From positions 1-64,000 of the forward strand of contig NZ_CANRLT010000001.1 of the NCBI RefSeq assembly GCF_947631555.1: DNA of 64,000 nucleotides. The letters are read 5' to 3'. This document shows positions 1-64,000 of this stretch, piece after piece. This stretch comes from an uncultured Mailhella sp. (GTDB lineage: Bacteria > Desulfobacterota > Desulfovibrionia > Desulfovibrionales > Desulfovibrionaceae). The position numbers were made by a program, and so were the translations under genes. Each line of letters opens with the position of its first letter. The stretch's first letter is position 1. Below the pieces are notes generated by a model. That model was not told where the DNA came from. It did not search any database and saw nothing but the letters and a program-made list of their open reading frames with translations.

Positions 1-2
1 TC

Positions 3-119
3 AGACGTAGAACCCAAATCGTCACGCGTTCCTTGGATATGTTGAATAAATCTCTGGCGTTGTTTCAGCGATTTCGCATTAATGGCAAGATCGAAGAAAT
101 TTTATCATTATTAAGGTAA
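3..119 (+). CDS. possible 3' end of an ORF entering from the left edge
   Basis: An open frame enters from the left edge, encodes about 38 residues rich in Arg, Leu and Ile, and stops at the TAA at 117-119. It lies directly before an IS5-family transposase remnant, so it may belong to the same broken element, for example the first ORF of a two-ORF IS. I do not recognise the peptide, and chance openness cannot be excluded at this length. Confidence 0.25.
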   Translation, partial: RRRTQIVTRSLDMLNKSLALFQRFRINGKIEEILSLLR

Positions 120-122
120 TAC

Positions 123-309
123 TCTCCCGTCATCCTGCCCCTTAACAGTCGCAAAAATCCGCGCTATTACGATAAATATCTTTCGGCTTCGACACCTTAT
201 TGAAAATGCCTTCCTGGAATTGAAGAGTTGGCGAGGTATCGCCACACAGTATGCGAAAAACACGGCCTCTTTTCTGGCTGCTGTGCATATAAGGTGCACA
301 GCAATTTGA
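123..309 (+). pseudogene. IS5-family transposase C-terminal remnant, frameshifted
   Basis: The first part reads NPRYYDKYL. After a one-base insertion near 183 the next frame reads RLRHLIENAFLELK, then WRGIATQYAKNTASFLAA, ending at TGA 307-309. The HLxENAFLxLKxWRGIATRYAKxTASFLAA block is the typical C-terminal end of IS5-family DDE transposases, including the E of the catalytic triad region. Only the C-terminal end is present and it needs a frameshift, so the copy is dead. No clear terminal inverted repeats or target duplication could be assigned, because the left part lies outside the window. Confidence 0.7.
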
Positions 310-450
310 GCTAAAATCAAATGACAACACTATCTAGTTTCCATTAAAAATAGATCAAAAATGAGACTTTTATTTTGTCATGGTCTCTCAACAAGAGCAG
401 AAGTCTTTGGTATTATGTCACCTATCAAAAAATTCCTTCTTATAAAATAG

Positions 451-490
451 AAAAAGCCCGAAGACTGCAATCTCCGGGCTTTCTTTTTCT
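451..490 (-). terminator. rho-independent terminator of gyrA
   Basis: On the minus strand a 10-bp stem (AGCCCGGAGA paired with TCTTCGGGCT, one G-U) closes a six-base loop and is followed by TTTTTCT. It starts 10-20 bases after the gyrA stop codon. The plus-strand side also has a T-rich tail, so it may work in both directions. Confidence 0.85.
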
Positions 491-499
491 GAATATGCT

Positions 500-2932
500 C
501 TATTCTTCTTCGCCGCTGTCCGCTACGGTGTCAAAACCTGAAACAGTGGCACCTTCGTCCAGCTTCACCAGGCGCACTCCCATAGCTGCACGTCCCACGG
601 AACGGACTTCTTCCACTCCCAGGCGGATGATCTTGTTCGTTGAGGTGAGCAAAATCAGCGAATCCGTGTCGGACACGGGCTTGGCATCAATGACTTCTCC
701 TGTCTTGGGCGAAACTTTGAAATTGATGAGGCCTATTCCTCCGCGGCTCTGGATGCGGTAAAGATCTATCTTGGTGCGCTTTCCGTAGCCCAGTGCCGAG
801 ACCGTCATGATCATGGTGGAGCTGTCCTTGTCTCTGACCGTGACGCAGGCGACAACGCGGTCACCGCTGCGCAGGCCAACACCCTTTACGCCGGAGGCGC
901 TGCGGCCCATCGGACGCACGTCCGACATGGCGAAGCGTATGGCCATACCGTGGGCGGTAGCCAGAACCACATGATCGGATTCCGTCACCTCGCGCACGGC
1001 GATAAGCTCATCGCCTTCCCGGAGTCCGAGAGCGATGAGTCCGCTCTTACGGCAACGGGCATACAGGGAGGCGTTGGATCGCTTAACCATACCCTGACGG
1101 CTGGTGAAGAGAAAATATCTGTCTTCCGAAAATTCCCGTACCGTCAGGGCGTTGGCCACCCACTCGTCCTTTTCAAGAGGCAGCAGGTTGGCGATGTGCA
1201 TACCCTTGGCCGTGCGGCTGCCCTCGGGAACCTGATGCACCTTGAGCTGATGCATACGCCCCTTGTTTGTGAACAGCAACAGATACTGATGATTGGTGGT
1301 TGTCAGAAAATCCTGCACAAAGTCGTCTTCAGAGGTATGAAGACCCGCTATCCCCTTGCCGCCTCTCTTCTGCTGCTGATAGTTGGCCAGAGTTGTGCGC
1401 TTGATATACCCACGGCGGGAAAGCGTGATGACCACGTCTTCATCGGGGATGAGATCTTCCACGTCGATGCCACCAAGTTCGTCCATGACGATTTCCGTCC
1501 GGCGCGGCGTGGCGTAGGTATCCTTGATATATCTGGTTTCATCCCGCAGCACGCCGCGCAGTACTTCAGGATCCTCAAGAATGGACGTGAGATAAACGAT
1601 GAGTTTTTCAAGCTCACGGTATTCGTCCATGAGCTTGTCGCGTTCCAGTCCGGTAAGGCGCTGCAAGCGCATATCAAGGATGCTCTGCGCCTGTACATCG
1701 GTGAAGCCGAAACGTTCCATGAGTCCGTTTTTGGCGTCCTGCGGCGTCTGGGAAGCTCGGATCAGAGAAACAATTTCATCAATGATGTCCAGAGCTTTCA
1801 GCAGACCTGCCACAATATGCGCACGAGCCTGAGCCTTGTCGAGATCAAAACGGGTGCGACGGATGACCACTTCACGGCGGTGATCCAGAAAACAGGAAAG
1901 CGCTGAACGCAGGTTGAGCTGCTGAGGCTTGTTGTCCACGACCGCCAGCATATTAATGCCGAAGGACGTTTCAAGGGGTGTGTATTTATACAGTCCGTTG
2001 ATGACCAGTTCAGGAATGGTGCCGCGGCGAAGATCCAGAATGATCCTGATGCCTTTCTTGTCAGAAAGATCACGCAGATCAGTAACGCCGTCGAGCTTGT
2101 GGTCATTGACCAGGGCGGCTATTTTCTGCACCAGCACGGATTTGTTCAGGGCATAGGGTATTTCCCTGATCACCACGGATTGCTGTCCCTTCTTTCTTTC
2201 CTCCACTTCCACTCGGCCGCGTACTTTAACCACGCCGCGGCCGGTACGGTAGGCATCCAGAAGTCCCTGTCCCGCATAGACAAAACCTGCCGTCGGAAAA
2301 TCCGGGCCATGAACGAGGTCAATGAGATCATCCACCGTGCATTCCGGTTCATCAATGAGGCGAAGCATAGCATCGCAGAGTTCACCGAGATTGTGCGGAG
2401 GAATGTTCGTGGCCATACCCACGGCTATGCCGGAGGAACCATTGAGAAGGAGATTCGGAACTTTTGTGGGCAGTACCTCGGGTTCCTGCTCCGAACCATC
2501 GTAGTTCGGCCGGAAGTCCACGGTATTCTTTTCGATATCGTTCAGAAATTCAGAGGCAAGGCGGGACATGCGCACTTCAGTATAACGCATGGCTGCTGCA
2601 GAATCGCCGTCAATGGAACCAAAATTACCCTGTCCGTCTTCCAGCGGATCGCGCATGTTGAAGCTCTGGGCCATACGAACCAGAGCTTCGTATACGGCGA
2701 AATCCCCGTGAGGGTGATATTTGCCGATAACGTCGCCCACAACGCGGGCACTTTTCTTCGTAGGACGGTTATAGGTGTTGGCCATCTGGGACTGTGCAAA
2801 CAGTATGCGCCTGTGTACAGGCTTGAGACCGTCGCGGGCGTCGGGAATGGCTCGACCGATGATCACGCTGAGCGAATACGCCAGATAGGACTGACGAAGC
2901 TCTTTTTCTATATCAACGTTGAATTCAGCCAC
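500..2932 (-). CDS. gyrA: DNA gyrase subunit A
   Basis: The product is the breakage-reunion subunit of DNA gyrase, which introduces negative supercoils as an A2B2 complex with GyrB. At 810 residues it is near family length. The N-terminal catalytic domain has the active-site Tyr in AAMRYTEVR (about residue 117), and the GyrA-box QKRGGKG lies near residue 528 in the C-terminal pinwheel, which ends in an acidic tail. The quinolone-resistance region reads [11 protein letters not shown]. Phe78 occupies the place of E. coli Ser83 and Glu82 the place of Asp87. The gene lies 18 bp downstream of gyrB and is probably co-transcribed with it. A terminator follows the stop codon. Confidence 0.98.
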
Positions 2933-2950
2933 GATCGTTTATCCTTTTCG

Positions 2951-5445
<2,495 letters not shown>

Positions 5446-5518
5446 TTGAAAGCCTCTGGGGGAACTGTGAGATTCTTTCCTCCGAGCAGGATTATCCCCT
5501 CCTCTTCTTGAAAATGGA

Positions 5519-5552
5519 AGCATGGCGTTCCCTTTTTTGGAAACGCCATGCT
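5519..5552 (-). terminator. hairpin between dnaN and gyrB
   Basis: A stem of about 11 bp (AGCATGGCGTT with AACGCCATGCT, partly extended) surrounds a loop containing AAAAAAGG, just after the dnaN stop. The downstream sequence is only mildly T-rich (TTCCATTTT). It may be a weak terminator or attenuator that, together with the gyrB promoter, separates expression of dnaN from gyrBA. Confidence 0.5.
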
Positions 5553-5562
5553 GAAACAGCGG

Positions 5563-6720
5563 TTATTCTTCTTCGGTGTAATAGGCGGACTCCGCTATCT
5601 TCATCGGCATGAGGATAACGTTGTATTCCGCGTCGTCCGCGCCGGTCATGCCGCAAGGCCCTTCCGCACCGGTAAAGACGAAGTCTATCTTTGCCGATTG
5701 GAAGTGGCCTAGAATATCCATAAGGCCTCTTGTTGGGAATGCTATGAGCGAAAGGTCACCCTTGAAGTCTCCTTCCAGATGTTCGGTAGCCGAACCTGTT
5801 TCCTGCCCCTGTGCAGAAAGCACGACTTCAGAAGGCTCAAAGTGGAAATAGGTGCAGCGATCGCTGTCGTTGTTGAAAAGGAGAAGGCGATCAAGAGCAT
5901 CGAGGCTTTCTTTCCTGTCTACTGTGAGCTGTGAGGTATTATCACCCTTGAGACGTGCAAGAAAGCCCAGGTGATCGGGATAAGTGAAGTTGACGCTGCG
6001 TGGAATGCTCAGAGTTTCGTTGCCGGAGCCGGTGCGTATATGGAAACGGCGTTCGCTGATATTGAGCATGATTTCATCACTGCCCAGCCATTTTCGAAGC
6101 TCGTTCACATATTTCTTCTGGATGAGCAGGCCGTTTTCCGGAAGCAGCCTGGCAAGCTCATCGTTGATGAAGCGTACCATGGCGAACTGATGTCCGTTCA
6201 GACCGCAGACATCCACCTTTCCTCCTTCATACGTCTTTAAATAAAGACAGGCCAGACCCTCTGCGCTGTCGTCATCACTGATACAAAAAGAGACGCGGTC
6301 GATAACGTCCTGCAGAAAATCGCCGGACCAGAGTACCGCTCCTTCTTCCGGAAAAGCGGGAAGGGGCTGGAACCAGACAGGGTCCACGGTGGGCAGTTTG
6401 TAGGAACGGCGTCCCTGTTCCACAAGCAGAACATTGGAAGCCTCATCCACGCGAAGGTCTATATCCCCACCTGGGAGGCGGCGCAGAAGTTCCACAAAGG
6501 AACGGCCGTTGACGCCCGCCTGTCCTTCCTCTTTTGTCTTCGCGGGATAGACGCCGGTAAATTCGATGTTTACGTCCGTGGACATGATGGTTATGCCATC
6601 GGATTTCGCCTGAAGCCAGATCGAACGAAGATAGGCTGCTCCTGCCTTGCTTGGAATGATGGAGGCCGCTTTCTGAAGCCCATCGATGATCTGCTCTTTC
6701 TTTACGGTTACGTGCATCAT
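5563..6720 (-). CDS. dnaN: DNA polymerase III beta subunit (sliding clamp)
   Basis: The product is the ring-shaped processivity clamp that tethers DNA polymerase III to DNA. At 385 residues it has the usual three-domain clamp length. It has the family C-terminal end YNVILMPMKI, close to the YVVMPMRI of other clamps, and the LIAFPTRGLMDILGHF region of the third domain. It starts with two Met codons (6720 and 6717) and either could be used. It lies between dnaA and gyrB on the same strand, the usual Desulfovibrio arrangement near the chromosome origin. Sequence identity to model clamps appears low, but the position makes the call firm. Confidence 0.95.
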   Translation of the reverse strand: MMHVTVKKEQIIDGLQKAASIIPSKAGAAYLRSIWLQAKSDGITIMSTDVNIEFTGVYPAKTKEEGQAGVNGRSFVELLRRLPGGDIDLRVDEASNVLLVEQGRRSYKLPTVDPVWFQPLPAFPEEGAVLWSGDFLQDVIDRVSFCISDDDSAEGLACLYLKTYEGGKVDVCGLNGHQFAMVRFINDELARLLPENGLLIQKKYVNELRKWLGSDEIMLNISERRFHIRTGSGNETLSIPRSVNFTYPDHLGFLARLKGDNTSQLTVDRKESLDALDRLLLFNNDSDRCTYFHFEPSEVVLSAQGQETGSATEHLEGDFKGDLSLIAFPTRGLMDILGHFQSAKIDFVFTGAEGPCGMTGADDAEYNVILMPMKIAESAYYTEEE

Positions 6721-6760
6721 AGAAATTTTCCTGTTGTAGAGGTTAAGAGTCGGTCACTTT

Positions 6761-6807
6761 GTTCCTAATTCTTTTATCCTTATGATTTTTATGGATAAAT
6801 AAGGAAC
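6761..6807. repeat. imperfect palindrome between dnaA and dnaN
   Basis: GTTCCTAATT and TTTATCC on one side answer GGATAAATAAGGAAC on the other, giving an interrupted inverted repeat over about 47 bases in an AT-rich gap of roughly 100 bases. It could terminate or attenuate dnaA transcription, or be a protein-binding site near the origin. No strong U tract follows. Confidence 0.4.
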
Positions 6808-6822
6808 AATAAAAAGAACGTC

Positions 6823-8160
6823 TCATGAAGGGAAGGAACTTTTTTTCCCTTGTGCTCCTTCGCTTCTGCCTTTTTTTAACTGTTTTGTAATCTCTGTGAG
6901 CACCATGTGCGCATCGTTGTTCATAACTTGAATTTTTTCAATTTTTTTGATGGCATACATGATGGTGCTGTGGTCTCTTCCGCCGAAGATAAGTCCTATG
7001 GATGGATAGGATTCTCCGAGAAGTTCACGACAGAGATACATGGCCGCCTGACGAGGAATAGAAAGGTGAGAATTTCTGTTTTTCTCGATAAGCTCCTTTG
7101 AGGTGCAGCCGTAGTGTGAGGCCACTGCTGCGATAATTGATTCCGCATCCAGAGGCTGCGGCGCGCCATGACTGCGCAGAAGAGCGAGGACTTCTTCGCT
7201 TGAAGGAAGTCTGCCTCGCTGAACGTATAAATTTTTTAAGGATGCTATGATTCCACTCAAGGGCCTGAGCTTCAGGCATTGACGTGAAAGCAGAAGAGCC
7301 AGATCACGATTTTCAGGAAGCCCGGCTCTTTCCATATGAAGAAGAGCAAAGCGCATACGAACGTCAAGATCTGGTTCCATGAGTTCAAGAACAAGGTGGG
7401 AACAAAGGCGGTCGTAAAGCTCGGGAATAAGTGTTTCAGACGGCTGATCTATCATGGTAGTGATGAAAAAAGCACGCTTTTCCAAGGCATCTATAAGCGA
7501 TGCAAGGGCGCGCTGTGCCTTTGCATCTTCTGAGAGAAGATGAACGTCATCTATAAGAAAAGCAGCACATCCTTCAAACGTTTCTTCTTTTAATGAGAGA
7601 AAAAAGGAGATATTTTGTCCAGACAATATTCTGACTGAGTGTGACGGATACCGGGAACGCAGTTCCTCGGCTGCGGCTGAGATTAAATGACTCTTCCCTG
7701 TCCCGGAAGGTCCGTGAAGGAGAATAACAGAGGGAGAAAGAGAAAGAGCTTTCCTGAACTGAGTGACAGCGTCCCTGTTGCGACCCCCGGGAAAGAAATC
7801 GTCCCAATTGCTGTGAGAAATTTTTTCCTCATGAGACCTGTGGAGAGAACTTGAGGAAAAAAGCTGTTCGTTTTTTCCCCAGGTATAGCGTACTTCCACA
7901 GTATTGCCGAAAAGATCTCGGCAGGCTGCTTCCAGCCTTTTTTGTCCTTGTTCAGAAAACCAGCGGAAAAAGAGCTGATGTGGAAAACGGACGCTGAGCA
8001 CCCCATCGGAAAGGAAAAAAGTCAGTGGAGAGAACCAGGCTGGTTCATTCTGTGTTTCTCCAAAGAGCTGTAAGGAAAGTTCTTCCCTGAGCTTTTTTTT
8101 GGTCAGGGTAGGCCCCTCGCTTTTTTTCAGTTTTTTTATGTCGGTGTGAGATGCGTTCAT
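6823..8160 (-). CDS. dnaA: chromosomal replication initiator DnaA (divergent)
   Basis: DnaA binds origin DnaA boxes and, as an ATP-bound oligomer, opens the duplex and loads the helicase. It has an N-terminal domain I, Walker A GPSGTGKS (about residues 150-157), Walker B FLIDDVHLL, and the C-terminal DnaA signature FGGRDHSTIMYAIKKIEK. At 445 residues it is of family length. It is unusual in box VII. Where E. coli has DRLKSRFGWGL, this protein has DRLCSHLVLEL, so the arginine finger (E. coli Arg285) appears replaced by His255 and about three residues are missing. The sensor II-like Arg in LRPLSG is kept. The neighbours dnaN, gyrB and gyrA support the identity. Confidence 0.95.
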   Translation of the reverse strand: MNASHTDIKKLKKSEGPTLTKKKLREELSLQLFGETQNEPAWFSPLTFFLSDGVLSVRFPHQLFFRWFSEQGQKRLEAACRDLFGNTVEVRYTWGKNEQLFSSSSLHRSHEEKISHSNWDDFFPGGRNRDAVTQFRKALSLSPSVILLHGPSGTGKSHLISAAAEELRSRYPSHSVRILSGQNISFFLSLKEETFEGCAAFLIDDVHLLSEDAKAQRALASLIDALEKRAFFITTMIDQPSETLIPELYDRLCSHLVLELMEPDLDVRMRFALLHMERAGLPENRDLALLLSRQCLKLRPLSGIIASLKNLYVQRGRLPSSEEVLALLRSHGAPQPLDAESIIAAVASHYGCTSKELIEKNRNSHLSIPRQAAMYLCRELLGESYPSIGLIFGGRDHSTIMYAIKKIEKIQVMNNDAHMVLTEITKQLKKGRSEGAQGKKSSFPS

Positions 8161-8440
8161 CGGCGTTTAAAGGATTCAGATTCAAAGGGAAAGGTTAATA
8201 ATATGATGAAATAAAAAGATAAAGAAACAAATTTTCCCGTTTTCTGAAACGAGAAGGACCTTTAAGCCGCTTAAAAATTTTTATCAAAAACAGCGTCTAT
8301 AAACAAGACTAGTTATAGTAAAAAAATAAGTTTTTCATCAAAAATTCCTTTGTGGTTTGAGACCTCCCCCCTTTCCTTCCCAAAAAGGGAAAAGAGTAGT
8401 TAAAAAGAGGCAAAGCTGATTAAATCCTTTTTCGTAAACT
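8161..8440. other. AT-rich gene-free region upstream of dnaA, possible origin region
   Basis: This stretch is clearly AT-richer than the surrounding genes and has repeated short tracts such as TTTTTATCAAAAA and TTTTTCATCAAAAATT. It sits just upstream of dnaA, where origins often lie. I found no match to TTATCCACA or its complement within one mismatch here, so an origin is a positional inference only. Confidence 0.3.
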
Positions 8441-8477
8441 CTCCCCTGGCTGCAGGACGGCGCATGCTCCGCTTATA

Positions 8478-8567
8478 GTGAGCTGGCCGCGTGCCATCTG
8501 GCTTTGCCAGCTCAAGCATGGCTGCGGCCAGCTCACGGGGCATGAGGGGTAATCCGCGCGACCCCTC
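8478..8567. repeat. strong overlapping hairpins, candidate structured RNA or cruciform
   Basis: GTGAGCTGGCCGC (8478-8490) is a perfect 13-bp inverted repeat with GCGGCCAGCTCAC (8524-8536). The same left arm can instead pair with GCCAGCTCA at 8506-8514, and CTGGC-TTT-GCCAG forms a third stem inside. A further hairpin, GAGGGGT with ACCCCTC, covers 8544-8567. The alternative pairings look attenuator-like, but no gene follows directly in either direction. Confidence 0.55.
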
Positions 8568-8913
8568 TCCGTCGATTGAGGAGGCAATTGGCGGATGGGG
8601 CGACTGTGGATTGAAACATTAAACAGATATAAAAAAGAGTTCGGTCAGCTCCAGAACTCGTGCAATGAGTCAGAACTACGAACGATAGACGAAGCCGAAA
8701 GCCGGCAAAAGAAGAAAAAATTTTTTTTGAGAGTCCGAACGAGGCCTCTTTAAACGGGGTGCACAAAGACCCACGGCACAAGGGTTCGTTGACAGATAGA
8801 GTGTCGATAAACCCCTGAAGCCGCAGGCATTCATCAACAGATAGAGTGGCAATGAATCGTTGGCAATTCATACCCAAAATTGCCTCCAAGGGCAAGAAAA
8901 TTTTTTGGTACAC
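8533..8913 (-). CDS. doubtful small ORF, possibly spurious
   Basis: A GTG at 8913 has a good ribosome-binding site (GGAGGA, five bases upstream) and opens a frame of about 126 codons. The peptide is Cys-, Phe- and Leu-rich and has two copies of TLSV(D/N)E, 15 residues apart. These are simply the translation of the DNA repeats at 8785 and 8830. The 3' half runs through the hairpin region. I recognise no family. It is probably non-coding, but the ribosome site is worth noting. Confidence 0.2.
   Translation of the reverse strand: MYQKIFLPLEAILGMNCQRFIATLSVDECLRLQGFIDTLSVNEPLCRGSLCTPFKEASFGLSKKIFSSFAGFRLRLSFVVLTHCTSSGADRTLFYICLMFQSTVAPSANCLLNRRRGVARITPHAP
8785..8808 (+). repeat. left copy of a 20-bp perfect inverted repeat
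   Basis: TTGACAGATAGAGTGTCGAT (8789-8808) is repeated exactly in inverted orientation at 8992-9011. Including outer flanks the match is TTCRTTGACAGATAG..., 23 of 24 bases. Together the two copies bracket about 183 bp directly before the recombinase-like gene. Confidence 0.9.
8830..8855 (+). repeat. third, diverged copy of the repeat
   Basis: TTCATCAACAGATAGAGTGG shares the core ACAGATAGAGTG with the two arms of the inverted repeat and lies 45 bp from the left arm in the same orientation. The consensus of the three is TTCRTYRACAGATAGAGTGK. It could be an accessory recombinase or regulator binding site, or a decayed crossover site. Confidence 0.75.
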
Positions 8914-8939
8914 GTTGTCCTCCAGTTTCACGAAAAAAA

Positions 8940-8970
8940 TATTCTATAAATTCAAAGTATTATAAAATTA
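8940..8970 (+). promoter_or_regulatory. promoter-like AT-rich segment inside the inverted repeats
   Basis: Several -10-like hexamers occur here: TATTCT at 8940, TATAAA at 8945, TATTAT at 8958. TTGTCC at 8915 is the best -35 candidate but is 19 bases from TATTCT. It points towards the recombinase-like gene and the polysaccharide operon. Pattern evidence only. Confidence 0.3.
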
Positions 8971-8991
8971 AGCCCGGCCATTTCGGCACTC

Positions 8992-9015
8992 ATCGACACT
9001 CTATCTGTCAATGAA
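8992..9015 (-). repeat. right copy of the 20-bp perfect inverted repeat
   Basis: ATCGACACTCTATCTGTCAA (8992-9011) is the exact reverse complement of 8789-8808. It ends about 30 bases before the ATG of the recombinase-like gene. Confidence 0.9.
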
Positions 9016-9043
9016 GTGAACTTACGCAAAGGGTGACGGATTT

Positions 9044-9943
9044 ATGGTACGCGAGACCAAGGGCGGCGTTCCGGCCGCCGAATCGAACACCGTGCTGCAT
9101 GCGGCTCCGCTGTTCAACGACTTTGTTGAGGAGCGCTATCTGCCTTTTGTCCAGCAGAACAAGCGCAGCTGGAAGGTGGACCGCGGCAATCTGCAGCGGC
9201 ATATTCTGCCCTATCTTGGCGGATACCGGCTCTCCGACATTACCGCCGAGACGCTCCAGAGCTGGATTGATGCTCTCAGCCAAAGCGGGCTTGCGCACAG
9301 TACCTGCGTCCGCCAGTACTGGCTGGCCAAATACGTCATGACTTGTGCCATTCGCTGGGGATACCTGCCTGAGGACAGGATGCTCAAGACTCCCAGGTCG
9401 CTCAGTGTATCCACGGAACAAAGCCGCAGCCCCGTGCTGCTGGAGTATTCCGAGCTTGACCGGCTTCTCGGTATACTCAAAAAGTACCCGAACTGGTCCT
9501 CGGCCAACGCCATTTACCTGATGATCCTCACAGGGGCCAGCAAGTCCGAAATTCTCGGCCTTCGCTGGGAAGACGTGGATCTTGCCCGCGGCGTCCTCAC
9601 CGTGACCGCGAACTTTACCGGCCGGCAGCGGCTGATCCCGCTGAGCAGCGAAGCGCAGAAGTTTATTCAGAAGCTGCCGCGGCGCGAGGGCATCCCGTGG
9701 CTGTTCTTCACGAGCCTGGGGACGCACCTCACCTACATCACCCGCGACTGGTATCAGATACGCGAAGAGTTCGGGCATCCTGAACTACGTCTCCAGGATC
9801 TGCGCCATACCTTTGCAAACGTCCTGGTAAGCATGGGCGTCAACCGCGAGGGCCTGCGCACTATTTTAGGTCACTACAAGCCGGCAACGCTGACTTTTTT
9901 AAGCCGGCAGGCCTCTTCTGTTAAAAACGGAGAGGTTGCATGA
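9044..9943 (+). CDS. tyrosine-recombinase-like protein lacking catalytic residues
   Basis: The 299-residue protein has the two-domain layout of phage-type integrases: an N-terminal SAM-like core-binding domain (LFNDFVEERYLPFV..., about residues 25-110) and a C-terminal catalytic fold. The fold is clear (LRWEDVDLARG, DLRHTFANVL, ILGHYKPATL), but key residues have changed. The box I Arg of TGxRxGE is Ser166 (TGASKSE). The first His of HxxR is Gln251 (QDLR). The nucleophilic Tyr is Phe285 (TLTFLS). Arg254 and His277 remain. The frame is otherwise intact. Its TGA overlaps the ATG of glf, so it is the first gene of the polysaccharide operon. Strand cleavage looks impossible. A DNA-binding or regulatory role is inferred. 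Confidence 0.85.
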   Translation: MVRETKGGVPAAESNTVLHAAPLFNDFVEERYLPFVQQNKRSWKVDRGNLQRHILPYLGGYRLSDITAETLQSWIDALSQSGLAHSTCVRQYWLAKYVMTCAIRWGYLPEDRMLKTPRSLSVSTEQSRSPVLLEYSELDRLLGILKKYPNWSSANAIYLMILTGASKSEILGLRWEDVDLARGVLTVTANFTGRQRLIPLSSEAQKFIQKLPRREGIPWLFFTSLGTHLTYITRDWYQIREEFGHPELRLQDLRHTFANVLVSMGVNREGLRTILGHYKPATLTFLSRQASSVKNGEVA

Positions 9944-11043
9944 AAAACATTGTTGTGGGTGCCGGTATTTCAGGAGCGGCAGCAGCTCGCGTGCTTGCCG
10001 AACGCGGGGAGAAGGTGCTTGTCATCGACAAAAGGCCGCATATCGGCGGAACCTGCTATGATTATTACCACGGCAGCGGTATCTGCATTCATCAGTACGG
10101 CCCTCATATTTTTCATACCAACGACAAGTCCGTATGGGACTTTCTTTCCCGCTTCACGGACTGGATTCCGTACATGCACAAGGTCGCTGGCCTTGTGGAC
10201 GGCACTCTTGTCCCCATCCCCTTTAATTTGAACTCCCTGTGTAAAGTTTTTCCACATTCACTGGCGAAATGCCTTGAGGAAAAACTGCTCTCTCGTTTTG
10301 GCTTCAACAAAAGAATTCCTATTCTTGAGCTTCAGAATAACAAGGATAAGGACCTCGCTTTTCTTGCAGCATACATCTACATAAAGGTTTTTCTCCCCTA
10401 CACCATGAAGCAGTGGGGAATAAGGCCCGACGAACTCGATCCTTCCGTCACCGCCCGCGTCCCCGTCTGCCTGAACCGGGACGACCGCTATTTTCAGGAG
10501 CGCTGGCAGGGTATTCCCGCCAGGGGTTACACCGCCATGATGGAGCGGATGCTCAGACACAAAAACATCACCGTGCAAACGGATACCGCCTGGAGTGACG
10601 TAAAGGACGAGTTCCGCGGCTCCCGCGTTCTTTACACCGGTTCTGTGGACGAATTCATGGACTATCAGTTTGGCGAGCTGCCCTATCGGAGTGTCAGGCT
10701 GGAGTTCCGCGAATACGCCCGCGAGTTCTTCCAGACGCACGCCGTGATCAATTATCCCGAAAACTACGATTTTACACGCATCACTGAATACAAGCACTTC
10801 CTTGGCGACAGGGCGTCCGGCACTGTGGTTTCCTTCGAGTATCCCGAGGCGTACCGCCCCGGCGAAAATCTCCCCTTCTACCCTATCCCCGGTCAGAAAA
10901 ACAGCAGGCTGTACGAAAGGTATTGCTCGTCCGTCAAGAAGGACCATGCCGACGTCATTTTCTTCGGACGCCTTGGCGATTACAAGTACTATAACATGGA
11001 CGCGGCTGTTGCCCGTGCCCTGGCCGTGACGAGGGTATGCTGA
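9940..11043 (+). CDS. glf: UDP-galactopyranose mutase
   Basis: Glf is a flavoenzyme that interconverts UDP-galactopyranose and UDP-galactofuranose, the donor for Galf residues in surface glycans. The N-terminal FAD-binding motif is GAGISGAAAARVLAERG, followed by the family motifs IGGTCYDYY and YGPHIFHTN. The central region has PYTMKQWG, and the C-terminal part has an RxxEYKHF-type segment. At 367 residues it is typical. It overlaps the preceding recombinase-like gene by ATGA and the following glycosyltransferase by seven bases, so the three are translationally linked. It implies that Galf is part of the polymer. Confidence 0.95.
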   Translation: MKNIVVGAGISGAAAARVLAERGEKVLVIDKRPHIGGTCYDYYHGSGICIHQYGPHIFHTNDKSVWDFLSRFTDWIPYMHKVAGLVDGTLVPIPFNLNSLCKVFPHSLAKCLEEKLLSRFGFNKRIPILELQNNKDKDLAFLAAYIYIKVFLPYTMKQWGIRPDELDPSVTARVPVCLNRDDRYFQERWQGIPARGYTAMMERMLRHKNITVQTDTAWSDVKDEFRGSRVLYTGSVDEFMDYQFGELPYRSVRLEFREYAREFFQTHAVINYPENYDFTRITEYKHFLGDRASGTVVSFEYPEAYRPGENLPFYPIPGQKNSRLYERYCSSVKKDHADVIFFGRLGDYKYYNMDAAVARALAVTRVC

Positions 11044-12053
11044 TGCCCGCGGTGTCTGTTCTCATTCCCTGCTACAATGTGGAAAAATATCTCCGCCAGT
11101 GTCTGGATTCCGTTGTTAAACAGACACTCAGCGATATGGAAATACTCTGTATCAATGACGGCTCAACGGATTCCACGCCTGCCATACTCAGGGAATACGC
11201 TGCACAGGATTCCCGTATCCGCATCATCGACAAGCCGAACTCCGGCTACGGCGACAGCATGAACAGGGGCCTTGAGGAAGCCGCAGGAGAATATATAGGC
11301 ATTGTCGAATCCGATGACTGGGCCGACGCCGACATGTTTGAAACGCTCTATCGCCTTGCCAGAGAACATGACTGCGATATGGCAAAGAGCAATTTCTACG
11401 ACTACCTGGGCGGAAGCTCCACACGCCATGAGATCATCCCTCCCCAGGATGCGGACACGCTTCTGCGGCCTCTGGAGCGAAACGCCATTTTTACCAGCAC
11501 CTGCTACATCTGGACAGCCATCTACCGCCGCTCGTGGCTGAACCAACAGAATATCCGCTTTCTGCCCACGCCTGGGGCGTCCTATCAGGACACGTCCTTC
11601 AATTTCAAGGCCTTGGCCTGCGCCCGCCGCGCGTGGTTCACATGCAGAGCCTTTCTGCACTATCGCCGCGACAACGAAAGTTCCTCCATTTACAGCTCAG
11701 GGAAAGTCTACTGCGTCTGTGACGAATACCATGAGATCGAACGCTTCCTGCGGGAAAGAAGCGAACTCACCCGCCTGCTCCCCGTTGTGCAGAAGATGAA
11801 GTACCAGTCGTACTACTGGAATTTTCGCCGTCTGCCGATCCCGCTGGACAGGGAGTTCGGCTGCCGCGCAGCTTCAGAATTTGCCGAAGCCTTCCGTCTT
11901 GGAGTGATAGAAAAACGCCTGTTCAAGCCGAAACATTATCAGAGACTCAGACTCTGGGCGAATCATCCGTGCCTGTTCTTTCTTCGGGAGTATGTCCACT
12001 CCAATGGAAGAAAAAAGATGATGGCGGCCTTGCAGAAAAGAAGGGAGGACTGA
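11037..12053 (+). CDS. family 2 glycosyltransferase
   Basis: The product is a cytoplasmic or membrane-associated GT-A glycosyltransferase. The N-terminus has VSVLIPCYNVEKYL, then INDGSTDST and the ESDDW motif (about residue 95), which represents the DXD metal/nucleotide site. The C-terminal part is less conserved and hydrophilic, with no membrane segments. The start could be the first ATG or the third codon ATG. It sits directly after glf, so a galactofuranosyltransferase role is possible but not shown by the sequence. Confidence 0.9.
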   Translation: MLMPAVSVLIPCYNVEKYLRQCLDSVVKQTLSDMEILCINDGSTDSTPAILREYAAQDSRIRIIDKPNSGYGDSMNRGLEEAAGEYIGIVESDDWADADMFETLYRLAREHDCDMAKSNFYDYLGGSSTRHEIIPPQDADTLLRPLERNAIFTSTCYIWTAIYRRSWLNQQNIRFLPTPGASYQDTSFNFKALACARRAWFTCRAFLHYRRDNESSSIYSSGKVYCVCDEYHEIERFLRERSELTRLLPVVQKMKYQSYYWNFRRLPIPLDREFGCRAASEFAEAFRLGVIEKRLFKPKHYQRLRLWANHPCLFFLREYVHSNGRKKMMAALQKRRED

Positions 12054-12054
12054 C

Positions 12055-13251
12055 ATGCCCTCCTATGTCAACTTTTTTGAAAAAGCCGGGCACAGGCTGG
12101 CGCAGCTGCGCAGTTCAAACGCAGCCTCACCGCGCAGAGCGGCGCTCTCCTTCGGACTGTGGAATCTGAAAAAAGCCATCAGTATGCACCTTATGGGCGA
12201 CTATGCTGCGACCAGCTCAAAGGACGACGATTCGCCGCTCAGCATCGCAGCCCTGATACGCGGCGGCATAGGCGACGCGGTTCTTTCCACGGCCTTTCTG
12301 CACGCTCTTGCAGACTATGCGGGCACTCCCGCAGTCATCGATGTTTACGCAGCTTCCTGCCCCGACAGTGTTCGTTCCCTTGTTCATGGACACAGCGTCT
12401 TTCGGCGGATCGCCAGTCTGAAAGACGACATCCGCCAGGAGTACGACATCATCGTCGATATTACCCGCATGGCCTGGTTTCCAGGAGTGAACAAAAGCAA
12501 AACGGGAAGACTGTCGCCAAAGCTCCTCAAATTTATAGAGGACTGCAATACCTTCAGGAATAAAAACGTTCTCTTTTTCACTGATGAAGGGCAGCGCCTG
12601 GGCATGGATTATGCCGATACTGCCGGCAGCTTCCGTGAGTGCCAGATGGACAGAAAAAACATCCTTTGCCTGAAGGAACGTTCGTTTACCATTCTCTGTG
12701 AAAAAGACCCGCAGCATACGCGAGAGACATTCGGCATTCCGGAGAGTTACATTACCATCCACAGAGAATCCGGGAATGCGGGAGAGGACTCCTTAAAGCT
12801 CTGGCCAAAAGCTCATTACCATACGCTGATGGAGCGTCTTAAAGAACAGTATCCTTCTATGGGCATGGTGCTTCTTGGCAGCAGAAAAGACGACAATTTT
12901 AAAAACTGCATTGATCTTAGGGGAAAGACATCATTTCCCGAACTCAAGGCCATCCTCAAAGGGGCGGTGCTTCATATCGGGGGCGAAGGTCTCATGCCTC
13001 ACCTGCGTCATTTTCTGCATGGCGGGCCGTCCATCGTTCTCTTTGGCCCCACGTCATGCAGGCATTACGGTTATGCGGAAAACATCAACCTCAGCGGCAC
13101 CTTGTGCCCTGAAGGATGTGAATGGATTTCACCTGACTGGCAGGTGTCCTGCATAAGAGGCTTCGGTTCCTGCCGCAGTATGGATGAAATATCTGTATCC
13201 CATGTCATGGAAAAGGTATCACAAACTCTTTCTCTTCAATTACCGCAATGA
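12055..13251 (+). CDS. family 9 (heptosyltransferase-like) glycosyltransferase
   Basis: The product resembles ADP-heptose:LPS heptosyltransferases. IRGGIGDAVLSTAFLHAL (about residue 70) is the typical GT9 N-terminal glycine-rich segment, and a Rossmann-like C-terminal half has IHIGGEGLMPHLRHFLHG and the VLFGPT motif. The expected D(x)G(x)MH acceptor region reads GGEGLMPHLRH. The N-terminal extension of about 65 residues is longer than in WaaC or WaaF. A good ribosome site (GGAGG) precedes the ATG. hldD for ADP-heptose synthesis is also in the window at 39.4 kb, which supports a heptose donor, though this is not proven. Confidence 0.8.
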   Translation: MPSYVNFFEKAGHRLAQLRSSNAASPRRAALSFGLWNLKKAISMHLMGDYAATSSKDDDSPLSIAALIRGGIGDAVLSTAFLHALADYAGTPAVIDVYAASCPDSVRSLVHGHSVFRRIASLKDDIRQEYDIIVDITRMAWFPGVNKSKTGRLSPKLLKFIEDCNTFRNKNVLFFTDEGQRLGMDYADTAGSFRECQMDRKNILCLKERSFTILCEKDPQHTRETFGIPESYITIHRESGNAGEDSLKLWPKAHYHTLMERLKEQYPSMGMVLLGSRKDDNFKNCIDLRGKTSFPELKAILKGAVLHIGGEGLMPHLRHFLHGGPSIVLFGPTSCRHYGYAENINLSGTLCPEGCEWISPDWQVSCIRGFGSCRSMDEISVSHVMEKVSQTLSLQLPQ

Positions 13252-13259
13252 GGAAAACA

Positions 13260-14042
13260 ATGAAAGTGGCCATTCTTGCTGGCGGACTTGGTACAAGGCT
13301 TGGTGAAGAAACGACCATACGGCCGAAGCCCATGGTCGAGATCGGAGGAAAGCCGATACTCTGGCACATCATGAAGATATATTCATACTACGGATACAAC
13401 GAGTTCGTGGTCTTGTGCGGATATAAGCAGGAATACATCAAGGAATACTTCAGGAATTACTTCATAAATAATTCTGACGTGACCTTCGACCTCGCCGGCG
13501 ACAGCGTCATCGTCCATAAAAAACGTGTGGAACCCTGGAAAATAACATTGCTGGACACCGGTCTGAACACCCTTACCGGCGGCCGCATCAAGCGGGCGCA
13601 GGAAATCCTGGGCGATGCTCCGTTCATGCTCACCTATGGCGACGGCGTTTCCGATGTGGACCTTGCCGCACTTGTGGACTTCCACAAAAAACATAAGCGG
13701 CTGGCTACGGTTACCGCCGTGCAGCCGCAGGGACGTTTCGGGGTGCTGGACATAGACGAGAGCAGCACCATCCAATCCTTTTTGGAAAAGCCCAGAAATG
13801 CGGCCTCGGCATGGATCAATGCGGGTTTCTTCGTGCTGGAGCCACGGGTGTTCGACTACATAACCGAGGGCGACAAGACCATCTGGGAGCGCACGCCCCT
13901 CACCCGTCTTGCCCGGGCAGGAGAACTTAAAGCCTATAAGCATGAAGGCTTCTGGCATCCTATGGATATGCCCAGGGACAAGGTCGAGCTGAATGAATTG
14001 TGGGCTTCCGGCAGCGCGCCCTGGAAGGTATGGGAGGATTGA
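13260..14042 (+). CDS. rfbF: glucose-1-phosphate cytidylyltransferase
   Basis: This enzyme makes CDP-glucose from CTP and glucose-1-phosphate, the entry step to CDP-3,6-dideoxyhexoses. It has the nucleotidyltransferase motif LAGGLGTRLGEET at the N-terminus, the RPKPMVEIGGKPILWHIM block and YGDGVSDVDL for metal binding. I chose the ATG at 13260 (MKVAILAGG). The track start at 13248 lies inside the previous gene, and AGGAAAAC just before 13260 acts as the ribosome site. The product is about 260 residues, as expected. rfbG follows after a short gap and rfbH is further on, completing the core pathway. Confidence 0.95.
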   Translation: MKVAILAGGLGTRLGEETTIRPKPMVEIGGKPILWHIMKIYSYYGYNEFVVLCGYKQEYIKEYFRNYFINNSDVTFDLAGDSVIVHKKRVEPWKITLLDTGLNTLTGGRIKRAQEILGDAPFMLTYGDGVSDVDLAALVDFHKKHKRLATVTAVQPQGRFGVLDIDESSTIQSFLEKPRNAASAWINAGFFVLEPRVFDYITEGDKTIWERTPLTRLARAGELKAYKHEGFWHPMDMPRDKVELNELWASGSAPWKVWED

Positions 14043-14048
14043 ACCGTC

Positions 14049-15122
14049 ATGGATTTCTCTCTCGATTTCTTCCGCGGCAAAAGGATTCTGGTCACCGGGC
14101 ATACCGGCTTCAAGGGAAGCTGGCTGTGCCGGACGCTCATCGGCGCGGGTGCGGAAGTGACAGGCTACAGTCTGCCCGCACCCACGGAACCGAACCTGTT
14201 TTCTCTGGCTGGTCTGGAAGGAAGAATGACCAGTGTCCCTGGAGACATCCGCAATTTTTCTCTGCTGAGGGAAACGTTTGAAAAGGCTCAGCCGGAAATC
14301 GTCATCCACCTGGCAGCCCAGCCCCTTGTGCGCGATTCTTACAGGATTCCGCGCTGCACCTATGAGACCAATGTCATGGGCACGGTGAATCTCATGGAAT
14401 GCGTGCGTCTTTCCTCCTGCGTCAAGAGCCTGCTCAACGTCACCACGGACAAGGTCTATCAGAATAACGAATGGTGCTGGGGCTATCGGGAGAACGAGCC
14501 GCTTGACGGCTTTGACCCCTACTCAAACAGTAAAAGCTGCTCTGAGCTGGTGACGCACAGCTACAAGAACAGCTTCTTTGCCGATGGCAGAGTTTCCATA
14601 AGCACGGCCCGCGCGGGTAACGTCATCGGCGGCGGCGACTTTGCCCATGACCGCATCATTCCCGACTGCATACGCGCCCAGCAGGCGGACAGCGTCATCG
14701 GGGTACGTAATCCCTGCTCCATAAGGCCGTATCAGCATGTTCTCGAACCCATCATGGCCTATCTCAGGATCGTTCAGGCCCAGTGGGAAAAGCCTGCGCT
14801 TGCCGGCTGGTACAACGTAGGACCGGATGACTGCGACTGCGTCACCACCGGAGAGCTTGTGGAGCTTTTCTGCCGCATCTGGGGTAACGGAGCCAGCTGG
14901 AAAAATCAGTCCGAAGCCGATGCCCCGCACGAGGCAAACTTCCTCAAGCTCGACTGCACCAGAATCAAAACGGCCCTTGCCTGGTCCCCGCGCTGGCATA
15001 TCGCTGAAGCCGTGGAAAAAACCTGCGCATGGACGAAGGTGTGGCTGAATGGAGGCGACATTCCCGCAGAGATGGACGAGCAGATTGCAGAGTTTACCGA
15101 TACTGATGTGGTAACTTGTTAA
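14049..15122 (+). CDS. rfbG: CDP-glucose 4,6-dehydratase
   Basis: This is an NAD-dependent extended SDR that converts CDP-glucose to CDP-4-keto-6-deoxyglucose. It has the Rossmann motif TGHTGFKGSWL (about residues 16-26), the active-site region NVTTDKVYQNNEW where the SDR Ser/Thr and acid lie, and the YxxxK motif in YSNSKSCSE. At 357 residues it is of family length. It follows rfbF by six bases and precedes a radical SAM gene. Together with rfbH it should feed a CDP-4-keto-3,6-dideoxyhexose pool. Confidence 0.95.
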   Translation: MDFSLDFFRGKRILVTGHTGFKGSWLCRTLIGAGAEVTGYSLPAPTEPNLFSLAGLEGRMTSVPGDIRNFSLLRETFEKAQPEIVIHLAAQPLVRDSYRIPRCTYETNVMGTVNLMECVRLSSCVKSLLNVTTDKVYQNNEWCWGYRENEPLDGFDPYSNSKSCSELVTHSYKNSFFADGRVSISTARAGNVIGGGDFAHDRIIPDCIRAQQADSVIGVRNPCSIRPYQHVLEPIMAYLRIVQAQWEKPALAGWYNVGPDDCDCVTTGELVELFCRIWGNGASWKNQSEADAPHEANFLKLDCTRIKTALAWSPRWHIAEAVEKTCAWTKVWLNGGDIPAEMDEQIAEFTDTDVVTC

Positions 15123-15153
15123 AAAAACAATAAAACAAAGGGAGGTTGGTGTT

Positions 15154-16341
15154 ATGCGTACATGCAGAAAGTGTTTTGAGTATGCGTATGTTTTTGTTGG
15201 GGGAGATGTGCGGTGCTGTCCCTGGAATGGCATTGTTATCGGAAATCTTCTGAAAAATACCCTTGAAGAAATCTGGCAAGGCGAAAAAATAGAGGAAATT
15301 CGTCAAGCGTTCATGCGGGGAGAGCTTTTAGGATGTAATGAACAATATTGTCCTGATTGTATTAATGATACTGATAATATAAAAATATCAGAAGAGGAAA
15401 TGAAAATGCTTTATGATAAGCATTCTTCATGTCCAGAGTTTATTAGTTTGGCATATGATGAAAGATGCAACCATGCTTGCCCTAGCTGCCGACATGATTT
15501 TTTTCATCCAAATAAAGATTATATAGAGAATCTGCATAAAATTACAAAAAATATTGAGCCATATTTAGCGGGGGCGTCGCATATAGCAACCAATGGTATT
15601 GGAGACTTATTTGTATCCACAGAATTATTGGACATGATATCTAGATTTCATCCAGTCCGAAAGGACTTTAGTATGTTTATAGAAACAAACGGCGTGTTGT
15701 TCAAGGATAACTTGCATAAGCTGGAGCATTTGGCTGCATATCCCATAACGGTGTCCGTCACTCCGAACAGCTTTGATCGTGAGACATACAGATATCTGGC
15801 AGGAAGAGACGATTTGGCAAAATTTGAAGAGAGTATGTCGTTTATAAGCAATTTGAAGAGATCGGGAAAAATTCGCAGGATCCGGATGATCATGGTTATT
15901 CAGGACAGCAATTTCCGCCAGATTCCTGATTTTATTGCAAGATGTATTGACTACGATGCGGATGACATTGTGCTGCGTCCCATATTTCACTGGTTTGGCT
16001 CAACAGAGGATGAGATTCTGTACAAGAATGTACTCAACCCCTGTCATCCTTATCATAAGGAATATTGTGAGATACTTGAAAATCCGCTTTGCAAGGATTC
16101 AAGAGTTTTTAACTGGGGGTTTAATGTTCCGCAGGAAGCTATACCGTTTCCTACTTTGGCCATGAAGAGACGTTTCGAAAAATCTGATGAAGTATTAAAT
16201 CAGATACATTGCAGACTGGATGAAATGACAAGTTCGATAGACAGGTTATCGCGTTATCCCAAATGGCTTGTCAACTTGGGGGCTTGCTTTATTCCCAAAA
16301 AGAATAACAGGGTTCACCTCAGAAAGAAGTATTCTCGCTAG
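15154..16341 (+). CDS. radical SAM protein with N-terminal SPASM-like cysteine cluster
   Basis: The radical SAM signature CNHACPSC (CxxxCxxC) is near residue 109. Before it, cysteines in CRKC, CC and CNEQYCPDC (residues 3 to about 69) resemble a SPASM-type auxiliary Fe-S domain placed at the N-terminus instead of the usual C-terminus. The product is 395 residues. A good ribosome site (GGGAGG) precedes the ATG. Base composition is markedly more AT-rich than the rfb genes on both sides, suggesting separate acquisition. The substrate is unknown. In this setting it could dehydrate, epimerise or rearrange a sugar or its amine. I cannot assign the reaction from sequence. Confidence 0.8.
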   Translation: MRTCRKCFEYAYVFVGGDVRCCPWNGIVIGNLLKNTLEEIWQGEKIEEIRQAFMRGELLGCNEQYCPDCINDTDNIKISEEEMKMLYDKHSSCPEFISLAYDERCNHACPSCRHDFFHPNKDYIENLHKITKNIEPYLAGASHIATNGIGDLFVSTELLDMISRFHPVRKDFSMFIETNGVLFKDNLHKLEHLAAYPITVSVTPNSFDRETYRYLAGRDDLAKFEESMSFISNLKRSGKIRRIRMIMVIQDSNFRQIPDFIARCIDYDADDIVLRPIFHWFGSTEDEILYKNVLNPCHPYHKEYCEILENPLCKDSRVFNWGFNVPQEAIPFPTLAMKRRFEKSDEVLNQIHCRLDEMTSSIDRLSRYPKWLVNLGACFIPKKNNRVHLRKKYSR

Positions 16342-16477
16342 TTTTGTGAAAGAGGTGGTAGGGGTACAGATTTTTCCCGCTTGAGTGTGCGTGCGGAGTG
16401 AATGAAAGGTTATGGCAGGAGGAAAGAAAAGAAAATCAAATAAGGCAGCAATGCCCTTCAGGGCTTTGTGCCTGGGC

Positions 16478-16503
16478 TTGAGAGAGGGGGTATCCTCTCT
16501 CAA
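16478..16503. repeat. 10-bp perfect hairpin in a 257-bp gap
   Basis: TTGAGAGAGG and CCTCTCTCAA form a perfect stem around GGGTAT. The gap 16342-16598 holds no gene that I can see. The hairpin may end the upstream transcript, but no U tract follows. The base composition returns to GC-rich here. Confidence 0.5.
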
Positions 16504-16598
16504 ACTTTCGCCCTCTGAAACTACGCCCGCACACCGCCTGGGATCAGAGGGGATGTCTTTGGTTTTCGTCCGGAGTCTCAAATCATAGAGGAAGAAAG

Positions 16599-17150
16599 AT
16601 GACAGAACTTTCGCATGAGCTTTTGCAGGCGGTCGAGATTTTGCGCTGCGCACATGTGGATGGACGCCAAGGTCTGCCGGAAAAGTTGTTTCTTCTGGTC
16701 TCCTCAGTGGTACCGCTTCCCAACGTCGATTTGCTGATAACGGATAAAGCCGGAAGGCTGTTGCTCGCCCGCCGAAATGACGGTTTTTTTGAAAACAGCT
16801 GGCATATCCCGGGTGGCTGTATGCGTTATGGCGAAACGCTGGAACATTGTCTGCAGCGCACGGCACGGCGCGAGATCGGATGCGAGGTGCTGCATGAAGA
16901 AGCGCCAGTGGCAGTGCGCAGCGTGTTCCGTGGCCCGAATCCTGATTTACTGCATCCAAATGAACGCGGGCATAATATCGCAATATTGTATCGCTGTGCA
17001 CTTCCTGATTCCTTTTTGCCGGATAACGGAAAACTCAACGAAAGTGATGCTGGCTATTTGAAGTGGTTCCATACGCTTCCACAGGACTTTATGTCCATTC
17101 AGCATGTGTATGATGATGTCCTTACACCGTGGACAGGAGATCAGAGGTAA
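16599..17150 (+). CDS. Nudix protein of the GDP-mannose mannosyl hydrolase (Gmm) type
   Basis: The product is 183 residues with a modified Nudix box, [20 protein letters not shown] followed by IG. It keeps the leading Gly and Glu and the ...RE.G spacing but replaces the usual REUXEE by RTARRE. GDP-mannose hydrolases such as WcaH/Gmm show a similarly altered box, and the preceding SWHIPGG and NVDLLITD segments match that family. Gmm enzymes release mannose from GDP-mannose, possibly balancing nucleotide-sugar pools. It lies five bases before rfbH. Nucleotide-sugar specificity is not certain from sequence, and a CDP-sugar would fit the neighbours. Confidence 0.75.
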
Positions 17151-17154
17151 TACC

Positions 17155-18501
17155 ATGGCAATCTGGAAAGAAGAAGCAGAGGCGCGGAGTGCCATAAAGG
17201 ACATGGTTGCAGAGTATTACAGACAGTTTAAGTCTTCTGTCAGACCATTCACTCCCGGAGACAGGATCAGTTACGCCTCCCGCGTTTTTGATGAAAGGGA
17301 AATGTGTGCGCTGACGGATGCCATGCTCGATTTCTGGCTGACGACAGGACGCTTTGCTTCTGAATTTGAAAGAGAATTTGCTTCCTGGCTCAACGTCCGT
17401 TTCGCCCATCTTGTGAATAGCGGTTCTTCCGCCAATCTGATCGCGTTTATGGCGCTCACCGCGCCGGAGCTGGGTGAGCGGCAAATACGGCCGGGAGATG
17501 AGGTCATCACCGTGGCCTGCGGTTTTCCCACCACCGTGACGCCCATTCTTCAATATGGCGCTGTCCCTGTCTTCGTGGACGTGACCATTCCGCAGTACAA
17601 TATTGACGTTTTGCAGCTGGAAGCTGCGCTGAGTGAAAAGACGAAAGCCGTGATGGCCGCCCACACGCTGGGAAACCCTTTCGATCTTGCTGCGGTGAAG
17701 GCCTTCTGCGAAAAGCATGGTCTCTGGCTTGTGGAAGACAACTGCGATGCCCTCGGCTCGCAGTATACGCTGAATGGCGAAACCCGGTTCACAGGCACCT
17801 GGGGCGACCTGGGAACATCCAGCTTCTATCCGCCTCATCACATGACCATGGGGGAAGGCGGCTGCGTCTATACAAACAATTCCCGTTTAAGCCGCCTTAT
17901 CCTCAGCTTCAGAGATTGGGGGCGTGACTGCGTCTGTCCTTCCGGTCAGGATAATTTTTGCCGGCATCGCTTTACCGGTCAATTTGGCGAGCTTCCCCAG
18001 GGCTATGACCACAAATATGTATACAGTCACTTCGGCTATAACCTGAAAGTAACGGATATGCAGGCTGCCGTGGGCTGTGAGCAGCTGAAAAAGCTCCCGA
18101 ACTTTATCGAACGCCGTCAACATAACTGGCAGCGCCTGCACGAGGCCCTGTCCACCGCTTCCGACCGACTCATCCTCCCGGAAGCGGCTCCCTGCAGCAG
18201 CCCTTCCTGGTTTGGATTTCTTATCAGCCTGCGGCCGGAATCCGGGCTGAAGCGCAATGCCGTCACGTCCTTCGTGGAATCTCGCAACATACAGACACGT
18301 CTTCTGTTCAGCGGGAATCTCATCAAGCATCCCTGCTTTGACCAGATACGCGGAACCTCGGCGTACCGCATTGCGGGCAGTCTCGCCAACACGGACTTTA
18401 TTATGAACAACAGTTTCTGGGTGGGGGTCTGTCCCGGCATGACGGATGCCATGATCGACTATGAGGCGGAAACCATTCTGGAAGCTCTGGAGGCAAGATA
18501 A
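17155..18501 (+). CDS. rfbH: CDP-4-keto-6-deoxyglucose 3-dehydrase (E1)
   Basis: This PMP- and [2Fe-2S]-dependent enzyme removes the C3 hydroxyl of CDP-4-keto-6-deoxyglucose. The fold is that of sugar aminotransferases, but [14 protein letters not shown] (about residues 224-237) has His where aminotransferases carry the PLP-binding Lys, the hallmark of E1. The cysteine cluster [11 protein letters not shown] for Fe-S binding follows. I chose ATG 17155 (ribosome site AGAGG) over the upstream track start, which lies in the Nudix gene, giving 448 residues. The usual reductase partner (E3, RfbI/AscD) is not in the window. The stop codon overlaps the next start. Confidence 0.93.
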
Positions 18502-19355
18502 TGTCCCTCAGCAGTAAGCGTGAGCTTGAACAAATGGCGCTCAACATACGTTTGGGTATTATACGGGCCATCACATCAAATCATGGCGGACACATAGGCG
18601 GTTCGTTCGATCTCGCTGAAATGCTGGCCGTGGTCTATTCGGACTTCATGCGCGTCAATCCGGAAAAGCCGGACTGGGATCAGCGCGACTTCATGATTTT
18701 TTCTAAGGGACATGCCGGCCCCGCCCTTTACGCAGCTCTGGCGCTGAAAGGCTTTTTCCCAGAAGAACGCCTTGAGAATCTGAATAATCCCAATTCGCTG
18801 CTTCCGGGGCACTGCGATCGTAACCATGTGCCAGGCGTTGACGCGACTACGGGCAGTCTCGGCCAGGGGCTTTCCATCGCCTGCGGGGCGGCCCTTGCCG
18901 GGAAACTGCGCGGCACGGATCAGAGGGTGTTTTGCGTAACCGGTGACGGGGAATCCGCGGAAGGCCAGATATGGGAGGCCGCGCAGTTTGCTGCGCATTA
19001 CAGTCTGGACAATCTGATCGCCTTTCTGGACTGGAACAAGATGCAGATAGACGGCAGCAATGACGAAGTCATGCGCCTTGGGGATCCTGTGCGCAAATAT
19101 CAGGCGTTCGGCTGGAATGCCTGCCTTGTGAAAGGGAATGAGGTCATGGCCATTCAGCGTGCCGTGCGCCGGGCTGTGGAAGAGCCGAACGGCAAGCCCT
19201 CCATGATTGTGCTGGATACGGTAAAGGGAGAGGGGGCGCGCTGTATTGTGGAGATGGCAAACAACCACTGCATAGGATTCTCTGATGAATTGTGCGGCAA
19301 GGTCATGGAGGAACTGCGGGAACAGGGGCGGAAGCTCGGCATGGAGGTGGAATAA
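18501..19355 (+). CDS. split transketolase, N-terminal (ThDP/PP) subunit, first pair
   Basis: This is the pyrophosphate-binding half of a two-subunit transketolase-like enzyme (284 residues). It has GHIGGSFDLAEMLAVVY, the FSKGHAGPALYAAL motif, GSLGQGLSIACGAAL and the ThDP motif GDGESAEGQIWEA...LDWN. Its partner lies one base downstream. Transketolases move two-carbon ketol units between sugars. Standing directly after rfbH, this pair is more likely to act on a CDP-keto sugar or to make a special sugar than to serve the pentose phosphate pathway. A distinct second pair lies at 22.5 kb. Confidence 0.9.
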   Translation: MSLSSKRELEQMALNIRLGIIRAITSNHGGHIGGSFDLAEMLAVVYSDFMRVNPEKPDWDQRDFMIFSKGHAGPALYAALALKGFFPEERLENLNNPNSLLPGHCDRNHVPGVDATTGSLGQGLSIACGAALAGKLRGTDQRVFCVTGDGESAEGQIWEAAQFAAHYSLDNLIAFLDWNKMQIDGSNDEVMRLGDPVRKYQAFGWNACLVKGNEVMAIQRAVRRAVEEPNGKPSMIVLDTVKGEGARCIVEMANNHCIGFSDELCGKVMEELREQGRKLGMEVE

Positions 19356-19356
19356 G

Positions 19357-20325
19357 ATGAAGATCCGCTATACCGGGCAGAAGGCTGAAAAAGAGGTCTT
19401 TCAGGTTTTTAATGAAACCATGCGGCAGCTCATCGAGCAGGATGCAAGGGTCGTCTATCTGGATGCCGATCTCATGGGTTCGCTGAAAACACAGGAGCTT
19501 TGGAAACGTTATCCCGGGAACGTCCTGAACACCGGCATCCAGGAAGCCAATATGGTGGGCGTGGCCTGCGGGCTTTATCTGAATGGCTTTAAGCCCTATG
19601 TTCACAGCTTTTCTCCCTTTGCCAGCCGCCGTGTGTTTGATCAGGTTTTTCTCAGTGTGGGCTATGGCCGGAAGAGCGTGCGCGTGATCGGGTCGGATGC
19701 GGGGATCATGGCCACACACAATGGCGGCACCCACATGTGCTTTGAAGATATCGCCATGATGCGGACGGTACCGGGCGCGTGTGTGGTTGACATCAGCGAT
19801 CCGGTCATGTGCGGGGCATTTCTGAAAATGACGAGGGATCGCCCCGGCCTGACCTATATCCGTATGCCGCGCCGTGACTTGCCGGATATCTATCCGCCGG
19901 AAACAGCGTTCGCAGAAGGCAGGGGAATGCTGCTTCGGGAAGGTTCGGACATTACGCTTGTCGGCTGCGGCATCATGGTCGCCACCTGCCTTCAGGCGGC
20001 AGAACTTCTTGCCTCTGACGGTATAGAGGCTCGCGTCATAGATATTGTCACGGTAAAGCCTCTGGATGAGGAATTGCTCCTGGACAGCGCAGGAAGGACC
20101 GGAGCTGTGGTCACGGCCGAGAACGCCAGTGTCCTGGGCGGACTGGGCAGCGCTGTCGCAGAATACCTTTCCTCTGTTCATCCTGTTCCCGTGCTGAAGG
20201 TTGGGATCCAGGATTCTTTCGGCCGGGTAGGGACGGAATCTTTTCTGCGGAAGGCGTACGGTCTCACGCCGGAGTCTGTGGCCCTGCGCGCCAGGGAAGC
20301 TCTGAAATTGAAACAAGCCCTCTGA
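19357..20325 (+). CDS. split transketolase, C-terminal (Pyr) subunit, first pair
   Basis: This is the pyrimidine-binding and C-terminal half, about 322 residues from the ATG at 19357 (the track start lies in the previous gene). It has the catalytic Glu region NTGIQEANMVGVACGL that activates ThDP, YVHSFSPFASRRVFDQV, and a C-terminal domain with VVTAENASVLGGLGSAVAE. Stop and start with the N-terminal subunit are one base apart, as expected for a stoichiometric complex. An aldolase-like gene follows. Confidence 0.9.
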   Translation: MKIRYTGQKAEKEVFQVFNETMRQLIEQDARVVYLDADLMGSLKTQELWKRYPGNVLNTGIQEANMVGVACGLYLNGFKPYVHSFSPFASRRVFDQVFLSVGYGRKSVRVIGSDAGIMATHNGGTHMCFEDIAMMRTVPGACVVDISDPVMCGAFLKMTRDRPGLTYIRMPRRDLPDIYPPETAFAEGRGMLLREGSDITLVGCGIMVATCLQAAELLASDGIEARVIDIVTVKPLDEELLLDSAGRTGAVVTAENASVLGGLGSAVAEYLSSVHPVPVLKVGIQDSFGRVGTESFLRKAYGLTPESVALRAREALKLKQAL

Positions 20326-20345
20326 GGGATACAAGGGATGATTTC

Positions 20346-21353
20346 ATGGGAACGCTGAAACTTCTGGACTGCACCTTGCGGGATGGCGGGTACGTTAATG
20401 ACTGGAATTTTGGACAGTCCGCCATTGAAGATATGGTTCGCAAGCTTGAACAGACCCATGTGGAGATACTGGAACTGGGATTCATCAAGGATGAGCCGTA
20501 TAACGAAGACCGCACCGTCTTTAATGATATAGAGCAGGTTAAAAAAATCATTCCTCAGAAAGCGTCGGGGATTGAATATGCGGTTATGGCCGAAGTAGTA
20601 AACCCGCTTCCGCTGGAGAAACTGGCTCCTGCCGATGCAGACGGGCCGGAGATCATCCGCGTTATCGTGTGGAAGCGCATGCTTAAGGAAGGTTTTGAAT
20701 ATTGCAGGGGAATTGTGGAAAAGGGCTACAAGCTCTGTGTGCAGCCCGCGCGCGTCAGCCAGTATTCTGATGAGGAATTTATAGAAATGGTTGAGCTGTT
20801 CAATCAGCTCGATCCCATGGCGGTGTATGTAGTGGACAGCTGGGGCACCATGTATGCCGATACGCTGCTTCACTACATGAAACTTGCGGAGGAGCACCTG
20901 AAACCGGGAATTGCCATAGGATACCATGGCCATAACAATATGATGCAGGCCTTTGCTGTGGCCTGCGACTTTGCCCGGCAGGAGACCGGCCGTGACATCT
21001 TCATCGACGCCAGCGTTTACGGCATAGGCCGTGGGGCGGGCAATCTCAATCTGGAGCTTTTTGCCAAATACCTGAACGATACCATGGGGAGAAACTACGA
21101 TCTTGCCCCCATGATGCAGATGTATGATTCCTATATAAAGAAGATATATGAAGAGCACCCGTGGGGATTTTCTCTGCCGTACTTCATTTCTGCAAAGTAT
21201 AACTGCAATCCGAATTTTGCGGAGTATTATATATCAAAAGGTATTAATATAAGTAGGATAGAGAAAATTATATCTTTCATGCCGCAAGATGAACGAATCA
21301 TATTTTTATCTTCAAATGCAGAAAAATATTCCAGATATGGAGTTGGTATATGA
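20346..21353 (+). CDS. HMGL-like aldolase (4-hydroxy-2-oxovalerate aldolase type)
   Basis: The product is a 335-residue TIM-barrel enzyme of the DRE/HMGL-like family. LLDCTLRDGGYVNDW at the N-terminus holds the catalytic DxTxRDGG motif, and GYHGHNN (about residue 196) gives the metal-binding HxH. Relatives cleave 4-hydroxy-2-oxoacids to pyruvate and an aldehyde or run the reverse. No aldehyde dehydrogenase partner is present, unlike catabolic meta-cleavage operons. The two flanking transketolase pairs suggest it joins or cleaves carbon units for an unusual sugar or acyl substituent. The last 40 codons become AT-rich, like the next gene, with which it overlaps by ATGA. Confidence 0.8.
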   Translation: MGTLKLLDCTLRDGGYVNDWNFGQSAIEDMVRKLEQTHVEILELGFIKDEPYNEDRTVFNDIEQVKKIIPQKASGIEYAVMAEVVNPLPLEKLAPADADGPEIIRVIVWKRMLKEGFEYCRGIVEKGYKLCVQPARVSQYSDEEFIEMVELFNQLDPMAVYVVDSWGTMYADTLLHYMKLAEEHLKPGIAIGYHGHNNMMQAFAVACDFARQETGRDIFIDASVYGIGRGAGNLNLELFAKYLNDTMGRNYDLAPMMQMYDSYIKKIYEEHPWGFSLPYFISAKYNCNPNFAEYYISKGINISRIEKIISFMPQDERIIFLSSNAEKYSRYGVGI

Positions 21354-22519
21354 AAAATATTATTAATTATGAAGCAAATATTGATTGCTTTGCGATGCAT
21401 AGGAATGTGAAATTGAACGCTCTTTATGAGCAGCGGGCCTCTGATTATGACGGAAAACCATGGATTACCGTTTTTATTCCGACATACAAAAGATATGACC
21501 TGTTTAAAGAAGCGTTGAAAAGCGTGATGAGGCAGAAGCCTGTTGATTTTCAATGGGATATCCTGGTTGTGGATAATGAACCGTATGAAGGGACTCCCAA
21601 TGCCGTGGAAGAGTATATCAGAACGCTTTCCGATATAACCATTCGCTACTTCCGTAATACGACAAATTTACGTCCCGGAGATAATTTTAATCGGGGAATC
21701 TATCTGGCGCGGGGAGAGTGGGTCATGATGCTTCATGATGATGATCTCTTATTCCCGAATAGTCTTGAAAAGATGGGCAGGGCCATACGCTTTCTGGAAA
21801 AGCAGGATAAAAAGCCTCTGGGGGGAATAGCCGCACAATATCAGTGTTTCTTACATGATCCGGAACAACCTCATGGAAACGATACCATGTTTAGACAGGT
21901 TGAAAACTTGGTATTAAATGAGCCGATGTCGTGGAGATTTTATAAATTAACGCACGCGAAAGTCTTGTTCACCGGTCATCCTGGAGGAAATATCCCCAGT
22001 ATAGGAACAACGTACAGGAGAGATGCGGTGCTTGAGGTCGGTGGATTCAATGATGATTTTGGAATTTCCGCCGATCTTATACTGTTTTATTGTCTGGAAA
22101 ATAAATTTTCAGTATATTCTACTTTGGAACCATATGGTTTTTACAGATTTGGAATAAATACAATGGTAAAAAAAGAATCAACATATAAAACAATTAAGGC
22201 AGGTTTTGATTTTAGAGAATATGTATATAATAAAAATATATTTCATAAATTATGGGGCTGGCTATTCAGGAGTGCTCATTACTATTTTTTCACAGAAGCA
22301 GTTCTCAATCAAAGGAAAATTGGTTCCAGAAAGTTTATACGATTCAGCGATTATGCTTCAATTTATGATAAAAAACCAAATAAATTTTTTTATAAACACA
22401 TATATAAACATGGAGTATTGAATGCATATAACAAGATAAAACGTTGGGAAGTTAAACGCCTTGAAAAAAGAGCAAGGCAGGAAGGTTTGGTGAAGAAAAA
22501 TGAAGAATATTTTTCGTAA
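21350..22519 (+). CDS. family 2 glycosyltransferase, AT-rich gene
   Basis: The product is a GT-A glycosyltransferase of 389 residues. WITVFIPTYKRYDLFKEAL opens the fold at about residue 37, ILVVDNEPYEG follows, and the LHDDD motif near residue 128 is the metal/donor site. It resembles the product at 24.9 kb in its long N-terminal lead (about 35 residues before the fold), so the two may be paralogues adding related sugars. Base composition is much more AT-rich in the 3' half. It overlaps the aldolase by four bases and the next transketolase subunit by 20. Confidence 0.88.
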   Translation: MKNIINYEANIDCFAMHRNVKLNALYEQRASDYDGKPWITVFIPTYKRYDLFKEALKSVMRQKPVDFQWDILVVDNEPYEGTPNAVEEYIRTLSDITIRYFRNTTNLRPGDNFNRGIYLARGEWVMMLHDDDLLFPNSLEKMGRAIRFLEKQDKKPLGGIAAQYQCFLHDPEQPHGNDTMFRQVENLVLNEPMSWRFYKLTHAKVLFTGHPGGNIPSIGTTYRRDAVLEVGGFNDDFGISADLILFYCLENKFSVYSTLEPYGFYRFGINTMVKKESTYKTIKAGFDFREYVYNKNIFHKLWGWLFRSAHYYFFTEAVLNQRKIGSRKFIRFSDYASIYDKKPNKFFYKHIYKHGVLNAYNKIKRWEVKRLEKRARQEGLVKKNEEYFS

Positions 22520-23294
22520 TCTTCGCAAGGATGCTCTGTATCTGTCCCATAAATGTCGGGACGGCAACCTTCAGAGCGTGTTTTCCTGTCTTGATATTGT
22601 CTGGGTGCTGTATGACAGGATCATGAACTGGTCTCCGGAAAAGGCACAGGACGCGGACCGTGATTTCTTCATCATCAGCAAGGGGCAGGCAACGCTGGCC
22701 CTGTACCCAGTGCTGATTGAGAAGGGGTTCTTTGACAAGGAAGAGGTAGCCTCCGAAATCGGCCTGTTTAACAGCCGCTATTGCATACAGACGGATGTCA
22801 CCAAGTTCTCCGGCGGCGTGGAAAACAGCGCCGGCTCGCTGGGGCATGGGCTGCCGTTTGCCGTAGGTATTGCCTATGCCGGCAGGATTAAAGGGTCGCC
22901 CTCTCAGACCTTTGTGCTGTGCGGTGACGGCGAGTTCTGTGAAGGCACCATGTGGGAAGCCTGCCTTTTTGCCGCGGCGAAGAAGCTGGATAACCTGTGC
23001 GTGATCGTGGACGACAATGATTCCGTCGGGGCCATGATCGACATGGGCAGCATGCGTCTCAAGCTGGAAGCCTTCGGTTTCGATGTCTTTTCCGTCAACG
23101 GGCATGATCCTGATGCGCTGGAAGCCGTGTTCCGCAGGGCGGGAGGCCTCAAGAACGGCAGGCCCAAGGCCGTGCTGGCCAGAACCGTGCGCGGATACGG
23201 CAGTCCGACCATGATGGAGCACGACATCTGGTTCCACAAGGCGCCTGACGCCGAAGAACTGGCGATGCTGGAGAAGGAGGTGGAGGCGTTTTGA
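22500..23294 (+). CDS. split transketolase, N-terminal subunit, second pair
   Basis: The product is 264 residues with the ThDP motif GDGEFCEGTMWEACLFAAAKK...DDND, SKGQATLALYPVL (in place of SKGHA) and AGSLGHGLPFAVG. The change of the conserved His of SKGHxxPALYA to Gln suggests altered donor or acceptor handling compared with the first pair. It overlaps the preceding glycosyltransferase by 20 bases and the C-terminal subunit by four. The two pairs are clearly different sequences, not a recent duplication. Confidence 0.88.
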   Translation: MKNIFRNLRKDALYLSHKCRDGNLQSVFSCLDIVWVLYDRIMNWSPEKAQDADRDFFIISKGQATLALYPVLIEKGFFDKEEVASEIGLFNSRYCIQTDVTKFSGGVENSAGSLGHGLPFAVGIAYAGRIKGSPSQTFVLCGDGEFCEGTMWEACLFAAAKKLDNLCVIVDDNDSVGAMIDMGSMRLKLEAFGFDVFSVNGHDPDALEAVFRRAGGLKNGRPKAVLARTVRGYGSPTMMEHDIWFHKAPDAEELAMLEKEVEAF

Positions 23295-24172
23295 GGCGTG
23301 CCTTTTTGAAGCGTGTGGCGGACATGATCCGCAAGGAAGAGGACACGGCGTTCTTCACTGTGGATATCGGCATGTGGGCCATCCGGGACGTACTGGCCGA
23401 ATTTCCCGAGCGCTGCATGAATGTGGGCATCTACGAGGATGGTATGTTCAGCATCGCGGCGGGTATGGCCAGCCGCGGTCTCGTGCCGACCATTTTCGGC
23501 ATTCAGCCCTACCTCATCGAGCGCACACTGGAACAGATCAAGATGGATCTTGCGTACCAGAAGCGCGGCGTCAACGTGGTCGGGACCGGCGCGGCTGTGG
23601 ATTATTCCAAATACGGGTATTCCCACTACTGCGCCGAGGATGTGCAGCTCATCAAGATGCTGCCGGGCTGCGAGTTCGTGGCTCCGGGCACGGCAAAGCA
23701 GTTTCTCCAGCTTTTCAACGCCTCGTACCGGAATGGACATCCCACTTTTTTCCGGATCAGCGATCACCCCAACCTGCGGTATGACCCGGATGTTCGCTTC
23801 GGAAAGGCCGAGGTGATGCAGACGGGAAGCCGGGCCACGGTGCTGGCGGTTTCCGTCATGCTGGACATGGTCATGGAAGCCTGCGCCGGGGAAGATGTCA
23901 CCGTGCTCTATTACACCACGCTGGAGCCTTTCGACTGGGAAACACTGGCGGAGAACTGCCCTTCCGGCAAGCTTTTGCTTGTTGAGCCGGAGTATGAAGG
24001 GAGCCTGCTTCACGACGTACACAAGGCCCTGCCGGGCCGCGCCCTGCGGGTGGAACAGGTGGCCTTTCCGCGCGAAATTTTCCGGAATTACGGAACCTAT
24101 GACGAAAAGATGCGGCATTACGGGCTGGGTTCTTTGAACATCGCCGCGAAGCTGAGAGCGTTGCGGGACTGA
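23291..24172 (+). CDS. split transketolase, C-terminal subunit, second pair
   Basis: The product is a 293-residue partner of the preceding gene. It probably starts at TTG (23291), overlapping the upstream TGA, with GGAGGTGGAGG as ribosome site. The catalytic Glu region reads MNVGIYEDGMFSIAAGMA, where a transketolase has the ThDP-activating Glu. GYSHYCAEDVQLIKMLPG follows, as in 1-deoxyxylulose synthase and transketolase Pyr domains. With the N-terminal subunit it should form a heterotetramer. Its substrate is unknown. A short-chain dehydrogenase follows directly. Confidence 0.88.
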   Translation: MRRAFLKRVADMIRKEEDTAFFTVDIGMWAIRDVLAEFPERCMNVGIYEDGMFSIAAGMASRGLVPTIFGIQPYLIERTLEQIKMDLAYQKRGVNVVGTGAAVDYSKYGYSHYCAEDVQLIKMLPGCEFVAPGTAKQFLQLFNASYRNGHPTFFRISDHPNLRYDPDVRFGKAEVMQTGSRATVLAVSVMLDMVMEACAGEDVTVLYYTTLEPFDWETLAENCPSGKLLLVEPEYEGSLLHDVHKALPGRALRVEQVAFPREIFRNYGTYDEKMRHYGLGSLNIAAKLRALRD

Positions 24173-24194
24173 ATCCGGAATGCAGGGGAAACAT

Positions 24195-24935
24195 ATGGAA
24201 AAGCTGAAAGGAAAGGTCGCCCTGGTGACCGGCGCAACATCCGGCATTGGCGAGGCCTGCGCAAAATTGTTTGCCGCTCACGGGGCCAGGGTTGTGCTCT
24301 CCGGGCGGAATGAGGAAAGGGGGCAGGCCGTTGCACGGGATATTCGTGCGGCGGGCGGCGAGGCGAAGTTCATCGCCTGCAATGTCGCTTCGGAAGAGCA
24401 GGTCAAGGCACTGGTCCACGATGCTGCTGCAAGTTATGCCGGACTGGACATCCTGTTTAACAATGCCGGCGTCATGCTGCCTTCCATGGAAATAGAGCGC
24501 ATGCCTGTGGAAGATTGGCGCGAGACGCTGGATACCAACCTGACAGGATATTTTCTGATCACACGCTGCGCAAAGCCGTATTTGCTGGCCAGCCGCGGCG
24601 TCATCCTCAACAACGCATCCATCGCAGGCCTTCAGCACTATGCCGCCGGGCGTTCCTACGCCTACAGCGCGGCAAAGGCCGCCGTCATCCAGTTTTCGCA
24701 CCAGATGGCAAAAAACTATGGAGAAGAGGGTGTGCGGGTCAACTGCATTTGCCCGGGCATTATCCAGACGCCGATTCTCCACGGCCGCGATCCCAAACTG
24801 TATGAAGACCGTATCCCGCTTGGACGGGTGGGAACGCCTGAGGATGTGGCAAAAGCCGCGTTGTTTCTTGTTTCGGATGAGTCCGCCTATCTGACGGGAG
24901 TTGTCCTGCCTGTGGATGGAGGGGCGTCGCTTTGA
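24195..24935 (+). CDS. short-chain dehydrogenase/reductase (classical SDR)
   Basis: This is a classical SDR of about 246 residues. It has the cofactor motif TGATSGIGEACAKLF near the N-terminus, NNAG, the catalytic Ser in NNASIAGLQ, YxxxK in YAYSAAKAA, and the C-terminal PGIIQTPI. I prefer ATG 24195 over 24180 because GGGGAAAC lies before it. In this operon it probably reduces a keto group made by the adjacent transketolase, as in branched-sugar routes where a reductase follows the carbon-transfer step. Specificity cannot be read from the sequence. Confidence 0.9.
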   Translation: MEKLKGKVALVTGATSGIGEACAKLFAAHGARVVLSGRNEERGQAVARDIRAAGGEAKFIACNVASEEQVKALVHDAAASYAGLDILFNNAGVMLPSMEIERMPVEDWRETLDTNLTGYFLITRCAKPYLLASRGVILNNASIAGLQHYAAGRSYAYSAAKAAVIQFSHQMAKNYGEEGVRVNCICPGIIQTPILHGRDPKLYEDRIPLGRVGTPEDVAKAALFLVSDESAYLTGVVLPVDGGASL

Positions 24936-24946
24936 CCGGATCTTTT

Positions 24947-26047
24947 ATGAAAATACACTCATTTGATCCAAATTGCATAGAAAAGAGTTTTAATGAAATA
25001 GATATATTTCGTGATTCTTTTTCTATGACAGATTCCATCGTATCAGATTTAATGTGTGGAGTTATAGATAAAGAAGTTGAACCATATATTTCCGTCATTA
25101 TTCCAACATATAACAGGCGTGCCGTGCTCCGAGAAGCCCTGGAAAGCGTTCTTCGTCAGAAACATGTTGATGTTGAATGGGAACTTCTGGTCGTTGACAA
25201 CACTCCGCTGGATGAGAGCGGTATGACGCCGGCCCTGCGTCTTATACAGAAAATCGGTGATAGCCGTATCCAGTATTACCACAACAGGGAAAATATTGGT
25301 GCAGGCAACAACTGGAACCGCGGCGTGCGGCTGGCACGGGGAAAATGGGTCTGCTTTCTGCATGACGATGATGTGCTCTGTTCCGATGCGCTTTTTCAGA
25401 TCGCAAATATCATCCGGCGCCATGAGAAGCTGCGCAAGCCGCTGGGCTATATTCATGCGCGCCGTCTGGATTTTACGGGAACGTTTGACGAGCAGGAGGC
25501 CGGAAAACACGATAAACCCTATGAACGGGAACTGACGCGCACGGGCGCACTTATTCACGGGCATACGCGCACCGGCGCCCCTTCCTGTGGAACTACTATT
25601 CTGAAGGAAGCCTATCTGCGCACGGGTGGTGTCCATGACGGCTTCGGCACCGTTGCGGATGCCGTGCTGGGCTATCAGATCATGCGCGATTATACCGTGC
25701 TGGAATCGGGAAAGGTGCTGGGGGGCTACCGCTGGCAGGAGAATGCCACCCTGAGGAAAGAGACGCTTCAGAGTCTGGTTGAGGCGGATCTGCTGTTTGC
25801 GCGCTACCGCTATGGCCGGACGCCGGCGTCCCGGATTTTCGGCATGCTGTTCGAACGTGTGCAGCACAACAGGAATGTGGATGGAAAGCTCGCTCTGGCG
25901 AGAAAAGCTCACCTTGCGATGAGTGTCCATGATTTTGAACAGATCCTGCCCTACAAAAAGTCCGGCAGAGTTGTTTCCTTTTTATACACGATGATACGGC
26001 AAGCCTATCACCAGATAGAAAAAGGTAACAGGTATTATCCGCGGTAA
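24947..26047 (+). CDS. family 2 glycosyltransferase
   Basis: The product is a GT-A glycosyltransferase with YISVIIPTYNRRAVLREAL near residue 45, LLVVDNTPLDESG, and the LHDDD donor-metal motif. It resembles the 21.35-kb product, including the N-terminal lead and the NLRPGDN/NIGAGNN-type segment. The start may be ATG 24947 or TTG 24932, which overlaps the SDR stop. The N-terminal codons are AT-rich and the rest GC-rich, consistent with mosaic assembly. Confidence 0.88.
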   Translation: MKIHSFDPNCIEKSFNEIDIFRDSFSMTDSIVSDLMCGVIDKEVEPYISVIIPTYNRRAVLREALESVLRQKHVDVEWELLVVDNTPLDESGMTPALRLIQKIGDSRIQYYHNRENIGAGNNWNRGVRLARGKWVCFLHDDDVLCSDALFQIANIIRRHEKLRKPLGYIHARRLDFTGTFDEQEAGKHDKPYERELTRTGALIHGHTRTGAPSCGTTILKEAYLRTGGVHDGFGTVADAVLGYQIMRDYTVLESGKVLGGYRWQENATLRKETLQSLVEADLLFARYRYGRTPASRIFGMLFERVQHNRNVDGKLALARKAHLAMSVHDFEQILPYKKSGRVVSFLYTMIRQAYHQIEKGNRYYPR

Positions 26048-26099
26048 TTATGGCTAAGCACAGCTTTCGTCATACCTGTTTAATGCATAAGGAGGAATC

Positions 26100-27206
26100 A
26101 TGTCTCTGAAGAACTGGCTGCATACCATGAAGGGCAAGTGCCTGCCGCCGTCAGCGCGTAAGGTTATGCGTATGGAAAAGACGCTTCTTTGCCGTTTGGA
26201 TGAATTGTCAGCGCAGCACGGCTATCTCGATAGGCAGATTAAGGCACTATCGGCAAGAAATGATCTGCTGTTCTGGTTTTCGCAGATGCGCGAAGGTGAA
26301 GGCCTCGCACGAACCAAACGAAATTTCTTTGAAGGGCTTGTCCCCGAAGAAGGCCTTATTCGGGGAACGCAGCTTGTTATGTTGAATTTAATGGACTTCA
26401 TTGATGATGTTTGTACAGAAAACGGGCTTACCTATTTTTTATCTCATGGCACACTTATAGGCGCGGTCAGGCATAAAGGCTTTATACCATGGGATGATGA
26501 TACTGATGTCAGCATGATGCGCGAGGACTTTTTAAAATTTAAGAATATCATAAAAACGCAGTCGCGGTATCGTCTTGTGGATTATTATGAGGCAGGATGC
26601 AGAAAAGAGTCCTGTGGTCGTTTTGCAAAATTGGTAGATACAAATCTGCCTTTGCATATTTTTGTTGATGTTTTTGTTTATGACTGGGAGGACACGAAGA
26701 GTGACGAGGAAGCCTCTCGGAAATATTATGCCAAAAGAACAGAATTAGGTGAGAGAATATGGGAGACAGCGCAGAGATCAGGCTGCGCGGCAGAATCTCG
26801 GCCCATTGAAGACCCGGCTATTAAATCTCAGCTTGATGCTGTTTTTGATGAGTATGTCTATCCTTATCCAAAAGAGGGAACAGGCATTCAGTGGGGAGTG
26901 GATTTGTTTTGGAAGCGAAATATTTATTGCATAAAGAAAGAATATGTCTTTCCTGTCAAACGCATGCCGTTTGAGGCAAATGTTCTTAGAGAGGACGAGC
27001 GAGCGTCTGGTAAAAAAGAAAAGAAGAGAGAATTTTGTGTGCCGCAGAATCCTGAAGTGCTTCTCTCTCTCGCTTATGGTAACATCATGGAAATTCCAGC
27101 TCGCTGTTATGCCTATTTTCATGCAAAGTATTTTGATTTTTACGGCAAGGAAGACATTATAGAGGAATATCTTAAAACATGGGGCTGCGCTGATCAAAAG
27201 GGGTAA
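26100..27206 (+). CDS. LicD-family phosphotransferase, copy 1
   Basis: LicD proteins transfer phosphorylated groups such as phosphocholine from CDP carriers onto surface glycans. The core LicD motif is HGTLIGAVRHKGFIPWDDDT (about residues 118-137), a nucleotidyltransferase-fold metal site. The product is 368 residues. Residues 1-100 (MSLKNWLHTMK...) and the last about 80 are nearly identical to the second copy at 27.5 kb. The centre, where acceptor choice may lie, is different. It is the first gene of a duplicated unit that also contains the APS-kinase-like gene. No choline genes (licA, licB) are present, so transfer of a different group, possibly phosphoramidate, is inferred. Confidence 0.85.
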   Translation: MSLKNWLHTMKGKCLPPSARKVMRMEKTLLCRLDELSAQHGYLDRQIKALSARNDLLFWFSQMREGEGLARTKRNFFEGLVPEEGLIRGTQLVMLNLMDFIDDVCTENGLTYFLSHGTLIGAVRHKGFIPWDDDTDVSMMREDFLKFKNIIKTQSRYRLVDYYEAGCRKESCGRFAKLVDTNLPLHIFVDVFVYDWEDTKSDEEASRKYYAKRTELGERIWETAQRSGCAAESRPIEDPAIKSQLDAVFDEYVYPYPKEGTGIQWGVDLFWKRNIYCIKKEYVFPVKRMPFEANVLREDERASGKKEKKREFCVPQNPEVLLSLAYGNIMEIPARCYAYFHAKYFDFYGKEDIIEEYLKTWGCADQKG

Positions 27207-27286
27207 GGTATGGAAGGTAGGGGCATGGTTAAATCCATGCTCCCTTTACAACATTGCCGAACTGAAATTCACCAGGGGGCAAGACA

Positions 27287-27472
27287 GTGGTTATCTGAAT
27301 AATCGGGCTGTCCGGGATGGGAAAGACCACCCTTGCGGAAGAAGTTGTGCGCCTTGCCAGACAGGACGGCAGGACCGTGACGCTGCTGGATGGCGATGTC
27401 ATGCGCAGAGTGTGGGGCGACAACCTCGGGCATATGCTGGAGGTGCGCAAAAAAACTCAGGCCGTGTCCACG
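27287..27472 (+). pseudogene. truncated duplicate of the APS-kinase-like gene
   Basis: The sequence matches the 5' end of the intact gene at 28665. The start ATG is changed to GTG, codon 4 (TGG in the intact copy) is TGA, a base is missing from the A tract near 27450, and the match breaks off after about 60 codons. The P-loop GLSGMGKTT is still readable. It is the leftover of the tandem duplication. Confidence 0.9.
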
Positions 27473-27512
27473 AGAGGATACGTCAACCCTGTTTAATGCA
27501 TAAGGAGGAAAC

Positions 27513-28592
27513 ATGTCTCTGAAGAACTGGCTGCATACCATGAAGAGTAAGTGCCTGCCGCCGTCGGCGCGTAAGGTTATGCGTATGGAAAAGACGCTTC
27601 TTTGCCGTTTGGATGAATTGTCAGCGCAGCACGGCTATCTCGACGGGCAGATTAAAGCGCTATCGGCAAGAAATGATCTGCTGTTCTGGTTTTCGCAGAT
27701 GCGCGAAGGGGAAGGCCTAGCGCGAACCAAACGAAATTTCTTTGAAAGACTTGTCCCCGAAGAAGGTCTTATTCGGGGGGGGCAGCTTATTATGTTGAAT
27801 TTGTTGGATTTTTTGGATGATGTTTGCACAGAAAACGGACTTGCCTATGTTTTAGCTCATGGAACACTCTTAGGCGCGGTCAGGCATAAGGGCTTTATTC
27901 CATGGGATGATGATGTTGATATATTCATGATGCGTGAAGACTTTTTAAAATTCGAGAAAATAATAAAAAATCAGTCAAGATATTGTATTATGGATTTATA
28001 TTTTGTGGATGATAAAAAAAATAAATGTGCTCGTAGTAAAGTGTTAAGAGATACAAAGATTAATTTGAATATTTGGATTGATATACTAATTCTTGACAAC
28101 ACAATAATTGATGATGAGTCATCCCGTAAAAAACAAGCCAAAAGAATAGAATTAAGTAAGAAAGTGTGGGATATTACGCAAAAATCAGGCTGGGCGGTAA
28201 AGTTTTACCCTATTTATAACCTGGCTATTAAATCTAAACTTGATGCTGTTTTTGATGAGTATATATATCCTTGTCAAAAAGAGGGAACATTTATTGAGTC
28301 CGTGTGGGGCTGGTATTCATTTAAGAAAGAAGATGTTTTTCCCGTCAAACGTATGCCGTTTGAGGCAAATGTTCTCAGGGAGGATGAGCGAGCGTCTGGT
28401 AAAAAAAAGAAAAAGAGAGAATTTTGTGTGCCAAAGAATCCTGAAGCACTTCTCTCTCGTTATGGTGACATCATGAAAATTCCGGATGGACCTTATTCCT
28501 ATAGACATGCAAAGTATTTTGATTTTTACGGCAAGGAAGACATTATAGAGGAATATCTTAAAACATGGGGCTGCGCTGATCAAAAGGGGTAA
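27513..28592 (+). CDS. LicD-family phosphotransferase, copy 2
   Basis: This is a paralogue of the 26.1-kb gene (359 residues) with the LicD core HGTLLGAVRHKGFIPWDDDV. The N-terminal about 140 residues and the C-terminal about 80 are nearly the same as in copy 1. The middle is strongly AT-rich and different, which looks like replacement by recombination rather than slow drift. A G8 tract at 27775-27782, absent from copy 1, lies in the reading frame at about codon 88, so slippage would cut the protein short. The ribosome site is AAGGAGG. It may transfer the same group as copy 1 to a different acceptor. Confidence 0.85.
   Translation: MSLKNWLHTMKSKCLPPSARKVMRMEKTLLCRLDELSAQHGYLDGQIKALSARNDLLFWFSQMREGEGLARTKRNFFERLVPEEGLIRGGQLIMLNLLDFLDDVCTENGLAYVLAHGTLLGAVRHKGFIPWDDDVDIFMMREDFLKFEKIIKNQSRYCIMDLYFVDDKKNKCARSKVLRDTKINLNIWIDILILDNTIIDDESSRKKQAKRIELSKKVWDITQKSGWAVKFYPIYNLAIKSKLDAVFDEYIYPCQKEGTFIESVWGWYSFKKEDVFPVKRMPFEANVLREDERASGKKKKKREFCVPKNPEALLSRYGDIMKIPDGPYSYRHAKYFDFYGKEDIIEEYLKTWGCADQKG
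27775..27782 (+). repeat. G8 tract in LicD copy 2
   Basis: Eight G residues code for part of Arg-Gly-Gly. The paralogue reads CGGGGAACG at the same place (four Gs). This is a candidate slipped-strand phase-variation site. Confidence 0.55.
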
Positions 28593-28664
28593 GGTGTGGG
28601 CATGGTTAAATCCATGCTCCCTTTACAACATTGACGAACTGAAATTCACCAGGGGGGCAACACA

Positions 28665-29726
28665 ATGGTTATCTGGATAATCGGACTGTCCGGAGTGGGT
28701 AAGACTACTCTTGCTGAAGAAGTTGTGCGCCTTGCCAGGCAGGACGGCAAGACCGTGGCGCAGCTGGATGGCGATGTCATGCGCAGCGTATGGGGCGACA
28801 ACCTCGGGCATACGCTGGAGGATCGCAAAAAAAACGCCGACCGTCTCCACGGATTATGCCGATACCTGGAAGGAGAGGGCGTGCATGTGGTGGCACCGGT
28901 TCTATCCCTGTTTCAGGAAACTAGGGACAAGAACAGGCGGGAACTGCGCGATTACTATGAGGTATACATCAAGTGCCCCATGGAGAACCTGGTTCTGCGG
29001 GATTCCAAGGGACTGTATGCTCGGGCAAGGCGGGGTGAAATCGAGCTGCCCGGAGTCAACATGCGTTTTGAAGAACCATGCGCTCCCGATCTGGTTATTG
29101 AAAATGCGGGTTCCCGTAACGAATTGCTGAGTTACGCCCCCATGCTGGCTCAAAAGCTGGTCCGGTCGGGAAGGATGGCCTATTCCTACACTGCGAGGGA
29201 TTTATTGCATGAGCCGGAAAACTATTTTTACGCGCCGTTTGGCGGCAAGGATTTTGTCAAGGCATGGAAGCGGTGCCGGGAAGAATCATTGACCGCCTGG
29301 GCCGGAGCGGAAGCCATGGGACCCTGCCCCGGCGATTTGACGGAAACGGAGCGTGAATTGTGGCGACTGGCTTCAACAGGCCAGAAACCGACAGGGAAGG
29401 ATGCCGTCCTGATTGAAGGATTGCTCCGGCGTTTTGAGGTCAGTAAAAAACTGCCTGCCACTCTGGTGCCGCCACGGTATTCCTGTGTGCGGGCGAGTGA
29501 CCGTTTGACCCGTCCTCATGCCTACGCCTGCCTTGGGGCGATTCTGGCCTTGAGCGCTGCGGAAGAACCGGACATGCGCCAGCTCAACTGCCTTTTGAAA
29601 ATCAATGACCTTCTTTGCTCGCTGTCCAGCCTTCCCTCTGAACTTTTTCCCCTTGCCCGCCGCGCTCTTGCCGGCGAGCTGACTGCCGTTCAGGGCTGGG
29701 CGCAAAGGAGCCATCTATGCAAATAA
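28665..29726 (+). CDS. APS-kinase-like protein, probable cytidine diphosphoramidate kinase with C-terminal extension
   Basis: The N-terminal about 170 residues are an adenylylsulfate-kinase fold: P-loop GLSGVGKTT (residues 7-15), LDGDVMRS, DRKKNADRL, and a lid with SKGLYARARRGEI. In C. jejuni the APS-kinase homologue Cj1415 instead phosphorylates cytidine diphosphoramidate in the capsular phosphoramidate pathway. All the other pathway enzymes are found downstream here, and there is no ATP sulfurylase or polysaccharide sulfotransferase gene nearby, so I favour that role. The C-terminal about 180 residues are an extra domain that I do not recognise, not part of the basic kinase. It overlaps the next gene by ten bases. 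A broken copy lies at 27.3 kb. Confidence 0.75.
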   Translation: MVIWIIGLSGVGKTTLAEEVVRLARQDGKTVAQLDGDVMRSVWGDNLGHTLEDRKKNADRLHGLCRYLEGEGVHVVAPVLSLFQETRDKNRRELRDYYEVYIKCPMENLVLRDSKGLYARARRGEIELPGVNMRFEEPCAPDLVIENAGSRNELLSYAPMLAQKLVRSGRMAYSYTARDLLHEPENYFYAPFGGKDFVKAWKRCREESLTAWAGAEAMGPCPGDLTETERELWRLASTGQKPTGKDAVLIEGLLRRFEVSKKLPATLVPPRYSCVRASDRLTRPHAYACLGAILALSAAEEPDMRQLNCLLKINDLLCSLSSLPSELFPLARRALAGELTAVQGWAQRSHLCK

Positions 29727-30451
29727 GCGATGTTGCGCTTGTATGCGCGGACAATGTTCGGGCGCGCTGCTATATGCAGGCATTCACGGCGCGGAAACTG
29801 TTGCCCTCCTTCTGCTTGATATTGCCCGCTGCGGAATCGGGAAATCCGGACCCGAGACGGAGGCGTCTGTCACCGGCAGAGGTTCCCTGGGGCAGATTTG
29901 ATCCTGAGCGGGGCATCCGGGAGCTGTGTGAGGAAGCGGGTGTCCCTTGCGAGTTTGCGCCGGCTCATGACATCAACGCGCCGGAGACGATACGGCACAT
30001 TGCCGAACTTACACAGCAGGTCTGTGTGTATGCGGGATTTGGCGGCGTTATTCTACGGGCCGATCTTTTAAACTGCGGGAAGAAATTTCTGCACGCCCAT
30101 GGCGGCTGGCTTCCCTCTTATAAAGGAAGTACCACTAACTATTACAGTGCGCTGCAGGAAAACTTCTGTGCCGCTTCCGCCATGTTCCTGAATGAGGAGA
30201 TCGACCGTGGCGTGGTGTTGTGCCGCCGCCGCTTTGCTGTGCCCGCAGATATGTCACTCATGGATTATGTGCATGACAATGTTTTCCGGGCCGAAGTGCT
30301 GTGCGAAGTGTTGGCCGCGCATGTGAAAAGCCGGGGCTGGCCGGAGTCCGTTGTCGAAAATACCCCGACCAATCCCTATTTCGTCATGCATCCGCTTTTA
30401 AGACATATGGCTATTCTTGGTAGTAAAGGAGCAGATTTGCCATGCGCATAA
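29717..30451 (+). CDS. formyltransferase-fold protein
   Basis: The 244-residue product has the core of the methionyl-tRNA/sugar N-formyltransferase fold: LHAHGGWLPSYKGSTTNYYS near residue 132 and ALQENFCAASAMFLNEEIDRG near 148. The usual N-x-H-x-S..P catalytic motif appears as HAHGGWLP. The His and Pro are kept, but the Asn is replaced, while the Asp of IDRG is present. A role in formylating an amino group, or in a related acyl or phosphoramidate transfer, is possible. It lies between the kinase and the methyltransferase and overlaps both, which ties it to this part of the pathway. Confidence 0.65.
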   Translation: MQISDVALVCADNVRARCYMQAFTARKLLPSFCLILPAAESGNPDPRRRRLSPAEVPWGRFDPERGIRELCEEAGVPCEFAPAHDINAPETIRHIAELTQQVCVYAGFGGVILRADLLNCGKKFLHAHGGWLPSYKGSTTNYYSALQENFCAASAMFLNEEIDRGVVLCRRRFAVPADMSLMDYVHDNVFRAEVLCEVLAAHVKSRGWPESVVENTPTNPYFVMHPLLRHMAILGSKGADLPCA

Positions 30452-31245
30452 CGTATCGAAAAAATGATTCGCTTGCTTACTGGACACAGCGTTGGGCCGA
30501 TGTTGAAGCGGACGAACCGATGGAAAACCGTGCCTCATATCCCTTGAAATACGCTCTGGAAGCAGTGGCCCGCTCATCAGCGCCAAGGGGTGGACGTATC
30601 TGTGAAGCCGGGTGCGGCAATGGGCGGCTGGTACGCTATTTTATGCGCAGCGGCTGCAATATAAGAGGTTTTGATTTTATTCCCGAGGCCATCAGTAAAA
30701 TTAAAAGCGTTGAACCTGATGCCGAAGTGGAAACAGGAGACATTCTTAATCTTTCCTATCCCGATGAATATTTTGATACCTTTCTTGCCTTTGGATTGTA
30801 TCACAGCTTGCCGTATGAACTTCAGGATCAGGCGATGCAGGAAACGTTCAGGGTTTTAAAACCTGGTGGCGTTTTGTGTGCATCGTTTCGGGCGGACAAC
30901 CTGTGTACTCGTATATCAGACTATCTGCGGCAACCTGCCCGGAAGGAAGAGAAAAAGAAGTTCCACAAGCTTAATCTGACACGTCGTGAATGGGAACATG
31001 TTTTACTTCGGAATGGTTTTACTGTAGAAAAGATGGACTGTGTTGTTAATATGCCTATACTCTATAAATTTAAATGCTTTCGACATGCAACACACAAAAA
31101 TTTTGATGAACATAAAGGTCGTTGTGAAGGGTATTTGCTTAACTTACCTGGTAAATTACTGTGGAAAGTTTTATATATAATTTTCGGGGGGGGGAGATGT
31201 GTAATGTTTTTGTTGTTCAGGCTCGAAAAATCAAGAGTTAAATAG
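30442..31245 (+). CDS. SAM-dependent methyltransferase, possible phosphoramidate O-methyltransferase
   Basis: This is a class I methyltransferase (267 residues). Motif I is CEAGCGNGRLVRYF (about residue 53), the acidic residue ends strand 2 in GFDFIPEAI, and LKPGGVLCASF follows, as in Methyltransf_11. The C. jejuni phosphoramidate cluster has methyltransferases at the same relative place, next to the glutamine kinase gene, so it may add the O-methyl group; this is inferred from position. The 3' end is AT-rich and has a G9 tract at 31186-31194. Losing one G would truncate the C-terminus at once. Confidence 0.8.
   Translation: MRITYRKNDSLAYWTQRWADVEADEPMENRASYPLKYALEAVARSSAPRGGRICEAGCGNGRLVRYFMRSGCNIRGFDFIPEAISKIKSVEPDAEVETGDILNLSYPDEYFDTFLAFGLYHSLPYELQDQAMQETFRVLKPGGVLCASFRADNLCTRISDYLRQPARKEEKKKFHKLNLTRREWEHVLLRNGFTVEKMDCVVNMPILYKFKCFRHATHKNFDEHKGRCEGYLLNLPGKLLWKVLYIIFGGGRCVMFLLFRLEKSRVK
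31186..31194 (+). repeat. G9 tract near the 3' end of the methyltransferase gene
   Basis: Nine consecutive Gs encode Gly-Gly-Gly about 17 codons before the stop. A loss of one G brings a TAA into frame within about five codons. This is a candidate contingency locus. Confidence 0.55.
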
Positions 31246-31269
31246 ACCTTAATCTTTCTTGAGGCCATC

Positions 31270-33651
31270 ATGAATACACCTGCCTTTTCTTTCACCTCCA
31301 AGGCCGACACTCTGCTTGCCCTTTCTGCCCACGAAGAGTTGCACATTCCGCCTGTGCATGTTTTTACCGTGGCGCAGTGGCAGTCCGGACAGGAGGCTGT
31401 CCTCCGCAGGCTGGCGGAGGCATTTTCCCCGGAGGAAGTGCTGGCCGTGCGCTCATCCTGCCGCAGAGAGGATTCTGCCGAGTCATCCGCCGCCGGAGCC
31501 TATCTCTCCATCCTCAATGTTGCGCTCTCGGATCCAGTCGCCCTGCGCGATGCCGTGGAGAAGGTCATGGTCTCCTACGGCGGGGCGGAACCCGATGATC
31601 AGGTGCTGTGCCAATCCATGATCCGGAATGTCACCGTCACCGGCGTCATCATGACCCGTGCGCTCAATGACGGCGCACCGTATTACGTCATCAACTACGA
31701 TGATGAATCGGGCCGGACAGACACCATCACGGGCGGACACAGCGTCAGCAAAACGGTTTCCGTGTACCGTGGGGTAAGCGACCGCGACTTTGATTCTCCC
31801 CGCCTGCGCGGTTTTGTAGCGCTGGCCCGCCGCCTGGAAGAGCTGTGCGGCAGTGACAGCCTGGACATCGAATTCTGTCAGGACGCGGATAATGTCCTGC
31901 ATCTGCTCCAGGTCCGGCCCATGTGCACACAGCGGCACTGGCCGGAACAGAACGAGTCCATCCGCGAGTTCATCGGGTATGGCGCGGACTTTATCGCGGC
32001 GCGAACCGGCCCGTCTTCAAACCTGTTCGGACAGCGGGCCATTCTGGGAGTGATGCCGGACTGGAATCCGGCGGAGATCATCGGCCTGCTGCCGCATCCG
32101 CTGGCAAGCTCGCTGTACCGCAGCCTGATCACCGCGCGGGTATGGAGCGAAGCGAGGGAACGCATGGGCTACCGTCCCCTGCCCGCCACGGAACTCATGG
32201 TTCTGCTGCTCGGCCGTCCCTATATTGACACCCGCGCAAGCTTCAATTCCTTTTTGCCGAACGGCCTTGATCCCGTTACATGCGAAGCTCTGGTGTCTGC
32301 CTGGCTGGAACGGCTTGAGGCGCAGCCCCAGCTGCATGACAAAATTGAGTTTGAAATCGCGCAGACGGTCCTGGACTTCTGCTTTGACACTCATTTGGAC
32401 GAGCGTTATCCGGGACTGCTCAGCTCCCAAAGGCGCGAGGAGTTCCGGGACTCGCTCCGGCATCTGACCGTCCGCTGTCTGGACGAGTCTCCTTCCGGCT
32501 CCATGAAGCAGGCCTTTGACGCCGTGACCGAACTGCGCAACCGGCAGGCGGGCAGAATTCAGGTCGGGCCGGAACAGCGCCTTCCCCTGTCCGCCGTCAA
32601 CGCACTGCTGGAAGAATGCCGCGAGTTAGGTACCCTGCCCTTTTCCATTCTGGCCCGCCATGCCTTCATGGCGGAAAGCCTGCTGCGCACGGCAGTGAAG
32701 CGGGGCGCGCTGCTGCCCGAGCGGATGCGGGCGTTCAAACTGTCCGTCAAAACCATTTCCGGGGAACTGTCCGGCGAATTTCTGGAGGTGTGCAAGGGCC
32801 AGAGGGACGCTTTGGGCTTTATGCGCAAGTACGGCCATCTGCGGCCGAGCAGCTATGACATCTTATCTCCCCGCTACGCGGATCGCGAAAATCTTTTCAG
32901 CGATGCGCAGGACCTTGTTGTCAGGGAACAGCCCAACGAAGTCTTTGCTCCCAGCCCGGAAGAGCGGCGCGACCTTCAGCTTCTGCTGACGGAAAGCGGC
33001 CTGCCTGTCACGCCGGAAGGTCTGTTCCATTATGCACGCCGGGCCATTGCGGGGCGGGAACTGGCCAAGTTTGTCTTCAGCCGGAATCTGTCGGACGTGC
33101 TGGAAATCGTGGCGCTGTGGGGCGAGGATATGGGGTTCAGCCGGGACGACGTGTCCTTCATGGATATACAGGCCATTCTGGACTCGATTACCCATCTCTG
33201 CCCGGAGACACCCAGGGAGCATTTTGCCCGGCATATAGCGGCCAACAGGGAAATTTTTGCCAAAAGCGAAAATATCAGACTCGGCTACCTGATCCGCTCC
33301 GTCAGAGATGTTTATATCGTTCCCCAGCACAGGGCCGAACCCAACTACATCGGCGCGGGCCGGATAGAGGGAAGCCTCGTGCGGTTGTTTGCCGACAGCC
33401 CCTGCAGCATGGATCTGTCGGGAAAGATTGTGTGCATTGAAAACGCCGATCCCGGCTTTGACTGGATTTTCACGCGACAGATTGCGGGGCTTGTCACCAA
33501 GTTTGGAGGCACAAACTCCCATATGGCCATACGCTGCGCCGAATACGGCCTGCCCGCCGCCATCGGTGTGGGCGAGCAGATCTTTCAGTCTCTGGCCGGA
33601 GCCAAAAGGGCGCTGCTTGCCCCTCAGTCTGCCACACTCAAACCCTGCTGA
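31270..33651 (+). CDS. PEP-synthase-like protein, probable L-glutamine kinase
   Basis: The 793-residue protein has an N-terminal pyruvate-phosphate-dikinase-type ATP-grasp domain (VRSSCRREDSAESSAAGAY, then DIEFCQD...LLQVRPM) and a C-terminal swivelling His domain, TKFGGTNSHMAIRCAEYG, with catalytic His751. It lacks the C-terminal PEP/pyruvate TIM barrel of PpsA. The central about 450 residues are specific. C. jejuni Cj1418, of this layout, phosphorylates the amide nitrogen of L-glutamine to start phosphoramidate synthesis. The next two genes match the following pathway steps (Cj1417 and Cj1416), so I assign it as the glutamine kinase. Confidence 0.82.
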   Translation: MNTPAFSFTSKADTLLALSAHEELHIPPVHVFTVAQWQSGQEAVLRRLAEAFSPEEVLAVRSSCRREDSAESSAAGAYLSILNVALSDPVALRDAVEKVMVSYGGAEPDDQVLCQSMIRNVTVTGVIMTRALNDGAPYYVINYDDESGRTDTITGGHSVSKTVSVYRGVSDRDFDSPRLRGFVALARRLEELCGSDSLDIEFCQDADNVLHLLQVRPMCTQRHWPEQNESIREFIGYGADFIAARTGPSSNLFGQRAILGVMPDWNPAEIIGLLPHPLASSLYRSLITARVWSEARERMGYRPLPATELMVLLLGRPYIDTRASFNSFLPNGLDPVTCEALVSAWLERLEAQPQLHDKIEFEIAQTVLDFCFDTHLDERYPGLLSSQRREEFRDSLRHLTVRCLDESPSGSMKQAFDAVTELRNRQAGRIQVGPEQRLPLSAVNALLEECRELGTLPFSILARHAFMAESLLRTAVKRGALLPERMRAFKLSVKTISGELSGEFLEVCKGQRDALGFMRKYGHLRPSSYDILSPRYADRENLFSDAQDLVVREQPNEVFAPSPEERRDLQLLLTESGLPVTPEGLFHYARRAIAGRELAKFVFSRNLSDVLEIVALWGEDMGFSRDDVSFMDIQAILDSITHLCPETPREHFARHIAANREIFAKSENIRLGYLIRSVRDVYIVPQHRAEPNYIGAGRIEGSLVRLFADSPCSMDLSGKIVCIENADPGFDWIFTRQIAGLVTKFGGTNSHMAIRCAEYGLPAAIGVGEQIFQSLAGAKRALLAPQSATLKPC

Positions 33652-33656
33652 AAAAC

Positions 33657-34304
33657 ATGACCATGATCGCCATAACCATGCGCATGATGCGCCACAGCTA
33701 CGCCAGCGGCACACAGGAAGTACGGGACGCGCTGGCCCAGGACTGGTGGAGTTTTCTGAACCGTGCCCTGCCGGGCGTGCCGGTACTGCCGCTGCCCAAC
33801 ATCGGCAGCGAAGCCGTGGCCCTGGCGCAGGCGCTTTCCGTGTCCGGTCTGATCCTCACAGGCGGGGATGACTGGGGGGTGTTTCCCCGGCGGGATGCCA
33901 CTGAAGAAGCCCTGTTCCGCTGGGCGGAACGGAAGAATTTGCCCGTTCTCGGGGTGTGCCGGGGCGCGCAGATGATCAACCGTTTTATGGGGGGGCGTAC
34001 GAGTTTCGGCTTTGGAGCAGAACATGCGGGCACCCGCCATGCGCTCCACGTCGTTCCCCGCGCCGGAGAATTGCCGCTTTCCCCGGTGCCTCCGGAGGTC
34101 AACTCCTGGCACAACGGCGGCATACGGCCGGACGATCTTGCTACCGGTCTCATCCCGTGGGCCTTTGCCCCGGACGGCAGCGTGGAAGGCTTTTGCCGTG
34201 CGGATGGCAGCATAACGGGCATCATGTGGCATCCGGAGAGGGAACAAACGGCACAGGCTCACGATATTAACCTTTTTCAGATCTTGAATCGGGGGAACGC
34301 ATGA
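33657..34304 (+). CDS. class I glutamine-amidotransferase-like hydrolase, probable gamma-glutamyl-CDP-amidate hydrolase
   Basis: The product is 215 residues with the peptidase C26 fold: LILTGGDDWG, the nucleophile Cys101 in GVCRGAQMIN, and the His-Glu pair in MWHPERE. Relatives include PuuD, but there is no polyamine gene here. In C. jejuni, Cj1417 releases glutamate from gamma-glutamyl-CDP-amidate to give cytidine diphosphoramidate, and its gene stands between the glutamine kinase and cytidylyltransferase genes exactly as here. It overlaps the next gene by four bases. An alternative start is ATG 33663. Confidence 0.82.
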   Translation: MTMIAITMRMMRHSYASGTQEVRDALAQDWWSFLNRALPGVPVLPLPNIGSEAVALAQALSVSGLILTGGDDWGVFPRRDATEEALFRWAERKNLPVLGVCRGAQMINRFMGGRTSFGFGAEHAGTRHALHVVPRAGELPLSPVPPEVNSWHNGGIRPDDLATGLIPWAFAPDGSVEGFCRADGSITGIMWHPEREQTAQAHDINLFQILNRGNA

Positions 34305-35080
34305 AAGCAGCAGGAATTATTCTGGCGGCAGGGCGCGGATCGCGCATGAGGAATCTGACGGAGGAACGCCCCAAGTGCATGGTGGAGCTGGCGGGCAAGC
34401 CCTTGCTGCACTGGCAGCTGAGTGCCCTGCGAAGGGCAGGAATCAGCAGCATTCTGGTCGTGCGCGGATATCTGGCCGGGTGCCTTGAGGCAAGCGCCGC
34501 CACGGGTGAGTTTGCCACCGCGGAAAATCCGCGCTGGGAGCGGACGAACATGCTGTCCACACTGCTGTGCGCGGACGAGTTTGCCCGTAAGAGCTTTGCC
34601 CTTGGCGTGGAGCGCCTCATCGTCTCCTATTCGGATATCGTCTATCACTGGGAGCATATAGGTGCGCTGCTGTCGTGTCCCGAGGATATCGCCATTACCT
34701 ATGACACAGAATGGGAAGCCCTGTGGACATTGCGCTTCGGCGATCCGCTGCTGGACGCGGAAACCTTTCGTCAGGAACATGGGCTGCTGCGCGAAATCGG
34801 CGGCAAGCCGGCTTCCCTGGCGGATATACACGGCCAGTACATGGGGCTTTTGAGTTTCAGTCAGACCGGATGGAACATCATGACCAAGCTGTGCGCTGAC
34901 CTGGGCGAGGCGGTGGACAAAACGGATATGACCAGCTTTTTGCGCCTGCTGCTGTCCAGGTCAATCGAGGTTGGCGCGGTGTCTGTGGCCGGCAAATGGT
35001 GCGAGGCAGACAGCGGCGCGGATATCCAGGTATACGAAAAGGCGCTGGAGCAGAGGGGCTGGTCCCATGACTGGCGATAA
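34301..35080 (+). CDS. nucleotidyltransferase, probable CTP:phosphoglutamine cytidylyltransferase
   Basis: The product is 259 residues of the LicC-like nucleotidyltransferase family: GIILAAGRGSRMRNLTEERP with K in PKCMVELAGKPLL, then the metal-binding YSDIVY (about residue 109). LicC relatives make CDP-choline. C. jejuni Cj1416 uses the same fold to attach CMP to L-glutamine phosphate. Coupling by a four-base overlap to the hydrolase gene and proximity to the glutamine kinase gene support the second role. There is no choline kinase or transporter. Confidence 0.82.
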   Translation: MKAAGIILAAGRGSRMRNLTEERPKCMVELAGKPLLHWQLSALRRAGISSILVVRGYLAGCLEASAATGEFATAENPRWERTNMLSTLLCADEFARKSFALGVERLIVSYSDIVYHWEHIGALLSCPEDIAITYDTEWEALWTLRFGDPLLDAETFRQEHGLLREIGGKPASLADIHGQYMGLLSFSQTGWNIMTKLCADLGEAVDKTDMTSFLRLLLSRSIEVGAVSVAGKWCEADSGADIQVYEKALEQRGWSHDWR

Positions 35081-35312
35081 AAGCAGACTGCTGCGAAACA
35101 GGAAAATGTTACAAGTGCAAGCGGCCTTTAATCTGGCTGTGGATGTATTCGCACGGAAGATACGGCCACTTTGCAAGCTGCGAAGAGGGAACATATGCTT
35201 TGTATTTAAAAATATACATAGATTAAATTCTTTAAAAATGTGGTTTGAAGCATATTTTTGCAGGTTTTATGAGAGAGTTGTCAGAAACAGAGCTGTTTTT
35301 ATGGCAGCATGA
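35067..35312 (+). CDS. small basic protein, uncertain
   Basis: An 81-codon frame starts at an ATG overlapping the end of the cytidylyltransferase gene, with GAGGGG upstream. The peptide is rich in Arg, Lys, Phe and Cys, and I see no known motif. Codon content becomes AT-rich towards the end. It may be a small cluster gene or the remains of a longer one. The roughly 85 bases from 35313 to the queA start hold T-rich sequence but no clear hairpin. Confidence 0.3.
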   Translation: MTGDKSRLLRNRKMLQVQAAFNLAVDVFARKIRPLCKLRRGNICFVFKNIHRLNSLKMWFEAYFCRFYERVVRNRAVFMAA

Positions 35313-35399
35313 TTTGATCATAGTTTTCTTTTTTTAAGGTTGATTTTTTTTAAGATAAAGCAGACATAGGGAGGGAGAAAACTTCTTTGCAGGAATACG

Positions 35400-36500
35400 A
35401 TGAAAGAGCCGTCCGCCGCTGATTTTCAGCTTTCAAGCTATGACTACGCCTTGCCGGAAGAACGGATAGCGCAGTTTCCTCCCGAGGAGCGTGGCGCTTC
35501 CCGCCTCATGGTTGTGGACAGGAAGTCGGGGGAAAATATCCATACTGCGTTTGCGCAGCTTCCTGACTTTATCCCGGAAGGGGCGCTTCTTGTGGCCAAC
35601 AACTCCCTGGTCGTGCCCGCACGTCTTCCGGGCTTCCGCCCTTCTGGAGGAAAGGCGGAACTTCTCCTCCTCACCCCGCCCCCGCTTTTAATTTCCGCAG
35701 CAGAGGAAGAGGACGGCTGGAAGCACGCCCGCGCTGAAGTCCTGCTCAAGCCGGGAAGGGCCATCCGTGTGGGAGACCGGCTGACCTTCGGCGACAGTAT
35801 TGCAGCCGAAGTACTGGCCAAGAAGGAATACGGCCGGCACGACGTGAAACTGTTCTGGAAGGGGGAGCTTGTGAAAGAGATGAAGAGCATCGGCCGCATT
35901 CCCCTGCCCCCCTATATAAAAAGGGAACAGCGCAGCGAGGATCTTTCCCGCTATCAGACGCTGTACGCCAGGCGCGACAAGGCAGGCAGCGTCGCTGCTC
36001 CCACGGCGGGACTGCATTTCACCGAGGCCATGCGCCGGACGCTGGAGGAGCGGGGGTTTTCCTGGGCGGAAGTCACCCTGCACGTCGGTTACGGAACCTT
36101 CAGTCCCGTGCGGGAAGATGATATTCGCCGTCACACCCTGCACGGCGAGTTTGTGGAAATTTCTCCCGAGACCGCTCAGACTGTACGCCGTGCCGTGAGG
36201 GACGGGCGTCCGGTTGTGGCCGTGGGCACGACTTCCTGCCGCACACTCGAAGGCTGCTTTCAGCTGCACGGGGAGATTCCGGAACAGGGATGGCACGGCT
36301 GGACAAATATCTTCATCTATCCCGGCTATACGTTCCGCGTCGTCGAACACCTCATCACGAATTTTCATCTGCCCCAGTCTTCGCTTATCATGCTAGTCGC
36401 CGCCCTGTGCGGAAGAGAACGCATTCTTGACGCCTACGCGGAAGCCGTGGAAAGAAAATACCGCTTCTTTTCCTATGGGGATGCCATGTTGGTACGCTGA
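35400..36500 (+). CDS. queA: S-adenosylmethionine:tRNA ribosyltransferase-isomerase
   Basis: QueA transfers and rearranges the ribosyl part of SAM onto preQ1-modified tRNA to give epoxyqueuosine. The sequence shows the family blocks LPEERIAQFPPEERGASRLMV, FRPSGGKAELLLL, VAAPTAGLHFTE and VVAVGTTSCRTLE, then HLITNFHLPQSSLIMLVAALCG. At 366 residues it is of family length. It is the first housekeeping gene after the polysaccharide cluster, so the cluster's right boundary lies between 35.1 and 35.4 kb. Confidence 0.97.
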   Translation: MKEPSAADFQLSSYDYALPEERIAQFPPEERGASRLMVVDRKSGENIHTAFAQLPDFIPEGALLVANNSLVVPARLPGFRPSGGKAELLLLTPPPLLISAAEEEDGWKHARAEVLLKPGRAIRVGDRLTFGDSIAAEVLAKKEYGRHDVKLFWKGELVKEMKSIGRIPLPPYIKREQRSEDLSRYQTLYARRDKAGSVAAPTAGLHFTEAMRRTLEERGFSWAEVTLHVGYGTFSPVREDDIRRHTLHGEFVEISPETAQTVRRAVRDGRPVVAVGTTSCRTLEGCFQLHGEIPEQGWHGWTNIFIYPGYTFRVVEHLITNFHLPQSSLIMLVAALCGRERILDAYAEAVERKYRFFSYGDAMLVR

Positions 36501-36589
36501 AGAAAGGTTCAGCGGGAGGAGCGCACGGCGGAGCGGGAAGCGGACGAGGGGCTTGCCGGGCAAGGGCTATTTCGTTACCATATTCTGGC

Positions 36590-36625
36590 TTTCAGCCATT
36601 TTTCAGAAAAGAAAGGTGGCTGAAA
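36590..36625. repeat. hairpin downstream of queA
   Basis: TTTCAGCCAT pairs with GTGGCTGAAA (nine pairs plus a wobble) around a purine-rich loop. No U tract follows, so termination is uncertain. The rest of the gap 36501-36721 shows no gene. Confidence 0.4.
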
Positions 36626-36721
36626 GGGGTAAGTTTGTGCTGTCCGGGGCGTCGGCTTTGCGGCCCTGTAAAACACCGTGAGCGCCTGCCGGCGCGCCAC
36701 ACAGAGAGAAGCAGGTTTGAC

Positions 36722-38524
36722 ATGGACAAGAGGGGTGAGGAAAGAGGAAGATTTTCCAACGGGCGTGCTTTTGAACGGAACAGCGAGAAAAAGCGCGGAA
36801 CAGAAGCCTCCGGCGCGTTCCAGCGCTTTGAGCCGGGTGAAAACAGGGAAAAGGGGAGAGACTTTCCTCAGGAAGAGAGAAGAGACGGCGCCCGGCGCCC
36901 TTCCCGCGGAGACCTGGGCGCAATCATGGATATTGACGCCGACATCCTGCACCTCATCGCCCGCCGTTCCCACCTTCTTTCCCGCCTGAGTTCCGGCGGC
37001 CGTCTGGCCTCAGAAAAGGAAAAAATCCTGCGCCTGGCCTGGGAGAGCAAGGCCGCCCGCCTTTCCCGCGACAGCCGTCTTTCCCGCGATTTCTTCGTGC
37101 TTCTTCAGTCCATTGAGATTCTGTCCCGCGCCGAAGAGGAACAGGGGGGATATAACCTGGCTCCTTCATTTGAGGCCGTGGACATCCGCCTGCCCGCGCC
37201 CACGGATCTGATGGCGGCCCGCTGCTGGCTGGCGCTTGCCGCGGCTTCCGGTCAGAAGCTCATGGTGGAGCGCCTGCCCCTCACGAACGCCGTGGTCAGC
37301 GCCATCAAGGCGCTGAATCAGATGGGGGGACAGATCGGGTGGGATGACGATGGCGTGATACAGAGCCGAGGCGGAAGCGGCCTTACCCGCAATATGGACA
37401 AGGTGATCCATATTGGTGACGACGCCTTTAATTTCTGGCTTGTTCTCGCCTTTTCTGCAGGTATGCCTACCCGGCTGAAGATCACGGGAGAGAATTCCCT
37501 GCGTTTTCTCAACCTCGCTCCGGTTCGTCACTTCCTGCCCCAGCTTGGTGTACGTCTGACCAATGTCATACCCTCCCAGGACGGCCTTCCCGTCCGCATC
37601 GAGTGTTCGGGCCTGACGCCTCCCGAGGTAACGCTTCCTGACGACATTCCCGAAGACTTTGCCGCGGCACTTGTGCTTGCCTCTGCCTTCTGGGAACATC
37701 CCTGCCGCATCGTTTTTTCCGAAAGAGCGCCCCGCTTGCTGCCGCTGGTGCTGAGTATTCTTGAAGTTTCCGGAGCGGCGGTACGTTACGAGGAAGGAGC
37801 GGTCAAGGTGGAGCGCGGAACCCTCTCCCTTCCCGAAAAACCGGTGATTCCCGTGGATCCGATGGTCGCAGCCGTGCTGTTGATGCTTCCGGGATTCAAC
37901 GGCGGACGGGTTGAGCTTTCCGGTGGCTGGGGACATTTCCGCGCACATGGGCTGGTGGAGAAAATGCTTCAGGACGCGGGTCTGGACGTTGCCTATGCCG
38001 CGGATTCCGTAGTCTGTTCCGGCAAGAGCCGGGCAACGGCGGCTCCAACGGCCGCAGATCTTGCCGCCATTCTTGAGGTCTGCCCGGAGCTTTTGCCTCT
38101 GGCGGCGCTGATCACGGCCGCGGCGGTGTGTGAGGGCGAGAAAACCGGTATGCCTGAACTTTCCGGCGAAGACCGGCACCTGTTTACGGCGTTTTCAGCC
38201 GTGTGCGGCGTGGAGGAGCGCGATGGGGTCCTTGTCTGCGGCGGGAAGGACGCGCCCGGCTTCTGGGTAGCCCCCTCGGCGTCCTGGGCCATGGCCTACG
38301 CTCTGGCGGCCTTCCTGCGGCCCAATATCCGGCTTTCCAATCCCGGCATCGTTTTCGGACGCTTCCCTTCCTTCTGGAAAATCTATAATGCCCTGCCCTG
38401 CCCGGACCTGACAGGCAGGGAGAGACAGGAGACTGAAGATGTCAGACCTGCCCGCAGACGTGTCATCGCTCAGGGAGTCTATGGAGAGCTTCCTCCAGAA
38501 CCCCCTGCCGGAGACGATTTCTGA
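36722..38524 (+). CDS. EPSP-synthase-like protein with chorismate-mutase-like N-terminal region, active site degenerate
   Basis: The product is about 600 residues from ATG 36722; the track start at 36635 lies in non-coding sequence. Residues 1-60 are charged and low complexity. About 60-130 (MDIDADILHLIARRSHLLSRL...SKAARLSRDS) look like an AroQ chorismate mutase helix bundle. The rest follows the EPSP synthase (AroA) fold with LPLTNAVVSAIKALNQMGGQI and LKITGENSLRFLNLAPVRHFL. However, the catalytic sites are changed. The SKS segment is APTDLMAARC, the GNAGTxxR segment is GDDAFNF, and the KESDR motif is absent. EPSP synthesis therefore looks unlikely. A regulatory or different role, or a divergent lineage-specific AroA, are the options. 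Confidence 0.7.
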   Translation: MDKRGEERGRFSNGRAFERNSEKKRGTEASGAFQRFEPGENREKGRDFPQEERRDGARRPSRGDLGAIMDIDADILHLIARRSHLLSRLSSGGRLASEKEKILRLAWESKAARLSRDSRLSRDFFVLLQSIEILSRAEEEQGGYNLAPSFEAVDIRLPAPTDLMAARCWLALAAASGQKLMVERLPLTNAVVSAIKALNQMGGQIGWDDDGVIQSRGGSGLTRNMDKVIHIGDDAFNFWLVLAFSAGMPTRLKITGENSLRFLNLAPVRHFLPQLGVRLTNVIPSQDGLPVRIECSGLTPPEVTLPDDIPEDFAAALVLASAFWEHPCRIVFSERAPRLLPLVLSILEVSGAAVRYEEGAVKVERGTLSLPEKPVIPVDPMVAAVLLMLPGFNGGRVELSGGWGHFRAHGLVEKMLQDAGLDVAYAADSVVCSGKSRATAAPTAADLAAILEVCPELLPLAALITAAAVCEGEKTGMPELSGEDRHLFTAFSAVCGVEERDGVLVCGGKDAPGFWVAPSASWAMAYALAAFLRPNIRLSNPGIVFGRFPSFWKIYNALPCPDLTGRERQETEDVRPARRRVIAQGVYGELPPEPPAGDDF

Positions 38525-38735
38525 GCTTGAAGCGCAGATCGCCGTCATCGAAGCTGAACAAAAGCGCTGTGCAGATACCATAAAGGAACTGATGGCGCGT
38601 GAAGATTTTGCCAAAGGCATCTATTACGCACAGGAGATACACGAGCTGCATCAGCAGAAGAACATGCTGGAGACTCATAAACAGTACCGCCGTGTGCGCA
38701 TCGGCCGTCTGAATTTTGAGCGCGGCTCGTTCTGA
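38439..38735 (+). CDS. small coiled-coil protein of unknown function
   Basis: The product is 98 residues, mostly predicted helix with heptad-like spacing (ISELEAQIAVIEAEQKRCADTIKEL). It has a good ribosome site (CAGGAGACTGAAG) before its ATG, but its first 86 bases overlap the end of the EPSP-like gene in another frame. I do not recognise the family. It is followed 16 bases later by the YkgJ-type gene, suggesting co-expression. Confidence 0.65.
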   Translation: MSDLPADVSSLRESMESFLQNPLPETISELEAQIAVIEAEQKRCADTIKELMAREDFAKGIYYAQEIHELHQQKNMLETHKQYRRVRIGRLNFERGSF

Positions 38736-38751
38736 AGAGGCTGGGAGAGTT

Positions 38752-39444
38752 ATGAGCGAAGAACACAAGTGCCGGCAGTGCGGAACCTGCTGCCGAAAGG
38801 GTGGCCCCGCCCTGCACCGGGAAGATTTTCCCCTGCTGGCAGAGGGCGTGCTTCAGCTTCAGGATTTGTGTACGTTCCGTGCCGGAGAGCTGGTGCGGGA
38901 TACGTCCGATGGCAGCGTGGTGCCCCTGCCCGAGGAGATCGTCAAAATCGCTCCGGCTCATGGGGCCCGCCCAGACGACTGGACCTGCCGCTTTCTGACG
39001 GGAAACGGCCGCTGCTTCATCCACGACCGCGCTCCTGCGGAGTGCCGCGCCCTGTTCTGTGACGATCCTTCGGCGCTTCTGGCCATGCACTGGGAGGATC
39101 GCCTGGACAGAAAAACCATTCTTGAGCAGCTCGAAGCGCCGGCGTGGCTTCTGGAATCAGTTCAAGCGCATGAGGAGCGCTGCGGCTATCAGGAACTCAC
39201 CGAGCTGGCCTCGCGGCTGGAAACGCAGGAACAAGCCCGCAGGGAGCTGGTGGAAGTTGTGGAGTACGACCGTGCCTTCCGCGACCTGGTAGCGGAAAAG
39301 GGCAAGGTGCGCCGGGAAATGCTGGATTTTCTGTTCGGGCGTCCGCTCCTGCACACGGTCGTCATGTTTGGCATCGACGCCCGGCGTCATGCCGACGGAA
39401 GTGTCACTCTCGTCCAGACCACGAAAGCCACCCTCAAGAGGTAG
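38752..39444 (+). CDS. YkgJ-family cysteine-cluster protein
   Basis: The product is about 230 residues with CRQCGTCC at the N-terminus, then C near 83 (WTCRFL), C in GRCFIHDRAPAECR and ALFCDD. This is the CxxCxxCC...C...C pattern of the YkgJ/zinc- or iron-chelating family. I chose ATG 38752 (GGGAGAG upstream) so that the cysteine motif lies at the very N-terminus, as in relatives. Function is unknown for most members. hldD follows four bases later. Confidence 0.8.
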   Translation: MSEEHKCRQCGTCCRKGGPALHREDFPLLAEGVLQLQDLCTFRAGELVRDTSDGSVVPLPEEIVKIAPAHGARPDDWTCRFLTGNGRCFIHDRAPAECRALFCDDPSALLAMHWEDRLDRKTILEQLEAPAWLLESVQAHEERCGYQELTELASRLETQEQARRELVEVVEYDRAFRDLVAEKGKVRREMLDFLFGRPLLHTVVMFGIDARRHADGSVTLVQTTKATLKR

Positions 39445-39448
39445 AAGC

Positions 39449-40429
39449 ATGATTATCGTCACTGGAGGCGCCGGACTCATCGGCGCGAACATGATCTGGG
39501 AGCTGAACCGTCAGGGAGAGGACGACATCCTCGTGGTGGATAACCTCGCTTCTACAGAAAAATGGAAAAATTTGTCTCATCTGCGCTACAGCAATTATCT
39601 GCACCGTGACCGCTTTCTTGAGCAGCTCCGTTCCGGCCATAAACTTGAAGGCGTGGAAGCTGTGATCCACATGGGCGCGTGTTCTTCCACCACGGAGAGC
39701 AACGCCGATTTTCTCATGGAGAACAATTTTCACTACACCGTGGAATTGTGTCTTGCCGCACTGGAAGCCGGAGCGCGCTTCATCACGGCGAGCAGTGCGG
39801 CCACCTACGGGGACGGGGAACTGGGCTTTTCCGACGACCTGGAGCTTATGCCGAAGCTGCGCCCGCTGAACATGTACGGCTATTCCAAAAAGCTGTTCGA
39901 CCTGTGGTGCCTGCGCCATCATCTGCTTGATGAAGTCGTGAATCTGAAGTTCTTCAACGTCTACGGCCCGGATGAATACCACAAAGGCGGCATGATGAGC
40001 ATGGTTTGCCGTGCCGTTCCACAGGTGCGCGAGACGGGCAGAATACGCCTTTTCAAGTCCGGCAGCGAAAAATACGGGGACGGGGAATCCGTGCGCGACT
40101 TCGTCTATTCCAAAGACTGCGCGGCCCTCATGCGCTGGTTCATTGAACAGCGTTCCTGCTGCGGCATCTTCAATGTAGGCACGGGAAAGGCGCGCTCCTG
40201 GAACGACCTGGCCCGCGCCGTGTTTGCCGCCATGGATCTGCCGGAACATATCGAGTATTTCGATATGCCTGAACACCTTAAGGGCAAGTATCAGTACTTT
40301 ACGGAAGCGGACATGTCCTGGATGGAGCGCGAGCACTGCCCCATACGTTTCCACAGCCTTGAAGAGGGCGTGGACGACTATGTGCGGAACTACCTGACCC
40401 GGGAAGACCCGTACCTCTGTTCACTCTAG
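39449..40429 (+). CDS. hldD: ADP-L-glycero-D-manno-heptose 6-epimerase
   Basis: HldD converts ADP-D-glycero- to ADP-L-glycero-D-manno-heptose, the precursor of LPS inner-core heptose. It has the NAD motif TGGAGLIGANMIWELN, HMGACSSTTE with the catalytic Ser/Thr region, YGYSKKLFD (YxxxK), and the family block FFNVYGPDEYHKGGMMSMV. It has about 326 residues from ATG 39449 (ribosome site AGAGG); the track start is too early. It supports heptose as a donor for the family 9 transferase at 12 kb. A bidirectional terminator follows. Confidence 0.96.
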   Translation: MIIVTGGAGLIGANMIWELNRQGEDDILVVDNLASTEKWKNLSHLRYSNYLHRDRFLEQLRSGHKLEGVEAVIHMGACSSTTESNADFLMENNFHYTVELCLAALEAGARFITASSAATYGDGELGFSDDLELMPKLRPLNMYGYSKKLFDLWCLRHHLLDEVVNLKFFNVYGPDEYHKGGMMSMVCRAVPQVRETGRIRLFKSGSEKYGDGESVRDFVYSKDCAALMRWFIEQRSCCGIFNVGTGKARSWNDLARAVFAAMDLPEHIEYFDMPEHLKGKYQYFTEADMSWMEREHCPIRFHSLEEGVDDYVRNYLTREDPYLCSL

Positions 40430-40442
40430 GCAGCATAAAAAA

Positions 40443-40474
40443 ACGCTGTTCTCCTGCTGGAACGGCGTCTTTTG
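40443..40474. terminator. bidirectional terminator between hldD and thiL
   Basis: ACGCTGTTC pairs with GAACGGCGT (one wobble) around TCCTGCTG. TTTT follows on the plus strand, and TTTTTTT follows on the minus strand. It serves the two convergent genes. Confidence 0.8.
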
Positions 40475-40487
40475 TTATGGGAAGATT

Positions 40488-41513
40488 TCAGGCTCCGAAG
40501 TGGTCGAAGCCTTTCATGACAACGAGTTTCCCGTTCAGGAAAAAAGGCCCCTTGCGCACCTGTCCCAGCACAAGAGGGCGGATCGAGGCGTTCTGAAGGC
40601 AGGTACGCAGGTCAGGCCAGAGCGCCTGCGGGCAGGTACAGGCCAGGGCGTAGTCTTCTCCGCCTTCAAGGGCGAAGGCTGCTGCGTCCAGTCCGCGGCT
40701 TTCCGCATAGGTTCTCACCTCGCTGTGGAGCGACTGTTCGGGGAGGAAGAGTTCCGCCCCCAGGCCACTGCCTGGGCTGGCAAGCAGGCGGGGCAGGTCG
40801 CGGGCCAGGCCGTCGGACACATCCATGAGGCCGAGGCGTTCTCCGGCATCGTGTTCCACCGCAAAGCGTCCCAGAAGCGCCCCTTCCCGAACCAGAGGCT
40901 GGGGACGCAGGTGGCGGGAACAGGCTTCGGGCCAGAGGGCTTTCACCCTTGCCGCCGCGCTTGCGTCCGGATCAGAGAGCGTTTGTTCGAGGACGGCAAG
41001 CCCCAGGCGGGCGAGGCCGATGTCACCCAGCAGGATCACGAGATCGCCTTCTTTGGCCACGCCGCGGCGCAGTCCTTGAGGCAGACCGGCGGGCAGTTCG
41101 CCCCAGGCCGTGATGCAGACGTTCAGGAGTGCAGAACGGGAGAGATCGCCGCCGGACACGCAGAGGTCGAAACGCCGGCTCAGCGCGGCCATGCCTTCGC
41201 AGAAGGCGTCGAGCCACGCGGCGTCTTCGCGGCCGGTGAGCGTCAGTCCTATGCTGAAGCCCGTGGGACGCGCGCCGGCAGCCCCGATGTCACTCAGGTT
41301 GACCGCGAGGGCCTTGAAGCCGATGTCGCAGGGAGTGAAATAGCGGCGGCGAAAATGGGAGTCTTCCACAAAAATATCGGTGCTGACGGCCAGCGGACCA
41401 GAGGGGCGCAGAACGGCGCAGTCGTCTCCCCGCCCCAGAAGGAGCGAGGGGTGAACGCGGGGAAAATGCCGGTCCACGATGGAAAGAATGTCGTCTTCGC
41501 CGGCGGGTTTCAT
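40488..41513 (-). CDS. thiL: thiamine-monophosphate kinase
   Basis: ThiL phosphorylates thiamine monophosphate to the active cofactor thiamine diphosphate. It has the PurM-like N-terminal GRGDDCAVLRPSG, STDIFVEDSHF, ALAVNLSDIGAAGARP and VSGGDLSRS for metal/ATP binding, plus DVSDGLARDLPRLL and GGEDYAL at the C-terminus. At 341 residues it is usual. Its start overlaps the end of uvrD, and the two run as an operon with engB. The thiamine diphosphate it makes is used by the split transketolases, though that link is only general. Confidence 0.95.
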   Translation of the reverse strand: MKPAGEDDILSIVDRHFPRVHPSLLLGRGDDCAVLRPSGPLAVSTDIFVEDSHFRRRYFTPCDIGFKALAVNLSDIGAAGARPTGFSIGLTLTGREDAAWLDAFCEGMAALSRRFDLCVSGGDLSRSALLNVCITAWGELPAGLPQGLRRGVAKEGDLVILLGDIGLARLGLAVLEQTLSDPDASAAARVKALWPEACSRHLRPQPLVREGALLGRFAVEHDAGERLGLMDVSDGLARDLPRLLASPGSGLGAELFLPEQSLHSEVRTYAESRGLDAAAFALEGGEDYALACTCPQALWPDLRTCLQNASIRPLVLGQVRKGPFFLNGKLVVMKGFDHFGA

Positions 41514-43807
41514 GGCTTCTCCAGAATAAGGTAGTCGGCCAGAATAATTTTCAGTCCCAGCCCGGGGAAATTGACGCGGTATTTGTCCGGCGGGATTTCT
41601 TCGACGATTTTACCTCTTCCGAAAATGCGGTGACGGCAGAAACCGAGCCTTGAAGGATCCTTGCGTTCGGCTTTCGGCGTTTCCCATTCATCCGCCCCTT
41701 CTTCCCCCTTTTCTTCCCCATGCTGCGCTGCGGTCGAAGGCGGAATATCCGGTTTCCATGCGGTTCTTTCCCGTTGGGGCGGCCATGCACCGGAGCGTTC
41801 TTCTTCGTCCCGGCGCTGGAGCCTGGAAGAAGTTTCGTCCGGAGTGCCGTACTGTCCTGAAAAGCGTCGTTCGGAGCGCGGAGGTTCAAGGACGGTTCGC
41901 CGCGAGAGAACTCCCCCGTAGCCTTCGTAGATTTCGTCCAGCCTATCCGGGGACAGTTCGCGGATAAAGGTGCTGGGGGTCGCTGGTTCCTGCCCGCCAA
42001 ACGCCCTGTTGTACAGAGTGAGCGGGGAAAAAAGATCCAGCGTGTCCTTTGCGCGTGTGCAGGCCACATACATGAGCCGCCGCTCTTCTTCGAAGTCCTC
42101 CGGACGCACCGCGGCGTGGCGCGAGGGGAAGCGGTCTTCCACGAGGTCGATGATGAGCACACAGGGCCATTCCAGCCCCTTGGCGGAATGGACGGTGGAC
42201 AGGGTGACGCTCCTGCCGCCGTCGTCTTCCTGATCTTCTTCGGGATTGTCCAGCGAAATATCAGCCACGAAGAGCTGAAGATCCTCGTAGCCTGAAGCTA
42301 TGGAGGACATTTCCTCAAGGCCCTGAAGGCGCCTCGGCCAGTCGTCGGGAAAAAGCTCCTCCATCTTCGGACGGTAGTGTTCGAGGATGCGCAGAACAGC
42401 GTCTTCCGGCTTGACTTTCTCCATGCGCAATCCGGCGATGAGCGCCATGTTTTCCCTGAAGTCGGGCCAGCGGCCGCAGGCCTTGTTCAGCGCCTGTTCG
42501 TCGCCGCGGCAGGAGAGTTCGAAAAGCCTGCGCGAGGTCTTTGGCCCTATGCCCTTCGAAAGGGCGGCGATGCGGTCAAAGGAGGGCAGATCAAGGGGAT
42601 TGACCACGAGCCTGGCGAAGGCCATGACATCTTTGACATGGGCCGCTTCCGCATAACGCAGTCCGCCGTATTTGCGGAAGCCCACGGCGCGTTTCTTCAA
42701 TTCTACTTCCAGATGGTAGGACTGGTAGCCGGAGCGGAAAAGTACGGCAATATCGCCGGGCTGATGCGTTTCGAGCAGTTCTTCGATGCGCCGCGCCGCA
42801 AGCTGGGCCTGACTGAGGTCGCTGAGCGGCCGGTAGAGGGTGACGGCCTTTTCTTCTGGTACAGGACGGCGGGAGAAAAGGTGCTTCTGATAGCCCTCTG
42901 TACTGTGAGCCAGCAGGTCGTTGGCCACATCCAGCACAGGCTGCACCGAGCGGTAATTTTCTTCCAGACGGATGATATGCGTTCCTTCAAAGAGCTTGGG
43001 AAACTCCAGAATGTTGCGCACCGTGGCCCCGCGAAAGGCGTAGATGGACTGGGCGTCGTCACCCACGGCCATGACATTGCCCCGTTCTCCGGCGAGGAGA
43101 CGCACCAGACGCGCCTGCACCTTGTTGGTGTCCTGATATTCGTCCACCATGACTTGATGGAAACGCAGCTGCTGGGCGCGAAGGATTTCCGGTTGTTCCA
43201 GAAAGAGCCGTTCCAGTTCGAAAAGCAGGTCGTCGTAGTCCAGGAGCGCGTGTTCGCGCTTGTAGTTCTGGTAGGCTTCGGCCAGCTGTTCGAGGTCGGA
43301 GGCATGGGGCAGGAGGTGCTGCGCCTCGCGTGAGAGCACGTCTTCGAGGGGCAGTTCCTTGTTGCGTGCCTTGCTGATGAGGGCGAGCACGGCCTGTTTT
43401 TGCGGGAAGGTGCGGTCGCCCTTGCCAATATTAAGGGTGTCCTTGCAGGTTTTCAGGGCAGCCGTACTGTCCGCCGTGTCCATGATGCTGATCGGGCCGC
43501 GGCTCCAGGAGGGCGGATAGCGCCGCAGCACGGAAAAGGCGAAGCTGTGGAACGTGCCCCCCTGCACGCCAAGGAGCTGCTCATCCAGAAGCTGGGAAGC
43601 CCGGTGCAGCATCTCCTGTGCGGCCTTGCGCGTGAAGGTAAGCAGCAGCATGGAGTGAGGGGCGCAGCCCTGTTCGGCGAGCCAGGCCAGACGGTAGACA
43701 ATGGTTCTTGTCTTGCCGCTTCCCGCGCCGGCTATGACCAGCAGCGGGCCTTCCGGAGCCGTCACGGCTTCTTTTTGAGGCTTGTTCAGAAGGGAGAGAT
43801 CAAGCAT
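41510..43807 (-). CDS. uvrD: UvrD/PcrA-type superfamily 1 DNA helicase
   Basis: This is a 3'-5' helicase for repair and replication (765 residues). It has the Q-motif LNKPQKEAV, Walker A AGAGSGKTRT (about residue 28), motif Ia LTFTRKAAQEM, motif II VDEYQDTNKVQ, motif III VGDDAQSIYAFRGA, motif IV LEENYRS, and motifs V/VI LSTVHSAKGLEW and RRLMYVACTRAKDTL. The C-terminus has a low-complexity linker and a short final motif (FGRGKIVEEIPP...) like the Tudor-like end of PcrA/UvrD. The start lies eight bases into engB. Confidence 0.95.
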   Translation of the reverse strand: MLDLSLLNKPQKEAVTAPEGPLLVIAGAGSGKTRTIVYRLAWLAEQGCAPHSMLLLTFTRKAAQEMLHRASQLLDEQLLGVQGGTFHSFAFSVLRRYPPSWSRGPISIMDTADSTAALKTCKDTLNIGKGDRTFPQKQAVLALISKARNKELPLEDVLSREAQHLLPHASDLEQLAEAYQNYKREHALLDYDDLLFELERLFLEQPEILRAQQLRFHQVMVDEYQDTNKVQARLVRLLAGERGNVMAVGDDAQSIYAFRGATVRNILEFPKLFEGTHIIRLEENYRSVQPVLDVANDLLAHSTEGYQKHLFSRRPVPEEKAVTLYRPLSDLSQAQLAARRIEELLETHQPGDIAVLFRSGYQSYHLEVELKKRAVGFRKYGGLRYAEAAHVKDVMAFARLVVNPLDLPSFDRIAALSKGIGPKTSRRLFELSCRGDEQALNKACGRWPDFRENMALIAGLRMEKVKPEDAVLRILEHYRPKMEELFPDDWPRRLQGLEEMSSIASGYEDLQLFVADISLDNPEEDQEDDGGRSVTLSTVHSAKGLEWPCVLIIDLVEDRFPSRHAAVRPEDFEEERRLMYVACTRAKDTLDLFSPLTLYNRAFGGQEPATPSTFIRELSPDRLDEIYEGYGGVLSRRTVLEPPRSERRFSGQYGTPDETSSRLQRRDEEERSGAWPPQRERTAWKPDIPPSTAAQHGEEKGEEGADEWETPKAERKDPSRLGFCRHRIFGRGKIVEEIPPDKYRVNFPGLGLKIILADYLILEKP

Positions 43808-44456
43808 GTTCAGGAGCGCCCGTGGAAATTTCCGCGTTTAACGGAGTTTCGGCAGTGCGTCCAGCTTCGCGCAGGCGCACCCAGAGTTCATCAAGTCCCA
43901 TGCGGGTTACGGACGAGACGACGACAGGTTTGTCTCCCAGAAGGCGTTCCCAGGTTTTTGCCTGTGCCGCCCGTTCCTGAAGTCTGCATTTGTCCGCCTT
44001 TGTCAGCACACCGATGACGGGCAGGCTGCGGGCGCGGGCAAACTCGGCCATGATGCGGTCGGATTCCTGTGTGGGAATGCGGCAGTCGATGAGCAGGGCC
44101 AGTGCGCGCAGGGAGGGTGTATGCTCAAGGTAGCGCTGGATGAGGGCGGCCCAGGCTTTGCGCTCTTCCTGACCGCGGCGGGCGTAGCCGTAGCCGGGGA
44201 GATCAGTGAGGCAGAAGCCGTCGGGGTGGACTTTGAACAGGTTCACGGAGCGGGTCTTGCCCGGTTCGGAGCTGACTTTGGCCAGCGTTTTCCTGCGGGC
44301 CAGAGCGTTGATGAGGGACGATTTGCCCACGTTGGAACGTCCGGCAAAGGCGATCTGCGGAAGGTCGTGTGCTGCGGATTCCAGCTGATTCAGGGTGTAG
44401 AGCGTGGCCAGAAGTTCCAGCGAAGGCGTATTTTTTTTGTCGGACTGGTCGGGCAT
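43800..44456 (-). CDS. engB: ribosome-biogenesis GTP-binding protein YsxC/EngB
   Basis: This is a GTPase needed for 50S subunit assembly. It has the G1 motif AGRSNVGKSSLINAL, G3 in DLPGYGYA, G4 TKAD and G5-like VSSVTRMG. I chose ATG 44456 (GGGGAG upstream), giving 218 residues; the track start is 14 codons earlier and lacks a ribosome site. It is the first gene of engB-uvrD-thiL and is divergent from efp. Confidence 0.95.
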   Translation of the reverse strand: MPDQSDKKNTPSLELLATLYTLNQLESAAHDLPQIAFAGRSNVGKSSLINALARRKTLAKVSSEPGKTRSVNLFKVHPDGFCLTDLPGYGYARRGQEERKAWAALIQRYLEHTPSLRALALLIDCRIPTQESDRIMAEFARARSLPVIGVLTKADKCRLQERAAQAKTWERLLGDKPVVVSSVTRMGLDELWVRLREAGRTAETPLNAEISTGAPEHA

Positions 44457-44471
44457 ACGGCTCCCCGTGAG

Positions 44472-44501
44472 TTGACAAAGTGAGGCAGTATCGGACAATA
44501 T
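44472..44501 (+). promoter_or_regulatory. candidate promoter of efp
   Basis: TTGACA at 44472-44477 is followed after 17-18 bases by CAATAT. It lies in the divergent gap between engB and efp and predicts a leader of about 140 bases. The -10 is weak. Confidence 0.45.
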
Positions 44502-44650
44502 ATCTTGCTTTTTGGAAAGGACAGAGTAGCCCGCTCTCTTGGAAAAGGCAAATCCCTGTTCTCGTTCCAGCAGGGCGGCCGGAACGGGTCCCGACAGCGC
44601 TGGGGTTGCCGTCCGTCCTGGTCTGCATAAGAATTTTGCCTGGAGGCATC

Positions 44651-45208
44651 ATGTATTCTACTACCGACTTCCGCCGCGGCCTGAAGATTGAGCTTGACGG
44701 CACCCCCTACGAAATCATTGAATTTCAGCATTTCAAGCCCGGCAAGGGCGGCGCTATGGTGCGTACCAAGCTGCGCAATATCCTGAATGGCCGCGTGGTG
44801 GACAACACCTTCCGTTCCGGAGAAAAAGTAGGCAAGCCCGACATGGAACAGCGCGACATGCAGTACCTGTACCGTGAAGGCTCCGATCTTGTGTTCATGG
44901 ATATGACCACCTACGAACAAATCAGCCTGCCGGAGAAGGACACCGACGGGAAATCCGAATTTCTGCTGGAGTCCCAGCAGTGCCGCGTTCTGCTCTACAA
45001 CGGCCAGCCCATCGATATCGAAATCCCTGTGAGCCTCGTGCTGACCGTGACGAAAACCGAACCCGGCGTCAAGGGCGACACCGTGTCCAACGTGACCAAG
45101 CCCGCCACGCTTGAGACCGGCGTGACCATTCAGGTGCCGATCTTTGTGAACGAAGGAGACCGCGTCAAGGTGGACACCCGCACTCGCGAATACCTCGGCC
45201 GCGACTAG
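44651..45208 (+). CDS. efp: translation elongation factor P
   Basis: EF-P helps ribosomes pass polyproline stretches. The product has 185 residues, as usual, with KOW-like domain I and the modification loop [11 protein letters not shown], in which Lys (about residue 34) corresponds to the lysylated Lys34 of E. coli EF-P. The C-terminal OB domain ends with [17 protein letters not shown]. The ATG at 44651 has TGGAGG upstream; the longer track ORF is not real. No epmA or epmB modification gene is seen in the window. A Pro/Ala-rich FtsK follows. Confidence 0.96.
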
Positions 45209-45231
45209 TCCGCAGCCTTGCACTGCCGAAC

Positions 45232-45276
45232 TGCCGCAAGGCCGCTCCGCGTCCTTACGGCGGTTTTGTTTAACTG
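45232..45276 (+). terminator. probable terminator after efp
   Basis: CCGCAAGG pairs with CCTTACGG (one wobble), followed by CGGTTTTGTTT. It lies about 25 bases after the efp stop. Confidence 0.55.
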
Positions 45277-45394
45277 CGAATGCAAAAACAAGTCTGACGC
45301 GGCCGCCTCGCGGTAAACTGAAAGCCGCGTTTCTGGCGTACCTGTTCCCTGCGGGGCACGGGGATTCGGCGTTTTTGAACTATCAAGGTGAAGT

Positions 45395-48300
45395 ATGTAC
45401 GGACACAGACTGCTGCGTGAGCTTTTCGGGCTGCTCTTTCTTTTCTGCGGGCTGCTGATGCTGCTCAGTCTGTGGAGCTACAATGCCGCTGACCCCACGT
45501 TCAACCAGGCCACCAACGTTGCCCCCATCCATAACGCCGCCGGGCAGTTCGGCGCGTATCTTGCCGGTTTTCTGGTGGATCTGTTCGGGATAGCTTCCTT
45601 TCTCTGGGTACTGTTCTTTCTGGCCGTGGGAGCAGGACTGGTTTCCCGCTGGCTGGTGCTCAAGTGGTATCGCTGGATCGGCTACCTGCTGCTCTATCTC
45701 TGCACACTAGTCTTTTTCTCGGCTGCCGGTATGGCGTTCCATGGTATGACCGGCGGTGGTTTTGCGGGCAGGCAGCTCTGTGAGATTTCCTACCGCTTCC
45801 TCAGTCCTTACGGTTCTGTGCTGCTCTGGGTCTTCGCCTTCCTTATTGCCATGGAACTCTCCTTCAGTGTTTCCTGGCTGACGCTTCTCGGCCGCTTTGT
45901 CTCCCGGGCCATTACTCTCGTTCCCTCCTTTGGTGAAACCTTCGATCTTCCCGGCGCACATCTGGGAGAAACGCTGAAGAACTTTTCTCTTCCGTCATTC
46001 TCCATAAAGACAGTATTGGAAAAACTGAAGCTCAAAAAGGAAGCGATTCCGCACCCAACACTGGACATCCTTTCCGAGAAAAAAACGGAAAAAAGCCCTG
46101 CACCGAACGCGCCTGGTCTGACGCTTGACCTTGAGGGCGTTTCCGCTGCCGGATCTTCTCACGAGCTTGGAGAGTCGCAGAAGGAGCTTGCCGAACCTGC
46201 GCAGAATTCTGCTGTGCCTGCCCCGGCGGAAGTGAATGACGAGGTCTTGTCCGTCGATCCGGGGTTGACACTGGTGGACGAACCTGAAAGGCTCATGCCG
46301 GACGCACATGCTGAAGAAATGGCCTCTTCCACTGAGCCGGACGACGAGTTTGTCCTTGTGCTTGAAGAGGAAGTGGAATCTGCGTCTGTTCCGTTCCAAA
46401 CAGGTCCGGTACCCGAAGCAGAGGTGAGCGCTTCGGCCCAGACGCCCGACCCGCTTCCACGGGAAGACACCGCACAGAAAGAAAACGAACCTGTGGAGCC
46501 GATAGCCATTCCTGCCTCTGCGGACATGGAGACGGACGACTTCCCGGCCATGTTCACGGCGGCCTCAGGGCTGGAGAAATCTGAAGCACCAGCGGATTCC
46601 TCTCAGGCGGTTTCAGTGCCGGAAGCTGTATCTCTTCCTGACGCTGCGCCCGCCGATGAGCCGGGAGTCACCTCTGTTGCCTCTGTTGCAGCCCCCTCCT
46701 CCGCTTCTGTGGGGGCAGCGAACCTGGAGGAGTCCCCGACTCTGTCCGAAAGTCCGGTACAGACGCCGTCTGCTCCGCAGGAACTGCGGCCCGATGCGTC
46801 TTCGCCCTTCGGCACAAGGACTATCCTCCCCGATCCCGAACCCGCACGGGGAAGCGCGTCCGCATCCTCAGCCATCCCGTCTTCTGCAGAAAACCGGCAG
46901 GGCGGAGAGGCACGTCCCGCACCGCCCTTCCCTTACGCAAGGATTATCCGGCCGGCACCGGGGCATGAAGCGGCGTCTTCTGCCGAACCAGCCGCCCTTG
47001 CCTCCACGTCTGCCGCGCCCGAAGCGGCGGGGAAATTTCCGCAGGATGAGGAATACGCTTCCGTGGCCGTTGCTGTGTCGCAGGCTATGGCGGCGCAGCA
47101 CTCTGAAGAGCAGCCCGCTCCTGCACCTGCGCCCGCACTTCCGGAACACCGTGTTTTGCCTCTGCCGCCGCTGGAGCTGCTGGATCCCCTGTCGGACACG
47201 GCGATACAGGAGCGCCCGGACAGCGACGTGCTGGAGCGTCAGGGCGAGGCCGTCATCACCTGCCTCAAGAATTTCAACGTCCACGCGACGCTGGCCAGGA
47301 TTACGCCCGGCCCTGTGATTACCATGTTTGAAGTGCGTCCGGCTCCGGGGGTGAAGGCCACGCGCATCACCAACCTTGCCGACGATCTGGCCATGTCACT
47401 CAAGGCCACGGCCGTGCGTATGCAGGCGCCTGTACCCGGTACGGACACCGTGGGCGTGGAGGTTCCCAATCCGAAGCGTGCCACCGTGTTTTTCCGCGAG
47501 ATTGTGGAAGACGAGACCTTCCGCGGGGCGGAATCTCTGCTTACTGTTGCCCTGGGCAAGGACACGGGCGGGCGGCCCTTCTCGGCCGACCTTGCGCGTA
47601 TGCCGCATCTGCTGGTGGCCGGCGCCACGGGTCAGGGCAAGAGCGTGTGCCTGAACGCCATTTTGCTCAGCCTCCTCTGCCGAGCCCGCCCGGATGAGGT
47701 ACAGCTCATTCTTGTAGATCCCAAGCGCGTGGAATTTTCCATGTACGCCGACCTTCCCCACCTTGTTCACCCCGTGGTCACGGACATGGATCTCACCAAG
47801 AACGCGCTGCTCTGGGCCATCGACGAAATGACCCGCCGACTCTCGCTGTTCTCGAAGGTGCAGGTGCGCAACATCACGGGCTACAACGAGCGCCAGGCAA
47901 GACTGCGGGAAGCGGTGGAGGCCGGAGGCCCCGTGCCCGTAGATCCGGAGACCGGTGAACCGGAAGACCTTGCCAACATGCCGTTTCTGGTCATCGTTGT
48001 GGACGAGCTGGCCGACCTCATGATGATCAAGCGCAAGGAAGTCGAAGGCAGTATCGTCCGGCTGGCCCAGCTTGCCCGTGCCGCGGGCATACACCTTATT
48101 CTTGCCACGCAGCGCCCCAGCGTGGACGTGGTGACCGGTCTGATCAAGGTCAATTTTCCATGCCGTATAGCCTTCAAGGTGACCAGCAGTCAGGATTCGC
48201 GCACCATCCTTGACGGCGTGGGAGCGGAAAAGCTCCTGGGCATGGGTGACATGCTGTTCAAGGCCAGTACGGGTATGGTGAAGCGCATCCACGGGGCCTT

Positions 48301-48637
48301 TGTGAGCGACTCCGAAGTTTCGGCGCTGGTGGACTACTGGAAAAAACTTCAGAAGCCCAACTACAAGGTGGACTTCGCGGAATTTGGCAGCGAGGAAGAG
48401 GACTCTTCCGATGATGTTGGGCAGATCGGCTCACGGGGCAACGATATTGTGGACGATCCCATGTACTCCGAGGCCGTACAGTTCGCTCTGGAGAACGGCA
48501 AGGTATCCATTTCCCTGCTTCAGCGCCGCTTCCGCATAGGCTTCAACCGCGCCGCCCGCTTTGTGGATCAGATGGAGCGCGACGGCATACTGAGCGAGGC
48601 CGACGGCACCAGACCGCGCAGTGTCGTTCGCCGGTAG
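45395..48637 (+). CDS. ftsK: DNA translocase FtsK
   Basis: FtsK pumps chromosomal DNA at the closing septum and assists dimer resolution. About residues 1-185 contain four hydrophobic membrane segments. A very long Ala/Pro/Ser/Glu-rich linker runs from about 215 to 605. The RecA-like motor follows, with Walker A AGATGQGKSVCLNAI (about 742) and Walker B LVIVVDELADLMM, then ATQRPSVDVVTGLIK. The C-terminal gamma winged helix (EAVQFALENGKVSISLLQRR) recognises KOPS-type sites. At 1080 residues it is longer than most FtsK/SpoIIIE proteins of about 800 residues because of the linker. Confidence 0.96.
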   Translation: MYGHRLLRELFGLLFLFCGLLMLLSLWSYNAADPTFNQATNVAPIHNAAGQFGAYLAGFLVDLFGIASFLWVLFFLAVGAGLVSRWLVLKWYRWIGYLLLYLCTLVFFSAAGMAFHGMTGGGFAGRQLCEISYRFLSPYGSVLLWVFAFLIAMELSFSVSWLTLLGRFVSRAITLVPSFGETFDLPGAHLGETLKNFSLPSFSIKTVLEKLKLKKEAIPHPTLDILSEKKTEKSPAPNAPGLTLDLEGVSAAGSSHELGESQKELAEPAQNSAVPAPAEVNDEVLSVDPGLTLVDEPERLMPDAHAEEMASSTEPDDEFVLVLEEEVESASVPFQTGPVPEAEVSASAQTPDPLPREDTAQKENEPVEPIAIPASADMETDDFPAMFTAASGLEKSEAPADSSQAVSVPEAVSLPDAAPADEPGVTSVASVAAPSSASVGAANLEESPTLSESPVQTPSAPQELRPDASSPFGTRTILPDPEPARGSASASSAIPSSAENRQGGEARPAPPFPYARIIRPAPGHEAASSAEPAALASTSAAPEAAGKFPQDEEYASVAVAVSQAMAAQHSEEQPAPAPAPALPEHRVLPLPPLELLDPLSDTAIQERPDSDVLERQGEAVITCLKNFNVHATLARITPGPVITMFEVRPAPGVKATRITNLADDLAMSLKATAVRMQAPVPGTDTVGVEVPNPKRATVFFREIVEDETFRGAESLLTVALGKDTGGRPFSADLARMPHLLVAGATGQGKSVCLNAILLSLLCRARPDEVQLILVDPKRVEFSMYADLPHLVHPVVTDMDLTKNALLWAIDEMTRRLSLFSKVQVRNITGYNERQARLREAVEAGGPVPVDPETGEPEDLANMPFLVIVVDELADLMMIKRKEVEGSIVRLAQLARAAGIHLILATQRPSVDVVTGLIKVNFPCRIAFKVTSSQDSRTILDGVGAEKLLGMGDMLFKASTGMVKRIHGAFVSDSEVSALVDYWKKLQKPNYKVDFAEFGSEEEDSSDDVGQIGSRGNDIVDDPMYSEAVQFALENGKVSISLLQRRFRIGFNRAARFVDQMERDGILSEADGTRPRSVVRR

Positions 48638-48658
48638 CAAGGCGGTTCAGTGGGGGAG

Positions 48659-49423
48659 TCAGCGCCGGGCTTCCAGCGTTTTCCAGCGGCAGAGCACCTT
48701 TTCCAGTATATGGCAGGTCTCGTAGACGGCCAGCCCCAGCAGACTCATGGAGAGAATGCCTGAAAACATCTCAAGCTGATCGCCGCGCCCCCAGGCATCC
48801 ATGATGAGGAAGCCGAGTCCCTTGCGTGTGGCGAAGGATTCGGCCATGAAGAGTACGGCTACGGCCGTACCGCTGGCCACCTTCAGGGCGGTCATGGCAT
48901 CAGGCAGCGCCGCGGGGACGAGGACATGGCGCACGAGCTGCGCGGGTGTGCCGCCCAGGGTGCGGAAGGCATCCAGACAGCGGGCGTCAAGATGGCGCAG
49001 ACTGTCCCGTGTGACCACGAGGAGCTGATAGCCGGTGGTCAGGGCGATGAGCAGTATCTTCGGAAGGTCGCCCAGACCGAACAAGGTCAGAAACACGGGT
49101 AGAAGTACGATTTTCGGCAGGGGATAGGTCAGAAAGACCAGGGGCGAAAGCACCCTGTCCAGACGGCGGCGGCAGCCCAGAAGCAGTCCCAGCGGAAAGG
49201 CGGCGGCGAAGGCCAGCAGCATGGCCGTGACGACGCGGCGGGCACTGCTCAGAATATGTCCCGGCAGATCCGGGCCACGGAGTGCGGCACTCCAGGCGTG
49301 GAGCACGTCCAGCGGCGCGGGCAGAAGGTATGGTCCCAAAGTCCATGCTCCAATCTGCCAGAGCAGGAGCAGCGCGGCAAAGGCCAGAGCGTAACGGCTC
49401 AGGATGGAGAACAGACGCTTCAC
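48659..49423 (-). CDS. ABC transporter permease (taurine/nitrate/sulfonate type)
   Basis: This is an inner-membrane permease of the SsuC/TauC/NrtB family (254 residues) with about six hydrophobic segments. The EAA-like loop DAFRTLGGTPAQLVRHVLVPAALPDAMTALK contacts the ATPase. It starts with GTG overlapping the stop of the ATPase gene. The partners are the next two genes upstream. The substrate cannot be read from the sequence. Sulfonates, pyrimidine precursors or nitrate-like anions are typical of the family. Confidence 0.92.
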   Translation of the reverse strand: MKRLFSILSRYALAFAALLLLWQIGAWTLGPYLLPAPLDVLHAWSAALRGPDLPGHILSSARRVVTAMLLAFAAAFPLGLLLGCRRRLDRVLSPLVFLTYPLPKIVLLPVFLTLFGLGDLPKILLIALTTGYQLLVVTRDSLRHLDARCLDAFRTLGGTPAQLVRHVLVPAALPDAMTALKVASGTAVAVLFMAESFATRKGLGFLIMDAWGRGDQLEMFSGILSMSLLGLAVYETCHILEKVLCRWKTLEARR

Positions 49424-50160
49424 TGTCCTGCCTCCGATGAGCTGCCTTTATCCAGTACGCGGCGGACGCGCTCCGCGATGGCCGCTCCCGCCGCGCCGCT
49501 GCGTGCGGAGTCGCTTCCGAAGCAGGGATTGTCCAGCCACAATGCGGGCCGTGCCGGACGTCCGCGCAGAACCATGATGTATCTACCCAGAAAAACCGCT
49601 TCAGAGACGTTGTGCGTCACGAGGACGAAGGACATGGCACGGCGTTTCCAGAGAGCCAGAAGCAGTTCCTGAAGCCGCTCGCGGGCGATGGCGTCCAGCG
49701 CGGCGAAAGGTTCGTCCATGAGCAGGAGGTCAGGGCGGGCGATGAGGGCGCGGCCTATGGCCACGCGCTGCCTTTGCCCGCCCGAGAGCTGCGCCGGAAA
49801 ACGGCGCTCCAGCCCGCATAGTCCCATTTCTTCCAGCATGGCACGGGCGGCCACCTGCGTTTCGCGGCGGCCCGTCCCCTTGAGCTGGAGCGGAAGCACA
49901 AGATTGTCGTACACGGTCTTCCAGGGGAACAGACCGTAATCCTGCAGGATGAAGGCTGTGCGGCAGGTCTCGGGAAGCTCAACACTGCCCCGGCTGGCTT
50001 TGGTGAGACCGGAGAGCAGGGAAAGCAGGGTGGACTTGCCGCAGCCGGAAGGCCCGATCACGGCGAGCGATGCGCCTGCTTCCAGCGTGAAGCTCACGCC
50101 ATCGAGCACGGAACCGGAGGGGAAGTCCTTCCCCAGATCTGTGACGCGCAGCGAACCCAT
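49420..50160 (-). CDS. ABC transporter ATP-binding protein
   Basis: This is the ATPase of the same importer (246 residues): Walker A GPSGCGKSTLL, Q-loop LQDYGLFPW, signature LSGGQRQRVAIGRAL, Walker B LLLMDEPFAALD, and the H-loop VTHNVSEAV. It begins at the base right after the binding-protein stop and overlaps the permease start, a tight three-gene operon. It resembles SsuB/TauB. Confidence 0.94.
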   Translation of the reverse strand: MGSLRVTDLGKDFPSGSVLDGVSFTLEAGASLAVIGPSGCGKSTLLSLLSGLTKASRGSVELPETCRTAFILQDYGLFPWKTVYDNLVLPLQLKGTGRRETQVAARAMLEEMGLCGLERRFPAQLSGGQRQRVAIGRALIARPDLLLMDEPFAALDAIARERLQELLLALWKRRAMSFVLVTHNVSEAVFLGRYIMVLRGRPARPALWLDNPCFGSDSARSGAAGAAIAERVRRVLDKGSSSEAGQ

Positions 50161-51096
50161 TCAACGTTCCTGAAACACAATGTCTGTCCTGTCGGGCAGA
50201 CCTTTTTTGAGCAGTCCTTTCCGTTCCATCCAGGCGGCGTACCGGTCAAGGTCGCTTTCTGTGGGAAGAGCGGAAGTATCGCCGAAACGGGGGGCACGGT
50301 AGTTCGCCTCGGCCTTTTCGGGAAGCAGCCGAAATGCTTTCAGCAGGGCCGTGCGCTTCTCCGGCCTGGCGTCCAGTGTCCCGGCTTCTTCCGCGAGGGC
50401 GGCGCGAAAGCGTATGACTTTGTCCGCAAAGGCATTGTCCACGCCGTTTTCCGGCCTGCGCAGAGCGATGACCGCCAGCGTGATGTCCAGATCCTGGTCG
50501 TCCAGGAGGACGCGTGCTCCCGATGCCTCCACCAGAGACAGGAGAGGTTCCGGAAGCAGCGCGGAGTCCATGCGCCCGGCCAGCAGCATCTGGACACGCA
50601 CGGGAATCTGGCGGATGTCCTGTTTCTCCGGCGCGTCCGCTCTGCCGCCCGTACGTGCAAGCAGTTCATCCAGTATAAACTCCACGATGGTGGCACGGCC
50701 GATAGCGCAGGTACGGCCTGTGAGTTCGTCCGGACTGCTGATTTTCGAGTGAGGACTCACGGCCAGACCGAAATATCTGGCCTCAGGCGCGGAATGGGAC
50801 GTGGTGGCAACGATGACCTGGGGTGCATCGGTCTCGTTCTGCATCAGCACGTTGATGATGTCGCCGAAATGCCCATCCAGTGCACCCGCCCGCATGGCGG
50901 CTCCCAGTTCCAGCGCACTCTGGAAGGGCACAATGTCCACGTCCAGACCGTGTCGGGCGAAGACGCCGTCTTCACGGGCGGCGTAGAGCAGTACGGAGTC
51001 TGCAGCGGGAAGCGTGCCGATTTTCAGAACGTCCGCGGCAAGCGCGGGCGCGGCCAGAACGCAGGCCAGCAGGGCGGAGAGTACGATGTTCAGCAT
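50161..51096 (-). CDS. ABC transporter substrate-binding protein, NMT1/SsuA-like
   Basis: The product is a periplasmic binding protein of 311 residues. The signal peptide MLNIVLSALLACVLAAPALA is followed by the mature start ADVLKIGTLPAADSVLLYAA. The NMT1/THI5-like fold shows in the domains around GDIINVLMQNE and GRATIVEFILDELL. It is the first gene of the ABC operon. Substrate is unknown. The absence of sulfonate monooxygenase or nitrate genes nearby leaves the assignment open. Confidence 0.9.
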   Translation of the reverse strand: MLNIVLSALLACVLAAPALAADVLKIGTLPAADSVLLYAAREDGVFARHGLDVDIVPFQSALELGAAMRAGALDGHFGDIINVLMQNETDAPQVIVATTSHSAPEARYFGLAVSPHSKISSPDELTGRTCAIGRATIVEFILDELLARTGGRADAPEKQDIRQIPVRVQMLLAGRMDSALLPEPLLSLVEASGARVLLDDQDLDITLAVIALRRPENGVDNAFADKVIRFRAALAEEAGTLDARPEKRTALLKAFRLLPEKAEANYRAPRFGDTSALPTESDLDRYAAWMERKGLLKKGLPDRTDIVFQER

Positions 51097-51210
51097 GGCA
51101 TGATCCTCGTTGCCTTGGTGGGGTTGGTTGCGGGGAGAGTGAAAGGAGAAGAAATCAGGGGGAGCGTCTTGCGTTTCATGCGCTGCGCCTGAAATTTTCC
51201 GGGGGACGCA

Positions 51211-51816
51211 TCAGGAGCAGAGACCCGTGGCTTTGGCCTTTTCCCAGGGGCCGCATACGCCCAGGGCACAGCCCTTTTCAAGCCCGGCGCAGGCGTCCTT
51301 CGGGCGTTTTTCCAGAAAGGCCGCCGAAGCCCGGTAAATATGGAGAAGAGGCTCGTTCGGGTTCAGTTTTTCAGCGTACTCGAAGTCACGGCGCGCACCG
51401 GCGGGGCGGTTCATTTTGAGGCAAAGCAGTCCGCGTGTGGCATAGCTTTCCGCTGTGGGGGAAAGCTGTATGGCCCGTGTGATGTCTGCAAAGGCTTCTT
51501 CCAGATAGCCCTGATCGCTCAGAGAACGGCTGCGCAGTATGAGCGGTGCCGGATCCAGGGGGTCGAGCTGCACAGCCTTGTCCAGAAGGCGGGTCGCTTC
51601 TTCCGCATCGATACATTCCCCGGAGTCCGTCCAGAGGGTGCGGGCTTCTTCCAGAATCTGGCGGGCTTCGGGCGAGACTGTGGAGGAGGAAAGACGCCCG
51701 TGCGTCTGTGCCGCCGGAGCTTCAGGAGAAGCAGAGCCGAAGAGGCCGAAGCCGCTGAACAGGGAACAGCCGGAAAGGAGGAGGGAGAGGAAAAGCAGGA
51801 GGGCGCGGGAAGTCAT
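51211..51816 (-). CDS. TPR-containing lipoprotein
   Basis: About 201 residues from ATG 51816 (ribosome site CGGAG), which places a lipoprotein signal sequence LLLFLSLLLSGC at the N-terminus with the lipidated Cys near residue 18. The rest consists of helix-turn-helix TPR-like repeats (AVQLDPLDPAPLILRSRSL, AIQLSPTAESYATRGLL, AEKLNPNEPLLHIYRASA). It probably sits in the outer or inner membrane facing the periplasm and acts in protein-protein contacts. Function unknown. The track ORF start at 51888 would miss the signal peptide. Confidence 0.85.
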   Translation of the reverse strand: MTSRALLLFLSLLLSGCSLFSGFGLFGSASPEAPAAQTHGRLSSSTVSPEARQILEEARTLWTDSGECIDAEEATRLLDKAVQLDPLDPAPLILRSRSLSDQGYLEEAFADITRAIQLSPTAESYATRGLLCLKMNRPAGARRDFEYAEKLNPNEPLLHIYRASAAFLEKRPKDACAGLEKGCALGVCGPWEKAKATGLCS

Positions 51817-51977
51817 GGATACTCCGGGCCGGTGGAAAGAAAAAGGGGCAGCGCACATAAGGCTATGTGCAAACGGCGTTTTCGTCAAATCCTTCCTGTG
51901 AGCTTTTTCCTCTTTTTGTTAACATGCGCAGAAATCGGCAAGTAAAAGGTAACGAGTTGTTTTTCCTGTTTTGGATA

Positions 51978-52006
51978 TTGACAGGCAAAAACGGAAACGC
52001 TTTAAT
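51978..52006 (+). promoter_or_regulatory. strong sigma70-like promoter upstream of the symporter gene
   Basis: TTGACA, 17 bases, TTTAAT. It predicts a start near 52013 and a leader of about 185 bases before the ATG at 52200. The leader has a small GGCTCCGGTGAACCGGGTC hairpin, but I recognise no riboswitch. The rest of the 51817-52199 gap shows nothing else. Confidence 0.65.
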
Positions 52007-52199
52007 GTCTACATTCGACTTAAGGCCTGTTTGCTCTGCCGGGCTCCGGTGAACCGGGTCATCGCGCTTCCGCCCCGTGTCAACAGGAGATTTTGTTGTC
52101 AGCAGGACAGGCATCCGCACAGTCGATACGAGAAAGCGACGGAGACAACCAGGGTGTGCGGTTTCGGTGAAACATCATTCAAACTGGGAGGTACAGCGT

Positions 52200-53420
52200 A
52201 TGCAATCCCGAATGAGTCTTCCTGTTCAAATGGCCATAGGTATGGTGCTCGGCATCATTGCAGGCTGCCTGGCGTCCAGCGCCGGCGTGGCCGCCGGCTG
52301 GTTCAAGCCGCTGGGTGATCTCTTTATCACGCTGGTGCGTATGGTCGTTGTGCCTCTTGTGTTCACCACACTCGTGGCCGGCGCTGCCAGCGTCTACGAT
52401 GTCAGAGAGCTGGGACGCGTGGCCACCAAGACCATTGTCTACTATTTGCTCACCACCACGGTGGCCGTCATTATCGGCCTTCTCCTGGCCAATCTCATCC
52501 ATCCAGGCGCGGGACTTGACCTGTCGCTGGAAGGCCTGAAGGCCAAGGAAGCCGCTGCTCCGCCGCTGGTCAAGGTGCTGATGGACATCGTGCCGATTAA
52601 CCCCGTCGAAGCGCTTGCCAAGGGCAATATGCTTCAGGTTATCTTCTTCGCCATCCTCTTCGGTTTTGCGCTCAGCATGCTGGGGGAAAAGGGCAAGCCC
52701 GCCTTCGTGTTCTTTGATTCCTGCGCCGAGGTCATGATCAAGATTACCGGCATCGTCATGTACTACGCACCCATCGGTGTGTTCGGTCTCATGGCGTTCA
52801 CCGTGGCCAACCACGGGCTTGGAGTGCTCCTGCCGCTCATCAAGCTGGTCGGGGTCATGTTCGCAGCATCCATCCTCCAGATACTCATCGTTTACCTGCC
52901 CTGTGTGCGTGTGGCCGGTCTCCGTCCGGGAACCTTCCTGAAGGGGATTTCCGAACCTCTGATGATCGCCTTCACCACCTGCTCCAGTGCAGCGGCTCTG
53001 TCCTCAAACCTGCTCTCCGTGGAAAAGCTCGGTGCGCGCAAATCCGTGGCCAGCTTCTCTATCCCCCTGGGCAATACCATCAACATGGACGGTGCTGCCA
53101 TCTACATGGGCGTGGCCGCCATTTTCGCCGCTGACATCTACGGCATCCCCATGCCCATAGATAAGCAGCTTACCGTCATTCTGATGGCCGTTCTGGCCTC
53201 CATCGGCTCGATGGGCGTGCCCGGGGCGGCCTTGGTCATGATTACCATGGTCTTCACGCAGGTGGGCATTCCGCTGGAAGCCATTGCCATCATTGCCGGC
53301 GTTGACCGCATCATGGACATGGCTCGTACGTCAATCAACGTCCTCGGCGACGCTGCCGGCGCCTTGCTGGTCTCCAGGCTTGAGCGCGGCCGCGCCGATT
53401 CTGCTCCCGCAAATATCTGA
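52200..53420 (+). CDS. dicarboxylate/amino acid:cation symporter (DAACS, GltP-like)
   Basis: The product has about 406 residues from ATG 52200 (GGGAGG upstream), with eight or more membrane segments and two re-entrant loops. The family motif around SSAAALSSNLLSVEKLGARK replaces the usual SSSATLP...GV. The metal/substrate motif FSIPLGNTINMDGAAIYMG is clear. These carriers take up glutamate, aspartate, fumarate and similar anions with Na+ or H+. The next two genes, an Asp/Glu racemase and a PLP lyase of the D-cysteine/cysteate family, suggest an acidic or sulfonated amino acid as substrate. Confidence 0.93.
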   Translation: MQSRMSLPVQMAIGMVLGIIAGCLASSAGVAAGWFKPLGDLFITLVRMVVVPLVFTTLVAGAASVYDVRELGRVATKTIVYYLLTTTVAVIIGLLLANLIHPGAGLDLSLEGLKAKEAAAPPLVKVLMDIVPINPVEALAKGNMLQVIFFAILFGFALSMLGEKGKPAFVFFDSCAEVMIKITGIVMYYAPIGVFGLMAFTVANHGLGVLLPLIKLVGVMFAASILQILIVYLPCVRVAGLRPGTFLKGISEPLMIAFTTCSSAAALSSNLLSVEKLGARKSVASFSIPLGNTINMDGAAIYMGVAAIFAADIYGIPMPIDKQLTVILMAVLASIGSMGVPGAALVMITMVFTQVGIPLEAIAIIAGVDRIMDMARTSINVLGDAAGALLVSRLERGRADSAPANI

Positions 53421-53435
53421 CCGGTTCATTTCGCT

Positions 53436-54230
53436 ATGCTCGCCAGCAACGATATGGAAAATTGCAGCGGCGAAAGGCTCCGCGTCATCGGTGTGGTCGG
53501 CGGCCTCGGGCCTTTCGCCGGACTGGATCTGGTTCGCAAGATCCTTCGCCATACGGCTGCGCGCAAAGATCAGGAGCATCTGCCGCTCATGCTCTGTTCT
53601 TTTCCCGGAAAGGTTCCTGAGCGTCCGACCTTTCTCCTCGGTCAAAGCAGCGAAAATCCGGGAGATGCTATCGGGGACATCATGTGCCGTCTCGCCCGGG
53701 GCGGTGCGGAGGTCATCGGTATGCCGTGCAATACGGCGCACAGTCCCGGAATACTGGACAGAGCGCTGGAAAAGTTGTACCGGACATCGCCGGAGATACG
53801 TTTTATCTCCATCATCCGCAGTGCCGTGGAGCATATCCGTGCCTTGCAGCCAGCAGGCGGACCTGTTGGTCTCATGGGGACGGAAGCCACACTGCGTACA
53901 GGGCTTTATCAGAATGCTCTGGCGGAAGCCGGGCTGGAAGCCGTTATCCCCGATGGTGAAGACTGTGAGCTGATGCAGAAGGCCATCAGTGATACACGGT
54001 TCGGCATCAAAGCCTTCTCAGACCCCGTTACGCAGGAGGCAAGGACTGCCCTTCTCAGTGTGGCTCAGCGCTTGATTGCAGAAAAGCACGTCTCTCTCCT
54101 GCTTCTTGGCTGCACAGAGATCCCTCTGGCCGTCACGGAAACATTGTTTCAGGATATTCCCGTTGTGGACGCCACAGACGCCCTCGCACGGGAACTCGTT
54201 CGGGCGAGTTGTCCCGAACGGCTTGCTTGA
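53436..54230 (+). CDS. aspartate/glutamate racemase family protein
   Basis: The product is a PLP-independent racemase of 264 residues. GVVGGLGPFAGLDLV opens the first domain, the catalytic Cys is in GMPCNTAH (about residue 101), and the second Cys is in LLGCTEIPL (about 218). This two-Cys arrangement is typical of aspartate racemase and its relatives. It lies 15 bases after the symporter gene and 27 before the PLP-lyase gene. It could interconvert D and L forms of the transported amino acid before cleavage. Confidence 0.92.
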   Translation: MLASNDMENCSGERLRVIGVVGGLGPFAGLDLVRKILRHTAARKDQEHLPLMLCSFPGKVPERPTFLLGQSSENPGDAIGDIMCRLARGGAEVIGMPCNTAHSPGILDRALEKLYRTSPEIRFISIIRSAVEHIRALQPAGGPVGLMGTEATLRTGLYQNALAEAGLEAVIPDGEDCELMQKAISDTRFGIKAFSDPVTQEARTALLSVAQRLIAEKHVSLLLLGCTEIPLAVTETLFQDIPVVDATDALARELVRASCPERLA

Positions 54231-54257
54231 CATCAACAGAAAGAAAGGTAGTTACTC

Positions 54258-55259
54258 ATGAATCTCGCCAAGTTTCCACGCCGCGGTTATGTGAAGGAAC
54301 CCACGCCCATCGAATACCTGCCGAATTTTTCCGCAGCATTGGGCAGCAAGGTCAACGTGTACATCAAGCGTGACGATCTGCTCCCTGGCTGCGGCGGTGG
54401 CAACAAAACCCGCAAACTCGACTTCTCCATCGCCGATGCGCTGAAACAGGGGGCGGACACGGTCATCACCTGCGGTGCGGTGCAGTCCAACCATTGCCGT
54501 CTGACCCTGGCCTGGGCTGTCCATGAAGGTCTGGACTGTCATCTCGTACTCGAAGAACGCGTGAAGAATAGCTATAACCCCGAAGCCTCCGGCAATAACT
54601 TCCTGTACCAGCTTATGGGCGTGAAGAGTATTACCGTAGTTCCTGGCGGCTCCCCCATGCTGGAAGAAATGGAAAAAGTTGCGGCCAAGCTGCGTGCTGA
54701 GGGCAAAAAGCCCTATATTATCCCAGGAGGTGCATCCAATCCTGTCGGCGCGCTCGGCTACGTTGCCTGTGCGCAGGAGACCGCCCAGCAGCTTTTCGAT
54801 ATGGGCCTCAGCATCGACCATGTTATCGTACCCAGCGGCAGCGCAGGAACCCATGCCGGCATGATCGCCGGTTTCGTGGGCAATAACATTGATATCCCCA
54901 TGTCCGGTATCGACGTGAGCCGCCCCCACGATGTACAGGAAAACCTGGTGTACAATCTTGCGCAGAACACGCTGAACCACATCGGCGTGAACGTCACTCT
55001 GCCCCGTGAGAAAGTAGTCTGCTATGATGCCTACTATCAGCCTGGCTACTCTCTGCCCAACCCCGGCATGATCGAAGCAGTGAAGCTGCTTGCTCAGACC
55101 GAAGCCATCCTGCTTGACCCCGTGTACAGCGGCAAGGCTATGGCCGGTATGATTGACCTCATCCGCAAGGATCACTTCCCGCAGGGTGCCAACGTGCTCT
55201 TCCTGCACACCGGCGGTTCTCCCGCGCTCTACGCGTACCTGTCCACGTTCCGCGGATAG
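54258..55259 (+). CDS. PLP-dependent D-cysteine desulfhydrase / L-cysteate sulfo-lyase family enzyme
   Basis: The product is 333 residues of the fold-type II PLP family that includes DcyD, CuyA and ACC deaminase. It has FPRRGYVKEPTPIEYLPNF, the PLP Lys in GGGNKTRKLDF (about residue 51), GAVQSNHCRLTLAWA, PGGASNPVGALGYV, ASGS-like VPSGSAGTHAGM and LDPVYSGKAMAGMIDLI. The choice of substrate (D-cysteine giving sulfide, or cysteate giving sulfite) cannot be fixed by eye. The neighbouring anionic amino acid symporter and Asp/Glu racemase make cysteate attractive, since it mimics aspartate. A strong terminator follows. Confidence 0.88.
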   Translation: MNLAKFPRRGYVKEPTPIEYLPNFSAALGSKVNVYIKRDDLLPGCGGGNKTRKLDFSIADALKQGADTVITCGAVQSNHCRLTLAWAVHEGLDCHLVLEERVKNSYNPEASGNNFLYQLMGVKSITVVPGGSPMLEEMEKVAAKLRAEGKKPYIIPGGASNPVGALGYVACAQETAQQLFDMGLSIDHVIVPSGSAGTHAGMIAGFVGNNIDIPMSGIDVSRPHDVQENLVYNLAQNTLNHIGVNVTLPREKVVCYDAYYQPGYSLPNPGMIEAVKLLAQTEAILLDPVYSGKAMAGMIDLIRKDHFPQGANVLFLHTGGSPALYAYLSTFRG

Positions 55260-55284
55260 TTTTCCGCATCTTTGGAGCAGTGTG

Positions 55285-55322
55285 CGAGCCTTCCCGCGAA
55301 CGTGGGAAGGCTCGTTTTTTTT
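55285..55322 (+). terminator. rho-independent terminator
   Basis: CGAGCCTTCCC and GGGAAGGCTCG form an 11-bp stem around GCGAACGT, followed by eight T. It closes the symporter-racemase-lyase operon. Confidence 0.92.
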
Positions 55323-55466
55323 GGAACGACGGCGTTTTTCGCTCTGGTTTTCTCTGTTTCCAACGCCGAAAAAAAAGTATATCCTTGATTGTCATGCCGT
55401 CAGGACGGTTGATTTTCAACCTTCATCCCCGCTGCTTTTGGCAAGCACCAGCCCTCGAGTACAAAA

Positions 55467-56138
55467 ATGCACTTCAAGAAAGAGACGTACAGCATCCAGG
55501 CCGCCGAATATATCCAGAATATGATCCGCTCCGGTCGTCTGGCCCCAGGCGCCCCCGTCAAGGAAGCCGCTTTGTCCGAAGAACTCCACATCAGCCGCGC
55601 TCCCGTGCGTGAAGCACTGCTCCTCCTCGGACAGCGGGGGCTTATCGTCTCTGAACCCCAGAAAGGAAAATATGTGCGCGCGCTGAGCGCTGCGGAGATC
55701 CGTGACAGCTACGCCGTGGCCGGCATTCTTGAAGGCGCTGGTGTCGTCCAGTCGCTCCGGCTCTGGACAAAAAAACAGGAAAATGCCTTTGCAGAAGTGT
55801 GCCGGCGTCTGGATGCGGAAATCAACCACGCCACGCAGCTCGATACCCTCGCCGATCTTGACGAGCAGTTTCACATGACGCTGCTTTCGGCCTGCCCAAA
55901 CACTTATCTTATCCATCTTGCCCGTACGTCCTGTTCATCGCTGGCCAAATTCCTCTACTATCACTACTGGCGTACTCTGTTTACCCCCAAGGAATTTTAC
56001 GACCGTCACATCATGATCGCCGACGCCGTGAACAGCAGGGATCTTCTGCGCATAGAAGAGATCCTGCGTCAGCACTACATCGAAGTCGGAGACTTACTCT
56101 CCGAACTGGTACATGAAGACGGCGAAAACAGACACTGA
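55467..56138 (+). CDS. GntR-family regulator with FCD domain
   Basis: The product is 223 residues. An N-terminal winged helix (AAEYIQNMIRSGRLAPGAPV, SEELHISRAPVREALLLL) is followed by an all-helical FCD ligand-binding domain with Asp/His residues in DLDEQFHMTLLSAC and DRHIMIADAV for metal or carboxylate binding. FadR/FCD members sense organic acids or amino acids. It is placed between the sulfur amino acid genes and the gamma-glutamyltransferase-like gene, so it probably controls one or both. No operator was identified. Confidence 0.92.
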   Translation: MHFKKETYSIQAAEYIQNMIRSGRLAPGAPVKEAALSEELHISRAPVREALLLLGQRGLIVSEPQKGKYVRALSAAEIRDSYAVAGILEGAGVVQSLRLWTKKQENAFAEVCRRLDAEINHATQLDTLADLDEQFHMTLLSACPNTYLIHLARTSCSSLAKFLYYHYWRTLFTPKEFYDRHIMIADAVNSRDLLRIEEILRQHYIEVGDLLSELVHEDGENRH

Positions 56139-56150
56139 CGGAGAATCCGC

Positions 56151-57806
56151 ATGAACTACTGTGTTTCTCCTTCGCACAGCGTCGGTCCTGAGGCCATGCA
56201 GGGCATGGTCACAGCTCCGCACTATCTGGCGGCTCAGGCAGGGCTGGATATTCTGCGCCGCGGCGGGAACGCCGTGGATGCAGCTATTGCCACGGCGGCA
56301 GTGCTGTCCGTGGTCTATCCCCACATGTGCACACTGGGCGGGGACAATTTCTGGCTCATCTTCGATTCCGCAACGCAGACGCTCCGCGGACTCAACGCCA
56401 GCGGACGGGCAGCGGCACGCGCCTCGATGGAATATTATGCGGAAAAAGGCCTTTCGCGCATTCCCTCCCGCGGCTGGGACTCGGCCATCACCGTGCCCGG
56501 CGCAGTGTCAGGCTGGGATGAGGCATTCCGCTTTGCCCGCGAAACCATGCGCCGCGGTCTGCCATGGTGCGAACTTTTCGCCTCGGCCATTGCCTACGCA
56601 CGGCATGGCTGTCCGGTGAGTACCTCTCTTGCCCAGCTAAGCGCCGTAAACGCTACGCCGGACGAGACGGGCATCCGCTTCCTCCAGCGTTTTCCGGAAC
56701 TGGCTCGTATCTTCTTCCCCGGTGGCCGTGCTCTCCGGCAGGGCACGATACTGCGCCAGCCAGACCTTGCCTGCACCCTCGAAAGTCTCGCTCAGGGCGG
56801 GGCCGCAGAGTTCTATACCGGCGCATTCGCCCGTGCCGTGGCTGAAGACATGGCCAGGAACGGCGGGCTTCTGTCCCTCGAGGACTTTGCCACGCACCGT
56901 GCCGGCTGGGTTAAGCCTCTTTCTGTGAACTATCGGGATTTTTCCGCCTGCAATCTGCCTCCCAATACACAGGGACTGGCCTCGCTGGAAATTCTCAATA
57001 TTCTCCAGAACTTCGATGTGCAGAGCCTGGGTGAATCCAGTGCCGATTGTGTCCACGCCATTGTGGAAGCCACAAAGGAAGCCTTCCTGGACAGGGACGC
57101 ATGGGTCTCGGATCCCGATTTCGTCCAGGCGCCTCTGGACGTCCTGCTCTCCCCGGAGCACGGTAAACGGCAGGCGGCACGACTGGATATGCGCCGAGCC
57201 GGGACACCCCTCGCCCTTCTCGATCCCCACGGCGATACAGTGTGGCTGGGCGTCGTGGACGGAGACGGCAACGCCGTGTCACTTATCCAGAGCATCTACC
57301 ATGACTTCGGATCGGGTATTGTACCTGCAGGGACGGGCGTCCTGCTCCAGGACCGGGGCTGCTTCTTCTCTCTGCGGCCCGGTCATGTCAACGCGCTTGA
57401 GCCTGGGAAAAGAACCATGCATACGCTGAATCCGGCCATGCTTCTCAAGGACGGAAAGCCCTGGCTGGTCTACGGGACGATGGGCGGTGAAGGCCAGCCG
57501 CAGACCCAGGCCGCCATGATAACACGCATCGTGGACTTCGGCATGACGCCGCAGGAAGCCATAGCCGCACCGCGCTGGCTCTACGGCCGCGCCTGGGGAG
57601 CGGAGTGCAATGATCTCCGCCTGGAAGGGCGTTTCGCGCAGGAAGTATTTGAGGAGCTGAAACGCCGCGGGCATAGGGTGAACAGGGTGGAAGACTACGC
57701 GCACACCATGGGGCACGCCGGTGCCATACGCATAGACGCGGAGACCGGCTTGCTTCAGGGGGGCTGCGATCCCCGCAGCGACGGTCTTTCCGCCGTGGGC
57801 TATTGA
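56151..57806 (+). CDS. gamma-glutamyltransferase-family protein, cytoplasmic type
   Basis: The product is an Ntn-hydrolase of 551 residues that should self-cleave before the nucleophilic Thr in HGDTVWLGVVDGDGNAVSL (about residue 363). The GGT blocks GMVTAPHYLAAQAGLDILRRGGNAVDAA and MLLKDGKPWLVYGTMGGEGQPQTQ are clear. There is no signal peptide, unlike periplasmic GGT, so it resembles the YwrD type of intracellular enzymes. It could hydrolyse gamma-glutamyl amides such as glutathione and supply cysteine-type compounds to the neighbouring lyase. It follows the regulator gene by 12 bases. Confidence 0.88.
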   Translation: MNYCVSPSHSVGPEAMQGMVTAPHYLAAQAGLDILRRGGNAVDAAIATAAVLSVVYPHMCTLGGDNFWLIFDSATQTLRGLNASGRAAARASMEYYAEKGLSRIPSRGWDSAITVPGAVSGWDEAFRFARETMRRGLPWCELFASAIAYARHGCPVSTSLAQLSAVNATPDETGIRFLQRFPELARIFFPGGRALRQGTILRQPDLACTLESLAQGGAAEFYTGAFARAVAEDMARNGGLLSLEDFATHRAGWVKPLSVNYRDFSACNLPPNTQGLASLEILNILQNFDVQSLGESSADCVHAIVEATKEAFLDRDAWVSDPDFVQAPLDVLLSPEHGKRQAARLDMRRAGTPLALLDPHGDTVWLGVVDGDGNAVSLIQSIYHDFGSGIVPAGTGVLLQDRGCFFSLRPGHVNALEPGKRTMHTLNPAMLLKDGKPWLVYGTMGGEGQPQTQAAMITRIVDFGMTPQEAIAAPRWLYGRAWGAECNDLRLEGRFAQEVFEELKRRGHRVNRVEDYAHTMGHAGAIRIDAETGLLQGGCDPRSDGLSAVGY

Positions 57807-57856
57807 AAGGCGTCCTGCGCTTTCAGAAAAACACTCCTTGGTTCTGTTCCGCCCTA

Positions 57857-57914
57857 CAAAAACGCCCGCCGTCTCCCCTTTCAAGAACAGAAGGGAGGCC
57901 AGCGGGGCGTTTTG
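57857..57914. terminator. bidirectional terminator between convergent genes
   Basis: AAAAACGCCCGCCGTCTCCC faces GGGAGGCCAGCGGGGCGTTTT, an interrupted stem with T-rich ends in both directions. It lies between the GGT-like gene and dctM. Confidence 0.75.
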
Positions 57915-57929
57915 TGTCCTGATGACGGC

Positions 57930-59225
57930 TTACAGCCCGAGAATGCGGGGCAGGAACAGCGAAATCTCCGGAAAGAGTACGATCACGGCCAGCGCCAGCA
58001 TGGACGCTACCAGCATGGGCAGTACGGGCGGCGTGATCTGTTCCATGGTCAGGTTGCTGATCTTGGCACCAACGTAAAGGTTGACCGCTACGGGCGGCGT
58101 CACCTGCCCCACGGCCAGGTTGATGGTCATCATGACGCCGAACCACACGGGATCCCAACCGAAATGACTCATGATGGGCAGCAGGAAGGGCAGCAGGACG
58201 TAGTAGATGGAAATGGCGTCCAGCAGCATTCCCGCAATGAACAGGATCACGTTGATGAGCAGGAGCAGAACCCAGGGATTGTCGGAGAGCGCAAGAAGGA
58301 CAGCCGCCCCGCGTTCGACAAGCCCCACCGTACTGGCTACCCAGGCGTAAAGACCTGCGCAGGTAACTACGAACATGATTACGGCCGTGGCCTTCACGGA
58401 TTCTACCAGAACCTCGGCAAGAATGCTCAGGGAATCAATGGTCCGGTAGACGAACACCCCCACGAAAAGGCCGTAGAAAATGGCCACGGCCGCAGCTTCC
58501 GTGGGTGTGAACACGCCGCCGTAGATACCGCCCAGAATGACCACGGGTGTCATGATGCCCCAGAAGGCTTCGCGCAGCGCCCGGCTCACGGGGATCCGGC
58601 GTTTTGCTCCGTGGTAGCCCTTTTTCCGGGAAGTCAGGTACACGGAACCCATGAGGAACAGGGCCACCACCATGCCGGGCAGAAAGCCCGCTGCAAAGAG
58701 CGCGGGCACGGAAACATCGGCGATGCCGCCGTAGACGATGAAGGCGATGCTCGGCGGGATGACGATGGCCAGCCCTGAGGATACGGACATCGTGGCTGCG
58801 GCAAAGGGCTTGTCATAGCCGCCCTTGACCATGGCGGGGATGAGGATCAGTCCCAAGGCTGCAACCGTGGCCGGGCCGGAGCCGCTCACCGCGCCCCAGA
58901 ACGTGGCGACACCTACCGTAGCAACGGCCAGTCCTCCGGTCATATCTCCCACAAGGGTCTCGACCAGAAGCACGATGCGGGAAGCTATGCCCGCCCGCTC
59001 CATGATGAAGCCCGCCAGAATGAAGAACGGGATGGCCAGCAGCGGAACCTTGGCCACGCCCGCGAAGAAATTATAGGAGAGCATGTCCACGCCCATGTCC
59101 CACACCCAGGCCACGAGCAGGGCGGAGAGTCCCAGAGAGATGGCGATGGGTACGCGGAAAACGAGCGGGACGACAAAGGCGACGAGCAGCCAGAACGCCG
59201 GATCGTGAAAAAGCGAAAGCTCCAT
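57930..59225 (-). CDS. dctM: TRAP transporter large permease (DctM type)
   Basis: This is the twelve-helix transport subunit (431 residues) of a tripartite ATP-independent transporter driven by a Na+ gradient. Family motifs include FFILAGFIMERAGIA, VATFWGAVSGSGPATVAALG and IPPSIAFIVYGG, and the C-terminal half has GMLLDAISIYYVLLPFLLPI and LAVGQVTPPVAVNLYVG. It is the third gene of dctP-dctQ-dctM. Start ATG 59225 with GGGGGA upstream. Confidence 0.94.
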   Translation of the reverse strand: MELSLFHDPAFWLLVAFVVPLVFRVPIAISLGLSALLVAWVWDMGVDMLSYNFFAGVAKVPLLAIPFFILAGFIMERAGIASRIVLLVETLVGDMTGGLAVATVGVATFWGAVSGSGPATVAALGLILIPAMVKGGYDKPFAAATMSVSSGLAIVIPPSIAFIVYGGIADVSVPALFAAGFLPGMVVALFLMGSVYLTSRKKGYHGAKRRIPVSRALREAFWGIMTPVVILGGIYGGVFTPTEAAAVAIFYGLFVGVFVYRTIDSLSILAEVLVESVKATAVIMFVVTCAGLYAWVASTVGLVERGAAVLLALSDNPWVLLLLINVILFIAGMLLDAISIYYVLLPFLLPIMSHFGWDPVWFGVMMTINLAVGQVTPPVAVNLYVGAKISNLTMEQITPPVLPMLVASMLALAVIVLFPEISLFLPRILGL

Positions 59226-59234
59226 CCCGTCCCC

Positions 59235-59705
59235 CTAGTAGTTGTTCGTGCGGAAGTCCTCGCGTACCTTCTGGAAAAGGCGCACGAGAATGAGCAGAGA
59301 GAAGAGGGGTGTCGCCGCGGTGTACAGCCACACCGGGATCGCCAGGGATTCCGACACCACGTCCAGACTGTATTCGTCCATGACCTCAAGGGAGCCTTCG
59401 CAGACCAGGGCGAGGAAGAAGGCCGCGCTGCACGCCGTGCCGAAGAGGTAGAGGATGAGCCTGATTCTGCGGGGCATGGCATCGTAGAGGACGTTCATGC
59501 AGAAGTTGTGCCCTTCACGGAAGGCACGGGCCGTCCCCAGCAGCACGACCCACACGAACAGATTGACGGTCAGCTCTTCGGATGAAGAAAAGGAAAAGTT
59601 GGTGCAGTAGCGTACGATCACGTTGATGAACGCGATAGACGCCATGACTGCCAAAACTACTGCGCCGAGAAGTTCCTCGAAGCGTCTGTTCAGAAAGTCC
59701 CACAT
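59235..59705 (-). CDS. dctQ: TRAP transporter small permease (DctQ type)
   Basis: This is a four-helix membrane protein (about 156 residues from ATG 59705, ribosome site GAGG). The FEELLGAVVLAVMASIAFINVIVRY opening, the WVVLLGTARAFREGHNF segment and the AATPLFSLLILVRLF last helix are typical. DctQ links DctM and helps dock the binding protein. The track start at 59756 adds a non-hydrophobic leader without support. Confidence 0.92.
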   Translation of the reverse strand: MWDFLNRRFEELLGAVVLAVMASIAFINVIVRYCTNFSFSSSEELTVNLFVWVVLLGTARAFREGHNFCMNVLYDAMPRRIRLILYLFGTACSAAFFLALVCEGSLEVMDEYSLDVVSESLAIPVWLYTAATPLFSLLILVRLFQKVREDFRTNNY

Positions 59706-59759
59706 GATTTCCTCGAGCGTTGCGGGAGCGGCCTTCCGCCGCTCCCGGACAGGCAAAGC

Positions 59760-60836
59760 CTACTGTGCGGCCTTCATGTCTTCTTCGGCCGCCTTGACGA
59801 GTTCGACGCCGATCTTCGTGGTCCAGGTGTCCCGCACACCCTGGGTGGCCTTATAGAACTCGGCGATCTGCTCAGGCGTAAAGCGGGTCACCGTCATACC
59901 TTTCTCTTCCATGACCTTATACGGATCCGTAACGGCGGGAACCATGCCGATGCTTTCCAGATACCGGAGCGCGGAGCCGTCATCGAAGCCGAGGCGGGAA
60001 AGAGCCTTGCCGTACTTTTCCGCGTCTTTCGCACAGTCCAGAATGATTTTCTGATCTTCCGCGGAGAAGCTCTTCCAGACCTTGTCGTTCACCGTGAGGA
60101 ACAGGGGGTCGATCATGTAATGCCAATCGGTGTGGTACTTGTGCCAGGTCCAGATCTGAAGCGGAATATTGATGCCGTTGGTGGGGTTTTCCTGCCCGTC
60201 CACAATGCCCTGCTGGAAGCCGGTCACGGCCTCTGACCAGTTGATGGCCTGGGGGTTCGAGCCGAGAGCGGTGAAAATGTCGGCGAAGATAGGCGTGCCG
60301 CACACGCGCAGCTTCATGCCCTTCATATCTTCAGGCTTGTTGATGGGGCCCTTGCTCGTGGTCAGTTCGCGGAAACCGTTTTCCGACCAGCCGAGGAACT
60401 TCACGCCGGTCTTTTCGATGGCGGCTTCCAGCATCTTGCCGGATTTGCCGGCTTCGATGGCATCCATCGCCTTGTACCGATCCGGGTTGTTCGCGATGAA
60501 GAACGGCAGGGCCGGCAGATTCAGTTCTTCGATCTGAGGCGACCAGTTGATGGTGGACGCCAGTGCAAAGTCGATGGCGCCGCGGCGGACGAGCAGAAGC
60601 TCCGAGGTCTGCTTGCCGGCCATGAGCTGCGCTCCGAAGTAGACCTTGATGTTCACGCGGCCCTGAGTCCGTTCGCGAACCTGATCGGCAAAGTAGGTGC
60701 CGGTCAGGCCCCAGCCGGACGTGGCACTGGGGACGACGCTCAGTTTGTACTCGTTCTTGTAGGCGGCAGCAGCGGGCGCCGAGAGCAGGCCGAGACAGAT
60801 GGCGGCCAGGAGAACGGTGCGGACAGGATTCTTCAT
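59760..60836 (-). CDS. dctP: TRAP transporter solute-binding protein (DctP type)
   Basis: The product is a periplasmic receptor (358 residues) with signal peptide MKNPVRTVLLAAICLGLLSAPAAAA cut before YKNEYKL. The DctP core shows in QVRERTQGRVNIKVYFGAQLM, the carboxylate-binding Arg region MKLRVCGTPIFADIF and NWSEAVTGFQQGIVDGQENP. Substrates of the family are organic acids or sulfonates such as isethionate and taurine-related compounds. This copy cannot be assigned by eye. It is the first gene of the TRAP operon. Confidence 0.94.
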   Translation of the reverse strand: MKNPVRTVLLAAICLGLLSAPAAAAYKNEYKLSVVPSATSGWGLTGTYFADQVRERTQGRVNIKVYFGAQLMAGKQTSELLLVRRGAIDFALASTINWSPQIEELNLPALPFFIANNPDRYKAMDAIEAGKSGKMLEAAIEKTGVKFLGWSENGFRELTTSKGPINKPEDMKGMKLRVCGTPIFADIFTALGSNPQAINWSEAVTGFQQGIVDGQENPTNGINIPLQIWTWHKYHTDWHYMIDPLFLTVNDKVWKSFSAEDQKIILDCAKDAEKYGKALSRLGFDDGSALRYLESIGMVPAVTDPYKVMEEKGMTVTRFTPEQIAEFYKATQGVRDTWTTKIGVELVKAAEEDMKAAQ

Positions 60837-60932
60837 GTTTCCTCCTCAGGATGTTTTGACGGGGCGAACCCCGCCGGACTGACAAAAAACAGTACGCTCC
60901 GCCCCTGGAGGCGGGAGCAGGTTTGCGGCCGC

Positions 60933-61898
60933 CTACAGCAGCGGCAGGATAATGACGAGCGCAGGCAGCACGGCCACCAGCGCAGCGGTGGTCAGCAGCC
61001 AGCAGGCATTGGCCAGATCCAGATCCAGCCGAAACAGCGATGGCAGGATCAGCGCATTCATGGCTACGGGCATGGCGGAGAGGACGGCCGCCACCTTGAG
61101 CGGAAGACCGCCGTCGATATGACCCAGACCCGACAGTCTGGCCGCAAACACGACGGCCACGGGCACACACACGAATTTGACAAGAGACAGAACCGCCGCC
61201 TGCGGAATGTAGCAGGTGATGCGTGACAGCCGAAGCCCCATGCCGATGGTGAACAAAAAGCAGACCGTGCCGAGGATCATGGCCGCCGTAGACAACGCTC
61301 CGAACATGGCCGGACGGCGGATGCCCAGCAGGTTGAGCACAATGCCCAGCCCCAGTGCCAGAACGATGATTTTCAGCACCGGCCCCACGCGAAACGCCGA
61401 ACGCTCCTGAGCATCGTCGCCAGAGCCGTACCAGCGGGCCACAGGGCAGGCCACGCCGAAGTAGAACAGTTCTTCGCAGAGGCGGAAAAGCGAAGAGAGG
61501 GCGATGGACTGCTCCCCGAACTGCATCACCGCGACCAGCGAACCCACGGCGCCGATGTTGATGAATGAGCCGCAGCAGTACATACTGCCCGTCTGGACAC
61601 GGGAAAGCCCCATAAGCCGTGACACCAGCACGGCCAGCGCTCCGCCGAGACTCCAGGCAAAAACACCCAGCACGGGAAGTGCCAGCAGGCGGCTGTCCGG
61701 CGAAGGCAGGCCCCACAGGGAGAGCATGGCGGAAAAGGGAATCAGTCCGAACATGGCGGCCTTCTGGAGGGAAAGGCGCATCCGGGAAGAACGTTCTTCC
61801 ATTATCATGGAACGCCCCGACGCCACCCGCCGCTGAAAGGCGTATCCGGCGGCGATGCTCACAAAGATGATGGCGAGGGTCAAGACGAGCCGTTCCAT
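60933..61898 (-). CDS. AEC-family (auxin efflux carrier-like) membrane permease
   Basis: About 321 residues from ATG 61898, so that a hydrophobic segment (MERLVLTLAIIFVSIAAGYAF) opens the protein, with about ten hydrophobic segments in two similar halves. FINIGAVGSLVAVMQFGEQSIALSSLF and GVVLNLLGIRRP-like segments resemble the AEC/bile-acid symporter-type fold. The substrate is unknown. The gene lies 96 bases upstream of the TRAP operon on the same strand and may be co-transcribed. The gap 61899-62152 before it has no obvious gene. Confidence 0.7.
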   Translation of the reverse strand: MERLVLTLAIIFVSIAAGYAFQRRVASGRSMIMEERSSRMRLSLQKAAMFGLIPFSAMLSLWGLPSPDSRLLALPVLGVFAWSLGGALAVLVSRLMGLSRVQTGSMYCCGSFINIGAVGSLVAVMQFGEQSIALSSLFRLCEELFYFGVACPVARWYGSGDDAQERSAFRVGPVLKIIVLALGLGIVLNLLGIRRPAMFGALSTAAMILGTVCFLFTIGMGLRLSRITCYIPQAAVLSLVKFVCVPVAVVFAARLSGLGHIDGGLPLKVAAVLSAMPVAMNALILPSLFRLDLDLANACWLLTTAALVAVLPALVIILPLL

Positions 61899-62152
61899 GA
61901 TGAAACCAAGGCAGAAGGTTGAAAGATAAACCGCCGGCAGGGAAAACGTTCCCCAGCCATCCCGGGCTGCGGACAGAGATAATGAAGATGAGTGTGTCAG
62001 TTTATGCCTATTCAGGAATTTGTCAAATCTTCTTCCGCCGTTGAATGAGTCTCCGAGGCGCAGACAGGCCCATTTTTTGCCAGTCCTTTCGATGGTGGTC
62101 ACGGTTTCTGCGGAAAGGAAATCCCTGACCTGCCGGGAGCTGCGTTTTTCGG

Positions 62153-62872
62153 TCAGCCGCGATAGGGCAGCTCGCCGCTGTAGCGTATGCCGTCTTCTTC
62201 CACACGCACAACCGCCGTATGGACTTCCACTCCGCACTGGATAGCCTCGCGCAAGGTATCGGCATAGAGCGGGTCGATGTAGTCGGCGGCGCGGAAACAG
62301 TTCCCGTCCGGCCGTTGTATGATGTAAAGCATGGCCGCCCTATGCCCTTCTTCCCTAAGTCTCATCAGCGTATGCAGATGTTTGGCCCCGCGGCTGGTCA
62401 CGGCGTCCGGAAAGGCCGCCGCGCCGTCTTCCACCAGAGTGACGTTCTTGCATTCCACCCAGAGCAAAGGCAGTCCGCCACCGGAAAAAAGACCGTCCAG
62501 GCGGCTTTCCCCGTTCACAGCCTCACGCTTCAGTGTTTCGTAACCCTCTGCCCACGGCAGCAGTCCCTGCCTGAACAGTGCCGCCAGCAGACGGTTGGGT
62601 GTCAGCGTGTTTACCCCGACCCAGAAGCGTTTCCCGAACCTGCCCTGTCCCAGCGCCTCCACAGTCCAGCGCAGGCGGCGCTTCGGATCCTCGGCCGGAG
62701 ACAGCAGAACCGGCGCGCCGTGACGCAGCAACCCCAGCATGGAACCGGTATTGTTGGTGTGCGCAATGACTTCCCGGCCATCCAGCAGAGCATAGACAAA
62801 GAATCGCTTCTCACGGCGCAGAAAGGTTGCCACTCGGCAGCCTTCGGGATAACGCAGCAGTATTTCGTCCAC
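62153..62872 (-). CDS. sfsA: SfsA-family protein
   Basis: The product is 239 residues, starting at GTG with GAGGAAGAG upstream. The OB-like N-terminal part has REVIAHTNNTGSMLGLL, close to the HCPNTGxM motif. The nuclease-like C-terminal part has DGLFSGGGLPLLWVECKNVTL and FPDAVTSRGAKHLHTL, as in SfsA (sugar fermentation stimulation protein). The fold suggests nucleic-acid binding or cleavage; the cellular role is uncertain. A divergent aminotransferase begins 157 bases away. Confidence 0.93.
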   Translation of the reverse strand: MDEILLRYPEGCRVATFLRREKRFFVYALLDGREVIAHTNNTGSMLGLLRHGAPVLLSPAEDPKRRLRWTVEALGQGRFGKRFWVGVNTLTPNRLLAALFRQGLLPWAEGYETLKREAVNGESRLDGLFSGGGLPLLWVECKNVTLVEDGAAAFPDAVTSRGAKHLHTLMRLREEGHRAAMLYIIQRPDGNCFRAADYIDPLYADTLREAIQCGVEVHTAVVRVEEDGIRYSGELPYRG

Positions 62873-63029
62873 GTTCGCTCTTCCTCACTCCTCTGCGCGG
62901 AACGGCGCAGAACGCGGCCTCGCGGTGGAAAGGCAGAGGCATCGGCAATTTACATACTGTTCTGAAACTGATACCTTTATTCAGTTCTCAGTTCCGCCGT
63001 GCAGTCCATTTTCAAAGGAGCGCATCTCC

Positions 63030-64000
63030 ATGAAGTTTGCCGAAAGAATGAAAAATATCAAGCCGTCAGCCACCATGGCCATGAACACGAAAACCATGGA
63101 ACTGAAGGCTCAGGGAGTTCAGGTTACCAGTCTTGCCGTGGGCGAGCCGGATGCGGCTGCGCCGCTCCACATTCGGGAAGCCGCAAAAAAGGCCATTGAT
63201 GAAAATTTCTCCAAATATACTCCTGTGAACAGTATTCTGGAACTTCGCCAGGCTGTATGTCATTACTTTAAGCGGCTGCACAACGTTGACGCTGCTCCAG
63301 AGAATGTCATCCTCACAAACGGCGGCAAGCAGTCCCTGGTGGACACCATGCTCGTTCTGCTCAATGACGGAGACGACGTGCTTCTGCCCTGCCCGTACTG
63401 GACCAGCTACCCGGACATGATCCGCCTTGCCGGAGGCAATCCCGTCCTCGTGCCTTCCACTGCGGCCCGCGCTTTCCATATTGATGTGAGCGACCTTGAA
63501 AAGGCTGTGACCCCTGGAACCAGAATGCTGATCTTCAACAGTCCTTCCAATCCCACGGGCGCGGCATATTCACAGGAAGAAATGGATGCCGTCCTTGAAT
63601 GGTGTCTCGCCCATGACATCTTCGTGATCTCGGACGAGATGTACAGTCTGCTTGTCTACGACAGCGCACCCGTCAGCGCCGCCGGTTGGTGGGCGAAGCA
63701 CCCCGAAAGCGTCGCTGTGCTCAACGGTCTGTCAAAGTCGTTTGCCATGCCTGGCTGGCGTGTGGGCTATACGCTCGCCCACGCCGATCTTATTAAACAG
63801 TGTTCCAAACTTCAGGTGCAGGTCACGTCCCATATCTGTTCGATCGCTCAGAAGGCCGCTGTCGCCGCTCTCGATGGCCCTTATGACTGTGTGGAGGAAA
63901 TGCGGCTTTCCTTTCTGCGCCGCCGTGACATGGCCGTAGCAGAGATTTCCACCTGGCCGGGCGTGATCTGCCCCAAGCCCGCGGGCGCGTTTTATCTCTT
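63030..64000 (+). CDS. class I/II aminotransferase (aspartate-aminotransferase type), partial
   Basis: A reading frame starts at ATG 63030 (AAAGGAG ten bases upstream) and continues past the right edge without a stop. It is not in the ORF track for that reason. About 323 residues are visible: LAVGEPDAAAP, YTPVNSILELRQAV, the aromatic-stacking PYWTSYPDMI, NSPSNPTGAAYS (PLP Asn), SDEMYSLLVYD, and the PLP-binding Lys in NGLSKSFAMPGWRVGY. PLP aminotransferases of this subgroup (PatA/AspB) act on aspartate, alanine or tyrosine, and some on cysteate or taurine. The C-terminal Arg region is outside the window. Confidence 0.93.
   Translation, partial: MKFAERMKNIKPSATMAMNTKTMELKAQGVQVTSLAVGEPDAAAPLHIREAAKKAIDENFSKYTPVNSILELRQAVCHYFKRLHNVDAAPENVILTNGGKQSLVDTMLVLLNDGDDVLLPCPYWTSYPDMIRLAGGNPVLVPSTAARAFHIDVSDLEKAVTPGTRMLIFNSPSNPTGAAYSQEEMDAVLEWCLAHDIFVISDEMYSLLVYDSAPVSAAGWWAKHPESVAVLNGLSKSFAMPGWRVGYTLAHADLIKQCSKLQVQVTSHICSIAQKAAVAALDGPYDCVEEMRLSFLRRRDMAVAEISTWPGVICPKPAGAFYL

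Follow-up and report, generated by a model that had tools for sequence, protein, structure and literature searches.

What do an APS-kinase-like enzyme with a long C-terminal extension, and the formyltransferase-like protein encoded immediately after it, contribute to a cluster that otherwise resembles a phosphoramidate pathway? The two genes lie in the window analysed here, a 64,000-nucleotide stretch from an uncultured Mailhella sp. (contig NZ_CANRLT010000001.1). The kinase gene (P0001, 353 residues) occupies positions 28665-29726 and the formyltransferase-fold gene (P0002, 244 residues; Pfam PF00551; hereafter FMT) positions 29717-30451, both on the forward strand and overlapping by 10 bases. 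The kinase consists of an APS-kinase-fold domain, KIN (residues ~1-150; 28665..29114; Pfam PF01583), and an all-helical domain, EXT (188 residues, 166-353; 29160..29723), which is documented by an alignment of 75 sequences and an AlphaFold2 model.

The cluster runs in one direction, on the forward strand, in the order KIN-EXT, FMT, MTb, GLNK, C26, NTase. MTb (30442..31245) is a class I SAM-dependent methyltransferase (Pfam Methyltransf_11, 63.1 bits). GLNK (31270..33651), a PEP-synthase-like protein of the glutamine-kinase family, scores 900.1 bits against NF004508 (cut-off 501), a model that presumably also includes Cj1418. C26 (33657..34304) is a hydrolase of the class I glutamine-amidotransferase fold (Pfam Peptidase_C26, 74.8 bits). 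Its best NCBIfam model, NF045546, gave 91.5 bits, under the cut-off of 250, and its position in the cluster supports it as a candidate gamma-glutamyl-CDP-amidate hydrolase. NTase (34301..35080) matches only generic NTP-transferase models in Pfam and NCBIfam (Pfam NTP_transf_3, 55.4 bits) and, as a constant member of these clusters, is a candidate phosphoglutamine cytidylyltransferase. Directly 5' of the kinase, on the same strand, is a LicD-family gene (27513..28592; Pfam LicD, 93.5 bits) that we infer to be a candidate acceptor-specific transferase. Comparison by blastn revealed a tandem duplication here (26068-27472 versus 27481-28851; 82% identity over 1413 columns), the duplicated unit being a LicD gene plus the beginning of the kinase gene. 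Thus the first copy (26068..27472) contains an upstream LicD-family gene (26100-27206, forward strand; Pfam LicD), and a broken 5' kinase fragment with one internal TGA (27290-27457) sits between the two LicD genes, which have diverged since the duplication. The DNA upstream of the LicD genes reads as a polysaccharide cluster. It contains two split transketolase-like gene pairs (18501-20325 and 22500-24172) and an aldolase-like gene (20346), labels that we assigned from sequence; these genes are possibly for an unusual sugar.

The kinase domain itself is clearly related to APS kinase (CysC). The Pfam APS_kinase model spans residues 1-146 of P0001 (115.6 bits; cut-off 21.1), and KIN shares the fold and the P-loop of CysC and exceeds the cut-off of NCBIfam PRK05541 (140.8 bits against 127). 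However, it misses that of the apsK model (119.1 bits against 138.7), is fused to EXT, and reads S-L-F at the position where three aligned solved APS kinases read S-P-Y. In the motif alignment, most of the cluster kinases have S-x-F at this position. The S-L-F motif and the apsK score fit a substrate other than APS, and, taken with the cluster context, they lead us to assign KIN as a putative CDP-phosphoramidate kinase.

A first-pass annotation of this DNA had remarked on about 180 residues beyond the APS-kinase fold that it could not place, and had proposed structure prediction and a fold search. Residues 153-353 of P0001 have no match in Pfam or NCBIfam, EXT has no credible PDB sequence match, and among 75 family members there were two isolated weak Pfam matches, neither to the window copy. 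AlphaFold2 gave a confident all-helical model of the window EXT with six helices (mean pLDDT 90.5, pTM 0.88), for which a fold search returned no PDB or BFVD match at E <= 0.001 (best PDB E = 0.93, best BFVD 0.21). Thus EXT is a confidently modelled helical domain with no counterpart among solved structures, and the possibility that it is a known domain of ordinary APS kinases is ruled out by the searches of Pfam, NCBIfam, PDB sequences and PDB folds. The 75 aligned sequences are only 17-33% identical to the window copy, yet six residues are invariant: Y22, R40, E93, K147, D150 and E173 (Y187, R205, E258, K312, D315 and E338 of P0001). In the model, five of the six are spread over four different helices, an arrangement that suggests one putative active or binding site.

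A profile built from seven EXT homologues was run on 89 FMT loci. There, EXT is usually a free-standing gene of ~180-260 residues situated directly 5' of FMT. Fusions are the exception: to the kinase in four loci (the window, L084, L099 and L102), to FMT itself in five (L026, L078, L083, L092 and L094), to the nucleotidyltransferase in one (L030) and to a radical-SAM-like protein, so labelled from sequence, in one (L029). The description of EXT as an extra domain on the kinase therefore holds for the window and three other loci, but not in general, EXT normally being a separate gene directly before FMT. A sequencing artefact is an unlikely source of the KIN-EXT fusion, which is seen again in L084, L099 and L102, although the EXT of L084 is split over two frames.

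The neighbouring protein is a weak but valid member of Pfam Formyl_trans_N (29.6 bits; cut-off 26.1), and a profile of 80 FMT homologues matches solved structures of Fmt, VioF and ArnA (best 5e-10). In known formyltransferases the Asn of the N-x-H motif positions the formyl group. In FMT this residue is H126, and it is His in all 80 aligned homologues. The same alignment shows no variation at the catalytic His (H128) and Asp (D163), nor at R191. The original observation, that the Asn of NxHxS is replaced in a formyltransferase fold that keeps its His and Asp, thus extends to the entire family. Moreover, N-x-H is kept in 8/8 unrelated formyltransferases from the same loci, so the Asn-to-His change characterizes the family and does not stem from an error in sequencing. 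At the Ser position of NxHxS, FMT has an invariant Gly (G130), a residue that also occupies this position in ordinary sugar formyltransferases, for example NIHPG. Given the absence of N-x-H and the presence of H-x-H throughout, we class FMT as a relative of the formyltransferase fold rather than as a formyltransferase. Foldseek matched the model of one naturally fused EXT-FMT protein (L094) to methionyl-tRNA formyltransferase (Fmt) with E = 3.7e-13; the pTM of this model was 0.60 and its EXT part weak, so that it supports no claim about an EXT-FMT interface.

Because the catalytic Asn is gone and EXT is fused to so many partners, one might take FMT to be catalytically dead and to form, together with EXT, a scaffold or a regulator holding the pathway enzymes together. 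We regard this as highly improbable, since H126, H128, D163 and R191 of FMT and R40, E93, K147, D150 and E173 of EXT are invariant despite the low overall identity, a pattern that an active site fits better.

How tightly are these two proteins tied to the phosphoramidate genes? The collection search started from FMT, so the counts run in the direction from FMT to GLNK. The 89 FMT loci represent many phyla; EXT was found in 88 of them, directly upstream, and GLNK, KIN, NTase and C26 in 85, 84, 81 and 80, respectively, the gaps mostly corresponding to short contigs. The linkage fails in reverse, many GLNK clusters being without FMT. An independent count covered 247 genomes of the order to which the window belongs: GLNK was present in 30 and FMT in nine, all nine within those 30 (hypergeometric p = 1.8e-9, a value that overstates independence, as the genomes share ancestry). 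When FMT was searched for on phages and plasmids, no match was found. The suggested check for co-occurrence with glutamine kinase genes therefore bore out the association, both in the FMT loci and in 9/9 FMT genomes of the order, and the converse outcome, a formyltransferase-like gene found mostly without this pathway, was not seen. A single origin of the FMT clusters was not seen on the kinase tree, which requires six changes between FMT-bearing and FMT-less clusters; this indicates that EXT and FMT have been acquired or lost together on several occasions. We conclude, with a probability of roughly 0.8, that EXT and FMT are an obligate pair within the CDP-phosphoramidate pathway and mark a separate second branch of it. 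This branch looks widespread, occurring in many bacterial phyla and in an archaeon. The complete archaeal genome concerned (L039) contains EXT and FMT and no kinase match, which raises the idea that the 3'-phosphate may be dispensable in some cases.

The nature of the other branch emerged from 27 loci with GLNK and without FMT, taken from plasmids and from the window's order and phylum, with one order contributing most of them. A SAM methyltransferase family, MTa, is present in 19 of these 27 clusters, where it is often duplicated in tandem; the 89 FMT clusters, the window's included, all lack it. MTb has the opposite distribution (19/89 FMT clusters, 0/27 of the others). Since those 19 FMT clusters carry a methyltransferase as well, FMT is no simple replacement of methylation. 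The tandem MTa genes bring to mind the pair Cj1419 and Cj1420, which are predicted methyltransferases. Both types of cluster occur in the window's own genome, the second at the end of the same contig. This second cluster (G000:C1:96064-99792; L031) shares KIN, NTase, C26 and GLNK with the first, GLNK being cut by the contig end. Where the window has EXT and FMT, however, it has two tandem MTa genes, and no EXT or FMT was found in it. The coexistence of the two types suggests two products or two acceptors.

Three plasmid clusters (from Vibrio alfacsensis, L126; a rhodobacterium; and Agrobacterium vitis, L128) have no kinase in the stretch examined; in them lie genes of the glycerophosphotransferase-like or CDP-alcohol phosphatidyltransferase kind. 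In L128 and L126, GLNK, C26 and NTase adjoin a CDP-alcohol phosphatidyltransferase or glycerophosphotransferase-like gene. This arrangement hints at a possible direct use of CDP-phosphoramidate in such clusters, perhaps in a small molecule. Two further features of the collection may be recorded here. A family without Pfam match (e.g. L051:11546-12508) is present in ten FMT clusters (L029, L042, L045, L051, L064, L069, L078, L080, L083 and L087) and in none of the FMT-less clusters. In addition, the open frame of GLNK encodes a further nucleotidyltransferase domain at its N-terminal end in L046, L048, L060, L065, L066, L068, L069, L072, L119, L120, L125 and L126, loci that have a separate gene for a nucleotidyltransferase as well.

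If EXT and FMT mark a branch, on what do they act? We found no single transferase gene that accompanies the core throughout the 89 loci. Rather, four unrelated candidate families differ between clusters: glycerophosphotransferase-like (27 loci, the gene mostly lying directly 5' of KIN), sulfotransferase-like (15), sulfatase-like (10) and LicD (3, the window included). These are common families, and the counts are uncorrected for background. Together they account for 55/89 loci, and in the stretch examined the remaining 34 have none of the four. FMT has diverged about as fast as the core enzymes (0.37, compared with 0.36-0.44) and EXT faster (0.28). In partial rank correlations, the strongest partner of EXT is FMT, and FMT is correlated with KIN as well. 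The constancy of EXT and FMT while the transferases vary, together with the core-like divergence of FMT, favours an action of the pair on the common activated donor rather than in acceptor-specific transfer.

The same data have to be weighed against the main alternative, that EXT and FMT are themselves the phosphoramidate transferase, taking the group from 3'-phospho-CDP-phosphoramidate and attaching it to a hydroxyl or amine of a sugar by means of the His-x-His and Asp residues of FMT, with EXT helping to bind donor or acceptor. Such a role would explain why the pair is common to these clusters, as no other single transferase family is, and would agree with the 34 loci in which none of the four families was seen; the changed catalytic residue of FMT would suit a new chemistry, and the faster divergence of EXT is what an acceptor-binding part might show. 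We nevertheless consider it unlikely. The acceptors must differ among flagellin, capsule and LPS-type clusters, yet FMT has diverged no more than the core enzymes, and candidate transferases are already at hand in 55 loci, the commonest of them mostly right before KIN. As to acceptors, seven Pseudomonas FMT clusters (L057, L059, L061, L074, L075, L081 and L096) are situated beside genes that we read as FlgK/FlgL-like flagellar hook genes and glycosyltransferases, which suggests that these clusters may decorate flagellin glycans.

Sugar-modifying genes, again labelled from sequence, are found near many clusters (aminotransferase in 30 loci, NeuB-like in 14), and the sugar N-formyltransferases ArnA, WbkC and VioF are among the nearest folds to FMT. 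One could therefore imagine that FMT is a sugar N-formyltransferase or an acyltransferase working on an acceptor amino sugar with EXT as helper, and that the genes travel together as the decorated sugar is always of the same kind. This is very unlikely in our estimation: the pair is linked to the phosphoramidate core and to no single sugar pathway, EXT is fused to KIN and NTase, which are enzymes of donor synthesis, and the true sugar formyltransferases of the same loci keep N-x-H and have no EXT.

We therefore return to the action of the pair on the activated donor, and infer that the EXT-FMT branch lies downstream of CDP-phosphoramidate. By homology with Campylobacter, GLNK would phosphorylate the amide nitrogen of glutamine, NTase would convert the product to CDP-glutamine, C26 would release CDP-phosphoramidate and KIN would add a 3'-phosphate. 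The activated phosphoramidate would then be the joint substrate of EXT and FMT in one conserved late step, and fusion of EXT to KIN would place it beside the maker of its substrate. Finally, a cluster-specific transferase would move the group onto a surface sugar; this would be LicD here, and a glycerophosphotransferase-like, sulfotransferase-like or sulfatase-like protein elsewhere. For the chemistry of the late step our leading suggestion, at less than even odds, is that 10-formyl-tetrahydrofolate donates a formyl group to the phosphoramidate, a reaction standing where the other branch has its SAM methyltransferase. The fold of FMT and its retained His and Asp speak for such a step, and the loss of the formyl-positioning Asn in 80/80 homologues speaks against formyl transfer of the ordinary kind. 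A fuller proposition must be considered doubtful at present: EXT and FMT would carry out a folate-dependent one-carbon acylation of the activated phosphoramidate, so that the surface glycans of bacteria and archaea would bear a formylated (N-acyl) phosphoramidate, and EXT would be a new family of all-helical enzymes. If true, it would add a new P-N modification.

In C. jejuni the glutamine kinase, 3'-phospho-CDP-phosphoramidate and the named transferases Cj1421 and Cj1422 have been described (PMC6429109, PMC3546167, PMC8437040), the final decoration steps are still treated as awaiting elucidation (PMC12409886), and the O-methyl phosphoramidate modification of sugars had, according to a 2019 review, been identified in Campylobacter only (PMC6429109). 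In the open-licence literature we found no decisive report of phosphoramidate on glycans of other organisms among the papers listed, and no paper linking the pathway with a formyltransferase was apparent from titles and abstracts, prior work elsewhere being possible. Against this background, the core phosphoramidate genes prove to be present in many phyla, in two branches distinguished by a SAM methyltransferase or by EXT and FMT. The latter are candidate genes for the missing late steps, so that the finishing and delivery of the activated phosphoramidate become directly testable.

The window cluster is like the O-methyl phosphoramidate pathway of C. jejuni (Cj1415-Cj1422) in combining a glutamine kinase, a nucleotidyltransferase, a candidate gamma-glutamyl hydrolase and an APS-kinase-like kinase in one polysaccharide cluster (PMC6429109), and unlike it in adding EXT and FMT, which C. 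jejuni lacks as judged by published gene lists. In turn, FMT resembles the 10-formyl-tetrahydrofolate formyltransferases (Fmt, the N-terminal domain of ArnA, VioF and WbkC; PF00551) in its fold, its sequence profile and its catalytic His and Asp, but is set apart from them by a His in place of the catalytic Asn, by an obligate partner in EXT and by its setting among phosphoramidate genes.
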